NCBI RefSeq assembly: GCF_900114315.1
Contig: NZ_FOSQ01000003.1
Location: 62,001-126,000 of the forward strand
Source of the DNA: Falsiroseomonas stagni DSM 19981
GTDB taxonomy: Bacteria > Pseudomonadota > Alphaproteobacteria > Acetobacterales > Acetobacteraceae
Direction: 5' to 3'
Length of the DNA: 64,000 nt
Each line of letters begins with the position of its first letter. The first letter of the stretch is position 1. The notes under the pieces are model-generated. The model was not told the DNA's origin, ran no database searches, and worked only from the letters and a program-made list of their open reading frames with translations. Made by a program: the position numbers and the translations under genes. This document shows positions 1 to 64,000 of this stretch, piece by piece.

Positions 1-972
1 CGCCAGGCCGGGCGGTACCTGCCGGAATACCGGGAGGTGCGGGCCAAGGCCGGCGGCTTCATCAACCTCTGCACGACGCCGGAGATGGCGGCGGAAGTCA
101 CGCTGCAGCCGATCCGCCGCTACGGCATGGACGGCGCGATCCTGTTCTCCGACATCCTCATGGTGCCCTGGGCCATGGGCCAGGGGCTGCGCTTTGCCGA
201 GGGCGAAGGGCCGGTCCTCGACCCGATCCGCGATGCCGCGGGGGTGGCGGCGCTGGAGCTCGAGAAGGTGCGCGAACGCGCGGCGCCGATCTTCGAGACG
301 GTGCGCCTGACTCGCGCGGCGCTCGACCAGCATGCCAACAAGGTCACCCTCATCGGCTTCGCCGGCAGCCCCTTCACGGTGGCCTGCTACATGGTGGAGG
401 GGCATGGGTCGAAGGATTTCCACACCGCCCGCGGCATGGCCTTCAACGACCCGGCGCTGTTCGGCCGGCTGATCCGCACCCTGGTCGATGCCACCATCGA
501 CTACCTGCTGGCTCAGGCGGAAGCGGGGGCCGAGGTGCTGATGCTGTTCGACAGCTGGGCCGGCATGCTGCCCCCCAGCCAGTTCCGCCGCTGGGTCATT
601 GAGCCCACCGCGACGATCGTGCGGGCGCTGAAGAAGCTGCATCCCTCCATCCCCATCATCGGCTTCCCGCGCCTGGCGGGGCCGCTGATCGGCGAATATG
701 CGCAGCGCACGGGGGTGAACACGGTGGCGATGGACACCGCCATGGACCCGCGCTTCGCGGCTGCCACCGTGCCGGCCAATGTCGGCCTGCAGGGCAATCT
801 CGACCCGCTGGCGCTGATCGCCGGCGGCGCGGCGCTGGAGGCGGAGGCGCGGCAGATCCTGGCGGCCATGCGCGGCCGGCCCTTCGTCTTCAACCTGGGC
901 CATGGGATCGAGAAGATCACGCCGACCGAGAACGTCGCCCAGCTCGTCCGGATCGTCCGTTCAGGGGGCTGA
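1..972 (+). CDS. hemE: uroporphyrinogen decarboxylase, 5' end missing
   Basis: Decarboxylates the four acetate side chains of uroporphyrinogen III to give coproporphyrinogen III in cytoplasmic haem synthesis. The frame is open from base 1. It begins with RQAGRYLPEYREVRAKAGGF, the family signature that normally lies about 20-30 residues from the N-terminus, so only a short 5' piece is lost beyond the left edge. The catalytic-Asp segment LFSDILMVPWAMG, then GFAGSPFTVACYMVEG, FDSWAG and a C-terminal NLGHGI are all present in family order. The gene ends 12 bases inside the convergent mltA gene. In Caulobacter and Rickettsia hemE sits beside the chromosome origin, so the origin may lie just left of the window; that is inference. 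Identity is very secure. Confidence 0.97.
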   Translation, partial: RQAGRYLPEYREVRAKAGGFINLCTTPEMAAEVTLQPIRRYGMDGAILFSDILMVPWAMGQGLRFAEGEGPVLDPIRDAAGVAALELEKVRERAAPIFETVRLTRAALDQHANKVTLIGFAGSPFTVACYMVEGHGSKDFHTARGMAFNDPALFGRLIRTLVDATIDYLLAQAEAGAEVLMLFDSWAGMLPPSQFRRWVIEPTATIVRALKKLHPSIPIIGFPRLAGPLIGEYAQRTGVNTVAMDTAMDPRFAAATVPANVGLQGNLDPLALIAGGAALEAEARQILAAMRGRPFVFNLGHGIEKITPTENVAQLVRIVRSGG

Positions 973-2115
973 GGGCGGCAACAGGACGAAAAGGCGGGCG
1001 GGGTCGCGCATCGGCCCCGCTTCCTCGGCCGCCGCATCGCCCCAGCCCGTGAAGAGATCGGCGCGCGCGGCGCCACGGATGGCGCCGCCCGTGTCCTGCG
1101 CCACGGCCAGGCGCTCCACACCCCTGCCGGCGATCCAGACGGGCGTCCCGAGCGGCGTCCGCGTGCGATCCACGGCGATCGACCGGCCGGGCGTCAGCGG
1201 TGCCCCCAGGGCGCCCAGAGGACCCTTCCCGGGCGCCAGCCCCGCCAGTTCGCGGAAGAAGATGTAGCTGGGGTTGCGGGCCATCAGGGCCGCGGCCTCC
1301 CCGGGCGGCGCGGCGCGCAGCCAGTCGCGGATGGCCTGCATGGACATCGCCTCCCGCGCCACCGCCCCGCTCTCGATCAGGAAGCGGCCGATGGCGACAT
1401 AGGCGTGGCCGTTCTGGGCGGCATAGCCCAGGCGCAGCACGCGGCCATCGGGGAAGGCGACGCGGCCGGAGCCCTGGATGTGCAGGAAGAAAGCGTCCAC
1501 CGGATCGACCCAGGCGAGTTCCAGCCCCTGCCCGGCCAGCGCGCCGCCGGCGATGGCGGCACGGTCGGGGAAGGGATGCAGCCTGCCATCCCGCACCAGC
1601 CCCGCCGTGCGGCGGCCGCGGAGATCCGGGGCGAAGGCGCCGAGATCGGCCTCCACCAGCGCCGGCGGGCGGGCCAGCAGGGGCGTGGAGAGGGCGGGGG
1701 TGGGCGTCGGGCTGCCGCGCAGCTCAGGCTCGAAATAGCCGGTCAGCGTGTCCTGCCCGACCGCCCAGGGGGTGAAATGGCGGGTCAGGAAGGCACGGGC
1801 GGCACGCTCATCATCCGGCGGCAGGGCGGCGGCGGCAGTGCAGGCAGGGGCGAAATCGCCGGCATCGCGGGCCAGGGGGCCATCGCCGCCCAGCGCGCGG
1901 TCCGGCGGCAGCCTGGCCAGGACGGCGCAGCTTTCGCGGAAGGCGGGGATGGACTGGGCGACGCGGTCGGACTGCCAGCCGGGCAGGTCCGTGAAGGGGA
2001 CGGGGTGCGGCAGGGGTTGGGTGCAGGCGGCGAGCGCCAGTGACAGGGCGACCAGGGAAGGCAGCGCCTTCCCCGGACCCCATCCGCCAGGGGGCAGAGC
2101 CCCCTGGACCGTCAT
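961..2115 (-). CDS. mltA: membrane-bound lytic murein transglycosylase A (lipoprotein)
   Basis: Cleaves the beta-1,4 MurNAc-GlcNAc bond of peptidoglycan to leave 1,6-anhydro ends; expected to act from the outer membrane. The 384-residue product has a hydrophobic segment ending in the lipobox LALAAC at about residues 26-31. The MltA barrel domain follows (DTLTGYFEPELRGS, then PSYIFF), and a C-terminal 3D domain carries the catalytic-Asp region AQDTGGAI and DLFTGWG. The ATG at 2115 is chosen because it lies just after the upstream stop; a TTG at 2139 would overlap the Tim44-domain gene by 20 bases. No good ribosome site is visible. The first dozen codons are formed by a GC palindrome of the intergenic repeat type, which is odd for a signal sequence. 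It probably shares a transcript with the Tim44-domain gene. Confidence 0.93.
   Translation of the reverse strand: MTVQGALPPGGWGPGKALPSLVALSLALAACTQPLPHPVPFTDLPGWQSDRVAQSIPAFRESCAVLARLPPDRALGGDGPLARDAGDFAPACTAAAALPPDDERAARAFLTRHFTPWAVGQDTLTGYFEPELRGSPTPTPALSTPLLARPPALVEADLGAFAPDLRGRRTAGLVRDGRLHPFPDRAAIAGGALAGQGLELAWVDPVDAFFLHIQGSGRVAFPDGRVLRLGYAAQNGHAYVAIGRFLIESGAVAREAMSMQAIRDWLRAAPPGEAAALMARNPSYIFFRELAGLAPGKGPLGALGAPLTPGRSIAVDRTRTPLGTPVWIAGRGVERLAVAQDTGGAIRGAARADLFTGWGDAAAEEAGPMRDPARLFVLLPPSAP
2087..2107. repeat. 9-bp perfect hairpin, intergenic-type GC palindrome inside mltA start
   Basis: The arms CCAGGGGGC and GCCCCCTGG flank a 3-base loop, with GGACCCC next to them. This matches the style of the GC palindromes at 3796, 12966, 27617 and 38085. 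Here it encodes residues 4-10 of the MltA signal region rather than lying between genes. Confidence 0.6.
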
Positions 2116-2119
2116 CGGT

Positions 2120-2803
2120 TCAGACGCTGCGCGTCGCAACCAGGCGCCAAGTGGGGTCGGGGTTCTTCAGGTCGCGCTGGAAGGTCCAGACGTCGGTCAG
2201 CTCCGTCACCGCTTCCGCCCCGGCGGCGATGCTGCCATCCCGGGCGGTGGTCAGGTTGACCTGGTCGCTGACGAAACGGACCGTGACATCGGCGACGGTA
2301 CCGCGCAGGTCCGCGGCCTCGAGCGCCATGTCCTGCATCGCGCGAACCTCGCTGCGCTGGGTCTCGCCCTCACCCTCGCGGCGGGTGATCTCACCCTCGA
2401 ACCCCGCATAGGTGTCGTCGGAGAGCAGCGCGCGGAGCGTCTGGCGATCACCGCGGGCGAAGGCGTCCACGATCATGCGGAAGGCACCCTCCGCCCCCGC
2501 GAGGAAGGCGTTGGGCTCGAAGCCCGGATCCACGCCGCGGATGCGCATCAGCACCTGGCCGACGGGGCTGCGCGGATCGGGGACCGAGACGCGGGCCTGG
2601 CTGGCGGTGGCGACCGTGGCGGGCGGCAGCTGGGGCTGGTCATTGTCCACCGGCCGGGGGCCACGCGGATCATAGCCCTTGCCGTCTTCCCGTGGCGGCC
2701 GTTCGAAGCCCGTGCGGCGGCCCAGCACGCTGCGCAGGCGCAGGACCAGGAAGGCCGCGATCATGGCGAACAGGATCAGATCGACAGGAAAGCCGCCGGA
2801 CAT
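2120..2803 (-). CDS. Tim44/TimA-domain membrane-anchored protein
   Basis: The product has 227 residues. An N-terminal membrane anchor (about residues 6-22, LILFAMIAAFLVLRLRSVLG) is followed by a Pro/Arg-rich linker. A C-terminal Tim44-like domain runs from about residue 70 to the end, with FLAGAEGAFRMIVDAFARGD and a closing DVWTFQRDL. This family is related to the mitochondrial Tim44 domain; alphaproteobacterial members (TimA) are inner-membrane proteins of uncertain function. The start ATG at 2803 is fixed by a strong GAGGAG six bases upstream, so the longer frame to 2824 is rejected. It lies directly upstream of mltA with 4 bases between, and it is near secB. That is a common alphaproteobacterial arrangement and suggests envelope biogenesis. 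Confidence 0.85.
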   Translation of the reverse strand: MSGGFPVDLILFAMIAAFLVLRLRSVLGRRTGFERPPREDGKGYDPRGPRPVDNDQPQLPPATVATASQARVSVPDPRSPVGQVLMRIRGVDPGFEPNAFLAGAEGAFRMIVDAFARGDRQTLRALLSDDTYAGFEGEITRREGEGETQRSEVRAMQDMALEAADLRGTVADVTVRFVSDQVNLTTARDGSIAAGAEAVTELTDVWTFQRDLKNPDPTWRLVATRSV

Positions 2804-2948
2804 TGCCAACTCCTCATTCTTCACTCACTTAAGGCCGGCCGGTGCCACCCGCAACGCCCCGTGGCCTGTTTGGCCGCGATTGCGCCGAGGATCGGGCCCC
2901 GCTAACGCCGCCAGCCCGCCGAAGACGCCAACCGGGAGCCGCCTGCCC

Positions 2949-3506
2949 ATGATCCTGCTCCGCCACGGCCAGAGCGAATTCAACCTTCATTTCAGCGCGA
3001 CCCGCCGCGACCCCGGCATCCAGGACCCGCGCCTGACCCCCCTGGGGCACCAGCAGGCGGAACAGGCGGCGGAAGCCCTGGAACGCGAAGGTATCACGCG
3101 GATCATTGCCTCCCCCTATACGCGGGCGCTGCAGACGGCCGAGCCGCTGGCGAGGCGGCTCGGCCTGCCGGTGCTGGTCAATTCCCTGGTGCGGGAACGC
3201 TACGCCTTCACCTGCGACATCGGCAGCCCCGCCACCGCGCTCAGAGCGGAATGGCCGATGCTCGACCTGTCCCATATCGAGGAGGTGTGGTGGCCGGCGA
3301 CGGAGGAGCCGGCGGACCAGGTGCTGGCCCGCGCCGCGCTGTTCCGGGGCGAGACGTCCGCCCTGCCGGATTGGCGGACCACGGTGGTGGTGGCGCATTG
3401 GGGCTTCATCCTGGCGATGACGGGCCAGAGCGTGGGCAACGGCACCTGGCTGCGCGTGGACCCGACCGAGCCGGCCCTGACCGAGGTCAGCTGGAAGCAC
3501 CACTGA
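2949..3506 (+). CDS. histidine phosphatase family protein (phosphoglycerate mutase-like)
   Basis: A 185-residue single-domain protein of the branch that uses a phosphohistidine intermediate. The RHG motif LLRHGQSEFN lies at residues 3-12. A family PYTRALQTAEPL segment comes at about residues 56-67, and the second catalytic His is in VVVAHWGFIL near residue 155. The substrate cannot be told from sequence; relatives act on sugar phosphates, nucleotides or phosphoproteins. The ATG at 2949 places RHG at the expected distance from the N-terminus, and frames reading further upstream have no support. It is divergent from the Tim44-domain gene and followed by a long intergenic region, so it is probably transcribed alone. 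Confidence 0.85.
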   Translation: MILLRHGQSEFNLHFSATRRDPGIQDPRLTPLGHQQAEQAAEALEREGITRIIASPYTRALQTAEPLARRLGLPVLVNSLVRERYAFTCDIGSPATALRAEWPMLDLSHIEEVWWPATEEPADQVLARAALFRGETSALPDWRTTVVVAHWGFILAMTGQSVGNGTWLRVDPTEPALTEVSWKHH

Positions 3507-3622
3507 CCCAAGCCGCTGTTTCTGCTGTCCTTTAGGGGTTTTAGACGCTGTATTTTGAGGACGTCTTAATTCCCTTTACGCCAACCCCTTGATATCGCCT
3601 GTTTTTCGTCCAGCCACTACAA

Positions 3623-3659
3623 CGGATTTAGCCGGTTATGGGCATTTAGCACCGTTTTT
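3623..3659 (+). repeat. TTTAGC intergenic module, copy A
   Basis: CGGATTTAGCCG is followed by ATTTAGC and CGTTTTT. Copy B at 42601-42626 carries the same three blocks in the same order with shorter spacers. Both copies lie after a plus-strand gene and upstream of a GAACATAG-type LexA box. Function unknown. Confidence 0.55.
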
Positions 3660-3710
3660 CGGCCTGCCTGCCACCCCCGCCACCGGTCGGAATCCACCCC
3701 GCGGCACATC

Positions 3711-3725
3711 GAACATAGCAAGAAC
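3711..3725. promoter_or_regulatory. candidate LexA (SOS) box A
   Basis: GAAC-ATAGCAA-GAAC fits the alphaproteobacterial LexA consensus GAAC-N7-GAAC (GTTC-N7-GTTC on the other strand). The box at 42754 shares GAACATAG-N3-GAACA, so 12 of 16 bases agree between the two. The nearest plus-strand gene is secB, about 165 bases downstream; secB is not a known SOS gene. Confidence 0.45.
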
Positions 3726-3764
3726 AAATACCCCAACGCCACTCTTTTCCCCTCTCCCGGCGGT

Positions 3765-3815
3765 CCAGGGTCGCCTTCGACCCTGGCGGGGGTTGCAGGG
3801 GGCAGCGCCCCCTGC
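3765..3815. repeat. two tandem GC hairpins upstream of secB
   Basis: The first hairpin has arms CCAGGGTCG and CGACCCTGG around a CCTT loop (3765-3786). The second has arms GCAGGGGGC and GCCCCCTGC around AGC (3795-3815). Both resemble the other GC palindromes of this window. They lie 75-125 bases before secB. No T-run follows, so they are not obvious intrinsic terminators. Confidence 0.6.
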
Positions 3816-3890
3816 CGGCCGCCCCCCCCCCGCTGGCCCCATCCCCTCACCCGTGCTAGCCGGGCGGCCACCGCACGAGACGGAATCCCC

Positions 3891-4361
3891 ATGTCCGACC
3901 AGACCGCCAATCCGAACGGCACCATGCCGATCCAGCTCAACATCCAGTACACCAAGGACCTGTCCTTCGAGGTGCCGGGCGCGCCGGAGATCTTCGTCTC
4001 CCTGAAGGAACAGCCGCGGGTGGACCTCGCGCTCGATGTCCAGGCGCGGCCGGTCGAATCCGGCGGCAATGTCTATGAGGTGTCGCTGCAGATCCGCGCC
4101 GATGCGAAGGTGGGGGAGACCCCCTGCTTCATCGCCGAGCTCGCCTATTGCGGCGTCTTCACCATCAATGTGCCGCAGGAACACCTGGAGCCGGTGCTGC
4201 TGGTGGAATGCCCGCGCCTGCTCTTCCCCTTCGCCCGCAACATCCTGGCGGATGTGACGCGCGATGGCGGCTTCCCGCCGGTGCTGCTGGCGCCGATCGA
4301 TTTCGTGGCCCTGTGGCAGAGCCGCCGCGGCCCGAACGCGCAGCAGGACGGCACGGCCTGA
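3891..4361 (+). CDS. secB: protein-export chaperone SecB
   Basis: A 156-residue cytoplasmic chaperone that holds preproteins unfolded and delivers them to SecA. Family blocks are clear: IQLNIQYTKDLSFEVPGAP near residues 15-35, VDLALDVQ, YEVSLQIRADAKV, and the hydrophobic-groove segment AYCGVFTINVPQEHLEPVL, with LLFPFARNILADVTRDGGFP and PVLLAPIDFVALW at the end. The size matches the family. The ATG at 3891 sits just before the conserved start. lnt begins 4 bases after the stop, so the two are likely co-transcribed, which groups envelope and export functions. Confidence 0.96.
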   Translation: MSDQTANPNGTMPIQLNIQYTKDLSFEVPGAPEIFVSLKEQPRVDLALDVQARPVESGGNVYEVSLQIRADAKVGETPCFIAELAYCGVFTINVPQEHLEPVLLVECPRLLFPFARNILADVTRDGGFPPVLLAPIDFVALWQSRRGPNAQQDGTA

Positions 4362-4365
4362 TCCC

Positions 4366-5982
4366 GTGCCGGGGCGCGAAGCGGCGCCGGGCCGCGTGGC
4401 CCGCCTCGGCCACGCACCGGCACGCTTCCGCGCCGCGCTGACACGGCGGCTGGACGGCGCCGGCTTCTGGCGCGCGCTGGCCACCGCCTTCGGGCTTGGC
4501 GCCTTCGCCGCGCTGGCCCTGCCGCCCGTGCATGCGGTGCCGGTGCTGCTGGTGGCCCTGCCCGGCCTGTTCATCATGACGATGGAGGCGCCTTCCGCCC
4601 GCCGGGCGGCGCTGGTCGCCTTCGCCTGGGGCTGGGGTTTTCACGTCGCCGGCCTGCACTGGCTGACCAATGCGATCCTGACGGAGGTCGAGCGCTACTG
4701 GTGGCTGGTGCCGCTGGCGGTGCCGGGCCTCGCCATCCCGCTGGCGGCCTTCACCGTCATTCCGGCGCTCATCGCCCGATGGGCGGCGCCGGGCTGGCCG
4801 CGCATCCTGGCCTTCGCGGCGGCCTGGGTGGCGGCGGAGATGCTGCGGGGCGTGCTGTTCACCGGCTTCCCCTGGAACCTGATCGGCACGGTCTGGGCCT
4901 TCGGCGCGCTGCCGATCCAGTCCGCCGCCTGGATCGGCGTGCATGGGCTGGGCCTGGTCACGCTGCTGGTGGTGCTGGCGCCGATGATGGGGGGCCGGGG
5001 TGCGGCGGGCGGCCTGGCCGTGATCGCCGCCTTCGCCGCCTTCGGCATGGCCCGCCTGCTGCCGCAGGAGCCTGATCCCGAACCCGTCGCCCTGGTGCTG
5101 GTGCAGGGCAATGTGGCGCAGGAGGCGAAGTGGCGGGAGGAAAGCCGCATCCCGATCTTCCAGCGCTACATCGACCTGACGGCCGCCGGCGTGCAGGCGG
5201 CGCGGCGCGATGCGCCGGACAGCCGCATCCTGGTGATCTGGCCGGAGACGGCGAGCCCCTATCTGCTGGCGAATGATCCCGGCGCGGCCCGGCTGGCCAC
5301 CGCCCCCCTGCCCCCCGGTGCCACGCTGCTGGCCGGCTCCGTCCGCGCCGAATTCGCCGCGGATGGGCGGCCGACGCGCGTCTGGAACAGCCTGGTGGCG
5401 CTGGATGCCCAGGGCGCTGTGCTGGATGCCTATGACAAGGCGCATCTGGTGCCCTTCGGCGAATACACGCCGCTGCGCGGGCTGCTGCCGATCCGCCTCG
5501 TGCTCTCGGCGCTGGATTTTTCCGCGGGCCCCGGCCTCCGGCGCATCAGCCTGCCGGGGCTGCCGAGCTTCGGCGGCCTGATCTGCTACGAGGTGATCTT
5601 CCCCGGTGCCGTGACCCCGGCCGAACGCCCGGCCTTCCTGGTGAATGTGACGAATGACGCCTGGTTCGGCGTCTCCGCCGGGCCCTACCAGCATCTGGCC
5701 GCGGCGCGGCTGCGCGCGGTGGAGGAGGGCCTGCCCCTGGCGCGGGCGGCGCAGACCGGGATCTCGGCCGTCTTCGATGCGCGGGGGCGGGAGGTGGAGC
5801 GGATGGGGCTGGCGGAGACGGGGGTTGTACTGGCGCCCTTGCCCCGGGCGGGAAGCATGACTCCCTTCGCCAGCCTGGGATTGTGGATACCCTTCACTTT
5901 TCTCGCATTGGTAGGGTTGTTGTCGGGTATTCTCTCCCGCTGGAAGACTGGTATGGCACGAGTAGCGGGTGACACGTCGTGA
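4366..5982 (+). CDS. lnt: apolipoprotein N-acyltransferase
   Basis: Transfers an acyl chain from phospholipid to the N-terminal cysteine of apolipoproteins in the inner membrane, the last step of lipoprotein maturation. The 538-residue protein has several membrane helices in its first half (for example FGLGAFAALALPPVHAVPVL). A periplasmic nitrilase-type domain follows with the catalytic triad: Glu in WPETASPYLL, Lys in DKAHLVPFGEYTPLR and Cys in GGLICYEVIFPG. A last membrane helix is at the C-terminus. GTG at 4366 is taken as the start because it is 4 bases after secB; a frame open further upstream would run through secB. MltA in this window is one predicted substrate lipoprotein. Confidence 0.95.
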   Translation: MPGREAAPGRVARLGHAPARFRAALTRRLDGAGFWRALATAFGLGAFAALALPPVHAVPVLLVALPGLFIMTMEAPSARRAALVAFAWGWGFHVAGLHWLTNAILTEVERYWWLVPLAVPGLAIPLAAFTVIPALIARWAAPGWPRILAFAAAWVAAEMLRGVLFTGFPWNLIGTVWAFGALPIQSAAWIGVHGLGLVTLLVVLAPMMGGRGAAGGLAVIAAFAAFGMARLLPQEPDPEPVALVLVQGNVAQEAKWREESRIPIFQRYIDLTAAGVQAARRDAPDSRILVIWPETASPYLLANDPGAARLATAPLPPGATLLAGSVRAEFAADGRPTRVWNSLVALDAQGAVLDAYDKAHLVPFGEYTPLRGLLPIRLVLSALDFSAGPGLRRISLPGLPSFGGLICYEVIFPGAVTPAERPAFLVNVTNDAWFGVSAGPYQHLAAARLRAVEEGLPLARAAQTGISAVFDARGREVERMGLAETGVVLAPLPRAGSMTPFASLGLWIPFTFLALVGLLSGILSRWKTGMARVAGDTS

Positions 5983-6025
5983 TGCGCGTAGCAGGCGTGC
6001 ACTTTAATGAGATTTCTCAAAAGAG

Positions 6026-6054
6026 TTGACAAAGTCCTACCACGCCGATACCCC
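6026..6054 (+). promoter_or_regulatory. candidate sigma-70-type promoter before the XRE regulator
   Basis: A perfect TTGACA is followed after 17 bases by TACCCC, which matches the -10 consensus poorly. The stretch is AT-richer than its surroundings and lies between lnt and the regulator start at 6167. This would leave a leader of about 100 bases. The -35 half is convincing; the -10 half is not. Confidence 0.4.
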
Positions 6055-6166
6055 TTGGGACGGCCCGGAAACCTGCGTGATGCACGCAGTGATGGGTCCC
6101 AACCGGGCCAGGACGGCCCCAGCAAGGGTTGGTAACCTTTCTGGCGCGGAGTTCGGAGTGTTGGCC

Positions 6167-6613
6167 ATGGCGAGTGAAGACGTCGTCGAGCGGGTGGAGC
6201 GTGAGCACCGCCCGAGCCCGATCGACGTGCATGTGGGCAGTCGCGTCCGCCTGCGCCGTACGTTGCTGGGCATGAGCCAGGAGAAGCTGGGGGAGGCACT
6301 CGGCCTCACCTTCCAGCAGGTCCAGAAGTATGAGCGTGGCGTGAACCGGATCGGCGCGAGCCGCCTGTTCGACCTGTCCCGCGTGCTGGATGTGCCGATC
6401 GGGTTCTTCTTCGACGACATGCCGCCGGAGATGGGGGGCGGCCAGTCCAACCGTCGCTTCGGCGGCTTCCAGGAAGTGCAGGACGGCTTCGAGGACGACA
6501 CGCTTCACCGGCGTGAGACGCTGGAGCTGGTCCGCGCCTACTACCGCATCACCGATCCTTCCGTCCGCAAGCGCGTCTTCGACCTGATCAAGAGCCTGGC
6601 GCCGAGCGAGTAG
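6167..6613 (+). CDS. XRE-family transcriptional regulator, PraR-like
   Basis: A 148-residue DNA-binding protein. The helix-turn-helix spans about residues 22-76 and reads HVGSRVRLRRTLLGMSQEKL, then FQQVQKYERG and NRIGASRLFDL. This pattern is typical of the alphaproteobacterial PraR-type XRE family, which represses surface-attachment and symbiosis genes in rhizobia. The role here is unknown. The C-terminal part is acidic and ends in a helical ITDPSVRKRVFDLIKSLA segment. ATG at 6167 is chosen because GGAG lies 8 bases upstream; an open frame from 6026 would begin on a TTG that is part of the -35 box. The gene follows lnt, which is common in alphaproteobacteria, but the metK gene often found next is absent. 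Confidence 0.85.
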   Translation: MASEDVVERVEREHRPSPIDVHVGSRVRLRRTLLGMSQEKLGEALGLTFQQVQKYERGVNRIGASRLFDLSRVLDVPIGFFFDDMPPEMGGGQSNRRFGGFQEVQDGFEDDTLHRRETLELVRAYYRITDPSVRKRVFDLIKSLAPSE

Positions 6614-6679
6614 GGGCCTGCCCCTCTCGCCATCCCGCTCGCCCGCCTCCTCGCCAGCCTCCTCGCCCTGGGGGCGTGT

Positions 6680-7183
6680 TCAACGCAGCTGCGGGTTGTC
6701 GAAGACCGGGTTGCGATAGCGCGACAGCGCGGCTGAGAGCGCGCGGGCCAGGTCCCGCTTCTCCTCCGGCGCCAGGAAACCGCCGAGTTCGACGCGGCGG
6801 CCCCGCTGCACCAGCAGCAGGCGCGGCGAACCCTCCACCTCCTCCTCCAGCGCCACGCGGGTCCAGTAGGGCTCGAATTCCGTGACACGGCGGCCACCCC
6901 GTCCATCGGCGGTGGAGACCAGCAGGCGGCCTTCCGTCAGCCGCACCACCTCCCGCGCCGCCTTGGTCCAGCGACGATGCAGCGTGACCAGGAAGAGGAC
7001 CAGCAGGACCTCGATCCCCAGGAAGGGCAGCACGGGCCAGGCGCCGAGCAGGGTGAAGAGCACCGCGGGGATGGCGGCACCCAGGCAGGACAGCACGACG
7101 AGCCAGCGCATGCCCCGGTCGCTCAGGCTGCGGGGCGGCGTGCTGACGGCCTCGAACAGGATGGGGTCGGAAGCGGCTGACAT
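6680..7183 (-). CDS. DUF2244 domain-containing membrane protein
   Basis: A 167-residue integral membrane protein of unknown function. Two hydrophobic helices occupy about residues 26-65 (WLVVLSCLGAAIPAVLFTLL and WPVLPFLGIEVLLVLFLVTL), followed by a cytoplasmic domain of about 100 residues with EFEPYWTRVAL and VELGGFLAPEEKRDLA, both typical of DUF2244. The start at ATG 7183 is supported by GGAAGG just upstream and by the DUF2244 N-terminus; frames continuing to 7375 overlap nth and are rejected. In many alphaproteobacteria DUF2244 genes stand beside nth, as here, where the two start codons face each other with 35 bases between. Confidence 0.85.
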   Translation of the reverse strand: MSAASDPILFEAVSTPPRSLSDRGMRWLVVLSCLGAAIPAVLFTLLGAWPVLPFLGIEVLLVLFLVTLHRRWTKAAREVVRLTEGRLLVSTADGRGGRRVTEFEPYWTRVALEEEVEGSPRLLLVQRGRRVELGGFLAPEEKRDLARALSAALSRYRNPVFDNPQLR

Positions 7184-7218
7184 CACCTTCCAGTATGGGG
7201 TAGGGCTGTCGGAACGCC

Positions 7219-7986
7219 ATGGCCCAGACACCCCGTCCCCCCCGTAAAAAACCAGCCGCCCCGGCGACCCCCGCCGGGACGGGCAAGAAGCCCGCGGCGC
7301 GCGCGAAAGCCGCGCCCCGGACGCGTCGCGCCAAGGTGATGAAGGCGGACCAGGCCGCCGCCTTCCTCCGGGCACTCGCCGCCGCCAACCCGGCGCCGGA
7401 GACGGAGCTGCATTTCCGCGATGCCTATACGCTGCTGGTGGCCGTGGCGCTGTCCGCGCAGACCACCGATGTGGCGGTGAACAAGGCGACGGCGACGCTG
7501 TTCGAGGAAGCCGCCACCCCCGCCGCCATGGTGGCGCTGGGGGTGGAGGGCGTGGCGCGGCACATCCGCCGGATCGGCCTGTGGCAGGGCAAGGCGCGCA
7601 ACGTCGTCGCCCTGTCCCAGCTGCTGCTGGACCGCCATGGCGGCGTGGTGCCGGAAGACCGCAAGGCGCTGGAGGCGCTGCCGGGGGTGGGCCGCAAGAC
7701 CGCGAATGTCGTGCTCAACGTGGCCTTCGGGCAGGAGACGATGGCGGTGGATACCCACATCTTCCGCCTCGGCAACCGCACCGGCATCGCGCCCGGCAAG
7801 ACCACGCGGCAGGTGGAGGACGGGCTGGTGAAGCGCTGCCCGCCGGACATGCTGCGGGACGCCCATCACTGGCTGATCCTGCATGGCCGCTACATCTGCA
7901 AGGCGCGGATGCCGGAATGCTGGCGCTGCCCGGCGGTGGCGCATTGCAACCACACGGCGAAGGTGCTGGCGCCGCCGGGGCGATAG
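7219..7986 (+). CDS. nth: endonuclease III, base-excision repair glycosylase/AP lyase
   Basis: Removes oxidised pyrimidines and nicks abasic sites. The 255-residue protein begins with an Ala/Lys/Arg-rich tail of about 40 residues longer than E. coli Nth, which may help bind DNA. The helix-hairpin-helix LEALPGVGRKTANVVL carries the catalytic Lys, followed by MAVDTHIFRLGNRTG with the catalytic Asp. The iron-sulfur cluster cysteines are spaced C-x6-C-x2-C-x5-C in CKARMPECWRCPAVAHC near residues 227-243. All functional residues are present. It is divergent from the DUF2244 gene over a very short region that must hold both promoters. Confidence 0.96.
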   Translation: MAQTPRPPRKKPAAPATPAGTGKKPAARAKAAPRTRRAKVMKADQAAAFLRALAAANPAPETELHFRDAYTLLVAVALSAQTTDVAVNKATATLFEEAATPAAMVALGVEGVARHIRRIGLWQGKARNVVALSQLLLDRHGGVVPEDRKALEALPGVGRKTANVVLNVAFGQETMAVDTHIFRLGNRTGIAPGKTTRQVEDGLVKRCPPDMLRDAHHWLILHGRYICKARMPECWRCPAVAHCNHTAKVLAPPGR

Positions 7987-8068
7987 CCGGCACACGCGCT
8001 CGTGCATCCGGCGGGGGCGCCCCCTCCTCCCGATTGCATAGTATACGATCGTTGCGCAGGGATGGGTC

Positions 8069-8800
8069 ATGGCGACGATCACGGGCTTGGCGGGGGCGGA
8101 CCGGCTGCGGGGCACGCCGGGGGATGACAGGGTGCTGGGGGATCCGGCGGGGACGTTGCCGGGGGATCCGGCGGGAAGGTTGCCGGAGGGCGGCAATCTC
8201 ATCCTGGCGCTGGGCGGGGATGACATCGTCTTCGCGGGCTATGGGCGCGATACGGTGCAGGGCGGCGCGGGCGATGACACGATCTCCGGCGCCGGCTTCT
8301 TCCCCGGGCCGGGCCAGGGGGGCGCCTTCCTGGCGCGGGATGACGGCGCCGACCGGCTGCTGGGCGGGGATGGTGCCGATGCGATCCAGGGCGCCGGCGG
8401 CGATGACACGTTGGACGGCGGCGCGGGGCATGACCTGCTGCTGGGGGAATGGGGGGCGGACCGCCTCGCCGGTGGTGATGGCGACGATGTGCTGGTGGGC
8501 GGCCTCGGCGCGGACCGGCTGGAGGGCGGCGCCGGCCATGACGCCTTCGTCTTCGGCTTCACCGCCGCGCCGGGGGCCTTCGGGCTGGATGCCGGCCTCG
8601 GCGCGGCGCGGGACACGGTGCTGGACTTCGCCCAGGGCCAGGACCGGCTGCGCTTCGAGGGCATCGCGCCGGAGGCCGTGTCCTGGGACATCCGCGCCGG
8701 CGGCGTGCTGGTCCGCATCACCGGCTTCGACGGCAGCCAGGGGGAGATCTGGCTGCGCGGCGTGGCCGGCCTGGGGGAGGCCGACGTCTTCTACGCCTGA
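8069..8800 (+). CDS. small RTX (hemolysin-type calcium-binding) protein
   Basis: A 243-residue protein with repeated GGDGDD-type nonapeptides between about residues 5 and 165 (for example [30 protein letters not shown]), which fold into a calcium-bound beta-roll. A serralysin-like C-terminal segment (about residues 170-243) ends in DVFYA, consistent with an uncleaved type I secretion signal. There is no N-terminal signal peptide and no enzymatic domain, so this is a secreted calcium-binding protein of unknown role. No type I transporter genes are in the window. It stands alone between nth and a convergent peptidase gene. An AT-richer stretch (8037-8055, with GTATAC and CGATCG) precedes the gene and may hold its promoter. 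Confidence 0.8.
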
Positions 8801-8832
8801 GCGGCCCTCCGCGCCCCCCTCGGTGGCGGCCG

Positions 8833-10113
8833 CTACAGCGCCACCAGGCCGCGCGGCAGGGTGGCGCCGGCCAGCGTCTCGGCGCCGGTGTCGGTGATGA
8901 GGAGCATGTCCTCCACGATGAAGCCGCCGATGCCATCGAGGTACCAGGGCATCTCGAAGGCCATGACCATGCCGGGTTCCAGCACCACGTCGCTGTCGGC
9001 CGCGGTGAAGGGCCATTCCTCCGACCAGATGGAGGCGCCGAGGCCATGGCCGACATGGCCGCGGGCATAGCTGGGGAAGCCGGCGGCGTGGACGGTGCGG
9101 ATGCAGGTCTCGTGGATCGTCGCCAGTGCCGTGCCGGGGGTGAACAGGGCCCGGCCTGCTTCGAAGGCATCGAGCAGGGGGGCAAAGACCTCCCGCGCCA
9201 GGCGGGGGGCGGGGCCGAGGGTGAAGGTGCGGGCGAGGTCGGCGGAATAGCCGCCGACGACGGCGCCGACATCGACCTTGATGACGTCGCCGGGGGACAG
9301 CGTGCCGGGGCTGGACCAGGGGGAGGTGCCGAAGCCCACATACTCCCACGCCGTGACCGGGGCGCTGGCGCCGGCGGCGTGTTGCTGCACCAGGTCGAGG
9401 AAGTGGCGCCCGAGGGCGGCGCGGGTCGCACCCTCCCGGATCGCGGGGATCAGGGCCTTGAGCGCGGCTTCGGTGATGGCGCCGGCCTGGCGGAGCAGGG
9501 CGATTTCCGTCGCGGATTTACGGGACCGGAGGCGGTCGATCAGCGCCGAGGCGTCGATGACCCGCGCCGGGGCGATGGCGGCTTCCAGCGCCGGGAGATC
9601 GGCGGCCGGCACGGCCGACAATTCGACACCGAGGCGCGCACCGGCCAGGCGCTGGTCGGCCAGCAGGGCGCGAAGCTGCGCCAGCGCCGCCGCGCGGTCG
9701 AAGGTGGCGGGGCGGGCGAAGCCCGGGGGGCGATCCGCGGTGGCGGCGGCGATCAGGTCCGCCGCGCTCGCGCCATCCCGCATCACGGCGCGAAGCGACA
9801 GCGCCTCCGGCCAGATGGGGTGGGTGCGGAGCGGCGCGCAGCCGGCGGCCAGGGCGGGACCAGCGAAGAGGTCGCTGGCGACGGCGCCGACGGGCGCTGA
9901 CGGGTCGGCGGGGATGACAGCCATGGCGGCGCCGAGCCGCCGCCATCCCGCGGCGACGCCGGCGGGGGCGCCGGTGGCCCAGTGGAAGGCTTCGGGCGAG
10001 ACGATGAGCAGGGCATCGAGCCCCGCCCGCTGCATCATCCCCGCGGCGCGGGCGCGATCGGCATGTCCTGGCATCCGCGCATCGCAGGGTGGGTCTGACA
10101 GATTGTCAATCAT
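8833..10113 (-). CDS. M24 family Xaa-Pro peptidase/creatinase-like protein
   Basis: A 426-residue metallopeptidase-fold protein. The N-terminal half is the creatinase-type domain (DALLIVSPEAFHWATG near residues 33-48). The C-terminal pita-bread domain holds five metal ligands: two Asp in DVGAVVGGYSADLARTF, His in GHVGHGLGASIW, and Glu in PGMVMAFEMPWY and GGFIVEDMLLI. It is therefore likely an active dinuclear metal enzyme that cleaves Xaa-Pro or a related amide. Members close to this pattern are often found beside uptake systems. Here it is divergent from the TRAP operon with only 46 bases between the starts, so shared regulation is plausible. An internal ATG at 10074 is an alternative start. 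Confidence 0.85.
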   Translation of the reverse strand: MIDNLSDPPCDARMPGHADRARAAGMMQRAGLDALLIVSPEAFHWATGAPAGVAAGWRRLGAAMAVIPADPSAPVGAVASDLFAGPALAAGCAPLRTHPIWPEALSLRAVMRDGASAADLIAAATADRPPGFARPATFDRAAALAQLRALLADQRLAGARLGVELSAVPAADLPALEAAIAPARVIDASALIDRLRSRKSATEIALLRQAGAITEAALKALIPAIREGATRAALGRHFLDLVQQHAAGASAPVTAWEYVGFGTSPWSSPGTLSPGDVIKVDVGAVVGGYSADLARTFTLGPAPRLAREVFAPLLDAFEAGRALFTPGTALATIHETCIRTVHAAGFPSYARGHVGHGLGASIWSEEWPFTAADSDVVLEPGMVMAFEMPWYLDGIGGFIVEDMLLITDTGAETLAGATLPRGLVAL

Positions 10114-10159
10114 CCCGCGCGGCCCCTATCGTCGCGTCGATGGGATGGGAGTGACGGGG

Positions 10160-11176
10160 ATGAAGCGGTTCGTGTTGGGCGCCATCGCGGCGCTGATGGC
10201 GGGTGGGGCTCAGGCCCAGGGGACGGCACCGACGACGGAGTGGCGGTTCCACAACAGCTACGCGCCGACGCGGATCGAGAGCCAGCACGCGCGGGAACTC
10301 GCGGCCGATCTGCGCACGCGGACCAATGGGCGCTTCGTCCTCAATGTGTTCGAGGGCAATGCGATGAACCTGCGGGACGCGGACGCGCTGCGGACCATGC
10401 AGGGCGGCACGCCGGAGATCAGCTTCATCTGGCCGCCCTTCCTGGGGCGCGACGATGCGGCGATGTCGTCCATCCTGGTCTTCGGGCTGATCCGCAACGC
10501 GCAAGAGCTGAACCGCATCATGCCGGCGCTGCAGCAGAGCCTGAACGAGGGCGTGCGCCGCTGGAACATCGAGCCCGTGGGCTACATGCAATTGGGCCTG
10601 CTGGATGCCGCGATCTTCTGCCGCAGCCCGGTGCGGAGCCTGGATGAGCTGCGCCGCGTGAAGCTGCGGGTAGGGTCGCGGGAGCAGGTGGAGACGTTCC
10701 GGACGCTCGGCGTCGCCGCGCAGATCGTGCCGCAGCAGGAGCTGTACAGCGCGATGCAGACGGGCGTGGTGGATTGCGCGCTGTATCCGCCGCGCATCGT
10801 GCACACGATCAGCCTGCAGGAAGTGGCGAAGCACGCGACGAGCACGGGCTTCGCCTTCCCGCCCACGCCCTACATCATCCTGGCGCATCAGGGCCGGTTC
10901 CGCGCGCTGTCGGCGGAGAACCGCACGGCGCTGCAGCAGGCGACGGCCGCGATGGAACAGCGCAGCGCGCGGTTCGAACAGGATGCGGCGGATGACGAGG
11001 CAAGCCGCGTGCGGCTGCGCGATGCGGGCGTGACCTTCCACCCGACGTTCTCTGAGGCCGAGCAGCAGGCGATCCGCACCGCGGCGCTGAACACCTGGGA
11101 CACGCTGATGAAGGAAGCGGGCGGGCAGGGCCCGGCCTGGCGGGCGCGCATCCAGTCCGCGCTGACCGGGAACTGA
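10160..11176 (+). CDS. TRAP transporter substrate-binding protein, DctP family
   Basis: A 338-residue periplasmic receptor that captures a carboxylate and delivers it to the DctQM permease. A signal peptide covers about residues 1-21 (MKRFVLGAIAALMAGGAQA, cleaved before QG). The DctP fold follows with EWRFHNSYAP, GTPEISFIWPPFLG, RVKLRVGSREQVETFRTLG, a VPQQELYSAMQTGVVDCALYP segment that is strongly conserved, and TGFAFPPTPYIILA. The conserved Arg for the substrate carboxylate is expected in KLRVGSR. ATG 10160 has GGGAG 8 bases upstream. The stop overlaps the dctQ start (TGATG), so the three genes form one operon. The substrate is unknown. Confidence 0.93.
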   Translation: MKRFVLGAIAALMAGGAQAQGTAPTTEWRFHNSYAPTRIESQHARELAADLRTRTNGRFVLNVFEGNAMNLRDADALRTMQGGTPEISFIWPPFLGRDDAAMSSILVFGLIRNAQELNRIMPALQQSLNEGVRRWNIEPVGYMQLGLLDAAIFCRSPVRSLDELRRVKLRVGSREQVETFRTLGVAAQIVPQQELYSAMQTGVVDCALYPPRIVHTISLQEVAKHATSTGFAFPPTPYIILAHQGRFRALSAENRTALQQATAAMEQRSARFEQDAADDEASRVRLRDAGVTFHPTFSEAEQQAIRTAALNTWDTLMKEAGGQGPAWRARIQSALTGN

Positions 11177-11670
11177 TGAACGCCATCGATCGGGGGCTGC
11201 TGCTGGCGACGCGGGCATTGCTCGCGCTGTCGGCGGCGTGCTGCGCGGCGATCCTGGGGCTGGTCGTGGCCGCCGTCGTGATGCGCTACGCCATCGCGGC
11301 GCCCTTCCGCTTCACGGAGGAATTGTCCGGCCTTCTGTTGTCCGCGATGGCGTTCCTCGCATTGCCCTTCGCCATGGCGGGGAATGCGAATATCCGGGTG
11401 ACGCTGGTGACGGACAAGCTGCCGCCGCTGGGCAAGCGCGTCGCCTGGTTCCTGGGCCAGTGCATCATTGTGGCCTTCTGCGCGGTCTTCGCGTGGGAGG
11501 GGTGGGCGATCGCGGATTTCACGCTGATGCTGAAGCTGATGAGCGAGCAGTCGCGGCTGCCGCTCGGCCCCTGGGTGCTGCTGATGCCGGTGAGCGTGGG
11601 GTTCACGGGGCTGGTCGCGGCCTGGGTCGCGTTGCGGCCGCCGCCGGATGAGAAGGCGGCACATCTGTGA
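11176..11670 (+). CDS. TRAP transporter small permease, DctQ family
   Basis: A 164-residue inner-membrane protein with four predicted helices, at about residues 10-38, 48-70, 88-112 and 130-155. It forms the smaller membrane subunit that joins receptor and DctM. The ATG shares bases with the dctP stop, and its own stop overlaps the dctM start, so translation is coupled along the operon. Size and helix pattern fit DctQ; sequence conservation in this family is low, so the assignment leans on context. Confidence 0.9.
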   Translation: MNAIDRGLLLATRALLALSAACCAAILGLVVAAVVMRYAIAAPFRFTEELSGLLLSAMAFLALPFAMAGNANIRVTLVTDKLPPLGKRVAWFLGQCIIVAFCAVFAWEGWAIADFTLMLKLMSEQSRLPLGPWVLLMPVSVGFTGLVAAWVALRPPPDEKAAHL

Positions 11671-12956
11671 TCTGGACCACGCTGCTGGGGATGCTGACGG
11701 CGACCGTGCTGTCGGGCGCCGTGCTGGGCGCGGCGCTCGGCCTGACGGGCTTCGCCATCCTGCATTTCTTCGCCGGGGGCTCCACGCGTATCGGCGTGCA
11801 GACCGTGTGGAACACGCTGAATGAGTTCACGCTGACCGCCATCCCGCTGTTCATCCTGCTGGGTGAATTGCTGGTGGCCTCGGGCCTGGCGCGGGGCGTG
11901 TATCGCGCCATGGCGCCCTTCTTCGGGCGGCTGCCGGGGGGGCTGCTGCATACCAATATCGCGGTGTGCACGATCTTCGGGGCGGTGTCGGGGTCTTCCA
12001 TGTCGGTCGCCGCGGCGGTCGGGTCCGTGGCGTATCCGGAGTTGAAGTCGCGCGGCTATGACAAGGCGCAGACGGTGGGGACGCTGGCGGCGGGGGGCAC
12101 GCTCGGGCTGCTGATTCCGCCGTCGCTGTCGCTGCTGATCTATGGGGCGCTGACGGATACCTCGATCGGGCGGCTGTTCATCGCCGGCGTGCTGCCGGGC
12201 CTGATGATGGCCGGGCTGTTCATGGCCTGGATCGTCTTCGCCGCGCTGCGCAATCCCGCCATCGCGCCGGAGGAGAAGCGGGTCGCGATCGCGGAGGCGC
12301 TGCGCGGATTGCCCGCGGTGCTGCCGCTGCTGGTGCTGATCGTCGCCGTGCTCGGCAGCCTGTTCGCGGGGCTGGCGACGCCGACGGAGGCGGCGGGCGT
12401 GGGTGTGGCGGCGGCGGCGATCCTGGGCTTCACCATCGGCGACCTGACGTTGCGCGGCGTGGGCCAGTCGCTGGTCAATACGGTACGGACTTTCGCGGTG
12501 ATCGCGATGGTGTTCGTGGGTGCGCTGGTGCTGGCGCAGGCGATCAGCCTGCTGGGTTTGCCGCAGCAGATGCTGGCGGTGGTGTCGGAATGGGGCCTGT
12601 CCAAGTGGCTGCTGCTGCTGGTCGTGGTCGTGGTCTACCTGATCCTGGGCTGCTTCTTCGATGGCCTGTCGATGATGATCATGACCCTGCCGCTGGTGTT
12701 TCCGTTGCTGACCGGCGTGGGGTTCGATCCGGTGTGGCTGGGCGTGGTCGTCACCATCATGATCGAGGTGGGGATGCTGACGCCGCCTGTCGGCATGAAT
12801 CTGTTCGTGCTGGTCGGCATCACGGGTGGCGAGGTGAAGCTGGGCGAGGCTGCGGTGGCTGCCCTGCCCTATTGGATCGCCTTGCTGCTCGGCGTGTTGA
12901 TCCTGTGTTTCTTCCCCGGCATCGCGCTGTTCCTGCCTAGTCTGGCATTCGGCTAG
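11667..12956 (+). CDS. TRAP transporter large permease, DctM family
   Basis: A 429-residue sodium-coupled membrane subunit with about 12 hydrophobic segments. Family blocks include AIPLFILLGELLVASGLARG, FGAVSGSSMSVAAAVGSVAY, GTLGLLIPPSLSLLIYG, LFAGLATPTEAAGVGV and the C-terminal EVGMLTPPVGMNLFVL. It starts on GTG (11667), overlapping the dctQ stop by 4 bases. It ends the operon and is followed by a GC palindrome that may act as a terminator for this gene and the convergent flavoprotein gene. Confidence 0.94.
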   Translation: MIWTTLLGMLTATVLSGAVLGAALGLTGFAILHFFAGGSTRIGVQTVWNTLNEFTLTAIPLFILLGELLVASGLARGVYRAMAPFFGRLPGGLLHTNIAVCTIFGAVSGSSMSVAAAVGSVAYPELKSRGYDKAQTVGTLAAGGTLGLLIPPSLSLLIYGALTDTSIGRLFIAGVLPGLMMAGLFMAWIVFAALRNPAIAPEEKRVAIAEALRGLPAVLPLLVLIVAVLGSLFAGLATPTEAAGVGVAAAAILGFTIGDLTLRGVGQSLVNTVRTFAVIAMVFVGALVLAQAISLLGLPQQMLAVVSEWGLSKWLLLLVVVVVYLILGCFFDGLSMMIMTLPLVFPLLTGVGFDPVWLGVVVTIMIEVGMLTPPVGMNLFVLVGITGGEVKLGEAAVAALPYWIALLLGVLILCFFPGIALFLPSLAFG

Positions 12957-12959
12957 AGG

Positions 12960-13026
12960 CGGGGTCCGGGGGGCGCCACGCCCCCCGGCGGAGCGCCCCC
13001 CTTTGAAGATCTGGGCGGAGCCTCGC
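12960..13026. repeat. GGGGTCCGGGGGGCG palindromic repeat, copy 1
   Basis: The hairpin arms CCGGGGGGC and GCCCCCCGG (12966-12988) enclose GCCAC, and GCGGAGCCTCGC follows at the end. The first 37 bases are identical to copy 2 at 27611. It lies between convergent genes, which fits a bidirectional transcription terminator or a dispersed palindromic unit. Confidence 0.7.
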
Positions 13027-13027
13027 A

Positions 13028-14635
13028 TCAGTTGCGTCTGCTGAGTCTTTGTCCCGCGACATAACCCCAGGTCATATACGGCCCGATCGTCGTCCCCGTC
13101 CCCACGCCGCGCGTTCCCAGCGGATTGGCCGATGACGCGCCCGCCGCGAAGAGCCCCGCGATGACGCTGCCATCCGCCCGCAGGACTTCCGCGTGTTCGT
13201 TGGTGCGGGGTCCGCCCTTGGTGCCGAGGATCGATCGGTTGAAGGGCATGGCGAGGAAGGGTGTGCGTTCGATCGCTTCCAGCCCGCCGCGGCGGCGCTT
13301 GTCGCCGGAGGCCGCGGCATCGGCGGCGGAGGGGCGGCCGAAATCCCCATCCTTCTGCGCCGCGCAGAAGCCGTTGTAGCGGGCGATGGTTTGGGCGAGT
13401 GCCGTCGCGTCGAGCCCTGTTTGTGCCGCGAGGTCGTCGATGGTGTCGGCGCGTTTCAGCCAGGTGGGATCGGCGCGGGCGCCCCAGCGGGCGGGGGGCA
13501 GGCGGTCCAGCAGGCGCGTGTCGCTGATGACCCAGCAGGGCAGGTGGACCGGGTTTCCGTCGGCGTCGCGCTCATCCATCGATTCACCGATGTTGAAGCG
13601 CAGTTCGTTGGCGAAGCGCCTGGCGTGGCGGTTGACGATGATGGCGTTGGGTTCGGTGTGGAAGGGCACGGGGCGGGCCATGAGGCGCCCGTGCAGCGTC
13701 GTCGGCACGGAGGGTGTGAGCGTCGCCTGGTCCATATGCGCGAGCGCCGCGCCGGCGGCTTCCGCCATGCGGTGGCCGTCGCCCGTATTGCCGGCGGGGC
13801 TGCCGAGATAGTCGACGGCGCCCGGGAAGTGCTGCGTGAGAAGCTCGCGATCCCATTCGAAGCCGCCTGTGGCGATGACGACACCGCGACGCGCCGTGAT
13901 CGTGTGGCGGACGCCGCGCTGTTCGACGATGGCGCCGGTGATGGCGCCGGTTTCGTCGCGTGTGAGTTCGACGGCGCGGGCTTCGGTTTCCACCCGCACG
14001 CCGGCGTCCAGGCAGCCTCGCAGCAGGCCCGTGACGAGCGCCGTGCCCTTGCCCCGCGTATTGGTCAGGACGCGCCAGAGCAGGCGCGGCCACAGCCGAA
14101 AAGCGGTGCGGAAGGGGTGGTGGTAGAGGTCGGTCTCGACCGCCTCGTGATAGGTGAAGAGTTCCGGGATGGTCGATTTCCGGATGCGGAAGGCGAAGCG
14201 CCCGGCCTTCCAGCGCGACAGCGGCAAGGGGGAGAGCATGCGGCCGCGCTGCTTCGCGCCGGGCAGGTCGCGCAGCGGGTCGGGTTCCGGCGTCAGCGCG
14301 AAGCGCAGCGGCGAGTTCTCTTCCAGGAAGCGCAGCATCCGTGGCGAGGCCTCTACCAGGCGCTGCCACAGCGCATCCTCGGTCTCGGCCCAACCCTCCG
14401 GCGCGGCGGCGCGGATATAGGCCAGCGCCTCCTCCGGACTGTCCGCGATGCCGGCGGCGGCGGCGTGGTGGTTGGCGGGGATCCAGGTGCCGGCGCCGGA
14501 CATGGCGCTGGTGCCGCCGATGCGGTCGGTCTTTTCCAGCACCGTCACGCGCAGCCCGGCGGCCGCGGCGGTCAGCGCCGCCGTCAGCCCGGCGGCACCG
14601 GAGCCGAGGATGAGGGCGTCGGTCTCGGGGGTCAT
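13028..14635 (-). CDS. FAD-binding flavoprotein of the fumarate reductase/3-ketosteroid dehydrogenase type
   Basis: A 535-residue flavoenzyme. The N-terminal dinucleotide-binding motif ALILGSGAAGLTAALTAAAA is followed by VTVLEKTDRIGGTSAMSGAG. The C-terminal FAD-contact block GLFAAGASSANPLGTRG then TTIGPYMTWGYVAGQ is typical of proteins annotated as 3-oxosteroid 1-dehydrogenase or flavocytochrome c/fumarate reductase. It lacks a haem domain and a signal peptide, so it is probably a cytoplasmic dehydrogenase or reductase of unknown substrate. ATG 14635 overlaps the upstream Bug-receptor stop as ATGA, so the longer frame to 14674 is not used. The position within a receptor/oxidoreductase/ligase operon suggests catabolism of the imported compound. 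Confidence 0.85.
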   Translation of the reverse strand: MTPETDALILGSGAAGLTAALTAAAAGLRVTVLEKTDRIGGTSAMSGAGTWIPANHHAAAAGIADSPEEALAYIRAAAPEGWAETEDALWQRLVEASPRMLRFLEENSPLRFALTPEPDPLRDLPGAKQRGRMLSPLPLSRWKAGRFAFRIRKSTIPELFTYHEAVETDLYHHPFRTAFRLWPRLLWRVLTNTRGKGTALVTGLLRGCLDAGVRVETEARAVELTRDETGAITGAIVEQRGVRHTITARRGVVIATGGFEWDRELLTQHFPGAVDYLGSPAGNTGDGHRMAEAAGAALAHMDQATLTPSVPTTLHGRLMARPVPFHTEPNAIIVNRHARRFANELRFNIGESMDERDADGNPVHLPCWVISDTRLLDRLPPARWGARADPTWLKRADTIDDLAAQTGLDATALAQTIARYNGFCAAQKDGDFGRPSAADAAASGDKRRRGGLEAIERTPFLAMPFNRSILGTKGGPRTNEHAEVLRADGSVIAGLFAAGASSANPLGTRGVGTGTTIGPYMTWGYVAGQRLSRRN

Positions 14636-15588
14636 TCCGCGCGGATGCCGCCGGCGCGCACCACCTCTCCCCATCGGCGATATTCCTCGGTGAAGAGGGT
14701 GGCGAAGGCGGCGGGGTCCCGCGCCGCGCGCGTCAGGCCGAAGCCCGTGATGCGGGCGGCGATGGCGGGGTCGGCCAGGGCTTCCGCCAGCAGGCGGCGC
14801 AGGCGGTCCACGCCGGCCGCAGGCACGGCCTTGCTGGCGAAGAGCGCCTGCCAGCCATCGGCCTCCACGTCGCGCACGCCCTGTTCGGCCAGCGTCGGCA
14901 CATCGGGCAGCGCCTCCAGCCGCGCGGGGCCGAGCACGGCGAGGGCGCGCAGCCTGCCATCGCGGATCAGCGGCAGGGCGGAGGAGAGGGAGGCGAAGGA
15001 GAAGCCGATAGTGCCGGCGACGAGGTCCGGCAGCATCTGCCCCTCACCGCGATAGGCGACGGATTCCACGGCCGCGCCGGTGCGGCTGCGGAAGACCTCG
15101 ATGGCCAGGTGCGACAGCGTGCCATTGCCGCTGTTGCCGGCGTTGAGCGGCCGCGCGCGGGAGGCGGCGACCAGGCCCGGCAAGTCCCGCAGCGGCGACG
15201 AAGCGGGCACCACCAGCACGAAGGGCGCGGAGGCGACGAGGCCGACGGGGACGAAATCCGCGGTGACGTCATAGCCCACAGGCTGCGTCGCGAGATGCGG
15301 CACGATGGTCATGCTGACGCTGCCGAGCAGCAGCGTATGCGCATCATTGCTGGTGGCGGCGACGCGCGTGCCGATCATGCCGCCGGCGCCGGCATGATTC
15401 TCCACGATGCAGGGCTGGCCGAGGCGTGGCGTGAGGAACTCCGCCAGCATGCGCGCCAGGATGTCCGCGGGGCCGCCGGGCGCGAAGGGCACCACCAGCC
15501 GCACGGGGCGCGTGGGCCAGGTGGGCTGCGCGATCGCGGGTGTGGCGAGCAGCAGCGCGGGCAAGGCGCGGCGCGTCAGGGTCATCAT
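14632..15588 (-). CDS. Bug-family tricarboxylate transporter receptor (TctC-like)
   Basis: A 318-residue periplasmic solute receptor. A signal peptide precedes TPAIAQ (about residues 1-20). The Bug fold shows PVRLVVPFAPGGPADILARM, QPCIVENHAGAGGMIGTRVA and DVPTLAEQGVRDVEADGWQ, all family hallmarks. It normally pairs with TctA/TctB membrane proteins, which are not in the window, so it may serve a distant permease or act in sensing. The start at ATG 15588 follows GAGGAGG at good spacing; frames to 15651 are rejected. It is translationally coupled to the flavoprotein downstream, and it begins 10 bases after the FAD-oxidoreductase stop. Confidence 0.9.
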   Translation of the reverse strand: MMTLTRRALPALLLATPAIAQPTWPTRPVRLVVPFAPGGPADILARMLAEFLTPRLGQPCIVENHAGAGGMIGTRVAATSNDAHTLLLGSVSMTIVPHLATQPVGYDVTADFVPVGLVASAPFVLVVPASSPLRDLPGLVAASRARPLNAGNSGNGTLSHLAIEVFRSRTGAAVESVAYRGEGQMLPDLVAGTIGFSFASLSSALPLIRDGRLRALAVLGPARLEALPDVPTLAEQGVRDVEADGWQALFASKAVPAAGVDRLRRLLAEALADPAIAARITGFGLTRAARDPAAFATLFTEEYRRWGEVVRAGGIRAE

Positions 15589-15598
15589 GGTTTCCTCC

Positions 15599-16873
15599 TC
15601 ATGGCAGGTGGGCGCCGGTGGCGCGCAGCGCGGCTTGCAGGGCGGGCACATCGCAGGAGGCAGGCGCGGCGTTGCCGCGTGCGGCCATGGCGGCGGCGAT
15701 GCCCGCGGCCTGGCCGATGGCCATCACCGTCGGCATCACGCGCGTCGCCGCATGGGCCTTGTGGGTGGCGGAGATCCCGCGCCCCGCCACCAGCGCATTG
15801 TCGAAGCCCAGCGGCAGCAGGGATCGCAGCGGGATGGCATAGGCGTGATCCTCGCCGAAGCCCTCGAAGTGCAGGCCAGCGCCCTGGGCGGGGTGGATGT
15901 CCATGGGATAGGCGCCCCAGGCGATCCGGTCGGGGAAGGGGGTGGCGGCGCGAAGCTCCTCCTCCGCCAGCACATGAAGGCCATGGATGCGGCGGCTTTC
16001 GCGCACGCCGATCTGCGGTGCGAAGGCCACCAGGCGCCCGCCCGCGCAGCCCGGCACGAGGTCCCGCAGGAAGGCGCTGGCGGCGAGGGATTGGCGCCGT
16101 CCCTCGACCTCGGCGGCTGAAAGCGCCAGCGGGTCCGTCGCGTCGAAGGCCAGGCGGCCGATGTTGAACCAGGCATCGCGCGTGCCCTCGATGCGGCTGG
16201 CGTGGAGGGCGGCGCGGGCGAGCCGGCCTTCGGCCACGCCCTGGCGGGACAAGGCGGCGAGGTCCTGGGGCGAGAGGGCGTTGAAGACGTCGAGGTCGAT
16301 GGGTCCGAAGCGGAACATCGCGGTGGCGGGCTGCATCGCCTGCCCCGAGTCGAGCGGCAGGAAATCCGCGCCGAGCCGCGCCAGCACATCGAGATCGCCG
16401 GAGGCGTCGATGACGATGCGCGGCAGCACGCGCCAGACTCCCGCCTTGGTGAGGAGATCGACGCTTGTGATGGTGCCGCCCATGCGCTGCGCGTCGAGGA
16501 TGGAGGCATGAAACAGCAGCCGCACGCCGGCTTCCTGCGCCATGCCGTCCAGCACGGGCTTCAGCACTTCCGGATCGTAGCAGACGCGGTCCATGCGGTG
16601 GCCGGTGGACATGGTGAAATACGAATGGCCGTCGCTGGCGCCGAGGGCCATGAGGCGCGCGACGATTTCCTCCGCGATGCCGGCCACCACGCGGCGGCCG
16701 GATGCGGTTTCCCAGCCCACGAACTGGCCAACGGCGGCGGCGGTGGCGGCGCCGCCGAGGAAGCCCCAGCGTTCCACCAGCAGCACATCGGCCCCCGCAC
16801 GCGCCGCCGCGATGGCCGCCACGATGCCCGCCATGCCGCCGCCCGCGACCAGCACATCCGCCCTGATTTCCAT
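15599..16873 (-). CDS. FAD-dependent oxidoreductase (FAD_oxidored type)
   Basis: A 424-residue flavoprotein. The N-terminal Rossmann motif DVLVAGGGMAGIVAAIAAAR (about residues 6-25) and VLLVERWGFLGGAAT bind FAD. Further family blocks are RIVIDASGDLDVLARLGADF near the middle, ESRRIHGLHVL and a C-terminal ALVAGRGISATHKAHAATR then VMAIGQAAGIAAAMA. This arrangement is common in proteins annotated simply as FAD-dependent oxidoreductases acting on unknown small molecules. It is part of the minus-strand operon with the AMP-ligase 10 bases upstream and the Bug receptor downstream. Confidence 0.85.
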   Translation of the reverse strand: MEIRADVLVAGGGMAGIVAAIAAARAGADVLLVERWGFLGGAATAAAVGQFVGWETASGRRVVAGIAEEIVARLMALGASDGHSYFTMSTGHRMDRVCYDPEVLKPVLDGMAQEAGVRLLFHASILDAQRMGGTITSVDLLTKAGVWRVLPRIVIDASGDLDVLARLGADFLPLDSGQAMQPATAMFRFGPIDLDVFNALSPQDLAALSRQGVAEGRLARAALHASRIEGTRDAWFNIGRLAFDATDPLALSAAEVEGRRQSLAASAFLRDLVPGCAGGRLVAFAPQIGVRESRRIHGLHVLAEEELRAATPFPDRIAWGAYPMDIHPAQGAGLHFEGFGEDHAYAIPLRSLLPLGFDNALVAGRGISATHKAHAATRVMPTVMAIGQAAGIAAAMAARGNAAPASCDVPALQAALRATGAHLP

Positions 16874-16883
16874 GGCGCGCAGC

Positions 16884-18329
16884 CTAGCCCTTCCCGGTGA
16901 AGAGCGGCAGCAGGGCGGCCTTCACCACCTTCCCCCCGGCATTGCGTGGCAGGGTTTCGACGAGTGCCCAGCGGCGCGGCACCTTGTAGGCGGCGAGGCG
17001 CGTCGCGGCGGCTTCGCGCAACGTTGCGGGCTCGAGGCCGGGGGCGATGACCGCCGCCGCAACCTCCTGCCCGTATTCAACGTCAGAAATTCCGAGCACG
17101 GCGGCGTCCTCCACGCCCGGGATGGCGCGCAGCGCTTCCTCCACCTCCCGCGGGTGGATGTTGGCGCCGCCGCGGATGATCATCTCCCCTTCCCGCCCGG
17201 TTACGCGCAGCCAGCCGCCGGCATCGATCACGCCGCGGTCGCCCGGGCGGAACCAGCCATCGCGGAAGGCAGGGTCGCCGGGCACGTCATCGGGCACGGA
17301 GGGGCCGCGCCAGCGGATGGCACCTTCCTCGCCCGGCGGCAGCGGCGTGCCGGAGGCGTCCACCACCTGGAGCTCGATCCCGAAGCCGGCGCGGCCGACG
17401 CTGTCGCCGTGATCGTCCATCTCGCCGGGCGGCAGCACCGTCGCGCCGCCGCCCTCCGTGCTGCCGTAGTAGTCGTGCAGGCGGGGTGAGAGGCGGGCGC
17501 GCACGGCCAGGCGCTCCGCCGGCGCCAGGGCGGCGCCGGTCGAGACCAGGCTGCGCAGGCCGGGCCAGCGCGGCGGCGCATCGGGCGGCCAGGTGGACAG
17601 GCAGCGGCGGAGCTGCGTCGGCACCAGGAAGGTCGCGGTGGCACCGAAATCGGCGATGGCCTGGTCCAGCGCTGGCGGTTCCCAGGGCGGGCAGAACAGC
17701 CGCACCGTGGCGCCAGCCCAGAGCACGGACATGGCGAAGCCGCGGCCGCCGCCGTGATGCAGCGGCGTCGCCACCAGGAAGCGATCGGCGCGATCGAAGC
17801 CGAGGCCGACATGATGCCCGATGAAGCGCGCGCGCATGTGGGATTGCCGGATCAGCGGCCCCTTCGGCGTGCCGGTGGTGCCGGAGGACAGCGCCACCAC
17901 CATCGGCGGATCGTCCTCGTCAGGGCGCGGCGGCGGCGTGGCGGGGGCCTGCGCGACCGTGGCGAGGAAGGCGTCGTCGGCGATGACCTCGCCGGGCAGT
18001 CCATCGGCGCAGCGCATCTCCACCAGGCTATGCGTGCAGGGGAAGACGGCGCGCGCGGCGGCACGCTCCGTGGGCGCCCAGCGATGATCCATCGGCAGCA
18101 CCGCGATGCCGAGCCGCGCGAGGGACCACAGCGCGATGACATGCAGCGGATGATCGCCGAGGCAGAGCGCGAGCCGTGCGCCGGGCGCGACACCACGCGC
18201 CATCAGCGCCTGCGCCAGGCGGTTCACCGCGGCATCGAGCGCGGCGTGGTCCAGCGCCACGCCATCCGCCAGCAGCGCGGGATGGGTGGGACGCATGCGG
18301 GCGTTCAGGGCTAGTGCGTCGGCGAGCAT
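16884..18329 (-). CDS. class I AMP-forming acyl-CoA ligase, paralog 1
   Basis: A 481-residue adenylating enzyme expected to activate a carboxylic acid and form its CoA thioester. The ATP loop is VVALSSGTTGTPKGP; YYGSTEGGG is the A5-type motif; DGWFRPGDRGVIDAGGWL carries the ribose-binding Asp; GREGEMIIRGGANIHPREVE is the hinge; and RNAGGKVVKAALL has the catalytic Lys. It is clearly related to the ligase at 19308 through the shared GTTG-x-PKGP, GGGR, FLVPT-x-LRR and STEGGG blocks. ATG 18329 matches the N-terminus of that paralog; a GTG at 18380 is an alternative. No good ribosome site was seen. It heads the minus-strand operon and is divergent from the amidohydrolase. Confidence 0.88.
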   Translation of the reverse strand: MLADALALNARMRPTHPALLADGVALDHAALDAAVNRLAQALMARGVAPGARLALCLGDHPLHVIALWSLARLGIAVLPMDHRWAPTERAAARAVFPCTHSLVEMRCADGLPGEVIADDAFLATVAQAPATPPPRPDEDDPPMVVALSSGTTGTPKGPLIRQSHMRARFIGHHVGLGFDRADRFLVATPLHHGGGRGFAMSVLWAGATVRLFCPPWEPPALDQAIADFGATATFLVPTQLRRCLSTWPPDAPPRWPGLRSLVSTGAALAPAERLAVRARLSPRLHDYYGSTEGGGATVLPPGEMDDHGDSVGRAGFGIELQVVDASGTPLPPGEEGAIRWRGPSVPDDVPGDPAFRDGWFRPGDRGVIDAGGWLRVTGREGEMIIRGGANIHPREVEEALRAIPGVEDAAVLGISDVEYGQEVAAAVIAPGLEPATLREAAATRLAAYKVPRRWALVETLPRNAGGKVVKAALLPLFTGKG

Positions 18330-18447
18330 GGCGGGTTGACAGCCCAGATGGGGCGGCCAGAGTTCCGCCGCACGCGCCACGGGTCAATCGCCGCACGACA
18401 CGCGCAGCGCCATGGGCGATGACGCCACGACAAGGAATCGGAACGGG

Positions 18448-19311
18448 ATGAGCGACGAGATCTGGGCGATCGATTCCGTGGTGAACATCTGGACGAAGGA
18501 AGCCCTGGCCGCGCGGCCGGATCGCACCGCCTTCTTCCGCGGCAAGATCGGCGTGGACCGGGAGACCTTCGAGGGCATCAGCCTGGAGACGATGCTGGCG
18601 CGGATGGATGCCGCGAAGATCGAGCGCGCCTTCCTGGTGGCCGCCAAGGTCGGCGTGAAATGGCACCCCGCCTGCTACCACGTGCCCTACGAATTGGTGG
18701 CGGCAGCGGTGCGGCAGTATCCCGACCGCTTCTCCGGACTGGCGGGGCTGGACCCGACCGAAGGGATGGATGGCGTGCGGGCGCTGGAGCGCGCGGTGAA
18801 GGAGGATGGCTTCATCGGCGCGCATTTCTACCCGCACTGGTTCGAACTGCCGCCGGACCATGCGAAGTGGTATCCCTTCTACGCGAAATGCGTGGAACTC
18901 GGCGTGCCGGTGCAGCTGCAGGTCGGGCAGAGCCTGGTCTATGACGCCAGCTATCCCAGGCGCTCCGTCGGCCGGCCGATCTGCCTGGATGCGGTGGCCT
19001 GCGATTTCCCGGAGCTGAAGATCATCGGCATCCATGTGGGCATCCCCTGGACGGATGAGATGATCGCGATGGCGTGGAAGCACCAGAACGTCTTCATCGC
19101 CGCCGATGCGCACAGCCCGAAATACTGGCCGGAGAGCTTCGTTCGCTACATCGACAGCTACGGGCAGGACAAGGTGATGTTCGGCACCGATTTTCCGGTG
19201 CTGCAATTCGAACGCACGCGCGCGGAGGTCGAAGGCTTGAAGCTGCGGCCTGGGCCTTTGCGAAAATTCCTTCGTGACAACGCGCTGCGGATCTACGGGC
19301 TGGCGCCATGA
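18448..19311 (+). CDS. amidohydrolase-2 superfamily TIM-barrel protein with altered metal motif
   Basis: A 287-residue protein of the amidohydrolase/decarboxylase group. C-terminal family blocks are present: IIGIHVGIPWTDEMIAMA with a metal-type His, FIAADAHSPKYWP, and MFGTDFPVLQFERT with the usual Asp. The N-terminal Asp-x-His-x-His that normally starts the barrel reads D9-S-V-V-N13, so both early His ligands are replaced. It may be mononuclear, use another ligand set, or be non-hydrolytic. The ATG at 18448 is preferred over 18412 because the family starts with the AIDS strand. The next gene overlaps its stop by 4 bases, so this and the second AMP-ligase are coupled. The substrate is unknown, but a CoA-activated aromatic or dicarboxylic acid is likely. 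Confidence 0.82.
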   Translation: MSDEIWAIDSVVNIWTKEALAARPDRTAFFRGKIGVDRETFEGISLETMLARMDAAKIERAFLVAAKVGVKWHPACYHVPYELVAAAVRQYPDRFSGLAGLDPTEGMDGVRALERAVKEDGFIGAHFYPHWFELPPDHAKWYPFYAKCVELGVPVQLQVGQSLVYDASYPRRSVGRPICLDAVACDFPELKIIGIHVGIPWTDEMIAMAWKHQNVFIAADAHSPKYWPESFVRYIDSYGQDKVMFGTDFPVLQFERTRAEVEGLKLRPGPLRKFLRDNALRIYGLAP

Positions 19312-20786
19312 TGAACATCGCGGATGCGCTGGCGCATCACGTGACCGCGCGGCCGGACCAGGCGGCGCTGGTCGCGGGAGACCGCGTGGTGCTGTACCGG
19401 GACCTGGATGGGCTGGTGCGGCGCTGGGCGGCGCATCTGACGGCGCTCGGCCTGCAGCAGGGCGAGGTCGTGGGCATCGCGCTGCGCGACAGCATGGAGC
19501 ACATGCTGGCGCTGTGGGGGGCCGCGCGGATGGGCGCGGTGGCGCTGCCGCTGGACTGGCGCTGGACCACGGGCGAGCAGCAGGCCGTCGCGCTGCGCTT
19601 CCGCGCGCGCCTCGTGCTGGTGGAGCCCGGCGCGGCGCCGCTGGAGGGGCTGCGCTGCGTGCCGGTGGATGAAGGTTTCGCCGCTGCTGTCGAAAGCGCA
19701 CCGGCCGACCTTCCCTTCCCCACCGGGCGCGATTGCGGCGGGATGCCGCTGCTGATGTCGCTGTCATCCGGCACCACGGGGCGGCCGAAGGGGCCGGTGG
19801 TGACGCATGAACAATTCATCCGCCGCTTCTGGACGCATTGGATCGACCTCGGCCTGAACAGCCGCGAGGTCTATGTCTCCGCGACGCCGCTCTATTTCGG
19901 CGGCGGGCGGACGTTTCCGATGTCGCTGATGTTCAGCGGCGGCACGGCGGTGCTGTTCCCGCCGCCCTACAAGCCGCAGGAGCTGGCGGCGGAAATCGAG
20001 AAGCGCCAGGCCACGTCAGCCTTCCTGGTGCCGACCCTGCTGCGGCGGCTGCTCGACCTGTCCGATGAGGCCGCTGCGCCACTGAGGAAAATGCGGCTGC
20101 TGCTGTCATCGGGCGCGCCGCTCCATCCCTGGGAACGCAAGGCGATCCGCGACCGGCTCTGCGCCGGGTTCCATGAGTACTACGCCAGCACGGAAGGTGG
20201 CGGGATATCGCTGCTGCGGCCGGAGGATATCGACGGGCATGAGGCGAGCGTCGGCCGTGCCGTCTTCGGCGTGGAGATCGCGATCTTCGACGAGGCGATG
20301 AACCGGCTGGGCGCGGGCGAGGTCGGGCGGATCGGCTATCGCGGCCCCGGCGTCGCCAGCGGCTTCTTCGAGGATCCCGAGGCCGACGCGGAAGTCTTCC
20401 ATGAGGGATGGTTCCTGCCAGGCGACCTCGCCTCGGTCGATGCCTCCGGCTACGTCACGCTGAAGGGCCGGAAGAAGGACATGATCATCAGGGGCGGCGT
20501 GAACATCTACCCGCCGGAGATCGAGAGCGTGCTGCTGTCGGACCCGCGCATCGCGGAAGCCGCCGTGGTCGGCTTTCCCTCCGCCAGCATGGGGGAGGAG
20601 ATCGCGGCCTTCGTCGTGCCGCGGCCGGGGGAGGCGCCCTCCGCCGAGAGCCTGGAGGCGCTCTGCCGCGCGCGGCTCGCCCCCTACAAGGTGCCGAAGC
20701 GGATCGAGCTGATTGCCGACCTGCCGCGCAACAGCAGCGGCAAGACGGTGAAGGCGGAGCTGGCGAAGCGCCTCACAGCAGGCTGA
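19308..20786 (+). CDS. class I AMP-forming acyl-CoA ligase, paralog 2
   Basis: A 492-residue adenylating enzyme. The P-loop-like motif is LMSLSSGTTGRPKGPVVTH. EYYASTEGGGISLL, EGWFLPGDLASVDASGYV, KGRKKDMIIRGGVNIYPPEIE and NSSGKTVKAELAK (catalytic Lys) are in canonical order. It resembles the divergent ligase at 16884 along most of its length, more than two random members of this large family would. The start ATG overlaps the amidohydrolase stop (ATGATGA). The 3' end runs 14 bases into the convergent RTX gene. Two related ligases with different partners suggest sequential activation steps or two substrates in one pathway. Confidence 0.9.
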   Translation: MMNIADALAHHVTARPDQAALVAGDRVVLYRDLDGLVRRWAAHLTALGLQQGEVVGIALRDSMEHMLALWGAARMGAVALPLDWRWTTGEQQAVALRFRARLVLVEPGAAPLEGLRCVPVDEGFAAAVESAPADLPFPTGRDCGGMPLLMSLSSGTTGRPKGPVVTHEQFIRRFWTHWIDLGLNSREVYVSATPLYFGGGRTFPMSLMFSGGTAVLFPPPYKPQELAAEIEKRQATSAFLVPTLLRRLLDLSDEAAAPLRKMRLLLSSGAPLHPWERKAIRDRLCAGFHEYYASTEGGGISLLRPEDIDGHEASVGRAVFGVEIAIFDEAMNRLGAGEVGRIGYRGPGVASGFFEDPEADAEVFHEGWFLPGDLASVDASGYVTLKGRKKDMIIRGGVNIYPPEIESVLLSDPRIAEAAVVGFPSASMGEEIAAFVVPRPGEAPSAESLEALCRARLAPYKVPKRIELIADLPRNSSGKTVKAELAKRLTAG

Positions 20787-23700
20787 TGTCGCCAAGCACC
20801 GGCATCGCGCCGTGGATCCGCGCCAGCACGATTTCATCCGCGCTGGCGGCGATGCCATCGGCGTCCAGCACCAGGTCGCGGCCCACCAGCGCAATGGTCC
20901 AGTCGCCGGGATGGCCATAGCCGAAATGGGCGCGTTCCAGCGCGCCGGGCGCCAGGCCCAGCGTGCCGAGCGGATCCAGGCTTTCGATGTCGAGCAGGAT
21001 GCGGTCGCCGGCGCCGAAATCGGCGATGCGATGGGTGCCGCCGAAGATGCCGAGCAGGAAGGCATCCGCGCCCGCATCACCCCGCATCGAATCATGGCCC
21101 GCACCGCCCAGCAGCGTATCCGCGCCCTCCCCGCCCGCCAGGCTGTCATGCCCATCGCCGCCATCGAGGCTGTCCGCCCCGTCGCGGCCCGCCAGCGTGT
21201 CATGCCCATCGCGGCCGCGCAGGATGTTGTCCATCGCATTGCCGGTGATGACGTTGTCGCCCGCATTGCCCGTGCCGCTGGTGGCGGTGCCGAGCAGGAC
21301 GAGCCGTTCGACATTCGCGGCCAGGGTGTGGCTGATGGTGGCGCGCACCTGGTCGTTGCCGCGGGCGAAGCCTTCCTCGATGACGCTGCCGGGAAGGTTG
21401 AGGAGGTAGGTATCGTCCCCCTGCCCGCCCACCAGGGCATCGAAGCCGCCGCGGCCATCGATCATGTCGTTGCCGTCGCCGCCCATCAGCGTCTCCGCCG
21501 TCCCGCTGCCGAGGATGGTATCGGCGGCGCCGCTGCCCTCCACGCCTTCGAAGAAGCGGAGCGTGGCGGATTGCCCGGCGCGCGTCACCGTCGCGGCGGC
21601 CAGGTCGATGCGCGCGGCGACGGCATCGTCGCGGAGCGAGAAGGTGTCGATGCCGGCACCGGCATCAAAGAGCTCGCCCGCCTCCAGCCCCGCACCCATG
21701 ACCAGGTCATCGCCACCGCCGCCGCGCAGCGTATCGCGGCCGATGAAGCCATCCAGCGTGTCGGCGCCGTCATTGCCCTCCACCCGGTCATTGCCGATGC
21801 CGCCGGACAATGAATCGGCGCCGGAACCGCCGTAGAGCGAGTCATGTCCGGCGCCGCCATCGGCGGTCCAGGTGACGAAGCCCGGCGTGGCCAGCAGCCG
21901 GTCCGCCCCGGTGCCGAACAGCACGGTCGCGGCTTCGAAGCCGCGGGCGATGCCGGGGGCGAAGCGGATGACGCCGCTGGCATCCGTGGTGACGGCGGCG
22001 GCCGCTTCCGCCGTCAGGTCCAGCAGCAGCGAATCCTCGCCGAAGCCGCCGCGCAGCTCATGCCGGCGCAGCCCCGCGACGGCGACGGCATCGCTGCCGG
22101 TTCCGCCCACGAATTCCAGGATCTCCACGCCCGTCACGCTGCCGCCATCGATCAGCGGCGTGGTCGCGGCCGGATCCGTGATGTCGATGTTCCAGCCCAG
22201 GAAGGAGGTGGCGCGGTCCAGTACCAGCCGGTCCATGCCCGCACCGCCCACGACCATCGCGGCGGCATCGGCCACCAGCGTGTCATCGCCATCGCCGCCG
22301 ATCAGCGTATCGGCCAGCACGCCGGGCAGGGTGAAATCGCCGCCACCGATGCCGCCGCCCGTGCCGATGACGCTGAAGGTGGTGACAATGGCGGCACCCC
22401 CATTGGCGATCAGGCGATCCGCCTCCGCGCCACCTTCCAGCCGATCGGCCCCCGTGCCGCCGCGCAGCGTATCCGCGCCGGCCTCCCCCAGCAGCGTGTC
22501 GGCCGCGGCCGCGCCCTCCATCGAATCGGCGCCACGGCCGCCCAACAGCCGATCGGCCTGGAAGCCGCCGACCAGCGTGTCGTTGAAGATGCCGCCGGTG
22601 ACATCGACACCCTCCGCCGCACCCGTGCCGATGTAGCGCAGCCTTTCGACATTGGAGATGCGGGAGCCGTCGCTGAGGAAGGTCTCGTTCTCATCCGTCG
22701 TGTCGTCCCCGTCATCGGCGTCGAGCGGTGCCATGGCGATGGTGAGCGGCGCGCCGCGCCCGGCCTCGATCCAGAGCGTGTCGTCCCCCGCGCCGCCATC
22801 GATCAGGTCGCCGCCCGCGGACCAGATGAGGCGGTCATTCCCGTCCTCCCCGAACAGCGCGTCGCGGCCTTCGCGCCCATCGATCTGGTCGTTGCCCCCG
22901 CCGCCATAGAGGCGATCCCCGAAGCCCATCGGGCTGCCGCGCGGGGCGATGGCGGAGGTCGCCGCATCGCCGCCATCGATCACGTCGCTGCCGCCGCCGC
23001 CGCGATAGGTCAGGCGTTCGAAGCCCTGGAAGGCGGTCGTGCCCTGCAGGCCGGAGACGTAGGTGAAGTCACTGTTGCCATACCAGCCGGGGACATTGGT
23101 CTTGCCGAGGTTGTTGGCGAGGTCGAGCACCAGGCGGTCATCGCCCTCTCCGCCCACCAGCGTATCGGCGGCCTGGCCGCGCAGCGCGAGGATCACGTCG
23201 TCCCCGCTGCCGCCATCCACCTGGTCCTTGTCCGCGCCGCCATCCAGCGTATCGGCGCCGCCCGATCCCATCAGCGCGTCGCGATGGATGCCGCCCGTCA
23301 CCTGGTCTGCCGCCGCGCCGCCGGTCCAGTCGATGCGCTCCACCCCCGTCATGCTGGTGCCGTTGGTCAGCACCTGGCTGGCATTGGCCTTGAAGGTGAA
23401 CTGCCAGGAAGCCGGTGCGCCGAGCCGGACCGTGGCGGGGGCGGCGATCACCAGCAGGTCGAAGCCATCGCCCCCATCGATCGTGTCGATGCCGGCGGAG
23501 GCGATGACATCATTGCCGCCGCCGGCAACCAGCCGGTTGCGCCCGCCGCCGCCGCCCAGGATGTCATCGCCGAGGCCCGTGCGGATGATGTCGTCGCCAC
23601 TGCCGCCCGCGACGATGTCCTTGCCGGTGGCGAAGATGCCGCTGTCGAATTCCAGCACCTCGAAGTTGCGGGCGATGGTGCCGGTGCCGAAGGACATCTC

Positions 23701-25833
23701 CGGCGTCAGGGCCAGGATGATGCCCTTGGAGGAGGCGACACCGGGGCCGGTATAGACCAGCGTGTCCCGGCCTTCTCCGCCATCCAGCACATCGGCCTTG
23801 TCGGCGCCATTCTCGTCGGCGGCGATGATGGTGTCGGCGCCGGCGCCGCCCTTCACGGTATCGGCGCCGGTGCCGCCAGCCAGAAGGTCATGGCCCGCGC
23901 CGCCATCCAGGCTGTCGGCATAGGCGCCGCCGGTCAGCGTATCCGCGCCGAAGCCGGTGGCGATCTCCAGCCGCTCCATGGATTGCAGGACGGTGCCGTC
24001 GGGCAGGGTGACGGTGACGCCGGCGGTGATCGCGTGGTCGGCCAGCGATCCGCGGCGGACCAGCACGACCTTGTCGTGCCCCGCACCACCCTGGAGCGTA
24101 TCCGCGCCACCATCCGACCCGCCGGCATAGAGCGTGTCGTCGCCCGATCCACCGCGGAGCAGGTCGCTGCCGCTGGCGCCGGTCCCGATCTGCCCGCCGG
24201 TGATGATGTCGTCGCCGGCCTGGCCATCGATGGTGTCGCGGCCGGCGCCGCCGGCGATGATGTCGTCGCCCGGGATGACGATGCCGGGCGCGTTGTAGCC
24301 GGTATAGAATTGGGCCGGCAGGCCGGGGCCGCTGTCGCCATAGATCAGGTCGTTGCCGGGGCCACCGCCCAGCACATCGCCGGCCCCGAAGCCGTGCAGC
24401 GTGTCGTTGCCGGTATTGCCGTAGATGTTGTTGAAGACCTTGGAGCCGCCGATGCGGTCATCGCCGGCCTTGGCATCCAGCGCCGTCTGTTCATCCGTCA
24501 GCTGGAGCGTGTTGGACCCGTCATCCGCCACCACGTCATTCTGGTAATGCGCGGTGTAGGTGGCCTGCACGCCGGTGATGCTGTCCGCGGTGTCCGGTCC
24601 ATCCAGCACCACCTTGCGCGAATTCTCGTACAGCCAGATCGGGTCCGCCGCCCAGCCATCGGCGTCGGGGACGAAGAAGTGGATGAGGGGGCCGACGGAG
24701 ACGTCGAAATCCTTCAGCCGCGTGTTGCGCAGGCCGATCTCCAGCGCCGAGACCTCGAGGTTGGCGGAGACCTCGATGCCGACGCGGGTGCTGTAGGTGC
24801 CGTGGCCGGTATAGGTGACGGTGGCATCGACATCGCCCTGGCCCATCGGCGTGTCGATGACGAAGCTGTCGCCCAGCACGCCCTGCGCCTGCTGGCCGAG
24901 GCTGGTGTCGAGGCGAAGCTGCACGCCATCGAGGTGGAACTCGACCTCCTGCACCAGGCGGACGAAGACGTTGGTCTCGACATCCAGCACGGTCCAGTAG
25001 AGCTGGGTCTTGGGGCCGGCGATGTCGATGGAGCCGGCCAGCACCTTGGCGGTGGGGGAGATGCGCGCCAGGAATTCCGCCATGGAGAAGGTGATGTCGA
25101 CGAAATCCGGCCCGAAGCCGCTGCGGCTGAGGGAGGGCAGGGCGCCGTCCCCGAAGGTGACGCCGCCATAGGCGTTGACGGCTTCCGGCGCCGTCAGCTT
25201 GTTGATGGTGATCGGGAACATCGACAGGTCGAGGTCGAGCGGCTGCCCGCTGGCCGCCGTGAAGATGCGCTTGCGGCCATCGGGGATATCGACCAGGGGG
25301 ATGTCGACATCGGAGATGATGTCGACCTCGCCGACCCAGAGATCGGCGGAGATGTCGATATCCTTCACGCCCGCCTGGAAGCCGTAGACGAAGTCGGCGA
25401 CGATGCTGGACGGGAGCTTCGGCGCCACGAAGGGCATGTCGCCGGTGACGAAGGTCAGGGTGGGCGTCAGGACCGGGTTGGCGTTCTGGTACTGCGCCAG
25501 CGGCGTGGGGTCCGCGGCATCGGGCGGCGGGATGTAGGGGGCGGCGCGTTCGCCGGTCCATTCGGCGAAGCCGTCGGCATTGTCCTCCACCACATAATCC
25601 ACGCCGAAGCTGCCGGCGTCCCAGGTCATCGTGACCTCGATGCCGAGCTGGCCATGGGCATAGACCGTGGCGCCGGCATCGATGACGGGGACGGGGATGC
25701 CGAAGCTGTCTTCCGTCAGCCGCTGTTCGAAATCGATCCGGGCGACGAGGTCGTCCCAGACCAGGGTGCCGGCGGCCGGGCCATCCAGCGCCAGGGCGTT
25801 GATGTCGCGGGTCTGGAGGGTGAGCTGGGTCAT
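20773..25833 (-). CDS. giant RTX calcium-binding protein, 1686 residues
   Basis: A large secreted-type protein. Residues 1 to about 430 are non-repetitive, acidic and beta-rich with no recognised domain. From about residue 440 to 1620 there are dozens of GGxGxDxLxGG nonapeptides in blocks (for example GGAGADTIIA, GGSGDDIIRT, GGDGDDTLVA), separated by spacers containing a recurrent VERL or LEILEF strand. The last 90 residues (LGIFGGTHRIADFGAGDRIL to the end) are serralysin-like and should act as a type I secretion signal. There is no signal peptide. Calcium should fold the repeats outside the cell; adhesin, biofilm or surface-layer roles are possible, but none is proven. No hlyBD/tolC-type genes are nearby. 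A GAAAC half-site cluster lies upstream. Confidence 0.88.
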   Translation of the reverse strand: MTQLTLQTRDINALALDGPAAGTLVWDDLVARIDFEQRLTEDSFGIPVPVIDAGATVYAHGQLGIEVTMTWDAGSFGVDYVVEDNADGFAEWTGERAAPYIPPPDAADPTPLAQYQNANPVLTPTLTFVTGDMPFVAPKLPSSIVADFVYGFQAGVKDIDISADLWVGEVDIISDVDIPLVDIPDGRKRIFTAASGQPLDLDLSMFPITINKLTAPEAVNAYGGVTFGDGALPSLSRSGFGPDFVDITFSMAEFLARISPTAKVLAGSIDIAGPKTQLYWTVLDVETNVFVRLVQEVEFHLDGVQLRLDTSLGQQAQGVLGDSFVIDTPMGQGDVDATVTYTGHGTYSTRVGIEVSANLEVSALEIGLRNTRLKDFDVSVGPLIHFFVPDADGWAADPIWLYENSRKVVLDGPDTADSITGVQATYTAHYQNDVVADDGSNTLQLTDEQTALDAKAGDDRIGGSKVFNNIYGNTGNDTLHGFGAGDVLGGGPGNDLIYGDSGPGLPAQFYTGYNAPGIVIPGDDIIAGGAGRDTIDGQAGDDIITGGQIGTGASGSDLLRGGSGDDTLYAGGSDGGADTLQGGAGHDKVVLVRRGSLADHAITAGVTVTLPDGTVLQSMERLEIATGFGADTLTGGAYADSLDGGAGHDLLAGGTGADTVKGGAGADTIIAADENGADKADVLDGGEGRDTLVYTGPGVASSKGIILALTPEMSFGTGTIARNFEVLEFDSGIFATGKDIVAGGSGDDIIRTGLGDDILGGGGGRNRLVAGGGNDVIASAGIDTIDGGDGFDLLVIAAPATVRLGAPASWQFTFKANASQVLTNGTSMTGVERIDWTGGAAADQVTGGIHRDALMGSGGADTLDGGADKDQVDGGSGDDVILALRGQAADTLVGGEGDDRLVLDLANNLGKTNVPGWYGNSDFTYVSGLQGTTAFQGFERLTYRGGGGSDVIDGGDAATSAIAPRGSPMGFGDRLYGGGGNDQIDGREGRDALFGEDGNDRLIWSAGGDLIDGGAGDDTLWIEAGRGAPLTIAMAPLDADDGDDTTDENETFLSDGSRISNVERLRYIGTGAAEGVDVTGGIFNDTLVGGFQADRLLGGRGADSMEGAAAADTLLGEAGADTLRGGTGADRLEGGAEADRLIANGGAAIVTTFSVIGTGGGIGGGDFTLPGVLADTLIGGDGDDTLVADAAAMVVGGAGMDRLVLDRATSFLGWNIDITDPAATTPLIDGGSVTGVEILEFVGGTGSDAVAVAGLRRHELRGGFGEDSLLLDLTAEAAAAVTTDASGVIRFAPGIARGFEAATVLFGTGADRLLATPGFVTWTADGGAGHDSLYGGSGADSLSGGIGNDRVEGNDGADTLDGFIGRDTLRGGGGDDLVMGAGLEAGELFDAGAGIDTFSLRDDAVAARIDLAAATVTRAGQSATLRFFEGVEGSGAADTILGSGTAETLMGGDGNDMIDGRGGFDALVGGQGDDTYLLNLPGSVIEEGFARGNDQVRATISHTLAANVERLVLLGTATSGTGNAGDNVITGNAMDNILRGRDGHDTLAGRDGADSLDGGDGHDSLAGGEGADTLLGGAGHDSMRGDAGADAFLLGIFGGTHRIADFGAGDRILLDIESLDPLGTLGLAPGALERAHFGYGHPGDWTIALVGRDLVLDADGIAASADEIVLARIHGAMPVLGDISLL

Positions 25834-25882
25834 GCGTCGGGGCCTTGGCGGCGTCCCGCGGATGCAACCACCCCGGCCGTGG

Positions 25883-25914
25883 GAAACGATGTTTCAGCGT
25901 TTCATCACGGTTTC
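25883..25914. promoter_or_regulatory. ladder of four GAAAC/GTTTC half-sites before the giant RTX gene
   Basis: GAAAC at 25883 is followed by GTTTC at 25891, 25899 and 25910. The first three are spaced exactly 8 bases apart and the last 11. It lies 50-80 bases upstream of the RTX start on the template side, where a promoter operator would be expected, and AT content rises locally. No regulator is assigned. Confidence 0.4.
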
Positions 25915-25945
25915 GTGGGGCTTCACGCCGATCCGGCGTGGGGCG

Positions 25946-27574
25946 TCAGGGCACGCCGATCGCCAGCCCGTCCCGCTGCGGGTCCGCGCCCCCGGCCAGC
26001 ACGCTGTCCCAGAGCGAGATGCCGTGGGGGGCGGCGAAGGGGTAGGAATGGGCGTTGCGGCGCACGGTCTCCCCCGCCGCCACCAGGTCACGCTCCACCG
26101 CGCGGGGGATGCGGTTGCCGATATCGATGGCGGGGCCGGTGGCGGCGAAGCGCGGAGCCTGCACGGCTTCCTGCATCCCCATGCCGAAATCGAGGACATT
26201 CACCAGCACCTGGAGGATGGCGATGCCGATCCAGGCGCCGCCGGGCGCGCCGAGCGTCATCACGGGCTTGCCATCCTGGAAGACGATGGTGGGCGTCATG
26301 GAGGAGAAGCGCTTCTTGCCCGGCGCGATGGACCCCGCGCGGCCGGGGCGCGGATCGTACCAGTTCATCGCGCCGTTCAGCATGAAGCCGGTGCCGGGCG
26401 GGATGACGCCGGAGGGCACGCCGAGTGTGTGGGTCAGCGAGGCGACCAGGCCTGATCCATCGACGCAGGAGATGGTGGTGGTGTCCTTCGCCGTGGCGGT
26501 GACGCGCGCCGGGGCTTCGACCAGGCCATCGCGGATTCGGGCCGCGCAGTCATCGGCGTAGGCGTCGGACAGCAGGCGGTCCAAGGGCGGCGGCTGGGTG
26601 GCGGGGTCGCCGATGTGATCCTCCCGGTCCTTCAGCGCGATGCGCATGGCGGCGGAGAGGGTGCGGATGAAGGGCGCGCTGTTGTGGCCCATGGCCACCA
26701 GGTCGAAGCGTTCCAGGATGTGCAGCATCTCCGCCACCACGATGCCGCCGGCCGGGGGCGGGGGCAGCGAGATGTCGTAGCCGCGGTAGCGCACGACCAG
26801 CGGCGCCGCTTCCGTCACGCGGAAGCCGGCGAGGTCGGCGGCGGAGAGGAGGCCGCCATTCGCCGCCATGTCGTCGAGGATCAGGCGGGAGAGGGCGCCG
26901 GTGTAGAAGCTCTCGACCCCATCGGCCGCGATGCCGGCGAGGGTACGGGCCAGGGCCGGGTTGCGGACGGGATCTCCCGGTCGTTTCGGCGTGCCGTCGG
27001 GGCGGCAGTAGAGGGCGGCGCCTTCGGCCGTGAAGGCGAGTTTTCTCACATAGTCGAGGCGGCCATAGGCGGCCTCGTTCGCCGTGAACATGGTGTGGAC
27101 ATGGGGGCGGATGATCCAGCCTTCCTCGGCGAAGCCGATGGCGGGGGCGAAGAGGTCGGCCCAGGGGAGTCTGCCGAAGCGGGCATGGGCTTCGGCGAAA
27201 AGGCGGAGGATGCCGGGGGTGGTGACGGCGCGGTGGCCGACCTCATTGGCGCGGTCGGCCAGGATGAAGCCGTAGCCATCGGCGCATTCGCGCTGGAAGG
27301 CAGTTTCCCACATGGTGGGGGTGCAGGCGCCGGGGCAGGTGGAGAGGCCGTCCAGCACCGTCGTGCGGCCCGTGGCGGGGTCGTGCAGCTGCAGGATGCC
27401 GAGGCCGCCGATGCCGGACATCATGGGGTCCACCACGCCTTGCGTCAGCGCGCAGGCGAGCAGCGCGTCGATGGCGTTGCCGCCGGCGGCGAGGATGCTG
27501 GCGCCGGCCTCCGCCGCTTCGGGCTGCGGCGCCACGATCATGGCGCTGGGCTTGGGCAGCCGGTTCTTCGGCAT
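25946..27574 (-). CDS. gamma-glutamyltransferase-family Ntn-hydrolase
   Basis: A 542-residue protein related to gamma-glutamyltranspeptidase, which is self-cleaved to expose an N-terminal Thr and then hydrolyses or transfers gamma-glutamyl groups. The cleavage region reads AKDTTTISCVDGSG with the nucleophile Thr at about residue 365; in most family members the next residues are TH, but here a Thr replaces the His. The large-subunit motifs AGGNAIDALLACALTQGVVD and MSGIGGLG are standard, and the small-subunit loop PGTGFMLNGAMNWYDPR is present. There is no signal peptide, unlike secreted E. coli Ggt, so the enzyme may be cytoplasmic; a related cephalosporin acylase-type role is an alternative. 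It is separated by 112 bases from the RTX gene. Confidence 0.85.
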   Translation of the reverse strand: MPKNRLPKPSAMIVAPQPEAAEAGASILAAGGNAIDALLACALTQGVVDPMMSGIGGLGILQLHDPATGRTTVLDGLSTCPGACTPTMWETAFQRECADGYGFILADRANEVGHRAVTTPGILRLFAEAHARFGRLPWADLFAPAIGFAEEGWIIRPHVHTMFTANEAAYGRLDYVRKLAFTAEGAALYCRPDGTPKRPGDPVRNPALARTLAGIAADGVESFYTGALSRLILDDMAANGGLLSAADLAGFRVTEAAPLVVRYRGYDISLPPPPAGGIVVAEMLHILERFDLVAMGHNSAPFIRTLSAAMRIALKDREDHIGDPATQPPPLDRLLSDAYADDCAARIRDGLVEAPARVTATAKDTTTISCVDGSGLVASLTHTLGVPSGVIPPGTGFMLNGAMNWYDPRPGRAGSIAPGKKRFSSMTPTIVFQDGKPVMTLGAPGGAWIGIAILQVLVNVLDFGMGMQEAVQAPRFAATGPAIDIGNRIPRAVERDLVAAGETVRRNAHSYPFAAPHGISLWDSVLAGGADPQRDGLAIGVP

Positions 27575-27610
27575 GAGGCGATCCTCCCTGGAGAATCGCC
27601 ATTGTGCCGG

Positions 27611-27662
27611 CGGGGTCCGGGGGGCGCCACGCCCCCCGGCGGAGCGCGAGGCGGAGCCTCGC
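27611..27662. repeat. GGGGTCCGGGGGGCG palindromic repeat, copy 2
   Basis: The first hairpin has arms CCGGGGGGC and GCCCCCCGG (27617-27639). The second has GAGGC and GCCTC around GGA (27648-27660). The first 37 bases match copy 1 exactly. It lies between the start of the gamma-glutamyltransferase and the end of coq7 and probably terminates coq7 transcription. Confidence 0.7.
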
Positions 27663-28234
27663 TAAATCCGCCGCGCGGCGTGCACCGCGGCTGCCGACCC
27701 GTTCCCCACCAGCCACGCCCAGGCGCGGAGCAGCGCCCCGGCCGGGGCCGTGGCGGCGTCCCGTGCCTCGTCGCGGTGGTGGACTTCCTCGGCCTGGCAA
27801 TGGGCGAGCAGGGCGCGGATCTCGGCGTGGATGCCTTCGGCGTCGAGGCGGTCGATCTGCTGCTGGTAGTGGTGGTCGACGAAGGTCTCCACCGCGTCGA
27901 TCGTGGCGTAGACGGCGCGCGGGCCGAAGAGGGAGGGCAGCGCGCCGGTCAGCCAGCCGGCGACGCGCCAGATCGGCAGCAGGCGGCTGTGCTGGTGGGC
28001 CGGCAGCAGCACGTTCAGCAGGTCGAGGTGCCCCTGTTCGGTGGCCATGTGGCGGCGCGCGAAATCGACCACGCCGGGGTCGCGGCAGACCGCGAGGATG
28101 CCGCGATAGATCATCACCGCGCCGGTTTCCCCCGCATGGTCGGACCGGAGTTCGCCGACCAGCCAATCCGGCAGGGGCGGCAGGGTGGAGAGGATCGGCG
28201 CCGTATAGGCGGGGGGGCGTCGGTCATGGGTCAT
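27662..28234 (-). CDS. coq7: demethoxyubiquinone hydroxylase (COQ7)
   Basis: A 190-residue di-iron oxygenase that hydroxylates 2-polyprenyl-3-methyl-6-methoxy-benzoquinol in ubiquinone synthesis at the inner membrane. Carboxylate and His ligands are in ELRSDHAGETGAVMIYRG, ATEQGHLDLL, DAVETFVDHHYQQQ and AEEVHHRDEA, giving the two E..EXXH halves of the ferritin-like fold. Length and order match the COQ7 family. ATG 28234 is used; an ATG at 28318 is possible but would overlap the divergent paaX start. The gene stands alone with 82 bases to paaX and a palindromic repeat after its stop. Confidence 0.9.
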   Translation of the reverse strand: MTHDRRPPAYTAPILSTLPPLPDWLVGELRSDHAGETGAVMIYRGILAVCRDPGVVDFARRHMATEQGHLDLLNVLLPAHQHSRLLPIWRVAGWLTGALPSLFGPRAVYATIDAVETFVDHHYQQQIDRLDAEGIHAEIRALLAHCQAEEVHHRDEARDAATAPAGALLRAWAWLVGNGSAAAVHAARRI

Positions 28235-28316
28235 GGCGCCGGGGATGTGGGCCGCGACCGGGATGCGGACAAGGGCGGGTTGCGTGGCCGGGCGGGGCGG
28301 CGGCAGTGTGCGCGCC

Positions 28317-29150
28317 ATGCCTGATCCCTCTGCCCTGGGGGCGCTGACCAAGCGCCTCGGCCCGCCGCGCATCGCCAGCCTGATCGTGACGATCTGGGGG
28401 GATGCGGTGGCGCCGCGGGGCGGGTCGCTGTGGCTAGGGTCGCTGCAGGCGATCCTGGATCGCTTCGGCTGCAATCCCGGCCAGGTGCGGACCGCCATGT
28501 CTCGGCTGACGGAGGAAGGGTGGCTGGCGCGCAACCGGGTGGGCCGGAATTCCTTCCATCGCCTGGGGCCGCGCGGGGAGGCCGCCTTCGGCGCCGCGGC
28601 GCGCCGCATCTACCGCGCCCGGCCCCCGGCCTGGGACGGGCAGTTCCGGCTGGCGATGACCACCGACCCCGCGGTGGCGGAGGCGCTGGCCGGGCGGCAA
28701 TTCGGCCAGGCGGGGCCGGGGCTCTGGATCGGCCTGCGGGGGGCGGCGGAGGAATTGCCGGCGGCGGCGACGGTGCTGATGGCGGCGCCGCGCAGCCTGG
28801 CGGAAGCGCGGGACCTGGCGGCGCGGGCCTGGCCGCTGGCGGCGATCGCGGCCGCGCATGAGCGCTTCGTCACCGCCTTCGCGCCGCTGGAGGGTGTGGT
28901 CCCCGATGCGGCGGAGGCGCTGCCGCTGCGGCTGCTGCTGGTGCATGAATGGCGGCGAATCGCGCTGCGCGACCCCGCGCTGCCGGATGCGCTGCTGCCC
29001 GATGGCTGGCCGGGCCGGGATGCCGCGGCGCTGGCCGCGCGGCTCTATGCCGCGCTGGTGCCGGCGGCGGAGGCCTGGCTGGATGAGGCGGGGCGCAATG
29101 AGGCCGGGCCCCTGCCGCCGGCGAGCCTCGCGGGGCGGTTCGAGCTCTGA
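28317..29150 (+). CDS. paaX: PaaX-family transcriptional regulator
   Basis: A 277-residue repressor family that responds to phenylacetyl-CoA and controls the paa genes. The N-terminal winged helix has SLIVTIWGDAVAPRGGSLWL and QVRTAMSRLTEEGWLARNRVGRNSFH (about residues 15-85), the PaaX hallmark. A central YRARPPAWDG strand follows, with the C-terminal dimer and ligand domain carrying PLRLLLVHEWRRIALRDPALP. It lies directly upstream of paaA in the same direction with 72 bases between, so it very likely regulates that operon. ATG 28317 matches the family N-terminus; the earlier frame starting at 28233 overlaps coq7. Confidence 0.9.
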   Translation: MPDPSALGALTKRLGPPRIASLIVTIWGDAVAPRGGSLWLGSLQAILDRFGCNPGQVRTAMSRLTEEGWLARNRVGRNSFHRLGPRGEAAFGAAARRIYRARPPAWDGQFRLAMTTDPAVAEALAGRQFGQAGPGLWIGLRGAAEELPAAATVLMAAPRSLAEARDLAARAWPLAAIAAAHERFVTAFAPLEGVVPDAAEALPLRLLLVHEWRRIALRDPALPDALLPDGWPGRDAAALAARLYAALVPAAEAWLDEAGRNEAGPLPPASLAGRFEL

Positions 29151-29152
29151 CG

Positions 29153-29197
29153 TGTTACGGTGTTCGTGCTTTACTTGATGGTATCTGTGACATAACA
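29153..29197. promoter_or_regulatory. paaA: candidate PaaX operator (TGTTACG...CATAACA)
   Basis: TGTTACG at 29153 and CATAACA at 29191 form an imperfect inverted repeat (6 of 7 pairs) with 31 bases between. The span is AT-richer than its neighbours and lies between paaX and paaA, where a paa promoter and operator should be. The exact -35 and -10 cannot be assigned. Confidence 0.45.
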
Positions 29198-29222
29198 TCC
29201 CCGGAAAGCGGAGGAGGCGCCG

Positions 29223-30230
29223 GTGTACACCCAGGCCCTGAACCAGAAGGATGTCGCACCCGCCACGGCTTCGGCGGAGGATCCGGAGCGCCTGGCGCGC
29301 TTCGAGGCGCGGGTGGCGGCCGAGGACAAGATCGAGCCGAATGACTGGATGCCGGAGGCGTACCGGCGGACGCTGACGCGGCAGATCAGCCAGCACGCCC
29401 ATAGCGAGATCGTCGGCATGCTGCCGGAGGGCAACTGGATCACCCGCGCGCCGTCGCTGCGCCGCAAGGCCGCGCTGCTGGCCAAGGTGCAGGATGAGGG
29501 CGGGCACGGGTTGTACCTGTATGCCGCCGCGGAGACGCTGGGCACGTCGCGCGAGGCGCTGGTCGAGCAGTTGCTGAGTGGCCGCGCGAAGTATTCGTCG
29601 ATCTTCAACTACCCGACGCTGACATGGGCCGATATCGGCGCGATCGGCTGGCTGGTGGATGGCGCGGCGATCATGAACCAGATCCCGCTCTGCCGGACGA
29701 GCTACGGCCCCTATGCCCGCGCCATGGTGCGCGTGTGCAAGGAGGAGAGTTTTCACCAGCGCCAGGGCTACGAGATCATGCTGACCTTGGCGCGCGGCAC
29801 GGCGGAACAGAAGGCGATGGCGCAGGATGCGCTGGACCGGTGGTGGTGGCCCGCCTTGATGATGTTCGGCCCGCCGGATGGGGAGAGCGCCCATACCGAC
29901 CAGTCCATGCGCTGGAAGATCAAGCGATTCACGAATGACGCGCTGCGCCAGCAATTCGTCGATGCGACGGTGCCGCAGGGCCATTTTCTTCAGTTGACCT
30001 TCCCCGACCCCGAACTGCGCTTCGACGAGGCGAGCGGGCATTGGCAGTACGGCGCCATCGACTGGGAGGAATTCCGGCAGGTGCTGGCTGGGAACGGGCC
30101 GTGCAACCGGGAGAGGCTTGAGGCGCGGCGAAAGGCGCATGCGGAAGGCGCCTGGGTGCGGGAAGCGGCGCTGGCCCATGCGGCGAAGCGCCGCGCGCGC
30201 CGGGCCGCCGAGCGCCAGGCGGCGGAGTGA
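29223..30230 (+). CDS. paaA: 1,2-phenylacetyl-CoA epoxidase catalytic subunit A
   Basis: A 335-residue di-iron subunit that inserts one oxygen atom into the aromatic ring of phenylacetyl-CoA. Iron ligand motifs are [17 protein letters not shown] and [13 protein letters not shown], and an early [19 protein letters not shown] is typical of PaaA. Length matches the family. It starts on GTG at 29223 after a strong GAGGAGG. It is the first gene of paaABCDE; paaB starts 5 bases after the stop. Electrons come from PaaE, and PaaC is the structural partner. The thioester ligase paaK and the downstream ring-opening genes are not in the window. Confidence 0.96.
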
Positions 30231-30235
30231 GCGCG

Positions 30236-30523
30236 ATGAGCGAAACCCCCATGCCCATCTGGGAAGTTTTTGTGAGAGCCCGCGCCGGCCTGGCGCATCG
30301 CCATGCCGGCAGCGTGCATGCGGCGGATGCGGAAATGGCGCTGCAGGCGGCGCGGGATACCTATACGCGGCGTGGCGAGGGGCTGTCGCTCTGGGTCGTG
30401 CCCTCCGCCGCCATCACGGCGAGCGATCCGGCGGATCGGGATTCGCTGTTCGAGCCGACGGCGGACAAGATCTATCGCCATCCCACCTTCTACGAGGTGC
30501 CCGACGATGTCGGGCATATGTAG
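30236..30523 (+). CDS. paaB: phenylacetyl-CoA epoxidase subunit PaaB
   Basis: A 95-residue small subunit that helps bridge the PaaAC core with the reductase. Family pattern: PIWEVFVRARAGLAHRHAGSV, then MALQAARDTYTRRGEGLSLW and KIYRHPTFYEVPD. ATG 30236 has GGAG 8 bases before it; a GTG at 30227 overlapping the paaA stop is an equally simple alternative. It is followed 3 bases later by paaC. Confidence 0.93.
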   Translation: MSETPMPIWEVFVRARAGLAHRHAGSVHAADAEMALQAARDTYTRRGEGLSLWVVPSAAITASDPADRDSLFEPTADKIYRHPTFYEVPDDVGHM

Positions 30524-30526
30524 GCC

Positions 30527-31285
30527 GTGACCAGCATCGCGGTCGCGGCCTCGCCGCTGGTGGAGGCGCTGCTGGCGCGGGCGGATGACGCGCTGGTGCA
30601 TGCGCATCGCCTGTCCGAATGGTGCGGCCATGCGCCGATGCTGGAGGAAGATCTGGCGCTGGCGAATGTCGCGCTGGATCTGCTCGGCCAGGCGCGATCG
30701 CTGTATCAGTATGCGGCGGAGGTGGAGGGCGCGGGACATGGCGAGGATGACCTCGCCTATCGCCGCGACGCGCCGCAATTCCGCAACGCGCTGATCTTCG
30801 AACTGCCGCGCGGCGATTTCGCGGAGACCATCGCCCGCCTTTTCTTCTCCAGCGCCGTGATGCTGCCCTGGTGGCAGGCGGCGATGACCTCCCCCGATGC
30901 ACGCATCGCCGCCATTGCGGCGAAGGCCGAGAAGGAGATCACCTACCATCTGCGCCATGCCGGGGAATGGATGATCCGGCTCGGCGACGGGACGGATGAG
31001 AGCCATGCCCGCATGGCGGCGGCGGTGGCGAAGCTGTGGCCCTATACCGGCGAACTCTTCGCGGCGGAGCATGAGACCATCGCCGCGCTGCTGCCCGATG
31101 CCGCGGCGCTGCGCCCGGCCTTCGAGGCGACGGTCGCGCGCGTCTTCGCCGAGGCGGGGCTGGAACGCCCGCGCGCTGGCTGGATGCAGAAGGGCGGGCG
31201 CCGCGGCGTGCATACCGAGCATCTCGGCCACATGCTCGCCGTGATGCAGCATCTGCAGCGCGCCTATCCCGGGGCGGTGTGGTGA
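30527..31285 (+). CDS. paaC: phenylacetyl-CoA epoxidase structural subunit PaaC
   Basis: A 252-residue ferritin-like subunit without a catalytic iron centre that forms a heterodimer with PaaA. Typical segments: HRLSEWCGHAPMLEEDLALA, NVALDLLGQARSLYQYAAEVEG, AKAEKEITYHLRHAGEWM and a C-terminal GGRRGVHTEHLGHMLAVMQ. It starts on GTG (30527). The stop overlaps the paaD start region (GTGA), so translation is coupled. Confidence 0.95.
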   Translation: MTSIAVAASPLVEALLARADDALVHAHRLSEWCGHAPMLEEDLALANVALDLLGQARSLYQYAAEVEGAGHGEDDLAYRRDAPQFRNALIFELPRGDFAETIARLFFSSAVMLPWWQAAMTSPDARIAAIAAKAEKEITYHLRHAGEWMIRLGDGTDESHARMAAAVAKLWPYTGELFAAEHETIAALLPDAAALRPAFEATVARVFAEAGLERPRAGWMQKGGRRGVHTEHLGHMLAVMQHLQRAYPGAVW

Positions 31286-31776
31286 GCGTCGTCACGCTCG
31301 ACCTGGCGCGCATCCGCGCGGTCGCGGGCGCGGTGGTGGATCCGGAGATTCCCGTGCTGACCATCGCCGATCTCGGCGTGCTGCGCGATGTGCGCGTCAG
31401 CGACGGCGCGGTCGAGGTCGATATCACGCCGACCTATTCGGGCTGTCCCGCGATGAACGTGATTGCCTTCGAGGTCGAGGCGGCGCTCGCCGCGGCGGGT
31501 TTTCCCGGGGCGCGCGTGCGGCTGGTGCTCTCCCCGGCCTGGACGACGGATTGGATGACGCAGGCGGGTCGGGATGCGCTGCGCGGCTATGGCATCGCGC
31601 CGCCGGCCGCCCGCGCCGGGCGCCGCGCGCTGTTCGGCGCCGATGACGACACCCCCTGCCCGCGCTGTGGCAGCCTGGCCACGGAAAAGCTCTCGGAATT
31701 CGGCAGCACGGCCTGCAAGGCGCTGTGGCGCTGCACTGCCTGCCGCGAGCCCTTCGACCAGTTCAAATGCCTGTAG
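31282..31776 (+). CDS. paaD: PaaD, iron-sulfur assembly-type accessory protein
   Basis: A 164-residue protein with an N-terminal MIP18/DUF59 domain (VDPEIPVLTIADLGVLRDV, then YSGCPAMNVIAF) and a C-terminal zinc ribbon with cysteine pairs CPRC and CTAC plus a final KCL. It is thought to assist metal-cluster assembly of the epoxidase complex or its reductase. It starts on GTG, either 31282 (overlapping the paaC stop) or 31279. paaE follows after 10 bases. Confidence 0.93.
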   Translation: MSVVTLDLARIRAVAGAVVDPEIPVLTIADLGVLRDVRVSDGAVEVDITPTYSGCPAMNVIAFEVEAALAAAGFPGARVRLVLSPAWTTDWMTQAGRDALRGYGIAPPAARAGRRALFGADDDTPCPRCGSLATEKLSEFGSTACKALWRCTACREPFDQFKCL

Positions 31777-31786
31777 CGAGGCGCCG

Positions 31787-32866
31787 ATGAACGCCGTGTC
31801 CGCCCGCTTCCATCCGCTGCGCGTGGTCGATGTTTCCCGTGAAACAAACGATGCCGTCGCCATCACGCTGCAGCCGCCGCCGCAGGCCGATTTCCGCTTC
31901 ACGCCGGGGCAGTACCTGACCTTCCGGCGCGTGGTGGACGGCGTCGAGCAGCGGCGCAGCTATTCCATCTGTTCGGGCCTTGATGACGGGACCTTGCGCG
32001 TCGGCATCAAGCGTGTCGCGGGCGGCGTCTTCTCCGGCTGGGCCGTCGATCACCTGAGGCCCGGTGAGGTGCTGGAGGCGATGGCGCCGGAAGGCCGCTT
32101 CGGGCTGATGCCGGATGCGGCGGCGGCCCCGCGGACCGTGCTTGGGATCGCCGGTGGCAGCGGGATCACGCCGATCCTCTCCATCGCCGCCAGCCTGCTG
32201 GCGCGCGAACCCCGCGCGCGCTTCGTGCTGCTCTATGGCAACCGCGACGCCGCCGGGATCATGTTTCGTGAATCGCTGGAACGGCTGAAAGACCGGTACC
32301 TGTCGCGTCTCGTCATCACGCATGTGCTGAGCCGGGAGAAGCATGAGCTGAGTGCGCTGCATGGGCGCCTCGACGCCGCGCGCATCACGGCGCTGCTGCC
32401 GGGGCTGGTGCGGGTCGGCGCCATCGACGCCGCCTTCCTCTGCGGGCCGGAGGGCATGGCCGAGGGCGCACGCTTGGCGCTGGAAGGGCTCGGCCTGGAC
32501 CCCGCGCGCATCCAGGAGGAACGCTTCGCGCCGGCCGCCGGCAGCCCGCCCCGCGCGCTTCCCGTGGCGGCCGCGGAAGCCCCGCCGGCGGCGGTCGCGA
32601 CCATCACGGTGGATGGCGTGACGCGGGACGTGCCGATGGCATCAGGAGAATCGGTGCTGGAAGCCGGGCTGCGCGCGGGGCTGGACCTGCCCTGGTCCTG
32701 CCGCGGCGGCATGTGCTGCACCTGCCGCGCCAAGGTGACGGAAGGCGCGGTCGCGATGGCGACCAACTACTCCCTCCAGCCCTGGGAGACGGAGGCCGGC
32801 TTCGTGCTGACCTGCCAGTCCCGGCCGACCGGCGCCACCGTCGCGGTCGATTACGACGCCAGCTAG
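31787..32866 (+). CDS. paaE: phenylacetyl-CoA epoxidase reductase PaaE
   Basis: A 359-residue electron-transfer subunit that passes electrons from NADPH to the epoxidase. The FAD domain has YSICSGLDDG, the NAD(P) domain has GIAGGSGITPILSIAASLL and AFLCGPEGM, and the C-terminal plant-type ferredoxin domain has Cys ligands in PWSCRGGMCCTCRAK and FVLTCQSRP. ATG 31787 is used, following GAGG; frames upstream of it overlap paaD. A parS-like 16-mer lies in codons 15-20. The stop overlaps the convergent LysR gene by 4 bases, marking the operon end. Confidence 0.95.
   Translation: MNAVSARFHPLRVVDVSRETNDAVAITLQPPPQADFRFTPGQYLTFRRVVDGVEQRRSYSICSGLDDGTLRVGIKRVAGGVFSGWAVDHLRPGEVLEAMAPEGRFGLMPDAAAAPRTVLGIAGGSGITPILSIAASLLAREPRARFVLLYGNRDAAGIMFRESLERLKDRYLSRLVITHVLSREKHELSALHGRLDAARITALLPGLVRVGAIDAAFLCGPEGMAEGARLALEGLGLDPARIQEERFAPAAGSPPRALPVAAAEAPPAAVATITVDGVTRDVPMASGESVLEAGLRAGLDLPWSCRGGMCCTCRAKVTEGAVAMATNYSLQPWETEAGFVLTCQSRPTGATVAVDYDAS
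31831..31846. promoter_or_regulatory. candidate ParB-binding parS site within paaE
   Basis: TGTTTCCCGTGAAACA differs from the universal parS 16-mer TGTTTCACGTGAAACA at one position. It encodes VSRET using GTT, CGT, GAA and ACA, all ending in A or T, in a gene whose other codons nearly always end in G or C. This suggests selection on the DNA sequence itself. It is 6 kb from dnaN and about 31 kb from hemE, both often near alphaproteobacterial origins. Confidence 0.65.
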
Positions 32867-33744
32867 GCACCGCCCTTGGCGAGCAATCCGAGAAAGAGCC
32901 GCACCCGCGCGGGGCGGAAGCGTGCGGGGGGCAGCAGGGCGATGACGCCACCCTCCGGCAGCACCCAGCCCGGCAGCGGCGCCACCAGGCGGCCGGCGGC
33001 CAGATCCTCCGCCACCGCGTAGTCCGGCAGCACGGCATAGCCCGTGCCGGCCAGCACCAGGGCGCGCACGGCCGGGGTGGTGTCCACCGTCGCCACGGCG
33101 CGGGTTTCCACCGGCACGGCCTCCGCCGTGCCATCCCGGCGGAAGCGCCAGCGGCAGGGGTCCTTGAGGCGCGCATGGGCGATCCAGGGCAGGCCCGCCA
33201 GCGCGGCCGGGCTTTCCAGCCCCGCGCGCCCGGGCGTGCAGACCAGCAGCTGGCGAAAACTGCCGAGGCGGCGCGTGGCGTAGCTGCCCGGTTCCTCCCG
33301 CAGCCAGCCCGTGCGGATGGCCAGGTCCAGCCGTTCCGCCATCAGATCATGCACCGCATCGGCCAGGCGGAGCTCCACCGGGCAGGCCGGATGCGCCGCG
33401 ATGAAGCGCGCGACGGCCGGGGCGATGACGGCCGTGCCGTAGTCCAGCGGTGCGGCGATGCGGAGCGTGCCCGCGGGCCCGGCGCCCTCCGCCACCTCCG
33501 CCAGGGCGGCCACGGCCTCCGCCAGCGCGGGCGCGCAGCGGGCATGCAGCGCGGCGCCGGCCTCGGTCGGTGACAGGCGGCGGGAGGTGCGGGTGATGAG
33601 GGTGGTGCGCAGCTCCTGCTCCAGCCGCGCCACTTGCTGGGAGACGAGCGACTTCGTCACGCCGAGGCGCGCGGCGGCGGCGGTGAAGGACCCTGCCTCC
33701 AGCGTCGCGGCGAAGAAGGCCAGGCGGTCGAGCGAGGGGAGCAT
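32863..33744 (-). CDS. LysR-family transcriptional regulator
   Basis: A 293-residue regulator. The winged helix covers residues 1-60 with LAFFAATLEAGSFTAAAARL, GVTKSLVSQQVARLEQELRT and TLITRTSRRLSPTEAG. An effector domain follows (TLRIAAPLDYG, LDLAIRTGWL, then YAVLPDYAVAEDLAAGRLV). It is divergent from the metallo-hydrolase at 33861 across 116 bases, the usual layout for a LysR protein and its target. An inverted repeat 9 bases upstream of its own start is a likely binding site. It converges with paaE with a 4-base overlap. Confidence 0.92.
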   Translation of the reverse strand: MLPSLDRLAFFAATLEAGSFTAAAARLGVTKSLVSQQVARLEQELRTTLITRTSRRLSPTEAGAALHARCAPALAEAVAALAEVAEGAGPAGTLRIAAPLDYGTAVIAPAVARFIAAHPACPVELRLADAVHDLMAERLDLAIRTGWLREEPGSYATRRLGSFRQLLVCTPGRAGLESPAALAGLPWIAHARLKDPCRWRFRRDGTAEAVPVETRAVATVDTTPAVRALVLAGTGYAVLPDYAVAEDLAAGRLVAPLPGWVLPEGGVIALLPPARFRPARVRLFLGLLAKGGA

Positions 33745-33753
33745 GGAGCCGAT

Positions 33754-33772
33754 TGTCCAGTTATGCTGGACA
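33754..33772. promoter_or_regulatory. LysR-type operator between the regulator and metallo-hydrolase
   Basis: The perfect inverted repeat TGTCCAG-TTATG-CTGGACA contains a T-N11-A core, the LysR-box pattern. It lies 9 bases upstream of the LysR start codon and 88 bases upstream of the metallo-hydrolase start, so it could serve both directions. Confidence 0.65.
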
Positions 33773-33860
33773 GTGTGTCAAGAACGTCAGTCTCGATGGA
33801 CGATCCACCGGGCGTCATGGTGCCGCCAGGCCCGATGCGGGCCCCGAATGGAGACCGACC

Positions 33861-34730
33861 ATGACCATGACCCGGAGAAGCCTGATGACCGCCGTCGCGG
33901 CCGGCGCTGCCTTCCCTACCCTGGCCGCCACGCCCCTGTCCTGGCAGGTGCTGCAGGGCGCGCCGACCAGCTTCGGCAAGACCTCCGTCCTGCTGACGGG
34001 CCAGCGCGATGCGGTGCTGGTGGATGGGATGTTCACCCTGGCGGAAGGGCGGATGGCGGTGGAGGCGATCCGCGCTTCCGGCAAGCGCCTCACCACCGTC
34101 TTCGTCAGCCATGGCGACCCGGACTACTATTTCTCGCTGGAGGTGGTGCGGGCGGCCTTCCCGGCGGCGCGCTTCGTCGCCACCGCCAGCACCGTCGCCC
34201 ACATCAATGCAACGATGGCGAAGAAGCTGGAGGTCTGGGGCCCGCGGATGGGCGAGAACGCGCCGCGCAGCCCCTTCGTGCCGGAGGTACTGACGGGCAG
34301 CACGCTGGTGCTGGAGGATGAGGTGCTGGAGGTGGTGACGCCGGAGCCGGCGCTGCCGGATCGCGGCTACCTCTGGTCGCCCTCGCTCGGCGCGATGTTC
34401 GGCGGCGTGCTGGCCTTTGCCGGGCTGCATGCCTGGACGGCGGATACGGCGACGCCGGCGTCCCGCCTGGCCTGGCGGCGGGCGCTGGCGACGATCGAGG
34501 CGCGCAACCCGCGGATCGTGGTGGCGGGGCATGGGGTGGCGGGGGCGGCGACGGATGCGTCTTCCCTGCGGGCCACGCGGGACTATCTGGAGGCGTTCGA
34601 GGCCGAGTTCGCCGCGGCGGCGGATGGCGCGGCGCTGATCGCGGCGATGAAGCGGCGCTTCCCGGGGCTGGGGCTGGAGATCGCGCTGGAGATCGGGGCG
34701 AAGGTGGCGAAGGGGGAGATGAGCTGGTGA
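33861..34730 (+). CDS. exported MBL-fold hydrolase-like protein with altered HxHxDH motif
   Basis: A 289-residue protein. Residues 1-23 form a signal with twin-arginine style TRRSLMTAVAAGAAF. The metallo-beta-lactamase fold is recognisable from VLVDGMFTLAEG, LTTVFVSHGDPDYYFSLEVV and the C-terminal VVAGHGVAGA His. The canonical H-x-H-x-D-H reads H84-G-D86-P-D88-Y89, so two of the His ligands are Asp and Tyr. The metal site is therefore modified or lost. ATG 33861 has GGAG 7 bases before it. It probably answers to the divergent LysR regulator. The substrate is unknown. Confidence 0.82.
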   Translation: MTMTRRSLMTAVAAGAAFPTLAATPLSWQVLQGAPTSFGKTSVLLTGQRDAVLVDGMFTLAEGRMAVEAIRASGKRLTTVFVSHGDPDYYFSLEVVRAAFPAARFVATASTVAHINATMAKKLEVWGPRMGENAPRSPFVPEVLTGSTLVLEDEVLEVVTPEPALPDRGYLWSPSLGAMFGGVLAFAGLHAWTADTATPASRLAWRRALATIEARNPRIVVAGHGVAGAATDASSLRATRDYLEAFEAEFAAAADGAALIAAMKRRFPGLGLEIALEIGAKVAKGEMSW

Positions 34731-34816
34731 GGGCAGAGGGTTGCTGAAGCCGGGCCCGGCCCGCTTCGGCACCGGCCTTCGGCGGGCGGCGGGGCCACCC
34801 CTCCCCCGCCACAGCC

Positions 34817-36823
34817 TCACGCCGCGCGCAGCGTGCCCAGGAAGTCGCTGACCTCCTTCTCCAGCGCCCCGCCCTGGTCGGAGACATCCCCGGCCGCCTG
34901 GCGCACGCCGGCTGCCACGCCATCGGCCTCGACGGCGCACGCCTCCACGGCGGTGACGCCCTGGTTGGCCAGGCCCGTGCCTTCCGCCGCGCGCTGGATG
35001 TTGTCGGAGATGCTGCGGGTTGCGGCGCTCTGTTGTTCCACGGCGCCGGCGATGCTGGCGGCGATCTCGTCGATCCGCGCCGTGGTGCCGGCGATGGCCC
35101 GCACGGCTGCCACGACGCCGGCTGTCGCGCCGGTCATTTCGGTGATCTGGCGGCCGATATCCTCGGTGGCCGTGGCGGTCTGGGTGGCCAGGGCCTTAAC
35201 CTCCCCGGCCACGACGGCGAAGCCCTTGCCGGCGTCGCCGGCGCGCGCGGCCTCGATCGTCGCATTCAGGGCCAGAAGGTTGGTCTGCTTGGCGATGTCG
35301 CTGATGAGGGAGACGACGTTTCCGATGCGGCTGGCGTTCTCCGCCAGGGCGGTCACGGCCGCGTCGGTGCGCTGGACCTCGGCCACCGCTTCCGCCGTGG
35401 CGGCGGTGGAATGGCGGACCTGGCGGGCGATTTCTTGGATGGAGGCGGAGAGTTCCTCGGTGGCCGCGGCCACCGTGCTGACGGCGTCGGTGGCGGTGCT
35501 GGTCCCGCGCGCGGCGGCGCCTGTTTCCGCCCTGACCTTGCGGGATGCGTCGGCCATCGTGGTGGCGTGGCCGTCGAGGCGCCTGGTGGCGCTGGCGACG
35601 CTGGCGATGGTGGCACCGACGCTGGCCTCGAAGCGATCGGCCAGGCTGAGAAGGGTGGCACGGCGATCGGCCTCCGCCTGCTGCTTGGCCTCTTCGCGCT
35701 CCTGGCGAAGGCGCTCGGCCTCCATCATGCCCTGGCGGAAGACCTCGAGCGCGCTTGCCATCTCACCGATCTCGTCGCGGCGGCCGGTGCCGGGGATGGT
35801 GATGCCGGTGCTGCCGTTGGCGAGAAGGCCCATGGAACGCGTGATGTCCTTCACCGGTCGGCCGATGCCGCGGTTCATCAGCCAGGCGACGAGAATGGCG
35901 AGGATGAGGGCGCCAATCGCCATCATCAGCGTCCGCAGGTTGGCCTCGGCGATGGCGGCGTTGAAGCTGGTGCGGTCCAGCGCCAGGGCGTAGACGCCGA
36001 AGGCCGTGCCCGAGAAATCCCGCACCGGTGCCAGGGCCACCATGTAGTCCGTGCCGCCGAGTTGCAGCGGCTGCATCGTCGGCTGGCCACCCAGAACGGC
36101 GCGCAGCGTCGTCACATCGAAGGCGGGTGCCAGGGCGAAGGTGGAGGCGAAGGTCTCGAACCCCCCGTCCCGGGCGATGTAGAAGGCGATGGGGGCGCTG
36201 GTGCTGCGGGTGAAGGATTCGAAGAAGGGCGCGCCGAAGGACAGGCCGACTTCGACCGAGCCGAGATGCACACCCTGGCGGGCCACCGGCACGACCCCGC
36301 GGATGCCGAGGCCGTCCAGCCCGTTCTCCAGCCCGGCCAAGGGCGCCCGGGTGCGGTTCACCTCCACGACGGTGCGACGGAAGCCGGAGAGGTCGTCCCC
36401 GAAGCGATCCGGGCGATGGACGCGCAGGAAGGAGGTGGCGGGCGCGGTGTGGAACTGCAGCTGCGTCACGCCATGGTCGCGGCGCAGCGCGGCAAGGCCG
36501 GGTACGGTGATGCGGGCCAGCGCGTCGCGATCCCCGGCGGCGAAGGCGTCCTGGATGGCGGTGTTGCCGGCCATCATTTCCGCCATCGACCGCGCGCGCT
36601 GGGATTCGCTGGCGATGCGGTCACCCAGGAATTCCTGCAGGGCGTGCAACTCCCGGTCCGCCGCGTCGCGGACCAGGGCATCGCTGAGCTGGAGGTTGCT
36701 GAACGTCATGACCCCGATGGCGATGCCGGCGGTTCCGGTCAGCGCCAGCACCAGTCGCATGCCGATACGACCGAAGCGGAACCTGCCCTGACCGCCACCT
36801 TCGCGGAGGGTATTCGACGCCAT
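34817..36823 (-). CDS. methyl-accepting chemotaxis protein
   Basis: A 668-residue transmembrane receptor. The first helix is near residues 22-41 ([20 protein letters not shown]). A periplasmic sensor of about 250 residues of the double-dCache-like size follows, and a second helix ([18 protein letters not shown]) leads into HAMP ([14 protein letters not shown]). The cytoplasmic signalling tip carries [20 protein letters not shown] and [14 protein letters not shown], the most conserved part of the family. There is no CheR pentapeptide at the C-terminus (DFLGTLRAA), so adaptation may depend on other receptors. Start ATG 36823 has AAGGA upstream. No other che genes are in the window. Confidence 0.93.
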
Positions 36824-36924
36824 GGGAGTAATCCTTGCCGAGCCTGGCAAGGTGTACGGGGTGCCGGGATAAGGCGGGGTTAAAGCCCCCCGGAAGGGCG
36901 CCTTCCGGCGCCCTTCTCAGGGCC

Positions 36925-38052
36925 TCACACCCGCATCGGCATCAGCACATAGAGCGCTTCCGGCTTGGCGCTGTCCGTCACGATCGTCGGCGCGGAGCCG
37001 TCGGAGAAGCGGAACTCCACCGTATCCGCGATCTGGTCGGTGATGTCGTTGAGGTAGCGGGCCTGGAAGCCGATCTCGATCGGCGCGTGCTCGTAGCTCA
37101 CCACATCGCCATCCAGCTCCTCCTGCGCCTGGCCGAGTTCGGCGCTGGCGGCGGAGAGCAGAAGGTGGTTGCGATCGACGCTGAGCTTCACAGGGCGCGA
37201 GCGTTCGCTGCTGATGCCGGCGACGCGGCCCACGGCCTCCGCGAAGGCCTTCTTCGTCACCTTCAGGATCTTGTCGTTGCCGCGCGGGATCACGCGTTCG
37301 TATTCCGGGAAGGTGCCGTCGATCAGCTTGGAGGTCAGCTGCACGGGGCCGAGGGTGAAGCGGATCTTGGTATCGGACAGCGCAATGGCGATCTCGTCCT
37401 GCACTTCCTCGGCCAGCTTGCGCAATTCGTTGACCGTCTTGCGGGGGATGATGACGCCCGGCATCTCCGACGCGCCATCGGGCAGGGGCTCCTCGACACG
37501 GGCCAGGCGGTGGCCATCGGTCGCGACCGCGCGCAGGACCTTCGCGCCGCCGGCTTCCGTCGCGTGGAAGTAGATGCCGTTGAGGTAGTAGCGCGTCTCC
37601 TCCGTGCTGATCGCGAAGCGGGTGCGGTCGATCAGTTCGCGGAGCTGCCCGGCGGGAAGGGCGAAGCGGTGGGGCAGCTTGCCCTCGGTCATCGAGGGGA
37701 AATCCTCGACCGGCAGGACGGCGAGCTTGGCGTCGAAGCGGCCGGCGCGGAGCGTCAGCTGGCTGTCGCCGCCGGGGTGGTCGAGTTCGATCTTCGCGGC
37801 CTCGGGCAGCTTGCGGACCAGCTCGAACAGGGTGGCGGCGGGGGCCGTGGTGCGGCCGGTGCGGGTGACGGTGACGCCCGGCACCTCCTCCACCACCGCG
37901 ATCTCCATGTCCGTCGCCGTCAGGCGCAGGCCGCCATCGCGGGCTTCCAGCAGGACATTCGCCAGGATGGGGATGGTGTTGCGCCGCTCCACCACGCTCT
38001 GCACATGCGCGAGCGCCTTGAGCAGCACTGCCCTGTCCACCGTGAACTTCAT
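36925..38052 (-). CDS. dnaN: DNA polymerase III beta sliding clamp
   Basis: A 375-residue protein that forms the dimeric ring tethering polymerase III to DNA. The N-terminus MKFTVDRAVLLKALAHVQSV, VVERRNTIPILANVLLEA, the middle VATDGHRLARVEEPLP and the final EALYVLMPMRV are all classic clamp signatures. ATG 38052 gives the standard MKFTV start; longer frames run into a palindromic repeat. dnaA and recF are not beside it, which is common in alphaproteobacteria, where these genes are dispersed near the origin. Confidence 0.97.
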   Translation of the reverse strand: MKFTVDRAVLLKALAHVQSVVERRNTIPILANVLLEARDGGLRLTATDMEIAVVEEVPGVTVTRTGRTTAPAATLFELVRKLPEAAKIELDHPGGDSQLTLRAGRFDAKLAVLPVEDFPSMTEGKLPHRFALPAGQLRELIDRTRFAISTEETRYYLNGIYFHATEAGGAKVLRAVATDGHRLARVEEPLPDGASEMPGVIIPRKTVNELRKLAEEVQDEIAIALSDTKIRFTLGPVQLTSKLIDGTFPEYERVIPRGNDKILKVTKKAFAEAVGRVAGISSERSRPVKLSVDRNHLLLSAASAELGQAQEELDGDVVSYEHAPIEIGFQARYLNDITDQIADTVEFRFSDGSAPTIVTDSAKPEALYVLMPMRV

Positions 38053-38080
38053 GGCACCCGATATCCCGACATTCTGAAGC

Positions 38081-38112
38081 GGCCCCGGGGCGGAGCCGCC
38101 CCCGGACCCCAT
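38081..38112. repeat. GGGGTCCGGGGG-type palindromic repeat, copy 3 (minus orientation)
   Basis: On the minus strand it reads GGGGTCCGGGGGCGGCTCCG, like copies 1 and 2. The arms CCGGGGCGG and CCGCCCCCGG pair with one bulged C. It sits in the leader of dnaN, between dnaN and the end of the agmatinase gene. Confidence 0.55.
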
Positions 38113-38186
38113 GGCCCCCGACAACGGACCCTACATAACAGGCCGGAATCGCTTGTTGAAGGCGGGGTTTTCCCCTGATTCCGGCA

Positions 38187-39251
38187 CTACCCCCGGAACG
38201 ACGGCGCGCGGGCGAGCAGGCAGGTCAATTGAAACATGACCTGGGCGCCGATCTGGGCGGTGGCGGTCGATCCGTCATACTGGGGCGCGACCTCCACCAC
38301 ATCGCCCCCCACGATATCCAGCCCGGCCAGGCCGCGGAGCAGTTCCAGCACCTGGAGGGGGGCGAGGCCGCCCACTTCCGGCGTGCCGGTGCCCGGCGCG
38401 AAGCCGGGATCGACGGCGTCGATGTCGAAGGAGACGTAGATGGGGCCGGTCGCCACCTGGCGCGCGCGGGCGATGACGGCGGGGATGCCCATCGCCGCCA
38501 CCTCATGCATCGGGATCAGCGTCATCCCGCTGGCGGTGGAGAATTCCCAGAGATAGCCGGCGCCGCCGCGGATGCCGATCTGGATCGTGCGGTCGGGGTC
38601 CAGCACGCCTTCCAGCACGGCCTGGCGGAAGGGGCCGCCATGGTGGAAGCGGGTGCCCTCATACTCGCCGCCGGTGTCGGCATGGGCGTCGATATGGACC
38701 ATGCCCAAAGGGCGGTCGCGGCCCAGCGCCTTCAGGATGGGAAGGCTGATGGAATGGTCGCCCCCGGCCGAGACCAGGCGGATGCCGGCGGCGTGGAGTT
38801 GCGCCACATGCGCCTCGATGTCGGCGTGGCAGGTTTCCAGGGAGAAGCGGGACGCCATGGGGACATCGCCGATATCGGCGACGCGCGCTTCCGTCATCGG
38901 CGCCATGTGCAGCGCGGGTTCATAGGGGCCGATGCGTTCCACCGCCCGGATGGCCCGCGGGCCGAGGCGCGATCCCGCGCGGTTGGTGACGCCGAGGTCC
39001 ATCGGCACGCCGAGCAGCCCGATCTCCGGCGGGTTCGCGAGGGGATCGGCTTCGAGGCGCGCGCCGCAAAAAGTGGCAATGCCGGCGAAGGGCCAGCTGC
39101 GGCGGTCGCCCTGGAACTGGCTGTCGATGATGCGGCGGAAGAGGGGGTCCTCCGTCTCGCCCTGGCCGGAGGCCCCTTCGGCGAAGCGAGCCTTCAGCCT
39201 TGCCAGCCTGTCCTGATCCATGCGCGTCACCCCGTGCGAAGCGGCCATCAT
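38187..39251 (-). CDS. agmatinase/guanidinobutyrase family ureohydrolase
   Basis: A 354-residue binuclear manganese-type enzyme that hydrolyses a guanidino group to urea. Metal ligands are in SAGGDHSISLP, MVHIDAHADTGGEY and SFDIDAVDPGFAPGTGTPE. It has a long N-terminal extension with FRRIIDSQF and WPFAGIATF, shared by agmatinase/guanidinobutyrase-type proteins of proteobacteria. The substrate (agmatine, 4-guanidinobutyrate or guanidine) is not determined. The neighbouring PuuD gene on the same strand favours putrescine/GABA metabolism. Start may be ATG 39251 or ATG 39221; a strong hairpin ends 12 bases before the first, which would crowd its ribosome site. Confidence 0.88.
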   Translation of the reverse strand: MMAASHGVTRMDQDRLARLKARFAEGASGQGETEDPLFRRIIDSQFQGDRRSWPFAGIATFCGARLEADPLANPPEIGLLGVPMDLGVTNRAGSRLGPRAIRAVERIGPYEPALHMAPMTEARVADIGDVPMASRFSLETCHADIEAHVAQLHAAGIRLVSAGGDHSISLPILKALGRDRPLGMVHIDAHADTGGEYEGTRFHHGGPFRQAVLEGVLDPDRTIQIGIRGGAGYLWEFSTASGMTLIPMHEVAAMGIPAVIARARQVATGPIYVSFDIDAVDPGFAPGTGTPEVGGLAPLQVLELLRGLAGLDIVGGDVVEVAPQYDGSTATAQIGAQVMFQLTCLLARAPSFRG

Positions 39252-39495
39252 GCGCGCGGGAAAGCGCCCGGTCAGGGGGGTGACCGGGCGCCACGCTCAC
39301 GTTCCGATCGGAATGGTCGGGCGAGCCGGCAGGGGAACCGGACTTCGTCCACCGGCAAGGTCGAGGCCGGCAGGGAAAGGTTAGCCCGGGCGCCAGCCGC
39401 CTTGCAAAAGGCGATTGCATGTCCGACCGGAAAAATCGGGCAAGCCGAAGGTGGGTCGCGCGGACGTGAACCGGCCGCTCCGCGGCGGGCCGCGA
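39252..39495 (-). other. structured leader between puuD and the agmatinase gene
   Basis: An 11-bp perfect stem (GCGCCCGGTCA with TGACCGGGCGC, 6-base loop) at 39264-39291 is followed by TTT on the minus strand. A 12-base perfect palindrome TTCCGATCGGAA lies at 39302-39313. GCCGGCAGGG occurs twice (about 39331 and 39373). No gene was found. It may combine a puuD terminator with an operator or RNA leader for the agmatinase. Confidence 0.45.
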
Positions 39496-40305
39496 TCAGG
39501 CTGCTGCGCGCTGCGCGACCTGGCTTGCCGGGCGGCGTCCGGCGGCCCAGTCGCCGCAGGCGGCGCCGAAAGCCTCGAAGATCGTGCGGCTCAGCGCATC
39601 ATGCTCCCAGTCATATTCCGGGTGCCATTGCACGCCCATGGCGAAGCCCGGGGCATCGGCGACGCGCACGGCCTCCACCGTGCCATCCGGCGCCCAGGCT
39701 TCCGCCACCAGGCGGGGGGCGAGGCGGCAGATGCCCTGGTTGTGCAGCGAATTGACGGGCACCGCTTCCGGCCGGAAGCGCTGGCCCGAAGCCGTCCAGA
39801 TCTTCCCGAGCTGGCTGTCGGCGGACAGGCGCACGGCGTGCGCCTTGCCGGTGCGGACTTTCGGCAGTTTCTGGTCCGACGGCGTCGAATGGTCGAGGCG
39901 GCCGGGCAGGTCCTGGATCCGCTGGTCGAGCGACCCGCCCAGCGCCACGTTCAGCTCCTGGAAGCCGCGGCAGATCGCCAGCACGGGCAGGCCGGCCGCG
40001 ATGGCGGCGCGGATCAGCGGCAGGGTGGTGCTGTCCCGCTGCGGGTCCTCCGGCGTGCCTTCGGCATGGGCGGGGCCCTGGTAGTGGTCGGGATGCACAT
40101 TGGACCGGCTTCCCGTCAGCATCAGCCCATCGAGGCGGGGCAGGATGTCCGGTACCAGCGCCTCCCCCGCCGCGGGCAGCAGGACGGGGACGCCGCCGAT
40201 CGGGCCGAGCGTGACCCGGATGTAGCTGTCGGACGCCGCATGGTTGGGCGTGGCGAAGATGCCGAACGCCTTCACGCAGCAGGAAATGCCAATCATCGCG
40301 CGCAT
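39496..40305 (-). CDS. puuD: gamma-glutamyl-gamma-aminobutyrate hydrolase (PuuD-like)
   Basis: A 269-residue class I glutamine-amidotransferase-fold hydrolase. The nucleophile Cys is in VLAICRGFQELNVALGG, and the His/Glu pair is in MGVQWHPEYDWEHD. The N-terminal GISCCVKAFGIF and LMLTGSRSNVHPDHYQG match the PuuD group, which cleaves gamma-Glu-GABA in putrescine catabolism. It is on the same strand as the agmatinase 244 bases downstream, so a polyamine role is likely, though other gamma-glutamyl amides are possible. Confidence 0.86.
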   Translation of the reverse strand: MRAMIGISCCVKAFGIFATPNHAASDSYIRVTLGPIGGVPVLLPAAGEALVPDILPRLDGLMLTGSRSNVHPDHYQGPAHAEGTPEDPQRDSTTLPLIRAAIAAGLPVLAICRGFQELNVALGGSLDQRIQDLPGRLDHSTPSDQKLPKVRTGKAHAVRLSADSQLGKIWTASGQRFRPEAVPVNSLHNQGICRLAPRLVAEAWAPDGTVEAVRVADAPGFAMGVQWHPEYDWEHDALSRTIFEAFGAACGDWAAGRRPASQVAQRAAA

Positions 40306-40502
40306 GCGGCGAATGTCCTGCCTGGGTATGGCAGGATCAAGACAGGTTTTCGGTTAATCGCGCGCTGACTGCGCATGGCTGGGCCTTGTTGCCGCTTTGC
40401 CGCGCAGGGAATGCCCGCGCGGGGCGCCACAGGGGCACGCAATCCGGTTGCGTCGGGCGCGGGGGGCCGCAGAATGGCATCCTCATTCCAGGAGATCGGG
40501 GC

Positions 40503-41477
40503 ATGGTCGGACGTCGGGGACTCATCGCGGGCGCGGCTGGGTTGGGGATGGCGGGGCTGGCGCGGGGCGCGGCGGCGCAGGCCGCCTGGCCGGACCGGCC
40601 GCTGCGCTGGATCGTCGGCTACCCGCCGGGCGGGGCCTCCGACGCCTTCGCGCGGCTGATCGCGGCGCAGATGGGCCCGCGGCTCGGCCAGAATGTGGTG
40701 GTGGAGAACCGGCCCGGCGGCGGTGCGGTGCTGGCCAGCGAGATCGTCGCCCGCGCACCCGCCGATGGCTACACCTGGATGCATGTCGATAACGGCATCC
40801 TGACCTACAACCCCGCCCTCTATGCCCGCCTGCCCTACGACCCGGACCGGGATTTCACCGGCGTGGGCTTCATCGGGCGGTTTCCGCTGTTCATCGTGGT
40901 GCGGCCGAACGACCCGGTGCGGGATTTCGCCGGGCTGCTGGCGGCATCCCGCACGCGGGCGCCGACCTACGGGACGCCGGCCGTGGCGTCGCCGCACCAT
41001 TTGGCGATGGAACTTGTGAAGCGGCGCACCGGGCTGGCGGCGGAGCATGTGCCCTATCGCGGCGGCCCCGCCGCCATGCAGGATCTGCTGGCGGGCAATG
41101 TGGACGTGGTGGTGATCGACACCGCCACCGGCACGCCCTTCATCCGCGATGGCCGCGTCCGCGCGCTCTGCGTGATGAGCGAGGCGCGCAGCGCGCTGTT
41201 CCCGGATGTGCCGACGCTGCGCGACCTGGGCCATGACGCGGTCGCCTATGGCTGGCAGGGGATGAGCGTGCCCACCGGCACGCCCACCCCCGTGATCGCC
41301 CGCCTGGCGGAGGAGATGATCCGGGCCATGACGTCGCCCGAGCTGGCGCGGCGGCTGGCCGACCTCGGCATCGAATACCAGCCCTGGACGCCGGCGCAGT
41401 TCAACGCCTTCGTGGCGCAGGAGAACGCGATCTGGCGGCCGCTGATCCGCGACCTCGGCATCCGCCTGGATAGCTGA
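40503..41477 (+). CDS. Bug-family tricarboxylate transporter receptor
   Basis: A 324-residue periplasmic receptor. The signal peptide ends near GAAAQAAW (about residue 25), with RRGLIAGAAGLGMAG inside a twin-arginine-like leader. Bug signatures are WIVGYPPGGASDAFARL, NVVVENRPGGGAVLASEIV, a DLLAGNVDVVVIDTATG segment and DVPTLRDLGHD. No TctAB genes adjoin it. It lies divergent from puuD and before a methyltransferase; AGGAG precedes ATG 40503. The ligand is unknown. Confidence 0.9.
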   Translation: MVGRRGLIAGAAGLGMAGLARGAAAQAAWPDRPLRWIVGYPPGGASDAFARLIAAQMGPRLGQNVVVENRPGGGAVLASEIVARAPADGYTWMHVDNGILTYNPALYARLPYDPDRDFTGVGFIGRFPLFIVVRPNDPVRDFAGLLAASRTRAPTYGTPAVASPHHLAMELVKRRTGLAAEHVPYRGGPAAMQDLLAGNVDVVVIDTATGTPFIRDGRVRALCVMSEARSALFPDVPTLRDLGHDAVAYGWQGMSVPTGTPTPVIARLAEEMIRAMTSPELARRLADLGIEYQPWTPAQFNAFVAQENAIWRPLIRDLGIRLDS

Positions 41478-41527
41478 AGCCAGCAGCCCGTTGCCCCCGG
41501 CGGGTTTCGGGGGCAGAGGAAGCGGCT

Positions 41528-42583
41528 ATGGACAGACAGGGCATGGCGGGGCCGCTCCGCCGGGTGATGGCGCTCCTCGCGCGCGGGCGGCAGGGGGTGC
41601 GGCAGGGCGTGGCGGACATCGCCAGCCGCGCGACCGCGCCGTCGGTGGAGGCGCGGCACGCGGCCTGGAACACCAAGGTGCTGGGCTCCGCCTATGCGCG
41701 GCAGCTCTATGCCAGCGGGGTCGCCGGGCCGGGGGTGCAGCTGCAATCCTTCCCGGTGCAGGTGCGCCTTACCTCCGGCCTCTGCCGGCAGGCGGATATC
41801 GAGCAGCCCTGGCTGCACTACTGGTGCTCCCGCCTCGGCATGCTGCCGATCTATCACCGCAAGGTGTGGGAGGATTGCTTCGTCGCCCAGGCGCTGTGGG
41901 AGGCGGGGATGCTCAACAACCGCCGCCGCGCCCTGGGCTTCGCGGTGGGGCGGGAGATGCTGCCCGCCTTCTTCGCCGCCCATGGGGTGGAGGTGCTGGC
42001 CACCGACCTCGGCCAGCAGGAGCAGACGGCGAAGGGCTGGCAGCAGACCGGGCAGCATGCGAGCGAGCTGGAGCACCTGTTCTGGCCGACGCTGGTGGAG
42101 CGCGAGGTCTTCGACCAGCGCGTGACCTTCCAGCCCGCCGACATGCGGCGCATCCCCGATGCGCTGGCCGATGGCAGCCGGGATTTCGTCTGGTCCGTCT
42201 GTTCCTTCGAACATCTGGGCAGCATCCAGGCGGGGCTCGATTTCGTGGTGCGCGCCATGGATTGCCTGCGGCCCGGCGGCATCGCGGTGCATACCACCGA
42301 GTTCAACATGGCGGCCGAAGGCCCGACGCTGGATGGCGGCAGCACCGTGCTGTTCCAGCGCCGCCATATCGAGGCGCTGGGCGAGCGCCTGGCCGAGGCG
42401 GGGCATGAGCTGCTGCCGGTGGATTTCCACCCCGGCCGGGGCGTGCTGGACCAGTTCGTGGACCTGCCGCCCTTCTCGGAGGAGGGCGGCGCGCTGCCCG
42501 TGGCGGATACGCCGCATCTCCGCCTGGCGATGGGGGAGCATGTCGCGACCTCGATCGGGCTGATCATCCGCAAGGCGCGGTAG
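41528..42583 (+). CDS. SAM-dependent methyltransferase-like protein
   Basis: A 351-residue protein. The middle part has a class I Rossmann pattern: GREMLPAFFAAHGVEVLATDL (about residues 140-160, with a degenerate glycine motif I), an acidic strand end before GQQEQTAKGWQQTGQ, and RDFVWSVCSFEHLGSIQAGL then AMDCLRPGGIAVHTTEF (motifs IV and V of methyltransferase type 11). The N-terminal 100 residues are specific to this group. The acceptor is unknown; surface polysaccharide modification is a guess from similar proteins near glycosyltransferases. ATG 41528 has GAGGAAG at good spacing. Confidence 0.72.
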   Translation: MDRQGMAGPLRRVMALLARGRQGVRQGVADIASRATAPSVEARHAAWNTKVLGSAYARQLYASGVAGPGVQLQSFPVQVRLTSGLCRQADIEQPWLHYWCSRLGMLPIYHRKVWEDCFVAQALWEAGMLNNRRRALGFAVGREMLPAFFAAHGVEVLATDLGQQEQTAKGWQQTGQHASELEHLFWPTLVEREVFDQRVTFQPADMRRIPDALADGSRDFVWSVCSFEHLGSIQAGLDFVVRAMDCLRPGGIAVHTTEFNMAAEGPTLDGGSTVLFQRRHIEALGERLAEAGHELLPVDFHPGRGVLDQFVDLPPFSEEGGALPVADTPHLRLAMGEHVATSIGLIIRKAR

Positions 42584-42600
42584 GGCGCGCGGGAATACTG

Positions 42601-42626
42601 CGGATTTAGCCGATTTAGCCGTTTTT
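42601..42626 (+). repeat. TTTAGC intergenic module, copy B
   Basis: CGGATTTAGCCG, ATTTAGC and CGTTTTT run without spacers, in the same order as copy A at 3623-3659. It lies 18 bases after the methyltransferase stop. Confidence 0.55.
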
Positions 42627-42753
42627 GGCCCGTTCAGCACCGTCCTCGCGGGGCCTCCGCCGCCCGGGGACTTCCGGATGCGCAGGGCTTCCCCGCCCGC
42701 CATGCGGCGCCTGCTTGGAGCGAGGGCGGACATGGATCGGGCGGCGATCGCCG

Positions 42754-42768
42754 GAACATAGACCGAAC
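42754..42768. promoter_or_regulatory. candidate LexA (SOS) box B
   Basis: GAAC-ATAGACC-GAAC fits the alphaproteobacterial LexA consensus and shares GAACATAG-N3-GAACA with box A at 3711. The nearest plus-strand frame is the 38-codon ORF at 42903, 134 bases downstream. Confidence 0.45.
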
Positions 42769-42902
42769 ACGCCCGGGTTCGCCAGCGGAAACACCCGCGC
42801 CGCTAACACGCGATTCATCCGCGCCGGCCATGATGCGCCCCAGGCGGCCCCGATGCCGCCCCGCCAGGAGGGCGCACCCGATATCCAGCGGGGAGCCCCG
42901 CC

Positions 42903-43019
42903 ATGCCCAGCGCCTTCCTCCTTCCCTTCCGTGCCCGCACCCCGGTGCGCGACTTCCTGCGCAACCTGAAGCGCTGGCTGACCTACAAGCCGCACCGCGC
43001 CTATATGCGCGGGCGCTGA
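42903..43019 (+). CDS. hypothetical 38-residue basic protein
   Basis: A short ORF with a plausible ribosome site (GGGGAG about 9 bases before the ATG). The product begins MPSAFLLPFRARTPVRDF and is rich in Arg and Lys, with no membrane helix and no recognised domain. It is longer than most random frames in this intergenic region and ends just before the GMC oxidoreductase. A LexA-type box lies upstream, but the 134-base gap weakens the link. It may be a real small protein or chance. Confidence 0.4.
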   Translation: MPSAFLLPFRARTPVRDFLRNLKRWLTYKPHRAYMRGR

Positions 43020-43066
43020 GGCACCCCTATCCTCCATCCCCGTGACGGGGACGGGGACCAGGCGCC

Positions 43067-44674
43067 TTGCATGACGTGATCGTGGTGGGGGGCGGGTCCG
43101 CGGGCGCCACCCTGGCCGCCAGGCTTTCGGAAAACCCCGCCCGCCGCGTGCTGCTGCTGGAAGCGGGGCGGGACTGGCGGGCGGCGGAAGCACCCGCCGC
43201 GCTGCGCAGCCCCAACATCATCCCCTTCATGCACCACCCCGCCCACCAGGCCGCCTGGCAATGGCCGGGGCTGATGACGCGCCGCACGGCGGCGCAGGAA
43301 CCTCGCTTCTACTGGCGCGGCCGGGCCCTCGGCGGGTCCTCCACCGTCAATGCCCAGATCGCCATCCGCGGCGTGCCCGCCGCCTTCGACGCCTGGGCGG
43401 AGGCGGGGTGCGAGGGATGGTCGGCGGCCAGCGTGATGCCCCTGTTCGACCGGATCGAGGATGACGCGCAGTTCGGCGTGCCGGGATGCCGGCAGGGCGG
43501 CCCGCTGCCGGTGTGGCGGATGCCGGAGGATCGCTGGGGCGCGGTGGACCGCGCGCTGCGCGACGCCGCGCTGGCGGCGGGGCATCCCTGGAAGGCGGAC
43601 CTCAACGCGCCGGAGGGGGAGGGCATCTCCTGCAACCCCATCAATTTGCGCGACGGGCAGCGCGTGACCACCAATGACGGCTACCTGGAACCCGCCCGCG
43701 GCCGGCCGAACCTCGACATCCGCGGCGATGCGCTGGTGGATCGCGTGCTGTTCGACGGCCGCCGCGCCCGCGGCGTGCGGGTGCGCTTCGGGGACGGGGC
43801 GTGGGAGGAGGTGGCGGCGCGGGAAGTCGTGCTTTGCGCCGGCGCCATCCATTCGCCAGGGCTGCTCATGCGCAGCGGGATCGGGAAGGCGGGCGATTTG
43901 CGGGCGCTGGGGATCGAGGTGCTGCACGACCAGCCCTCGGTCGGTGCGCATTTCATGGACCACCCGATCCTGCGCGCCAGCCTGGCGCTGAAGCCCGCGC
44001 ATCGCGCGACGGGGGCGGATGCGCGCCACACCAATTGCTGCGTCACCTATTCCAGCGGGATGGGCGGCGAGCGGGACATGATCCTGATCGCCTACAACCA
44101 TCGCGGCCTGTCGGAGGATGCCGGCCCCGCGCCGAGCGGCGGGATCAGCCCCGCGCCGAGCGGCGGGATCAGCCCGGCGCCGAACGGGGGGATCGGTGTG
44201 GCGCTGTATGACGCGCTGTCACGCGGCTCCGTCCGGCTTGTGTCCCCGGACCCCGAGGCGCAGCCGGTGGTGGAGGAGAACATGCTGGACCATCCGCTGG
44301 ACCGCGCCCGGATGCGCGACGGGGTGCGGCGGCTGGCCAGGCTCTGCGCGATGGATCCGGTGGCGGGGATCGCGGATTCCATCACCTTCGGGGAGACGCG
44401 GCTGGGGATGGCGGAGGCCGCCGCGCTGCCCGACGCGGCACTGGACGCGCTGATGCTGGCGGAGGCAGGGGACATCCAGCACGCCGCCGGCACCTGCCGG
44501 ATGACGGCGCATGAGGACCCGCGCGGCGTGGTGGATCCGGACCTCAAGGTGCGGGGGGTGGAGGGGCTGCGGGTGGCCGATGCCTCCATCATGCCCGCGG
44601 ATTGCCGGGCGAATTTGCACTTCACCTGCGTGATGATCGGGGAGATGGCGACACGCCGGATGGCGGCGGGATGA
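43067..44674 (+). CDS. GMC-family FAD oxidoreductase
   Basis: A 535-residue flavoenzyme of the glucose-methanol-choline group that oxidises an alcohol. VIVVGGGSAGATLAARLSEN (residues 4-23) binds ADP; RGRALGGSSTVNAQIAIRG is GMC signature 1; and CAGAIHSPGLLMRSGIG is signature 2. The C-terminal active-site region has HAAGTCRM and NLHFTCVMIGE. The start is TTG at 43067 because the only nearby ATG is in another frame. An in-frame triple repeat of PAPSGGIS near residue 355 is unusual. The substrate is unknown; the gene stands alone. Confidence 0.9.
   Translation: MHDVIVVGGGSAGATLAARLSENPARRVLLLEAGRDWRAAEAPAALRSPNIIPFMHHPAHQAAWQWPGLMTRRTAAQEPRFYWRGRALGGSSTVNAQIAIRGVPAAFDAWAEAGCEGWSAASVMPLFDRIEDDAQFGVPGCRQGGPLPVWRMPEDRWGAVDRALRDAALAAGHPWKADLNAPEGEGISCNPINLRDGQRVTTNDGYLEPARGRPNLDIRGDALVDRVLFDGRRARGVRVRFGDGAWEEVAAREVVLCAGAIHSPGLLMRSGIGKAGDLRALGIEVLHDQPSVGAHFMDHPILRASLALKPAHRATGADARHTNCCVTYSSGMGGERDMILIAYNHRGLSEDAGPAPSGGISPAPSGGISPAPNGGIGVALYDALSRGSVRLVSPDPEAQPVVEENMLDHPLDRARMRDGVRRLARLCAMDPVAGIADSITFGETRLGMAEAAALPDAALDALMLAEAGDIQHAAGTCRMTAHEDPRGVVDPDLKVRGVEGLRVADASIMPADCRANLHFTCVMIGEMATRRMAAG
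44124..44195 (+). repeat. three 24-base tandem repeats inside the GMC gene
   Basis: Units start at 44124, 44148 and 44172. The first two are identical, and the third differs at several bases. In frame they add PAPSGGIS units to the protein, so copy-number change would not cause a frameshift. Confidence 0.85.
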
Positions 44675-44783
44675 TGGACAGGGGCGTGGCGATCTGGGAC
44701 ATCGATACGACGGCAGCGGCGCCGTGCAACGGCTTGCCCCCGCATCGCCGGGCCGTGGCGCCCGCCCCTGGATGCTGGACCCG

Positions 44784-46319
44784 ATGACCTTGTCGAAGGA
44801 AGACGCCCCGCCCCTGGCGTCGGATGAGATCCTGGAAGCAAGCCGCGCCCTGCTGCGCGATGGCAGGCGCGACGAGGCGCTGGACCTGCTGGAGGAGGGC
44901 TGCCGCCGCTTTCCCGGCGCGATGGCCGATGGCGTGCCCGTCTTCGGCCAGGCCTTCGTGCAGGCGGTGCTGGAGGCCTGGGAGGCCGGCCCGCAGATCA
45001 CCCGGCGGCGCCTGGCGCTGCAGGCCAGGCTGGTCGGCCTGATCGACGGGCATCCCGCCCTGGTGCTGCCGCGCTTCCAGTGGCTGGACTACATCCTGCG
45101 GACGAGCCGCCCGTTCGGCCCCGTGGTGCGGACCCATCTGTGGAACCGCGCGGTGGTCGATCCGGCGGTGCCCTTCCCGCAGCTGCTGCGGCTGGTGTCC
45201 TTCGCCTTCCATGCCCGGGCGACGGAGACGCTGCGCCTGGCGGTGCCCCGGCTGCGCCAGCTTCTGGCCCGGCGGCTGGCGCGCCATGGCGCGGAGGACG
45301 TGCCGGCCTGGTGCCAGGCGGGGGACATCCACCTGCTGGCGGATGAGCCCGTCGAGGCGGAGGCCTGCTACCGCACCGCGCTCGACCAGGATCCGGCCTG
45401 CGCCCGGGCGGTGGTCGGGCTGGCTTGCGCGGCGCTCGCGCGCGATGCGACGGAACTGGCCTGCACGCTGGCCGAGCGCGCGGCGGACATGCTGCGAGAG
45501 GCCGGGGAGGCCGAGGCGGCCGCGGCGATCGATGGGGCGGTCCTGCTCTGGTCACGCCGCATGGCGGTGGCGCCGCCGGCGAGCCTGGAGGTCGTGTTCT
45601 TCTGCCACGTCTCGGGCAAGCTGAACCGGAATGCGCATCTGGGCGCGCCGGGGCTCGGCCTGCTGGAGGGTGCCGTGCGGTCGCTGCGGCAGGCGATGCC
45701 CCTGCCCGACGGCGTGCCGATGACGGTGTTCTACGACCATCGCGACACCGCCATGAACCGCGCCTTCCTGGCCAATCTGATGCGGTTCTGCGAGGAGGAG
45801 GGCCTCGGCCTCGTCATCAATACCGAGCACGGGCTGCGCCGGCAGTGGCTGCATGCCTTCGGCCGGGGTGACGCGGATGTCGTCATGGTGGTGGAGCAGG
45901 ATCACGACTTCATCCCGCCCTGCCCGTCGCCGGCGGAGATCCTGGACCTCTTCGCCCGCCGGCCCGACCTCAACCAGCTGCGCCTGAACCGCCGGGCGAA
46001 TATCGCCACGGGCTTCGATGCGCTGCTGGTGCAGGGCGCGCGGGACAGGGCGGATGGGGTGACGTTCACGGCGCGCTTTTCCAACACGCCGCAATTCCTG
46101 CGCCGCGACTTCTATGCCGGCCTGGTGCTGCCCCGCATCGACCACGATATCGGCAATGACGGGCGCAACCAGGGGGCCGGCGGGGTGGAGGACAACATCA
46201 ACCCCTGGCTCCGGCGGCTGGAGGGGGTGATCGGCGTCGTCGCGCCGATGCGCCTGGCGGGGCTGGCGATCTGGGGCCATCCGGGCGATCCGGCCCGCTG
46301 CGCGCATATGGGGGTGTGA
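44784..46319 (+). CDS. TPR-containing glycosyltransferase-like protein
   Basis: A 511-residue protein. The N-terminal half is helical with degenerate TPR units, for example EILEASRALLRDGRRDEALD and PACARAVVGLACAALARDA. The C-terminal half has a mixed alpha/beta fold with VVFFCHVSGKLNRNAHLG, then VPMTVFYDHRDTAMNRAFL, and an acidic VVMVVEQDHDFIPP that could be a metal-binding DxD-type motif, followed by GLVLPRIDHDIGNDGRNQGA. This suggests a nucleotide-sugar-dependent transferase, but no family could be named with confidence. ATG 44784 is chosen; ATG 44772 is in the same frame. Confidence 0.55.
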   Translation: MTLSKEDAPPLASDEILEASRALLRDGRRDEALDLLEEGCRRFPGAMADGVPVFGQAFVQAVLEAWEAGPQITRRRLALQARLVGLIDGHPALVLPRFQWLDYILRTSRPFGPVVRTHLWNRAVVDPAVPFPQLLRLVSFAFHARATETLRLAVPRLRQLLARRLARHGAEDVPAWCQAGDIHLLADEPVEAEACYRTALDQDPACARAVVGLACAALARDATELACTLAERAADMLREAGEAEAAAAIDGAVLLWSRRMAVAPPASLEVVFFCHVSGKLNRNAHLGAPGLGLLEGAVRSLRQAMPLPDGVPMTVFYDHRDTAMNRAFLANLMRFCEEEGLGLVINTEHGLRRQWLHAFGRGDADVVMVVEQDHDFIPPCPSPAEILDLFARRPDLNQLRLNRRANIATGFDALLVQGARDRADGVTFTARFSNTPQFLRRDFYAGLVLPRIDHDIGNDGRNQGAGGVEDNINPWLRRLEGVIGVVAPMRLAGLAIWGHPGDPARCAHMGV

Positions 46320-46745
46320 TCAGGCCACCAGGTGCCTGACCGGCAGGCCCAGCGCTTCCGCCACCAGGGTCCGGTGGCAGCGCCGGTGGTCGGCTTCGAG
46401 GCATAGAAGGCAGACCGCCTCCCGCCCCGCCTGGTCGCGCAGATCGGCGAGTGCAGCCTGGGCTTCCGTGCCCGCCAGCGTCGTGGCGAAGATGCGCTTC
46501 ATGTCGTCCGGCCGGCCTTCCCGCACGGCCTGGCGCCCTGCGGCGGGGGTGCCGAGGGCGCGGAGGTGGCGGTAGCCGATGCCGACCTCCTCCAGGGAAG
46601 CGGAGAGCGCCCGCTTGGCGAAGCCGGGGCGCCGGCTGTTGGCCAGCGCCCGGACATCGACCAGCGTCTTCACCCCGGCGCCCGTCAGCGCCGCCAGCAG
46701 GCGGGCGGGTGTCGTCTCCTCATAGCCGATGGTGAAGATGGTCAT
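46320..46745 (-). CDS. DUF488 family protein
   Basis: A 141-residue protein. The N-terminus IFTIGYEETTPARLLAAL and VKTLVDVRALANSRRPGFAK, the middle YRHLRALGTP and the C-terminal VCLLCLEADHRRCHRTLVAE (Cys and His spacing typical of the family) identify DUF488, whose function is unknown though some are linked to RNA or stress metabolism. It abuts the stop of the glycosyltransferase-like gene directly (convergent). Just upstream of its start lies an array of hairpins. Confidence 0.9.
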   Translation of the reverse strand: MTIFTIGYEETTPARLLAALTGAGVKTLVDVRALANSRRPGFAKRALSASLEEVGIGYRHLRALGTPAAGRQAVREGRPDDMKRIFATTLAGTEAQAALADLRDQAGREAVCLLCLEADHRRCHRTLVAEALGLPVRHLVA

Positions 46746-46768
46746 CTACATGCCCTCAAGCGCCGGGC

Positions 46769-46915
46769 GGCCCCTCCGGGGCCTTGGCTCGCCGCATAAG
46801 CGGCGGGCCGCATTCCGGGACCCCGTGCACGTTGCTTCGCAACGTGCACGGGGTCCCGTCGCGGCCTCGGCCGGCTTCGCCGGCCGCAGGTCACTCAATG
46901 ATGCCGTTGGCATCA
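46769..46915. repeat. array of five hairpins between DUF488 and maeB
   Basis: Perfect stems in order: GGCCCC/GGGGCC (46769-46783); CGCCGC/GCGGCG around ATAA (46790-46805); a 19-bp stem around TTC, starting GGGACCCCGTGCACG (46817-46857); CGGCCGGC/GCCGGCCG around TTC (46866-46884); and TGATGCC/GGCATCA around GTT (46899-46915), which includes the maeB stop codon. They probably terminate maeB and may act as dispersed palindromic elements. Confidence 0.85.
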
Positions 46916-49234
46916 CTTCGGCAGGGCGGCGTGGGCGGCGAGGCAGGCGATGTCCAGGATCTGGTTCACCCCCGCCTCCATCCCCACGATCTGCACCGGC
47001 GCGGAGAGGCCCATCAGCAGCGGGCCGATGGTCTGCGCGGAGGTCAGGCGCGGCGCGGCCTTGGTCAGGATATGCGCGGCATGCAGGCCGGGCATCACCA
47101 GCACATTGGCCGGGCCGGTCAGGCGGCAGAAGGGGTAGAGCTTGGCGCGGAGGTCGGGGTCCAGCGCCACATCGGCCGCCATCTCCCCGTCATATTCGAA
47201 ATCGACCTCCCGCTGGTCCAGCAGCTTCACGGCATCGCGGACGTTGCCGGGGATGCTGCCCTTGGGGTCGCCGAAGGTGGAGAAGGACAGGAAGGCCACG
47301 CGCGGTTCCTGGCCGATGCGGCGCGCGGCCGCCGCGGCGCGGATCGCGATTTCCGCGAGCGTCGCGGCATCCGGGCGTTCATGGATGGCGGTATCCGCCA
47401 CCAGCACGGTGCCCGACCGGCGCGCCAGCATCAGCGTCAGGCCGAACAGCACCGTGCCCGGCGCCGGATCGATCGCCAGCCGCACGCCTTCCAGCGCCGC
47501 GGCGTAGCTGCGGGTCACGCCGGTCACCATCGCATCGGCATCGCCATTGGCCACCATGCAGGCGGCGAAGACGTTGCGGTCCAGGTTGACCAGGCGCTGG
47601 CAGTCGCGCAGCAGGAAGCCTTCGCGCTGCCGCTTGGCGTAGAGCCAGTCGGCATAGGCGCCGTTCTTTTCCGACACGCGGGCGTTCTGGATCTCGATCC
47701 CGGCGCCGAGCGGGATGCCGAGCGCGGCGACGGTCGCGTTCACCCGATCCTCCCGCCCCACCAGCACCGGCGTGCCGTAGCCGGCATTGCGGAAGGCGAT
47801 GGCGGCGCGGATGACCTTCTCCTCCTCCCCTTCCGCGAAGACCACGCGGCGGGGATGGGCGCGGACATTCTCCGCGATCGCCTCGATCGCGCCGGCCGTG
47901 GCATCGAGCCGGCCGGCGAGGTCGCGGGCGTAGCGGGCGAGGTCGGTGATCGGCTTGCGCGCGACGCCGCTTTCCATCGCCGCCTTGGCGACGGCGGGGG
48001 AGACGCGGGAGATCAGGCGCGGGTCGAAGGCGTTGGGGATGATGTAGTCCGGGCCGAAGCGGAGCGATGCACCACCCCTTGGGCCCGCACCGGCGCCGGC
48101 CACTTCCTCCGGCACATCCTCCCGCGCCAGCATGGCCAGGGCCTCGGCCGCGGCAACCTTCATGGCGTCATTGATGGTGGAGGCGCGGACATCGAGGGCG
48201 CCGCGGAAGATGAAGGGGAAGCCGAGGACGTTGTTGACCTGGTTCGGGTAGTCGGAACGCCCCGTCGCCACGATGCAGTCGGGGCGGACGGCGCGGGCCT
48301 CATCCGGCGTGATCTCGGGATCCGGGTTCGCCATGGCGAAGATGACGGGGTTGGGGGCCATGCTGCGGACCATGGCGGGGGTGACGGCGCCCTTCACGGA
48401 CAGGCCCATGAAGCAGTCGGCACCCTCCATCGCCTGGGCCAGCGTCCGTGCCGTGGTCTCGACGGCATGGGCCGATTTCCACTGGTTCATGCCCTCCGTC
48501 CGGCCGCGATAGATCACGCCCTTGGTGTCGGCCAGGATCACATGCTGCGGGCGGATGCCCATGGCCTTGACCAGTTCCGCGCAGGCGACGGCGGCGGCGC
48601 CGGCGCCGTTGATGACGAGCTTGACCGTCTTCAGGTCGCGCCCCGTCAGGTGGCAGGCATTGATGAGGCCCGCGGCGGCGACGATCGCCGTCCCATGCTG
48701 GTCGTCATGGAAGACGGGGATGTCCATCAGCTCCCGCAGCCGCTGCTCGATCACGAAGCATTCGGGGGCCTTGATGTCCTCCAGGTTGATGCCGCCGAAG
48801 CTGGGGCCGAGGTAGCGGACCGCGTTGACGAAGGCGTCCACATCCTCCGTGTTCACACACAGATCCATGCTGTCGACATCGGCGAAGCGCTTGAACAGCG
48901 CGGCCTTGCCCTCCATCACCGGCTTGGAGGCCAGCGCGCCGAGATTGCCGAGGCCCAGCACGGCGGTGCCGTTGCTGATGACGGCCACGAAATTGCCCTT
49001 CGAGGTGTAGTCATAGGCCAGCGAGGGGTCGCGATGGATTTCGAGGCAGGGCGCCGCCACGCCCGGGCTGTAGGCCAGCGAGAGGTCGCGCGCGGTGATC
49101 AGCGGCTTGGTGAGGCGGATCTCCAGCTTGCCGGGCCGGCCCTCGGCATGCATGGCGAGCGCTTCCTCGCTGGTCACGCGGGCGGTGCGTGTATCCGCGA
49201 CGGCCTCGACGGAATTCTTGCGCGCGTCGTCCAT
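46913..49234 (-). CDS. maeB: NADP-dependent malic enzyme with phosphotransacetylase-like domain
   Basis: A 773-residue multidomain malic enzyme that decarboxylates malate to pyruvate with NADP. The N-terminal part (about residues 15-170) has [15 protein letters not shown] and [20 protein letters not shown]. The central NAD(P)-binding part has [31 protein letters not shown] and a conserved [16 protein letters not shown]. The C-terminal 320 residues are phosphotransacetylase-like ([27 protein letters not shown]) and are regulatory in the related E. coli enzyme. ATG 49234 is preferred; a GTG at 49258 is in the same frame. It ends in a hairpin array. Confidence 0.93.
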
Positions 49235-49330
49235 GGTGTCTGTTTTCCCCCAACCCACTGACCGATGGTTATGCGTCCGAACCCCGCCCCGCGAAAGCCG
49301 GTCGCTTCGCGTTTGCGAGGGGCTTAGCAG

Positions 49331-49381
49331 CGCGAAGGGCGGCGCCTGCCGCGCTTCGCGTCACGCCTGGCGCGCTTCGCG
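49331..49381. repeat. GCGCTTCGCG repeat cluster upstream of maeB
   Basis: GCGCTTCGCG occurs at 49351 and 49372, and the inverse CGCGAAG at 49331 can pair with CTTCGCG at 49354. It lies in the 247-base region between divergent maeB and the alpha/beta hydrolase. Purpose unknown. Confidence 0.4.
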
Positions 49382-49481
49382 ACAGCATGGCGCCGTTCGT
49401 CGCATCGGCGTGGCGGCGGCGGCGGCGCGGGGCCTATCGCGGGCCATGCGCCCCGATCCCGGGGCGGGATGGAGAAAGCCC

Positions 49482-50528
49482 ATGAGACGGACCCTGGCCG
49501 CCATCGCGCTGCGATGCCTCGCCGCCCTCGCCTTCGCCACGCCGGCCGCGGCCCAGACCGGTTTTTCGCGGATCGAGGCCGGGGGGATGCCGGTGACGCT
49601 GGTCTACCCGACCGCCGAACGCGCCACGCCGCACAGCTTCGGGCCCTTCACCATCACCGTGGCCCCCGCGGCGGAACCGCTGCCGGGCATGCGCCGCCTG
49701 GTGGTGATGTCCCACGGCACGGCCAGCAACGCGCTGGCGGAGCATGACCTGGCGGCGCGGCTGGCGGCGGCGGGCTTCGTCGTGGCGCAGCCCCAGCACC
49801 GCGGCGACAATGCGGAAGACAGCAGCGCCGCGGGGCCGGAGAGCTTCCGGCGCCGACCGGGGGAGGTCTCCGCCGTGATCGATGCGCTGGCGGCGCACCC
49901 GGCCTGGGGGAAGCGGCTGCTGCTGGACCGGGTCGGCGTGCATGGCACCTCCGCCGGCGCGATCACGGCGCTGGCGCTGGTGGGGGCGGAGTGGCGGATG
50001 CTGGACCTGGTGCGGCATTGCCAGGCGGCGGGGGATCGCGACCTGGCCTTCTGCTACAATGATGCGCGGACGGAGGAGGCGCGGGCCGCGCGGCGGGCGC
50101 GCTTCGAGGCGGCGCGGGGCGTGCCGGACGCGCTGCTGGGGGCGGACATCCGGGCCAGCCATGGCGGGCGGGACGGGCGGATCAGCGTGGCGACCGTCGC
50201 CATCCCCGCCGCGGCGATCTTCGCGGCAGACAGCCTGGCGGGCATCACGGTGCCGGTCGGCGTGGTGACGGCGGAGCGGGACGGCATGAACCCCAACGCC
50301 TTCCACGCCGACCACCTGCTGCGGAGTTGCGGGACCTGCACGGCGCTGGCGGTGATGCGGGGCGCCGGGCATATGGATTTCATGTCCCCCTGGCCCCCCA
50401 GCGTCGCGCAGGCCGTCGCCGCCCGCATGGCCGTGGGCGCGGCGCCGGAGCCGGGCTTCGACCCCGCGGAGCGCGTGGCCGCGCAGGGCGCCATCGTGGC
50501 GCATTTCCAGCGGTACCTGGCGCCATGA
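49482..50528 (+). CDS. secreted alpha/beta hydrolase, dienelactone hydrolase-like
   Basis: A 348-residue enzyme. A signal peptide covers about residues 1-25 (ending ATPAAAQT). VVMSHGTASNALAEHDLAAR carries the oxyanion-hole strand, and the nucleophile elbow is GVHGTSAGAI with Ser near 157. An acid is likely in VGVVTAERDGMNP and a His in AVMRGAGHMDFM. The layout matches COG4188-type predicted dienelactone hydrolases, which act on unknown esters. GGAG precedes ATG 49482. The histidine kinase start overlaps its stop as ATGA, so the three genes 49482-52350 form one operon. Confidence 0.85.
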   Translation: MRRTLAAIALRCLAALAFATPAAAQTGFSRIEAGGMPVTLVYPTAERATPHSFGPFTITVAPAAEPLPGMRRLVVMSHGTASNALAEHDLAARLAAAGFVVAQPQHRGDNAEDSSAAGPESFRRRPGEVSAVIDALAAHPAWGKRLLLDRVGVHGTSAGAITALALVGAEWRMLDLVRHCQAAGDRDLAFCYNDARTEEARAARRARFEAARGVPDALLGADIRASHGGRDGRISVATVAIPAAAIFAADSLAGITVPVGVVTAERDGMNPNAFHADHLLRSCGTCTALAVMRGAGHMDFMSPWPPSVAQAVAARMAVGAAPEPGFDPAERVAAQGAIVAHFQRYLAP

Positions 50529-51571
50529 GCGAGGGGTGGCTGCCGGCGGGGGCGGCGCGGGCGCTGCTGCGGCGGCTGGCGCTGGTGCTGGCGGCCACCC
50601 CGGTGATCGCCCTGGCCTGGTCCTGGCTGCGCGGGCCGGGCGCGGCCTTCGACGTGGTGCTGGCCCATACGCTGGGCATCAGCCTGCTGAGCTGGGCGGG
50701 GACGGATGCCGGGCGGTATCTGCTGCGCGGCGTGCTGCGGGCGGGGCCGCCGCATTACTGGCCCGGCCCCGCCCGGGCCGCGCTGCTGATGGGCCTCGTC
50801 CTGCCGCTGGCGCTGCTGGGCGGCACGGTGATCGGCAACCTCTATGCCGGCGTGCCGGTGCTGCGCCTGCCCGGGGCGCCGGGGGTGGCGACCTGGCTCG
50901 GCTTCTGCCTGGCGCTCAGCCTGGGCTTCACCGCGCTGTTCCTCGGCAAGGCAAGGCGGGAACGGCGGGAACGCGAGGCGCGGGAGGCGCATCTGGCCGC
51001 CCTCCAGGCGCAGCTGGAGCCGCATATGCTGTTCAACACGCTGGCGAACCTGCGCGCGCTGATCGAGATCGACCCGCCCCGCGCCATCGCCATGCTGGAC
51101 CGGCTGAACGCCTTCCTGCGCGCGACGCTGGGCGGCAGCCTGGCGGCGCGGCATCCGCTGGGCGAGGAGGTCGCGCGGATCGAGGATTTTTTCGGGTTGA
51201 TGCGCGTGCGGATGGGGGGGCGGCTGATGGTCTCCATCGAGGTGCCCGACGCACTGCGCGGCGTGATGGTGCCGGCGCTGATCCTGCAGCCGCTGGTGGA
51301 GAACGCGATCCGGCACGGGATCGAGCCCCTGCCGGAGGGGGGCGCCATCACGCTGCGCGCGGCGCGCGACGGCGACACGCTGGTGCTCACGCTGGGCGAT
51401 ACCGGGGCGGGGCTGCCGGAGGGCGGCGCGATGCGGCCGGGCGGCTTCGGGCTGGCGCAGCTTCGCCAGCGCCTTGCCACCCTGCATGGGCGGCGGGCCG
51501 GCCTCGAAGTCTCCCCCGCGCCCGGGGGCGGCACCCTCGCGACGCTCCGCCTGCCCCTGGAGGATGCATGA
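50525..51571 (+). CDS. LytS/YehU-type sensor histidine kinase
   Basis: A 348-residue membrane kinase. Four hydrophobic helices occupy residues 12-140. A short coiled coil (RREREAREAHLAALQAQLEP) leads to the phospho-acceptor QLEPHMLFNTLANLRAL with His 167, the His_kinase family pattern. The ATP-binding domain has LVENAIRHGIEP (N box), GDTGAGLP (G1) and GGFGLAQLRQRL. It is coupled to the hydrolase upstream and to the response regulator downstream by ATGA overlaps. The signal is unknown. Confidence 0.93.
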   Translation: MSEGWLPAGAARALLRRLALVLAATPVIALAWSWLRGPGAAFDVVLAHTLGISLLSWAGTDAGRYLLRGVLRAGPPHYWPGPARAALLMGLVLPLALLGGTVIGNLYAGVPVLRLPGAPGVATWLGFCLALSLGFTALFLGKARRERREREAREAHLAALQAQLEPHMLFNTLANLRALIEIDPPRAIAMLDRLNAFLRATLGGSLAARHPLGEEVARIEDFFGLMRVRMGGRLMVSIEVPDALRGVMVPALILQPLVENAIRHGIEPLPEGGAITLRAARDGDTLVLTLGDTGAGLPEGGAMRPGGFGLAQLRQRLATLHGRRAGLEVSPAPGGGTLATLRLPLEDA

Positions 51572-52350
51572 CCACCGCCCTGATCGCGGAGGATGAGCCG
51601 CTGCTGGCGGCGGCGCTGGCAAGCGCGCTGGGCCGGGCCTGGCCGGGCCTCGCGCTGCTGCCCGCGGTGGGGGATGGGCGGGCGGCGCTGGATTTGGCGC
51701 TGGCGGCGAAGCCGGATGCCTGTTTCCTCGATATCCGGATGCCGGGGATGGACGGGCTGGAGGCGGCACGCGCCATGGCGGAGGATTGGCCGGAGGGCGC
51801 GCCCTTCCCGCTGCTGGTCTTCGTCACCGCGCATGACGAATTCGCGCTGAGGGCCTTCGAGGCGCAGGCCGTGGACTACCTGCTGAAGCCCGTGCAGCCC
51901 GCGCGGCTGGCCGCCTGCATCGCCCGGCTGCAACGCCGGCTGGCCGAGCGCGCCGACCCCGCCGCGGCACTGGCGCAGGCGGTGGCGCGGCTGGGCGCCC
52001 TGTCCCTGCCCGCCCCGGCGGCGGAACCCCTGGTGGTGATCCGCGCCCAGCTGGGGGAGGCGGTCCACCTGGTGCCGGTGGAGGAGGTGATCTACTTCGA
52101 CGCCGCCGACAAATACCTGCGCGTCGTCACCGCCAGCCGCGAATTCCTGATCCGCCTGTCGCTGCGGGAGCTGCTGCCGCGGCTCGACCCCGCGCGCTTC
52201 TGGCAGATCCATCGCGGCACCGTGGTGCAGGCAAGCCACATCGCCCTGGCGCGGCGCGACGAGACCGGGCGCGTGACGCTGACCCTGCGCGGCCGGGCGG
52301 AGACGCTGACCGCCAGCCGGCTGCACGCGCATCTGTTCCGGGGGATGTAG
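51568..52350 (+). CDS. LytTR-type response regulator
   Basis: A 260-residue regulator that partners the kinase directly upstream. The receiver domain has the acidic pocket AEDEP at residues 7-11 and the phosphorylated Asp 55 in CFLDIRMPGMDGLEAA, with VTAHDEFALRAFEAQAVDYL and LKPVQPARL. The C-terminal LytTR DNA-binding domain (about residues 155-255) has EEVIYFDAADKYLRVVTA, FLIRLSLRELLPRL and FWQIHRGTVVQ. Its target genes are not apparent here. ATG 51568 overlaps the kinase stop. Confidence 0.94.
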   Translation: MTTALIAEDEPLLAAALASALGRAWPGLALLPAVGDGRAALDLALAAKPDACFLDIRMPGMDGLEAARAMAEDWPEGAPFPLLVFVTAHDEFALRAFEAQAVDYLLKPVQPARLAACIARLQRRLAERADPAAALAQAVARLGALSLPAPAAEPLVVIRAQLGEAVHLVPVEEVIYFDAADKYLRVVTASREFLIRLSLRELLPRLDPARFWQIHRGTVVQASHIALARRDETGRVTLTLRGRAETLTASRLHAHLFRGM

Positions 52351-52360
52351 GGCCCCGGGC

Positions 52361-52379
52361 GGCGCCTTCAGCCGGCGCC
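52361..52379. terminator. convergent hairpin after the LytTR gene
   Basis: GGCGCC-TTCAGCC-GGCGCC spans the stop codon of the convergent small gene and lies 11 bases after the regulator stop. There is no T-run, so its activity as a terminator is uncertain. Confidence 0.4.
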
Positions 52380-52640
52380 TTCCGGCTTGTCCTTCGCGGC
52401 CCCCTTCGCGCCGATCTGCACGGGGCTGCCCTTGGCCGGCCTGCCGCCGGCATCGCGCGCCGCATTCACCGCCGCGATCTCATGCGTATAGCCCTTGCCG
52501 GGATCGATGCCCTTCTCGGCCGGGTCTTCCTGGTCCCGCGTCACGTCATGCGGGCCGACGCTTTTCGGGCGCGCGGTCCTGGTCTCCAAATCGTATTTTC
52601 CGGTGAAGGAGGTGCGGTCCTTCTCGCTGTCGCTCGCCAT
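52368..52640 (-). CDS. hypothetical 90-residue hydrophilic protein
   Basis: An unknown highly charged protein without membrane helices or cysteines. It starts MASDSEKDRTSFTGKYD and later contains DQEDPAEKGIDPGKGYTHEI and RDAGGRPAKG, a low-complexity pattern expected to be disordered. The ATG at 52640 has GGAAGGA 8 bases before it, a strong ribosome site; the longer frame to 52889 overlaps the GST gene and is rejected. It is divergent from that GST with 64 bases between starts and converges with the LytTR gene. No function is inferred. Confidence 0.7.
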   Translation of the reverse strand: MASDSEKDRTSFTGKYDLETRTARPKSVGPHDVTRDQEDPAEKGIDPGKGYTHEIAAVNAARDAGGRPAKGSPVQIGAKGAAKDKPEGAG

Positions 52641-52704
52641 GGCGTGGTCCTTCCTGTCTCGTCGTGGCACCAACGCGGCGGCGACGCGAAGGATCACCTC
52701 CCCC

Positions 52705-53310
52705 ATGCTGCGGCTGATCGGCCAGGCCACCTCCATCAATGTGCGCAAGGTCCTCTGGACCTGCGCCGAGATCGGCATCCCCGTGGCGCGGGAGGATCGG
52801 GGGGAGGAGGCGGCGCTGCGCGCCCTGAACCCCAATGGCCTGGTGCCGGTGATCGAGGATGAGGAAGGCGTGTTGTGGGAAAGCAACACGATCTGCCGCT
52901 ACCTCGCCGCGAAACATGGGCGCGCCGACTTGCTGCCCGTGGCGCCGCGGGCGCGGGCGCAGGTGGAGCGCTGGATGGATTGGCAGGCGACGGACCTGAA
53001 CGCGTCCTGGCGCGGCGCCTTCATGGGCCTGGTGCGCCGCCACCCCGACCACGCCGATGCTGGCCGCATCGCCGCCAGCGCGCGCGCCTGGAACGAACTG
53101 ACGAAAATCCTGGATGGGCAGCTGGCCCGCACCGGGGCCTATGTGGCGGGCGATACCTTCACCCTGGCGGACATCGTCATCGGCCTGTCGGTGAACCGCT
53201 GGATGATGACGCCGATCGAGCGGCCCGACCTGCCCGCGGTGGCGGCCTATGTCGCAAGGCTGATGGCCCGGCCTGGATTCCGGGCGCACGGCGCCAATGG
53301 GGTGGCGTGA
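52705..53310 (+). CDS. glutathione S-transferase family protein
   Basis: A 201-residue cytosolic transferase that conjugates glutathione to electrophiles. The thioredoxin-like N-terminal domain has LRLIGQATSINVRKVLWTCA, LNPNGLVPVIEDEEG and the glutathione-contact ESNTICRYLA. The helical C-terminal domain has VAGDTFTLADIVIGLSVNRW. Catalytic Ser or Cys cannot be named safely, but the SIN-VRK segment is typical of beta- or theta-like bacterial GSTs. It converges with glnD, leaving 3 bases. Confidence 0.9.
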   Translation: MLRLIGQATSINVRKVLWTCAEIGIPVAREDRGEEAALRALNPNGLVPVIEDEEGVLWESNTICRYLAAKHGRADLLPVAPRARAQVERWMDWQATDLNASWRGAFMGLVRRHPDHADAGRIAASARAWNELTKILDGQLARTGAYVAGDTFTLADIVIGLSVNRWMMTPIERPDLPAVAAYVARLMARPGFRAHGANGVA

Positions 53311-53313
53311 CCG

Positions 53314-56118
53314 TCAGACGACCCTGACGCCGCTATCCACCGGCACATCCGGCGCGCCCAGCGCGACCAGCAGCGCGGCGCGGAGCGCGGCCAGCTTCCG
53401 CTCATTCTCCACCTTCAGGCCGAAGACGTCCTTCACATAGAAGACGTCGACGGCGCGGACGCCATAGGTGGTGATGTGGGCGGAGGCGATCTGCAGGCCC
53501 TGGCCGCTGATCGCCGCGGTGACGGCATGCAGCAGGCCCGGCCGGTCTCGGCCATTCACCTCGATCACCGTGTGGGTGTTGCTGGCGTGGTTGTCGAGCA
53601 CGACGCGCGGCGGGATGGTGACGGCGCGCAGCCGCGCGGGTTCGCGGCGGAGCTTCGCGATCTCCTGGTCCAGCCGCAGGCGGCCGGAGAGCGACTGCTC
53701 GATCAGCACGGACAGCCGCGCCAGGCGATGCGGCGCGTCGAACGCCCCGCCCGCCGCGTCCTGCACCCAGAAGGTGTCGAGCGCCATGCCGTTGGTCATG
53801 GTGTGGATGCGCGCATCGACGATGCTGGCACCGGCCACGGCCAGCGCGCCGGCGATGCGACTGAACAGGCCGGGATGGTCGGAGCAGTAGACCGTCACCT
53901 CGGTGACCGATCGCGCCTCGATCACCCGGGTGCGGACGGTCAGCGGCGCCTGGTCGGCTTCCGCGTCGCGGATCATCTCCGCATGGCGGGCATGGGTGTC
54001 GGGGTCGAAGGACAGCCAGTAGCCGGGGTAGCCGAGGCCGAGGAACCGGTCGAGGTCCGGCTTGGCCATCGTCTCCAGCAGCCCGGCCGCCGCGGCGCGG
54101 GCCCGGGCCACGCGGGTGTCGCGTTCCGGCACGGAAAGCCCGCCGGCCAGCACTTCCGCGACGCGCCAGTAGAGTTCGCGCAGCAGGGTCGCCTTCCAGC
54201 CGTTCCAGACCTTGGGCCCCACCGCGCGCATGTCGGCCACCGTGAGGACCAGCAGCAGGCGCAGCCGTTCCGGCGATTGCACCGTCTCCGCGATGTCGAG
54301 GATGGTCTTGGGATCGTCGATGTCGCGCTTGAAGGCGGTGGCGCTGATCAGCAGGTGATTGAGCACGAGCCAGGAGACGGTCTCCGTCTCCTCCGGCGAC
54401 AGGCCAAGGCGGGGACAGAGTTCGAGCGCGACCTGCGCGCCGAGTTCGCTGTGGTCCCCGCCCCGTCCCTTGGCGATGTCGTGCAGCATGACGGCGACAT
54501 AGAGCGCGCGGCGGGACTGCACCTGGCCGATGAGTTCGGAGGCGACGGGCGCGATCTCGTTCAGCTCGTTGCGTTCGAGCGCGGAGAGGACGCCGATCGC
54601 CTCGATCGTGTGCTCCTCCACGGTGAAGACATGGTAGGTGTCGAACTGCATCAGGCCGACGATGCGCGCCCAGTCCGGCATGAAGCGGGACAGGAAGCCG
54701 ACCTCGTTCAGCACGCGCATCCAGCGCGGCGAATCCTTGCCCGTCAGCAGGTCGAGGAACAGGGCATTGGCGGTGGGATCGTCACGCAGCGTGACGGCGT
54801 AGCGCGCATTGCGGATCAGCGCGCGATGCGCGAGCGGATGGATCTCCAGCCCCCGGTCGCGCGCGGCGCGCACCAGGCGGAGCATGATGGCGGGGTCTTC
54901 CGCCACCTGGCGATCGGGGGCGAAGAGCACCTTGCCATCGGCCAGCGCCATGCCGGCATGGGACAGCGCGGCATCGCCGGCCGGCACCACGGCGGGCGGG
55001 CCGAGTGCCGCGCGTTCGATCGCGGGTTCCAGCAGGCGCGTCAGGCGCACCACGTCCCTGGCTGTCAGGAACAGGTGTTTCATGAAACGCTCGACGCCGT
55101 CCTGCACGCCGTGGCGGGTGTAGCCCATGCGGGCGCCGACCACGGGCTGCAGGTCGAAGGTCAAACGCTCTTCCGCCCGTCCCGTCACGTAGTGGAGGTG
55201 GAAGCGGACCGTCCACAGGAAATTCCAGGCGCGGCGGATGCTGCGCGCTTCCTGCGGCGTCAGCAGCCCGCCGCCGGGGCTGTCGGGGCCGACGAGTTCG
55301 GGCATGCGCTGCACGCCGAAGGCATGGCGTGCCAGCCAGTAGAGGGTCTGGAGGTCGCGCAGCCCGCCGCGGCCTTCCTTGACATGGGGCTCCACCAGGA
55401 AGGGGCTTTCGCCGTAGCGCGCATGGCGCGTCGTGCGTTCGGCGCGCTTGGCGGCCAGGAAGGGGGCCAGGCCGCTGGCCTTGCGGGCGGCGGCGAAGGT
55501 GTCCTGGAAGCGGTCATGCACCGCGCGATTGCCGGCGAGGTAGCGGGCATCGATCAGCGCCGTCTGGATGGTGACGTCGCCGCGCGCATCCTCGATGCAT
55601 TCGCTGATGGTCCGCGTGGCGTGGCCGACCTTCAGGCCGAGGTCCCACAGCAGGTACAGCAGGAATTCCACCGCGCGGCGCCCCTGCGGGCCGAGCGGCG
55701 CGTCCGACAGGAACAGCAGGTCGATGTCGGAATAGGGCGCCAGCACGCCGCGGCCGTAGCCGCCGGTCGCGATGAGGGAGAAAGTTTCTTCCGATGGCGC
55801 TCCGGCTTCCTGGGGCGGGACCTGTGCCAGCGTGTAGGTATGGATGGCGCCGACGATCCCGTCCGTCAGCGCGGCCAGCCAGCGCGCGGCGCCCAATCCG
55901 GAGAGGTCATGCGCTTCGAAGGCGCGCTGCACGCGGCCCTGGACGCGACCGAGCTGCCGGCGCAGCAGGCCGAGCGCGATGTCGCGGGCGACGGGCCGGC
56001 CATCATCGACGAGCCCCGCGATCAGGTCCGGCAGGACCTCCGGTGGCTCGCTGGTGGGCAGCACGGAAGCGGCCGCCGATGAGGGCGGTTGGCCGAGGCT
56101 GACTGTCATCTGTGTCAC
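53314..56118 (-). CDS. glnD: bifunctional PII uridylyltransferase/uridylyl-removing enzyme
   Basis: A 934-residue nitrogen sensor that adds or removes UMP on PII proteins according to glutamine. The nucleotidyltransferase part has IATGGYGRGVLAPYSDIDLL with the catalytic acidic residues near position 130. The HD phosphohydrolase domain has LYVAVMLHDIAKGRGGDHSE near the middle, and two C-terminal ACT domains start at VTVYCSDHPGLFSRIAGALA and TVIEVNGRDRPGLLHAVTAA. GTG 56118 overlaps the mutS stop (GTGA), so the two genes are likely coupled; ATG 56109 is an alternative start. Confidence 0.96.
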   Translation of the reverse strand: MTQMTVSLGQPPSSAAASVLPTSEPPEVLPDLIAGLVDDGRPVARDIALGLLRRQLGRVQGRVQRAFEAHDLSGLGAARWLAALTDGIVGAIHTYTLAQVPPQEAGAPSEETFSLIATGGYGRGVLAPYSDIDLLFLSDAPLGPQGRRAVEFLLYLLWDLGLKVGHATRTISECIEDARGDVTIQTALIDARYLAGNRAVHDRFQDTFAAARKASGLAPFLAAKRAERTTRHARYGESPFLVEPHVKEGRGGLRDLQTLYWLARHAFGVQRMPELVGPDSPGGGLLTPQEARSIRRAWNFLWTVRFHLHYVTGRAEERLTFDLQPVVGARMGYTRHGVQDGVERFMKHLFLTARDVVRLTRLLEPAIERAALGPPAVVPAGDAALSHAGMALADGKVLFAPDRQVAEDPAIMLRLVRAARDRGLEIHPLAHRALIRNARYAVTLRDDPTANALFLDLLTGKDSPRWMRVLNEVGFLSRFMPDWARIVGLMQFDTYHVFTVEEHTIEAIGVLSALERNELNEIAPVASELIGQVQSRRALYVAVMLHDIAKGRGGDHSELGAQVALELCPRLGLSPEETETVSWLVLNHLLISATAFKRDIDDPKTILDIAETVQSPERLRLLLVLTVADMRAVGPKVWNGWKATLLRELYWRVAEVLAGGLSVPERDTRVARARAAAAGLLETMAKPDLDRFLGLGYPGYWLSFDPDTHARHAEMIRDAEADQAPLTVRTRVIEARSVTEVTVYCSDHPGLFSRIAGALAVAGASIVDARIHTMTNGMALDTFWVQDAAGGAFDAPHRLARLSVLIEQSLSGRLRLDQEIAKLRREPARLRAVTIPPRVVLDNHASNTHTVIEVNGRDRPGLLHAVTAAISGQGLQIASAHITTYGVRAVDVFYVKDVFGLKVENERKLAALRAALLVALGAPDVPVDSGVRVV

Positions 56119-58817
56119 ACTACCGTGTCACCTGGCGCTGCAACAGGGTTCTCTTGCTGCGCTGCGTCAACTTCCGCCGAGAGCGCCTTCAACCGATAGA
56201 GCGCTTCCTGCGCTTCCCGCGGCGACAACGCGTCCAGATCCATCGCCGCGAGTGCGGCTTCAATCGGGGAGAGTTTCCGCGCAGGCGCGGACACGCGTTG
56301 CGCGAAGAGGGGCAGTTCCTCCGCCAGCGCATCGGGGCCGCCGCCGCGCGCGCGGGCTTCGAGGGCGGAGAGCACCTGGTTCGCGCGCGCCAGCACGGGG
56401 CGCGGCACGCCGGCCAGGCGCGCGACATGCACGCCCCAGCTGCGTTCGGAGGCACCGGGGCCGACGAGATGCTGGAACACCACCTCCCCCCGCCATTCCC
56501 GCACCTTCATGGATGCCAGCGCCACATCGGGCAGCCGCCCGGCCAGCGCGGTGAGTTCGTGGAAATGCGTGGCGAAGATGGCCCGGCAGCGGATGCGGTC
56601 ATGCAGCGCCTCCAGCACCGCCCAGGCGATGGCCAGCCCATCCCAGGTCGCGGTCCCACGCCCCACTTCATCCAACACAACCAGTGAACGGGCTGTTGCC
56701 TGGTTCAGGATGGCCGCGGTTTCCGCCATCTCCACCATGAAGGTCGATCGCCCGCCGGCGATGTCGTCCCCGCCGCCGACGCGGCTGAACAGGCGGTCCA
56801 CCAGCCCGATGCGGGCGGCTTGCGCGGGGACGAACAGCCCGGCCTGGGCGAGGACCACCATCAGCGCGTTCTGCCGCAGCCAGGTGGATTTGCCCGCCAT
56901 GTTGGGGCCGGTCAGCAGGCAGAGGCGCCGGCCGGGGGAGAGGTCGCAATCATTCGGCACGAAGGCCGCGCCGCGGGCGCGCTTCTGCATCGCCTCCACC
57001 ACCGGGTGGCGGCCGGCCAGGATGGCGAATTCCGCGCGCTCCGTCAGTTCGGGCCGGCACCAGCCGCCCTCCGCGGCCAGCGTCGCGCTGGCGGCATGGA
57101 CATCGATATCCGCCAGCGCCCGCGCGGCCCGCGCGATGGCGTCGCCCTCGGCCAGCACCAGGCGCTTGAGGTGGGCGATGCAGGCGCGTTCGCGCGCCGC
57201 CGCGCGGTCCCCGGCCTCCGCCACCTTGCGGTCGAGCTCGGCGAGCGCGGGGCAGGTGAAGCGGACGGCATTCGCCATGGTCTGGCGATGGATGGGCGAG
57301 AGCGGCTGGCCAGCGGGCACGGGGGAGGCGCGGAGCAGCTTCTCGGCCGGTGCGGCCGGCACCTCCGCCAGGAAGCCGAATTGCTGGTGGTGGCGGATCT
57401 TCACGGCCGCGATGCCCCAGGCCTGCGCCAGATCCTGCTGCAACGCCGCAATCGCATCCCGCCCGCCATCGCGGAGCCGCCGCAGCGCATCCAGTTCCCC
57501 GTCGAAGCCCGGGGCGATGACGCCGCCATCCTCCAGCCGCGCCGGCATTTTCGCCAGATTCAGCGCGCGGGAGAGTTCGGCTTCCAGTGACGGGTCCACG
57601 GCCAGCGCCGCCGCGGCTTCCGCCATCAGGGCGGGTGCGGGCAGTGCGGCGGAGAGGATGGCGTCGCGGAGGGAGGCCGCGATGCGCAGCCCCGCCAGCA
57701 GCGCGGCCAGGTCCCGCGGCGCGAAGCGGTCCAGCGCCAGGCGGGCCAAGGCGCGGGCCATGTCGGGGGCGCCCTTCAGGCTGGCGCGGATCGCGCCCCG
57801 CGTCGCCTCCGCCCCCAGCAGGAAGGAGACGGCATCGTGGCGGGCGGAGACGGAGGCGGCCTCCGCCAGGGGCGCCGCGAGGCGGCCGGCCAGTTCGCGC
57901 GCGCCGGCGGCGGTCAGCGTGGCGTTCACCGCGCCGAACAGCGTCGCCTGGTCCCCGCCGCGCTGGTCGCGCAGGATCTCCAGGCTGCGGCGCGTGGCGG
58001 CATCCAGCGCCAGCGTGCCGGCCGCACCCGCCTGGGGGCGCGGCGGGTCGAGGCGCGGCAGGGCGCCGGCCTGCGTCTCCCGCACATAGGAAAGGGCCTG
58101 GGCGGCGGCGGCGAGCTCGGCTTCGGTGAAGATGCCGAAGCCTTCGAGCGTCGCGACGCCGAAGGCCTCCCGCAGCAGCCGGGCGGGGTCGCGCGGCTTC
58201 ACGCGGTGGGCGATGCGGCCGGGCAGGCGATGGAGGAGGTCGGGCAGTTCCGCGAGATCCCGCTCCGCCACCGCCTCCACCGGCTCCAGCCGGGCGAGCA
58301 GGGCGCCGAGATCGGCCTTGGGCAGGGCCATCGTCTCGAACCCCCCGGTCGAGACATCGAGCCAGGCGCAGGCGAAGGCACCGTCGGTTTCCGCCAGCGC
58401 CAGCAGCCAGGCGGGGCGGGTGGCGTCCAGCAGCCCGTCCTCCGTCACGGTGGAGGGGGTGACGACGCGCACGACCTCCCGCCGGATGGTGCTGGCGCGG
58501 CGCGCCTTGGCCTGTTCGGGCGTTTCCATCTGGTCGCAGACGGCGACGCGGAAGCCGGCGCGGATCAGCCGGGCGAGGTAGGCTTCCCAGGCATGGACGG
58601 GCACGCCCGCCATGGGCACGGGCTGGCCGCGATGCTCGCCCCGATGGGCCACGGCGATGTCCAGCACCGGGGCGGCGCGTTCGGCATCATTGAAGAAGAG
58701 CTCGAAGAAATCGCCCATCCGGAAGAACACCAGCGCATCCGGGTGCTGGGCCTTGGCGGCGAACCATTGGGCGAGGGCGGGCGTCGCGCCCTCCGCGGGG
58801 GGAATGCTATCCGTCAC
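56115..58817 (-). CDS. mutS: DNA mismatch repair protein MutS
   Basis: A 900-residue mismatch sensor with ATPase activity. The mismatch-reading wedge is FFRMGDFFELFF near residue 35. The P-loop LLTGPNMAGKSTWLRQNAL, the Walker-B DEVGRGTATWDGLAIAW and the HATHFHEL-type FATHFHELTAL segment are all present. GTG 58817 gives the usual start MTDSIPP; an ATG at 58859 would add 14 residues. The stop overlaps the glnD start. mutS next to glnD is often seen in alphaproteobacteria. Confidence 0.96.
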   Translation of the reverse strand: MTDSIPPAEGATPALAQWFAAKAQHPDALVFFRMGDFFELFFNDAERAAPVLDIAVAHRGEHRGQPVPMAGVPVHAWEAYLARLIRAGFRVAVCDQMETPEQAKARRASTIRREVVRVVTPSTVTEDGLLDATRPAWLLALAETDGAFACAWLDVSTGGFETMALPKADLGALLARLEPVEAVAERDLAELPDLLHRLPGRIAHRVKPRDPARLLREAFGVATLEGFGIFTEAELAAAAQALSYVRETQAGALPRLDPPRPQAGAAGTLALDAATRRSLEILRDQRGGDQATLFGAVNATLTAAGARELAGRLAAPLAEAASVSARHDAVSFLLGAEATRGAIRASLKGAPDMARALARLALDRFAPRDLAALLAGLRIAASLRDAILSAALPAPALMAEAAAALAVDPSLEAELSRALNLAKMPARLEDGGVIAPGFDGELDALRRLRDGGRDAIAALQQDLAQAWGIAAVKIRHHQQFGFLAEVPAAPAEKLLRASPVPAGQPLSPIHRQTMANAVRFTCPALAELDRKVAEAGDRAAARERACIAHLKRLVLAEGDAIARAARALADIDVHAASATLAAEGGWCRPELTERAEFAILAGRHPVVEAMQKRARGAAFVPNDCDLSPGRRLCLLTGPNMAGKSTWLRQNALMVVLAQAGLFVPAQAARIGLVDRLFSRVGGGDDIAGGRSTFMVEMAETAAILNQATARSLVVLDEVGRGTATWDGLAIAWAVLEALHDRIRCRAIFATHFHELTALAGRLPDVALASMKVREWRGEVVFQHLVGPGASERSWGVHVARLAGVPRPVLARANQVLSALEARARGGGPDALAEELPLFAQRVSAPARKLSPIEAALAAMDLDALSPREAQEALYRLKALSAEVDAAQQENPVAAPGDTVV

Positions 58818-58940
58818 CAGGGCGATGCTACAGCAGGCCGTGCCGGGGCGGAACCGCATGGCTTGCGGGGCGCGGACAGCGCGCCGTAGCCTGTCCGCCA
58901 CAGCGGCCGGTCAGCGCCGCGGGGTCGGGGAGTTTCCATC

Positions 58941-60515
58941 ATGCGTCGTCGGGACCTTTTCGCCGCGGGGGCGGCCCTTGCGGTCGCCGCGCCGGCAGTC
59001 GCGCAGAACAGCCGCGCCACCACGCTGCGCATGGCGCCGCAGGCCAATCTCAGCGTGCTGGACCCGGTCTTCACCACCGCGACGGTCACCGGCAACCACG
59101 GCTTCTATGTCTTCGACACCCTCTATGGCGTGGACGCGCAGCTTCGACCCACGCCGCAGATGGCCGAGGGGCATGAGGTCTCCGCCGACGGGCTGACCTG
59201 GCGGATCCGGCTGCGGGAGGGGCTTCGCTTCCATGATGGCGAACCCGTGCGCGCGGTGGACTGCATCGCCTCCATCCGCCGCTGGTGCGCGCGGGAGCCT
59301 TTCGGGCAGCTGCTGGCGCGCGTCGCGGAGGAATGGATCGCGGCCGATGACCGCACCATGGTCATCCGCCTGCGCCGCCCCTTCCCGCTGATGCTGGACG
59401 CGCTGGCGAAGCCCGACGCCGCCAGCCCCTTCATCATGCCGGCCCGCCTGGCGGCGACCGATCCCTCCCGCGCCGTGACGGAGATGGTGGGGTCCGGCCC
59501 CTACCGCTTCATCGCCAGCGAGTTCAATTCCGGCAGCCGCGTGGTCTATGAGAAGTTCGACGGCTATGTGCCGCGGCAGGAGGCGCCGACCTGGACCTCC
59601 GGCGCCAAGGTCGCGCATTTCCGGCGGATCGAGTGGCATATCCTGCCCGACCCCGCGACGGCGGCGGCGGCCTTGCAGGCGGGCGAGATCGACTGGTGGG
59701 AACGGCCGCATCCCGATCTGCAACAGCTGCTCGCCCGGTCCCGCGACATCAGGCGGGAGGTGACGGACCCCACGGGCCGCATGGCGGTGCTGCGGATGAA
59801 CAACCTCCAGCCGCCCTTCGACGATGTGCGGGTGCGGCGCGCCGTGCGGCTTTCCGTCGCGCAGGACGAATACATGCGGGCGTCGCGCGGCGACGATACG
59901 CGGGACTGGTCGGTGGGCCGCAGCCTCTGGCCGCGCCACACCCCCTATTTTGAGGATCTGGGCGCGGAGGTCATGCCGGGCGACCTTGACCGGGCACGGG
60001 CGGCGCTGCGGGAAGCGGGCTATGCGGGGCAGAAGGTCGTGGTGATCAACCCGACCGACTTCCCGGATATCGGGCCGCTCGGCCAGGTGACGGCGGACCG
60101 GCTGAAGCGGGCGGGGATGAATGTGGAGCTGTCGGAGAGCGACTGGGGGACGGTGGTGCAGCGCCGCGCCAATCGCGAACCCACGGATCGCGGCGGCTGG
60201 TCGATCCTGCACACGACGGGCGGTGCCTCCGCCTGGGCGAACCCTGCGACGTCCTTCCTGGTGCGCGGGCAGGGGGCGAATGGGTGGTTCGGGTGGTGGA
60301 AGTCCGACCGGGCGGAGGAACTGGCCGAGGCCTGGCTGAACGCGCCGGATGAGGGGCGGCAGCGGGCGCTGGCCTCCGAACTCGGCCGCCATGCGCTGGA
60401 TGAGGCGGCCTTCGTGCCGCTCGGCCAGTTCGTGATTCGCACGGCCTTCCGGCGGGACATCACCGGCATCCTGCCGGGGTCGTCGCCCTATCCCTGGAAT
60501 GTCCGCCGGGGGTAG
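58941..60515 (+). CDS. ABC transporter substrate-binding protein, family 5 (peptide/dipeptide type)
   Basis: A 524-residue periplasmic receptor. The N-terminus MRRRDLFAAGAALAVAAPAV is a twin-arginine-style signal ending near VAQN. Family 5 features include QANLSVLDPVFTTATVTGNH, TPQMAEGHEVSADGLTWRIR (with LREGLRFHDGEPV after it), MVGSGPYRFIASE and VRRAVRLSVAQDEYM. Matching permease and ATPase genes are absent nearby, so this receptor is an orphan. It is divergent from mutS and converges with hrcA, 3 bases apart. Confidence 0.9.
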   Translation: MRRRDLFAAGAALAVAAPAVAQNSRATTLRMAPQANLSVLDPVFTTATVTGNHGFYVFDTLYGVDAQLRPTPQMAEGHEVSADGLTWRIRLREGLRFHDGEPVRAVDCIASIRRWCAREPFGQLLARVAEEWIAADDRTMVIRLRRPFPLMLDALAKPDAASPFIMPARLAATDPSRAVTEMVGSGPYRFIASEFNSGSRVVYEKFDGYVPRQEAPTWTSGAKVAHFRRIEWHILPDPATAAAALQAGEIDWWERPHPDLQQLLARSRDIRREVTDPTGRMAVLRMNNLQPPFDDVRVRRAVRLSVAQDEYMRASRGDDTRDWSVGRSLWPRHTPYFEDLGAEVMPGDLDRARAALREAGYAGQKVVVINPTDFPDIGPLGQVTADRLKRAGMNVELSESDWGTVVQRRANREPTDRGGWSILHTTGGASAWANPATSFLVRGQGANGWFGWWKSDRAEELAEAWLNAPDEGRQRALASELGRHALDEAAFVPLGQFVIRTAFRRDITGILPGSSPYPWNVRRG

Positions 60516-60518
60516 CGC

Positions 60519-61568
60519 TTAGCCCAGCAGGCGGCCGATCACCCGGGCGGTGTAGTCCACCACCGGGATGATGCGGCCGTAATTGATCCGGGTCGGGCCG
60601 ATGACGCCGATGGCGCCCACGATCTTCTCCTGGCCGTTGCGGAAGGGGGCGACGACCATGGAGAGGCCGGCACTGTCGAACAGGCCGCTCTCCGCGCCGA
60701 TGAAGATCTGCACGCCCTCCCCCCGCTGGGCGAGGTCGAGCAGGCGCAGCATCGTCTCCTGCGCCTCCAGCCGTTCGAACAGCGCCTGGATTTCCGTCAC
60801 GCGCTGCACATGGTCCAGGTTCTGCAGCAGCTTGGCCTGGCCGCGGAGGATGAGGCTGCCGCCGCTGCCGCCGGACCAGGTGCCGAGCCCGGCCTCGATC
60901 ACCTGGTGGGTCAGGGCATCAAGGGCGGTGCGGTTGGCGGCGATCTCCTCCGCCACCGTGCCGCGGGTCTCATCCAGGGTGCGGCCGGAGAGGCGGGCGT
61001 TGAGGTAGTTGCTGGCCTGTTGCAGGGCGGAGGGGGGGAGGCCGGCCGGAACCTCGATGACCCGGTTCTCCACCTGGCCATCGGCGGTGACCAGCACCAC
61101 CAGGGCACGGCCGGCGCCGAGGGCCACGAATTCGATGTGGCGGACCGGGGCCTCCCGCTTCGGGGCCACGACCAGGCCGGCGGCGCCGGCGAGGCCGGAG
61201 AGCATCTGGCCGGCTTCGCCCAGCGTTTCCTGGAGGGATCGGCCGCCGGAGGCGCAGCGCGCGGCGATGGCGTCCCGCTCCTCCTCCGCCAGGGCGCCGA
61301 ATTGCAGCAGGCCATCGACGAAGAGGCGGAGGCCCCGCTCCGTCGGCAGGCGGCCGGCGGAGGTGTGGGGGGCGAAGAGCAGGCCCGCGTCTTCGAGGTC
61401 CGCCATCACGTTGCGGATGGTGGCGGGCGACAGGGCGTGGGGCAGGCGGCGGGAGAGGGTGCGGGAGCCGACGGGCTCTCCGGTCTGGACGTAGATCTCC
61501 ACCAATTCGCGCAGGATCGCGGCGCTGCGATCGTCCAGGTTGGGCGGCAGGGGGATGGTCGGCGTCAT
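60519..61568 (-). CDS. hrcA: heat-inducible transcription repressor HrcA
   Basis: A 349-residue repressor of groESL and other heat-shock genes through the CIRCE element. The N-terminal winged helix has AAILRELVEIYVQTGEPVGS, HALSPATIRNVMADLEDAGL and APHTSAGRLPTERGLRLFVD. The C-terminal part has NYLNARLSGRTLDE and IGVIGPTRINYGRIIPVVDY. ATG 61568 gives the standard start; the frame to 61613 is longer. No CIRCE (TTAGCACTC-N9-GAGTGCTAA) was seen upstream, and grpE or dnaK is not adjacent. Confidence 0.95.
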   Translation of the reverse strand: MTPTIPLPPNLDDRSAAILRELVEIYVQTGEPVGSRTLSRRLPHALSPATIRNVMADLEDAGLLFAPHTSAGRLPTERGLRLFVDGLLQFGALAEEERDAIAARCASGGRSLQETLGEAGQMLSGLAGAAGLVVAPKREAPVRHIEFVALGAGRALVVLVTADGQVENRVIEVPAGLPPSALQQASNYLNARLSGRTLDETRGTVAEEIAANRTALDALTHQVIEAGLGTWSGGSGGSLILRGQAKLLQNLDHVQRVTEIQALFERLEAQETMLRLLDLAQRGEGVQIFIGAESGLFDSAGLSMVVAPFRNGQEKIVGAIGVIGPTRINYGRIIPVVDYTARVIGRLLG

Positions 61569-61824
61569 GTTGGGGGCCCCCGACGGACGCGGCGGCCTGG
61601 TGATTGGACCCATGGGTCAGTGTCCCGGACCGTTTATTGAGGGGAAACGCTAGGGGCGGGTGGCGTGGCCGGTCAACCACGCGTGTGGATTCGGCGCCGT
61701 TGTAACGCGGGGTGACGGCGCCCTGGAATCGCCGCTACCGGCAAGGTTTCGACACAGAGGCGCCACGCCAGGGTTACCGGCATCGGGTCATGTGGGGTCC
61801 GGACAGGGACAAGGGGAGACCCCG

Positions 61825-61899
61825 ATGCAGGCGAAACAGGGGGCCACGCTGTGGCCGGCGCTGCTGACCCAATGGCTGGGTGGCGGGATTCGGGCATGA
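61825..61899 (+). CDS. hypothetical 24-codon ORF coupled to a membrane ORF
   Basis: A tiny ORF with a very good ribosome site (AGGGGAG 7 bases before the ATG). It encodes MQAKQGATLWPALLTQWLGG and four more residues. The stop TGA overlaps the ATG of the next ORF (ATGA), the usual sign of translational coupling. It may be a leader peptide or a small membrane-associated protein with one short amphipathic segment. Confidence 0.5.
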   Translation: MQAKQGATLWPALLTQWLGGGIRA

Positions 61900-62114
61900 C
61901 GGCGGTGTTCGCGGCGGCGTCGCTGATGCTGGCGGGCGGTGCGGGGATGATGACGTCCCTGATGCTGTCGCCGGTGGGGGGCGCCTTCCGGCTGGCGGCG
62001 CTGGTGATGGTCTCGGCCCTGGCGGTGGGGGTGGGGCTGCTGCTGATCGCGGGGCCGCCGGAGGGGGATGAGTTCCTGCTGACCTTGGGGGCGGTTCGCG
62101 CGCTGGTCGGTTGA
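61896..62114 (+). CDS. hypothetical 72-residue membrane protein
   Basis: A small hydrophobic protein with two predicted membrane helices (about residues 4-24, FAAASLMLAGGAGMMTSLML, and 30-52, FRLAALVMVSALAVGVGLLL) and a short tail ending GAVRALVG. Its ATG overlaps the stop of the 24-codon ORF. It is followed 33 bases later by the lytic transglycosylase. No family is recognised. It may resemble a MnhF/G-like fragment in size and hydrophobicity, but that is only a guess. Confidence 0.6.
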   Translation: MTAVFAAASLMLAGGAGMMTSLMLSPVGGAFRLAALVMVSALAVGVGLLLIAGPPEGDEFLLTLGAVRALVG

Positions 62115-62147
62115 CCGAGGGCGCCGGCGGGGGGCAGGGGTGGGGCC

Positions 62148-62774
62148 ATGCGTGGTGTCCTGGTCCTGCTGGCCCTGCTGGTGCCGTGTTCGGTGAGGGC
62201 GGAGGGCGCGTGGACCGCCTGCCGCCAGGCGATCGCGGCGGCGGAGCGGGGGAGCGGCGTGCCGCCGGGGCTGCTGCTGGCGATCGCACAGGTGGAAAGC
62301 GGGCGGGCGGCGCCGGGGGGTGGGGTGGCGCCCTGGCCGTTCGCGATCAATGCCGAGGGGGTCGGGCGGTTTCCGGAGACGCGGGACGCCGCGGTCGCGA
62401 TGGTGGAGGGGCTGCGGGCGCGCGGCGTGACCAGCATCGATGTGGGCTGCATGCAGGTGAACCTGTTCCACCACCCGGATGCCTTCCCGGGGGTGGAGGC
62501 GGGGTTCGATCCGGCTTTGAACGTTGGCTATGCCGTGCGCTTCCTGCGGGATCTGCGCGCGCGGACGGGCAATTGGGCGGAGGCGGTGGCGGGGTATCAC
62601 TCCGGCGAGGCGGGGCGGGGGATGGCGTACCACGCGCGGGTGACGGTGACGCGGGTGGCGGGGGGCGTGGCGCTGTCGGCGCCGGGGGCGCTGCGGGGAT
62701 TGTGCGCACCGGGGCTGCGGGCGGCGATGCTGGTGGCGCCGAATGGGCGGCCGCGGGTGGTGTGCCGGGGTTAG
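62148..62774 (+). CDS. secreted lytic transglycosylase (SLT domain)
   Basis: A 208-residue peptidoglycan-cleaving enzyme. A signal peptide spans residues 1-18 (VLVLLALLVPCSVRA). The SLT domain has the catalytic Glu 50 in LLLAIAQVESGRAAP, a DVGCMQVNLFHHPDAF segment, LNVGYAVRFLRDLRARTGNW and AVAGYHSGEAGRGMAY. Such single-domain enzymes are often part of flagellar, type III or type IV systems; none is visible here. The ATG at 62148 follows a GGGG-rich ribosome region. It overlaps the convergent TPR gene by 4 bases. Confidence 0.88.
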   Translation: MRGVLVLLALLVPCSVRAEGAWTACRQAIAAAERGSGVPPGLLLAIAQVESGRAAPGGGVAPWPFAINAEGVGRFPETRDAAVAMVEGLRARGVTSIDVGCMQVNLFHHPDAFPGVEAGFDPALNVGYAVRFLRDLRARTGNWAEAVAGYHSGEAGRGMAYHARVTVTRVAGGVALSAPGALRGLCAPGLRAAMLVAPNGRPRVVCRG

Positions 62775-64000
62775 GGGAGGGAGGCGAGGCGGGTGAGGAG
62801 GCGGTCGCGGAGGGTGGTGGCGTGGGCGATATAATAGTCGGCGCCGGCGCGATCGTATTCCTGCAGCGCAGCCGTGACTCGGTCCAGGGCCGACTGCCAG
62901 TACTGCCGCGGCGCAACTCGCGTGCCGAGAGTCTCTTCGGCGATTCCGATGTTCTCCGTTGTCATGGCCCACTCCAGAGGCACGCGGTCGCGGCGGCATT
63001 CCTCCAACGCGAGCCGAAACGCGGCGATGGCCTCCTCCAGTCGGGCTGTCCCGCTCCCCCGCTCCCCAAGCGTTAGCAAGGCGTTGCCGAGGTTGTGCTG
63101 CGTGGTAGCCCAGCGGAGTGGGACGCGGTCGCGGCGGCGTTCCTCCAGGGCGAAGCGATAGGCGGCGACGGCCTCCTCCAGCCGGGCCGTGCCGCTTTCT
63201 CGCTCCCCGAGCGTCGCCAAGACAGTGCCGAGGCTGCTCTGCGTGTCAGCCCAATGCAACGGCACGCGATCCCGGCGGTGTTCCTCCAGAGCGAGGCTAT
63301 GGGCGGCAAGGGCCTCCTCCAGTCGGGTCGTGTCGCCGTGCCGCTCCCCGAGCGTCGCCAAGGCATCGCCAAGGTTGGTTTGCGTCATAGCCCAGTCGAG
63401 CGGCACGCGGTCGCGGCTACATTCCTCCAGGGCCAGGCGATAGGCGGCGACGGCCTCCTCCAGCTGACTCGGATCGCTCCACCAATCCCCGAGCGTCGCC
63501 AAGGCGCTGCCGAGGTTGTTCTGCGTGGTGGCCCAGTACAGTGGAACGCGGTCACGGCGGCGTTCGTCCAGGGCGAGGCGATAGGCGCTGATGGCCTCCT
63601 CCAGCCGGGCCGTGCTGCCATCCCGCCTGCCGAGAGTCACCAAGGCATTGCCGAGGTTGTTCTGCGCTGTGGCCCAGTCAAGCGGGACGCGGTCGCGGGG
63701 GGCGAGGGCGAGGACTTCGCGATAACGGGCGATAGCCTCGTTCAGCGCAGCATTGTCGCCATATTCCCCCCCGTGATCTCTTAGTGCGTCGGCTGAAGAG
63801 AGCAGCCACTGCCAAGCCTCGCGTGGATCGAAGGCGACCAGGGCTGATGCTTCCTGGTACAGCGCCGCGGCTTCCCGGTAGCGCAACCCGGCCTTCTCGA
63901 CCGCCGCCTGCGCGGCCTTGGTTTCCGCGAGGCTCGTGCGGCGCGTGCGGCGCTCGGCTTCGATCTCCGCGGCGTGCGCTTCCAGCCGCGTCAGCGCCTT
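62771..64000 (-). CDS. TPR repeat protein, 5' end beyond the window
   Basis: 409 residues are visible, and the frame is open to base 64000, so the N-terminus is missing. The visible start is a charged coiled coil (EAHAAEIEAERRTRRTSLAE, then KAAQAAVEKAG), followed by one divergent TPR. Five near-identical 47-residue units come next, each beginning RDRVPL-x-WA and containing NLG-x-AL-x-TLG and LEEA-x-AAYR-x-ALEE. A sixth decayed unit and a TPR end follow. This repeat style is common in large alphaproteobacterial and cyanobacterial proteins that carry TIR, caspase-like, NACHT or CHAT domains at the other end; which one, if any, cannot be seen. Confidence 0.85.
   Translation of the reverse strand, partial: KALTRLEAHAAEIEAERRTRRTSLAETKAAQAAVEKAGLRYREAAALYQEASALVAFDPREAWQWLLSSADALRDHGGEYGDNAALNEAIARYREVLALAPRDRVPLDWATAQNNLGNALVTLGRRDGSTARLEEAISAYRLALDERRRDRVPLYWATTQNNLGSALATLGDWWSDPSQLEEAVAAYRLALEECSRDRVPLDWAMTQTNLGDALATLGERHGDTTRLEEALAAHSLALEEHRRDRVPLHWADTQSSLGTVLATLGERESGTARLEEAVAAYRFALEERRRDRVPLRWATTQHNLGNALLTLGERGSGTARLEEAIAAFRLALEECRRDRVPLEWAMTTENIGIAEETLGTRVAPRQYWQSALDRVTAALQEYDRAGADYYIAHATTLRDRLLTRLASLP
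62993..63697 (-). repeat. five tandem 141-base TPR-coding repeats
   Basis: Each unit is exactly 141 bases (47 codons), with no indels among the five copies. Protein identity between units is high, with changes mostly at the same few positions, which points to recent duplication or gene conversion. Confidence 0.85.

Follow-up and report, generated by a model that had tools for sequence, protein, structure and literature searches.

A one-mismatch parS-like palindrome inside paaE as a putative secondary chromosomal parS site in Falsiroseomonas stagni

Can the coding sequence of a catabolic gene carry a site for the chromosome-segregation protein ParB? The question is raised by a parS-like 16-bp palindrome, TGTTTCCCGTGAAACA, which begins at C24:93831 in the draft genome of Falsiroseomonas stagni DSM 19981 (G000; 6,384,459 bases in 44 contigs). 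The window analyzed here, a stretch of 64,000 nucleotides of that contig, includes this palindrome near the start of paaE, and an initial annotation of the window had read it as parS with one base changed. Comparison with parS TGTTTCACGTGAAACA confirmed a single mismatch. No other place in the window matches TGTTTCACGTGAAACA at three or fewer mismatches, and a shuffle control produced a match in 2 of 100 cases. The altered base (A7 to C) is half-site position 6 in ParB/Noc numbering. The 16-mer begins 44 nt past the first base of the gene and reads [GA]T GTT TCC CGT GAA ACA, so that paaE codons 15–20 are GAT GTT TCC CGT GAA ACA. Against TIGR02160 the host gene scores 412.0 bits, just under the model cut-off of 420.8. 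The features of the window are collected in Table 1.

Table 1. Coordinates of the paaE site and neighboring features in the window.
Feature	Window coordinates	Strand	Remarks
hemE	37-972	+	domain match from profile position 36
secB	3891-4361		near the left edge of the window
paaA, paaB, paaC, paaD, remainder of the operon	29223-31776	+	
paaE, phenylacetyl-CoA epoxidase reductase subunit, host gene	31787-32866	+	TIGR02160
parS-like 16-mer TGTTTCCCGTGAAACA	31831-31846	.	right half GTGAAACA perfect; left half A7 to C
dnaN, DNA polymerase III beta subunit	36925-38124	-	5.1 kb from the paaE site

The initial annotation had also pointed to A/T-ending codons at the site within a gene of mainly G/C-ending codons, and the counts bear this out: among the 359 codons of paaE, 44 (12.3%) have A or T in third position, and three of the site codons are rare locally. 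Among 39,501 codons from 100 nearby predicted genes, GTT makes up 2.6% of Val, CGT 4.4% of Arg and ACA 2.9% of Thr codons, with GAA at 32.5% of Glu and GAT at 37.0% of Asp. Given the protein and the local usage, the joint probability of the five site codons (GAT, GTT, CGT, GAA, ACA) is 3.9e-6. A single synonymous substitution, TCC to TCA, would turn the site into a perfect parS; the three species with Ser at this codon do not use it, although TCA is itself rare in G000 genes.

Across the 6.38 Mb of the draft genome, only three places come within one mismatch of parS, two of them matching it perfectly (C24:31162 and C24:34416). Equal matches scattered randomly round the chromosome, which the initial annotation had named as evidence against its reading, were not what we found: all three lie within 63 kb on C24, the perfect ones near parA–parB. 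A third-order Markov model based on 146 kb of C24 gives an expectation of 0.007 one-mismatch sites in 6.38 Mb. With the reversed pattern as a control, no site at one or fewer mismatches was found in all 15 genus genomes, compared with 35 real sites; at two or fewer mismatches, the same genomes held 51 sites versus 2 control sites. At exactly two mismatches, G000 has a further site on each of C24 and C22, versus one control match.

At the family level, TGTTTCCCGTGAAACA is present in 5 of 299 sampled genomes, G000 included, in a sample that is without the genus members G001 and G007. Three of the four other carriers have their copy at most 18.5 kb from parA or another parS-like site. In G303 and G046, each from another genus of the family, the C7-variant 16-mer lies 15.3 kb (C3:151328, L151) and 18.5 kb (C21:51608, L153) from parA, respectively, and in G253 it lies 17.9 kb from another one-mismatch site. 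The 12-kb contig bearing the 16-mer in G127 has neither parAB nor a second such site. The G046 copy sits in an open frame likewise reading GTT TCC CGT GAA ACA.

The perfect parS pair of G000 is located just ahead of mnmE and at the mnmG–rsmG junction, followed by parA and parB, at a distance of 59–63 kb from the paaE site on the same contig. The parB gene (C24:35849-36706), ~57 kb from the paaE site, is the sole G000 match to ParB_N above the family cut-off, two others falling below it, and its product has ParB_N, HTH_ParB and ParB_C domains. Its specificity positions, read off alignments with a numbering offset of 10 inferred from matching Caulobacter residues, are R, T, G, G versus R, T, A, G in Caulobacter; judged by these residues, G000 ParB is of the parS type. 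A glycine (Caulobacter G201) faces the altered base, and an arginine is found at 173. The comparison facts on ParB, parS and Noc used here and below come from the accessible parts of PMC7383237, PMC5815017, PMC7333895, PMC4368675 and PMC10419367. According to these parts, half-site position 6 is one of two bases distinguishing parS from the Noc-binding site (NBS), and in the Caulobacter ParB structure G201, being without a side chain, cannot contact base -6 specifically.

paaE was detected (E <= 1e-40) in 9 of the 15 genus genomes, and four of these nine genes have a one-mismatch parS in the same codons: TGTTTCCCGTGAAACA in G000, G001 and G007, and the variant TGTTGCACGTGAAACA in G010. The G010 site differs from TGTTTCCCGTGAAACA at two positions, yet is one mismatch from parS, and is accompanied by an amino-acid replacement, Ala GCA for Ser TCC, so that paaE carries two different one-base variants of parS among the four species. 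The PaaE proteins of G001, G007 and G010 are 86–91% identical to that of G000. No site is present in the five other genus paaE genes (72–76% identical), which use other, mostly G/C-ending codons and whose proteins read [V/I]-x-R-E-T versus V-S-R-E-T at the site. Together with six genomes where paaE was not found, they make up the 11 of 15 genus genomes without the paaE site. In a FastTree phylogeny of MnmE, MnmG, ParA, ParB and RsmG, the four site-bearing genomes form one clade (support 1.000), with G004, G008, G012 and G014 as its sister clade; paaE was not found in these four genomes at E <= 1e-40. Among 80 paaE loci from public genomes, 78 have no site at two or fewer mismatches, and the two exceptions (L037 and L044) are those of G007 and G010, G000 and G001 lying outside the 80.

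At the site, all five synonymous columns are A/T-ending in all four species, versus 63 of 290 columns elsewhere, the latter being columns outside the site in which the amino acid is conserved and any A/T-ending codon occurs, from six genes of the four species. Another eight of the 14 genes contributed none, because one or more of the three relatives had sequence covering <90% of the gene. When GAT, GAA and CAT were left out, the rarer codons were kept in 3 of 3 columns at the site versus 13 of 168 elsewhere. Pairwise third-position identity of the four paaE genes ranges from 0.72 to 0.84, and the five synonymous positions of the site are unchanged. The relatives keep the site beyond the protein's need, in the four genomes of one clade; part of this conservation is shared ancestry, since the four species are close relatives.

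dnaN stands beside the paa operon in G000, G007 and G010: it adjoins paaE in G007, and the G010 region is colinear in blocks with C24:77.0-106.0 kb, dnaN included. In G001, colinearity with G000 stops at the end of paaE, dnaN was not found in the contig stretches examined, and the perfect pair lies 58 kb off on the same contig. In the five site-less genomes, long matches comprise the paa operon plus at most ~0.7 kb upstream where the contig reaches, with short hits elsewhere; the G006 contig in this comparison is only 7 kb. Since the long matches hardly pass the paa operon, the operon of these genomes is probably located elsewhere, and in G002 it lies 143 kb from the nearest parS. The simplest history would be a site born within the four-genome clade, the alternatives being transfer, or loss elsewhere.

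The position of the site relative to the replication origin was assessed from its neighborhood and GC skew. The neighbors listed in the initial annotation, hemE, mltA, secB and dnaN, are all present, with mltA also near the left edge of the window; hemE probably starts ahead of that edge, because its domain match begins inside the profile. GC skew on C24 is mostly negative to ~56 kb (positive at 20–32 kb), about zero at 56–68 kb and positive beyond. Since the skew changes sign around there, the probable origin region is near the hemE end of the window. Cumulated over 388 kb of G007, the skew is lowest at 741.8 kb; the paaE site lies at 702.7 kb, hemE at 734–735 kb and the two perfect sites at 763.4 and 766.6 kb, and the skew is mixed at 754–784 kb. 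The comparison with skew and parAB that the initial annotation had proposed thus places the skew minimum between the paaE site and the parAB/perfect-parS cluster. The site is therefore on the replichore opposite the parAB cluster, roughly 30–40 kb from the predicted origin (~39 kb from the skew minimum in G007; 31–32 kb from hemE in G000 and G007). At C24:55001-70000 we found four one-mismatch matches to the DnaA box TTWTNCACA and no exact one, and neither TTAA-N7-TTAA nor TTAACCAT; because no exact box was found in this interval of G000, the origin is placed by skew and hemE alone. The sole dnaA-family match of G000 (C22:223059-223559, L137) is on another contig than the hemE–dnaN–parAB region.

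Sites of this kind have precedents. In the accessible text of PMC4368675, nine of the ten Pseudomonas aeruginosa sites parS1–parS10 are predicted in coding sequences, eight are off the perfect palindrome, and ParB binds the ten in a graded way. Since coding-sequence and mismatched parS sites are already known from that species, the paaE site, which has both properties, is a further example in an unusually clear evolutionary setting. Unlike P. aeruginosa, for which the available text gives the consensus TGTTCCACGTGGAACA, G000 has its extra site within a catabolic operon, and the predicted origin lies between that site and parABS. The paaE site may be dispensable, because in P. aeruginosa, by the same text, ParB affinity drops when the CACGTG core is altered, and segregation is sustained only by the four high-affinity oriC-proximal parS sites.

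Caulobacter crescentus ParB shares R, T and the final G with G000 ParB (RTAG there, RTGG in G000), and the portions of the Caulobacter literature accessible to us describe an intact GTGAAA half, as in the paaE site. In those portions, however, the five strongest Caulobacter sites are confined to 5 kb of the left arm, whereas the G000 sites flank the predicted origin. The NBS of Firmicutes, as far as the available text describes it, has the A-to-C change at half-site position 6 that is also seen in the paaE site; in contrast to the NBS, the paaE site keeps guanine 1 and a whole right half of parS type, and Noc has Q and R where G000 ParB has R and G. A reading of the 16-mer as a Noc-binding site was rejected, given that only position 6 of one half is changed and ParB is of the R/G type. 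The open-licence literature yielded nothing on parS sites with Acetobacteraceae or with paaE, and among the matches listed no title or abstract start concerned a parS locus in paaE.

We consider it highly probable that the paaE 16-mer is a genuine secondary chromosomal parS. The proposal of a chromosome-segregation site in a catabolic gene is supported in silico by rarity, parAB linkage and conservation in three relatives. The putative parS is most likely bound by ParB, more weakly than the perfect pair; a role in segregation is less certain. A ParB dimer would load through the one perfect half-site and the one half altered where a parS-type ParB has no specific side-chain contact, probably with lower affinity than at the perfect pair, and would then spread over adjacent DNA. 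The site, which may have arisen within paaE in the four-genome clade, could provide an added loading point for ParB, and perhaps SMC, in the origin domain on the replichore opposite the parAB–parS cluster. More tentatively, and as a possibility that we regard with some doubt, a new centromere site may have been born in a catabolic gene near the origin, largely via codon choice, forming the sole ParB-loading site at two or fewer mismatches opposite parABS and held one base short of perfect to stay weaker than the main pair.

A different account would see in the 16-mer a product of drift that binds ParB weakly, persists chiefly through common descent and does not affect segregation; this account agrees with the genuine-parS reading on ParB binding and differs on function. 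The confinement of the site to one clade, with 11 of 15 genus genomes lacking it, and an Arg-Glu-Thr kept by the protein regardless suit such a history. We nonetheless find it rather unlikely, as the five synonymous positions stayed unchanged at a third-position identity of 0.72–0.84, rarer A/T-ending codons are seldom kept elsewhere (13/168), and G010 is still one mismatch from parS despite its two differences. It is improbable that bound ParB acts mainly on the paa operon, through local silencing or a roadblock by spread ParB, rather than in segregation. The site does lie at the start of paaE, and Caulobacter ParB, in the accessible account of tests in E. coli, spreads up to ~2 kb around a single parS; but the site is downstream of paaA–D and not at the operon start, and paaE genes outside the clade are without it. 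In P. aeruginosa, moreover, when 25 half-parS were mutated, the available text reports altered expression of only two genes beside mutated sites (67 genes changed in all).

That the 16-mer resembles parS by chance within a coding sequence, or serves a different protein, is scarcely credible. The frame V-S-R-E-T is near the [V/I]-x-R-E-T of the five other genus PaaE proteins, but those genes spell similar residues with other codons, 78 of the 80 public loci are without the site, 0.007 sites are expected per genome, and the site is linked with parAB; the genome-wide control, codon usage and the Markov expectation led us to reject chance and coding bias. A clade with the site, a sister clade without it and other paaE genes without it allow tests by synonymous mutations that leave the protein unchanged. 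The locus suggests that a metabolic gene can, through its choice of codons, hold a chromosome-segregation signal.

Two further parS-like sites were observed. Site A has two mismatches in G000 (C24:6939-6954; L014:6939-6954), is common to the four site-bearing genomes at 21–24 kb beyond the perfect pair, and falls in a minus-strand open frame with a tRNA_edit domain in G000, the genome in which the frame was examined. It is found in matching flanks of G001, G004, G007, G008, G010 and G013, with one mismatch in G004 and G008; in G004, G008 and G013 it is not at the distance from the perfect pair that the four genomes show. Site A is probably a second coding-sequence parS, of wider spread than the paaE site. 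Site B, a two-mismatch [G/C]ATTTCACGTGAAACA (C22:142905-142920; L018:9906-9921 in G000), recurs with homologous surroundings in the four genomes that carry the paaE site. Its distance from the perfect pair is 188 kb in G007 and 184 kb in G010; in G000 and G001, site B and the pair are on different contigs. The A that site B has at half-site position 1 is the second of the two Noc-type bases. Since sites A and B are common to the four, G000, G001, G007 and G010 each have five parS-like sites at two or fewer mismatches. All five share a contig in G007, and there the paaE site stands alone on its side of the skew minimum.
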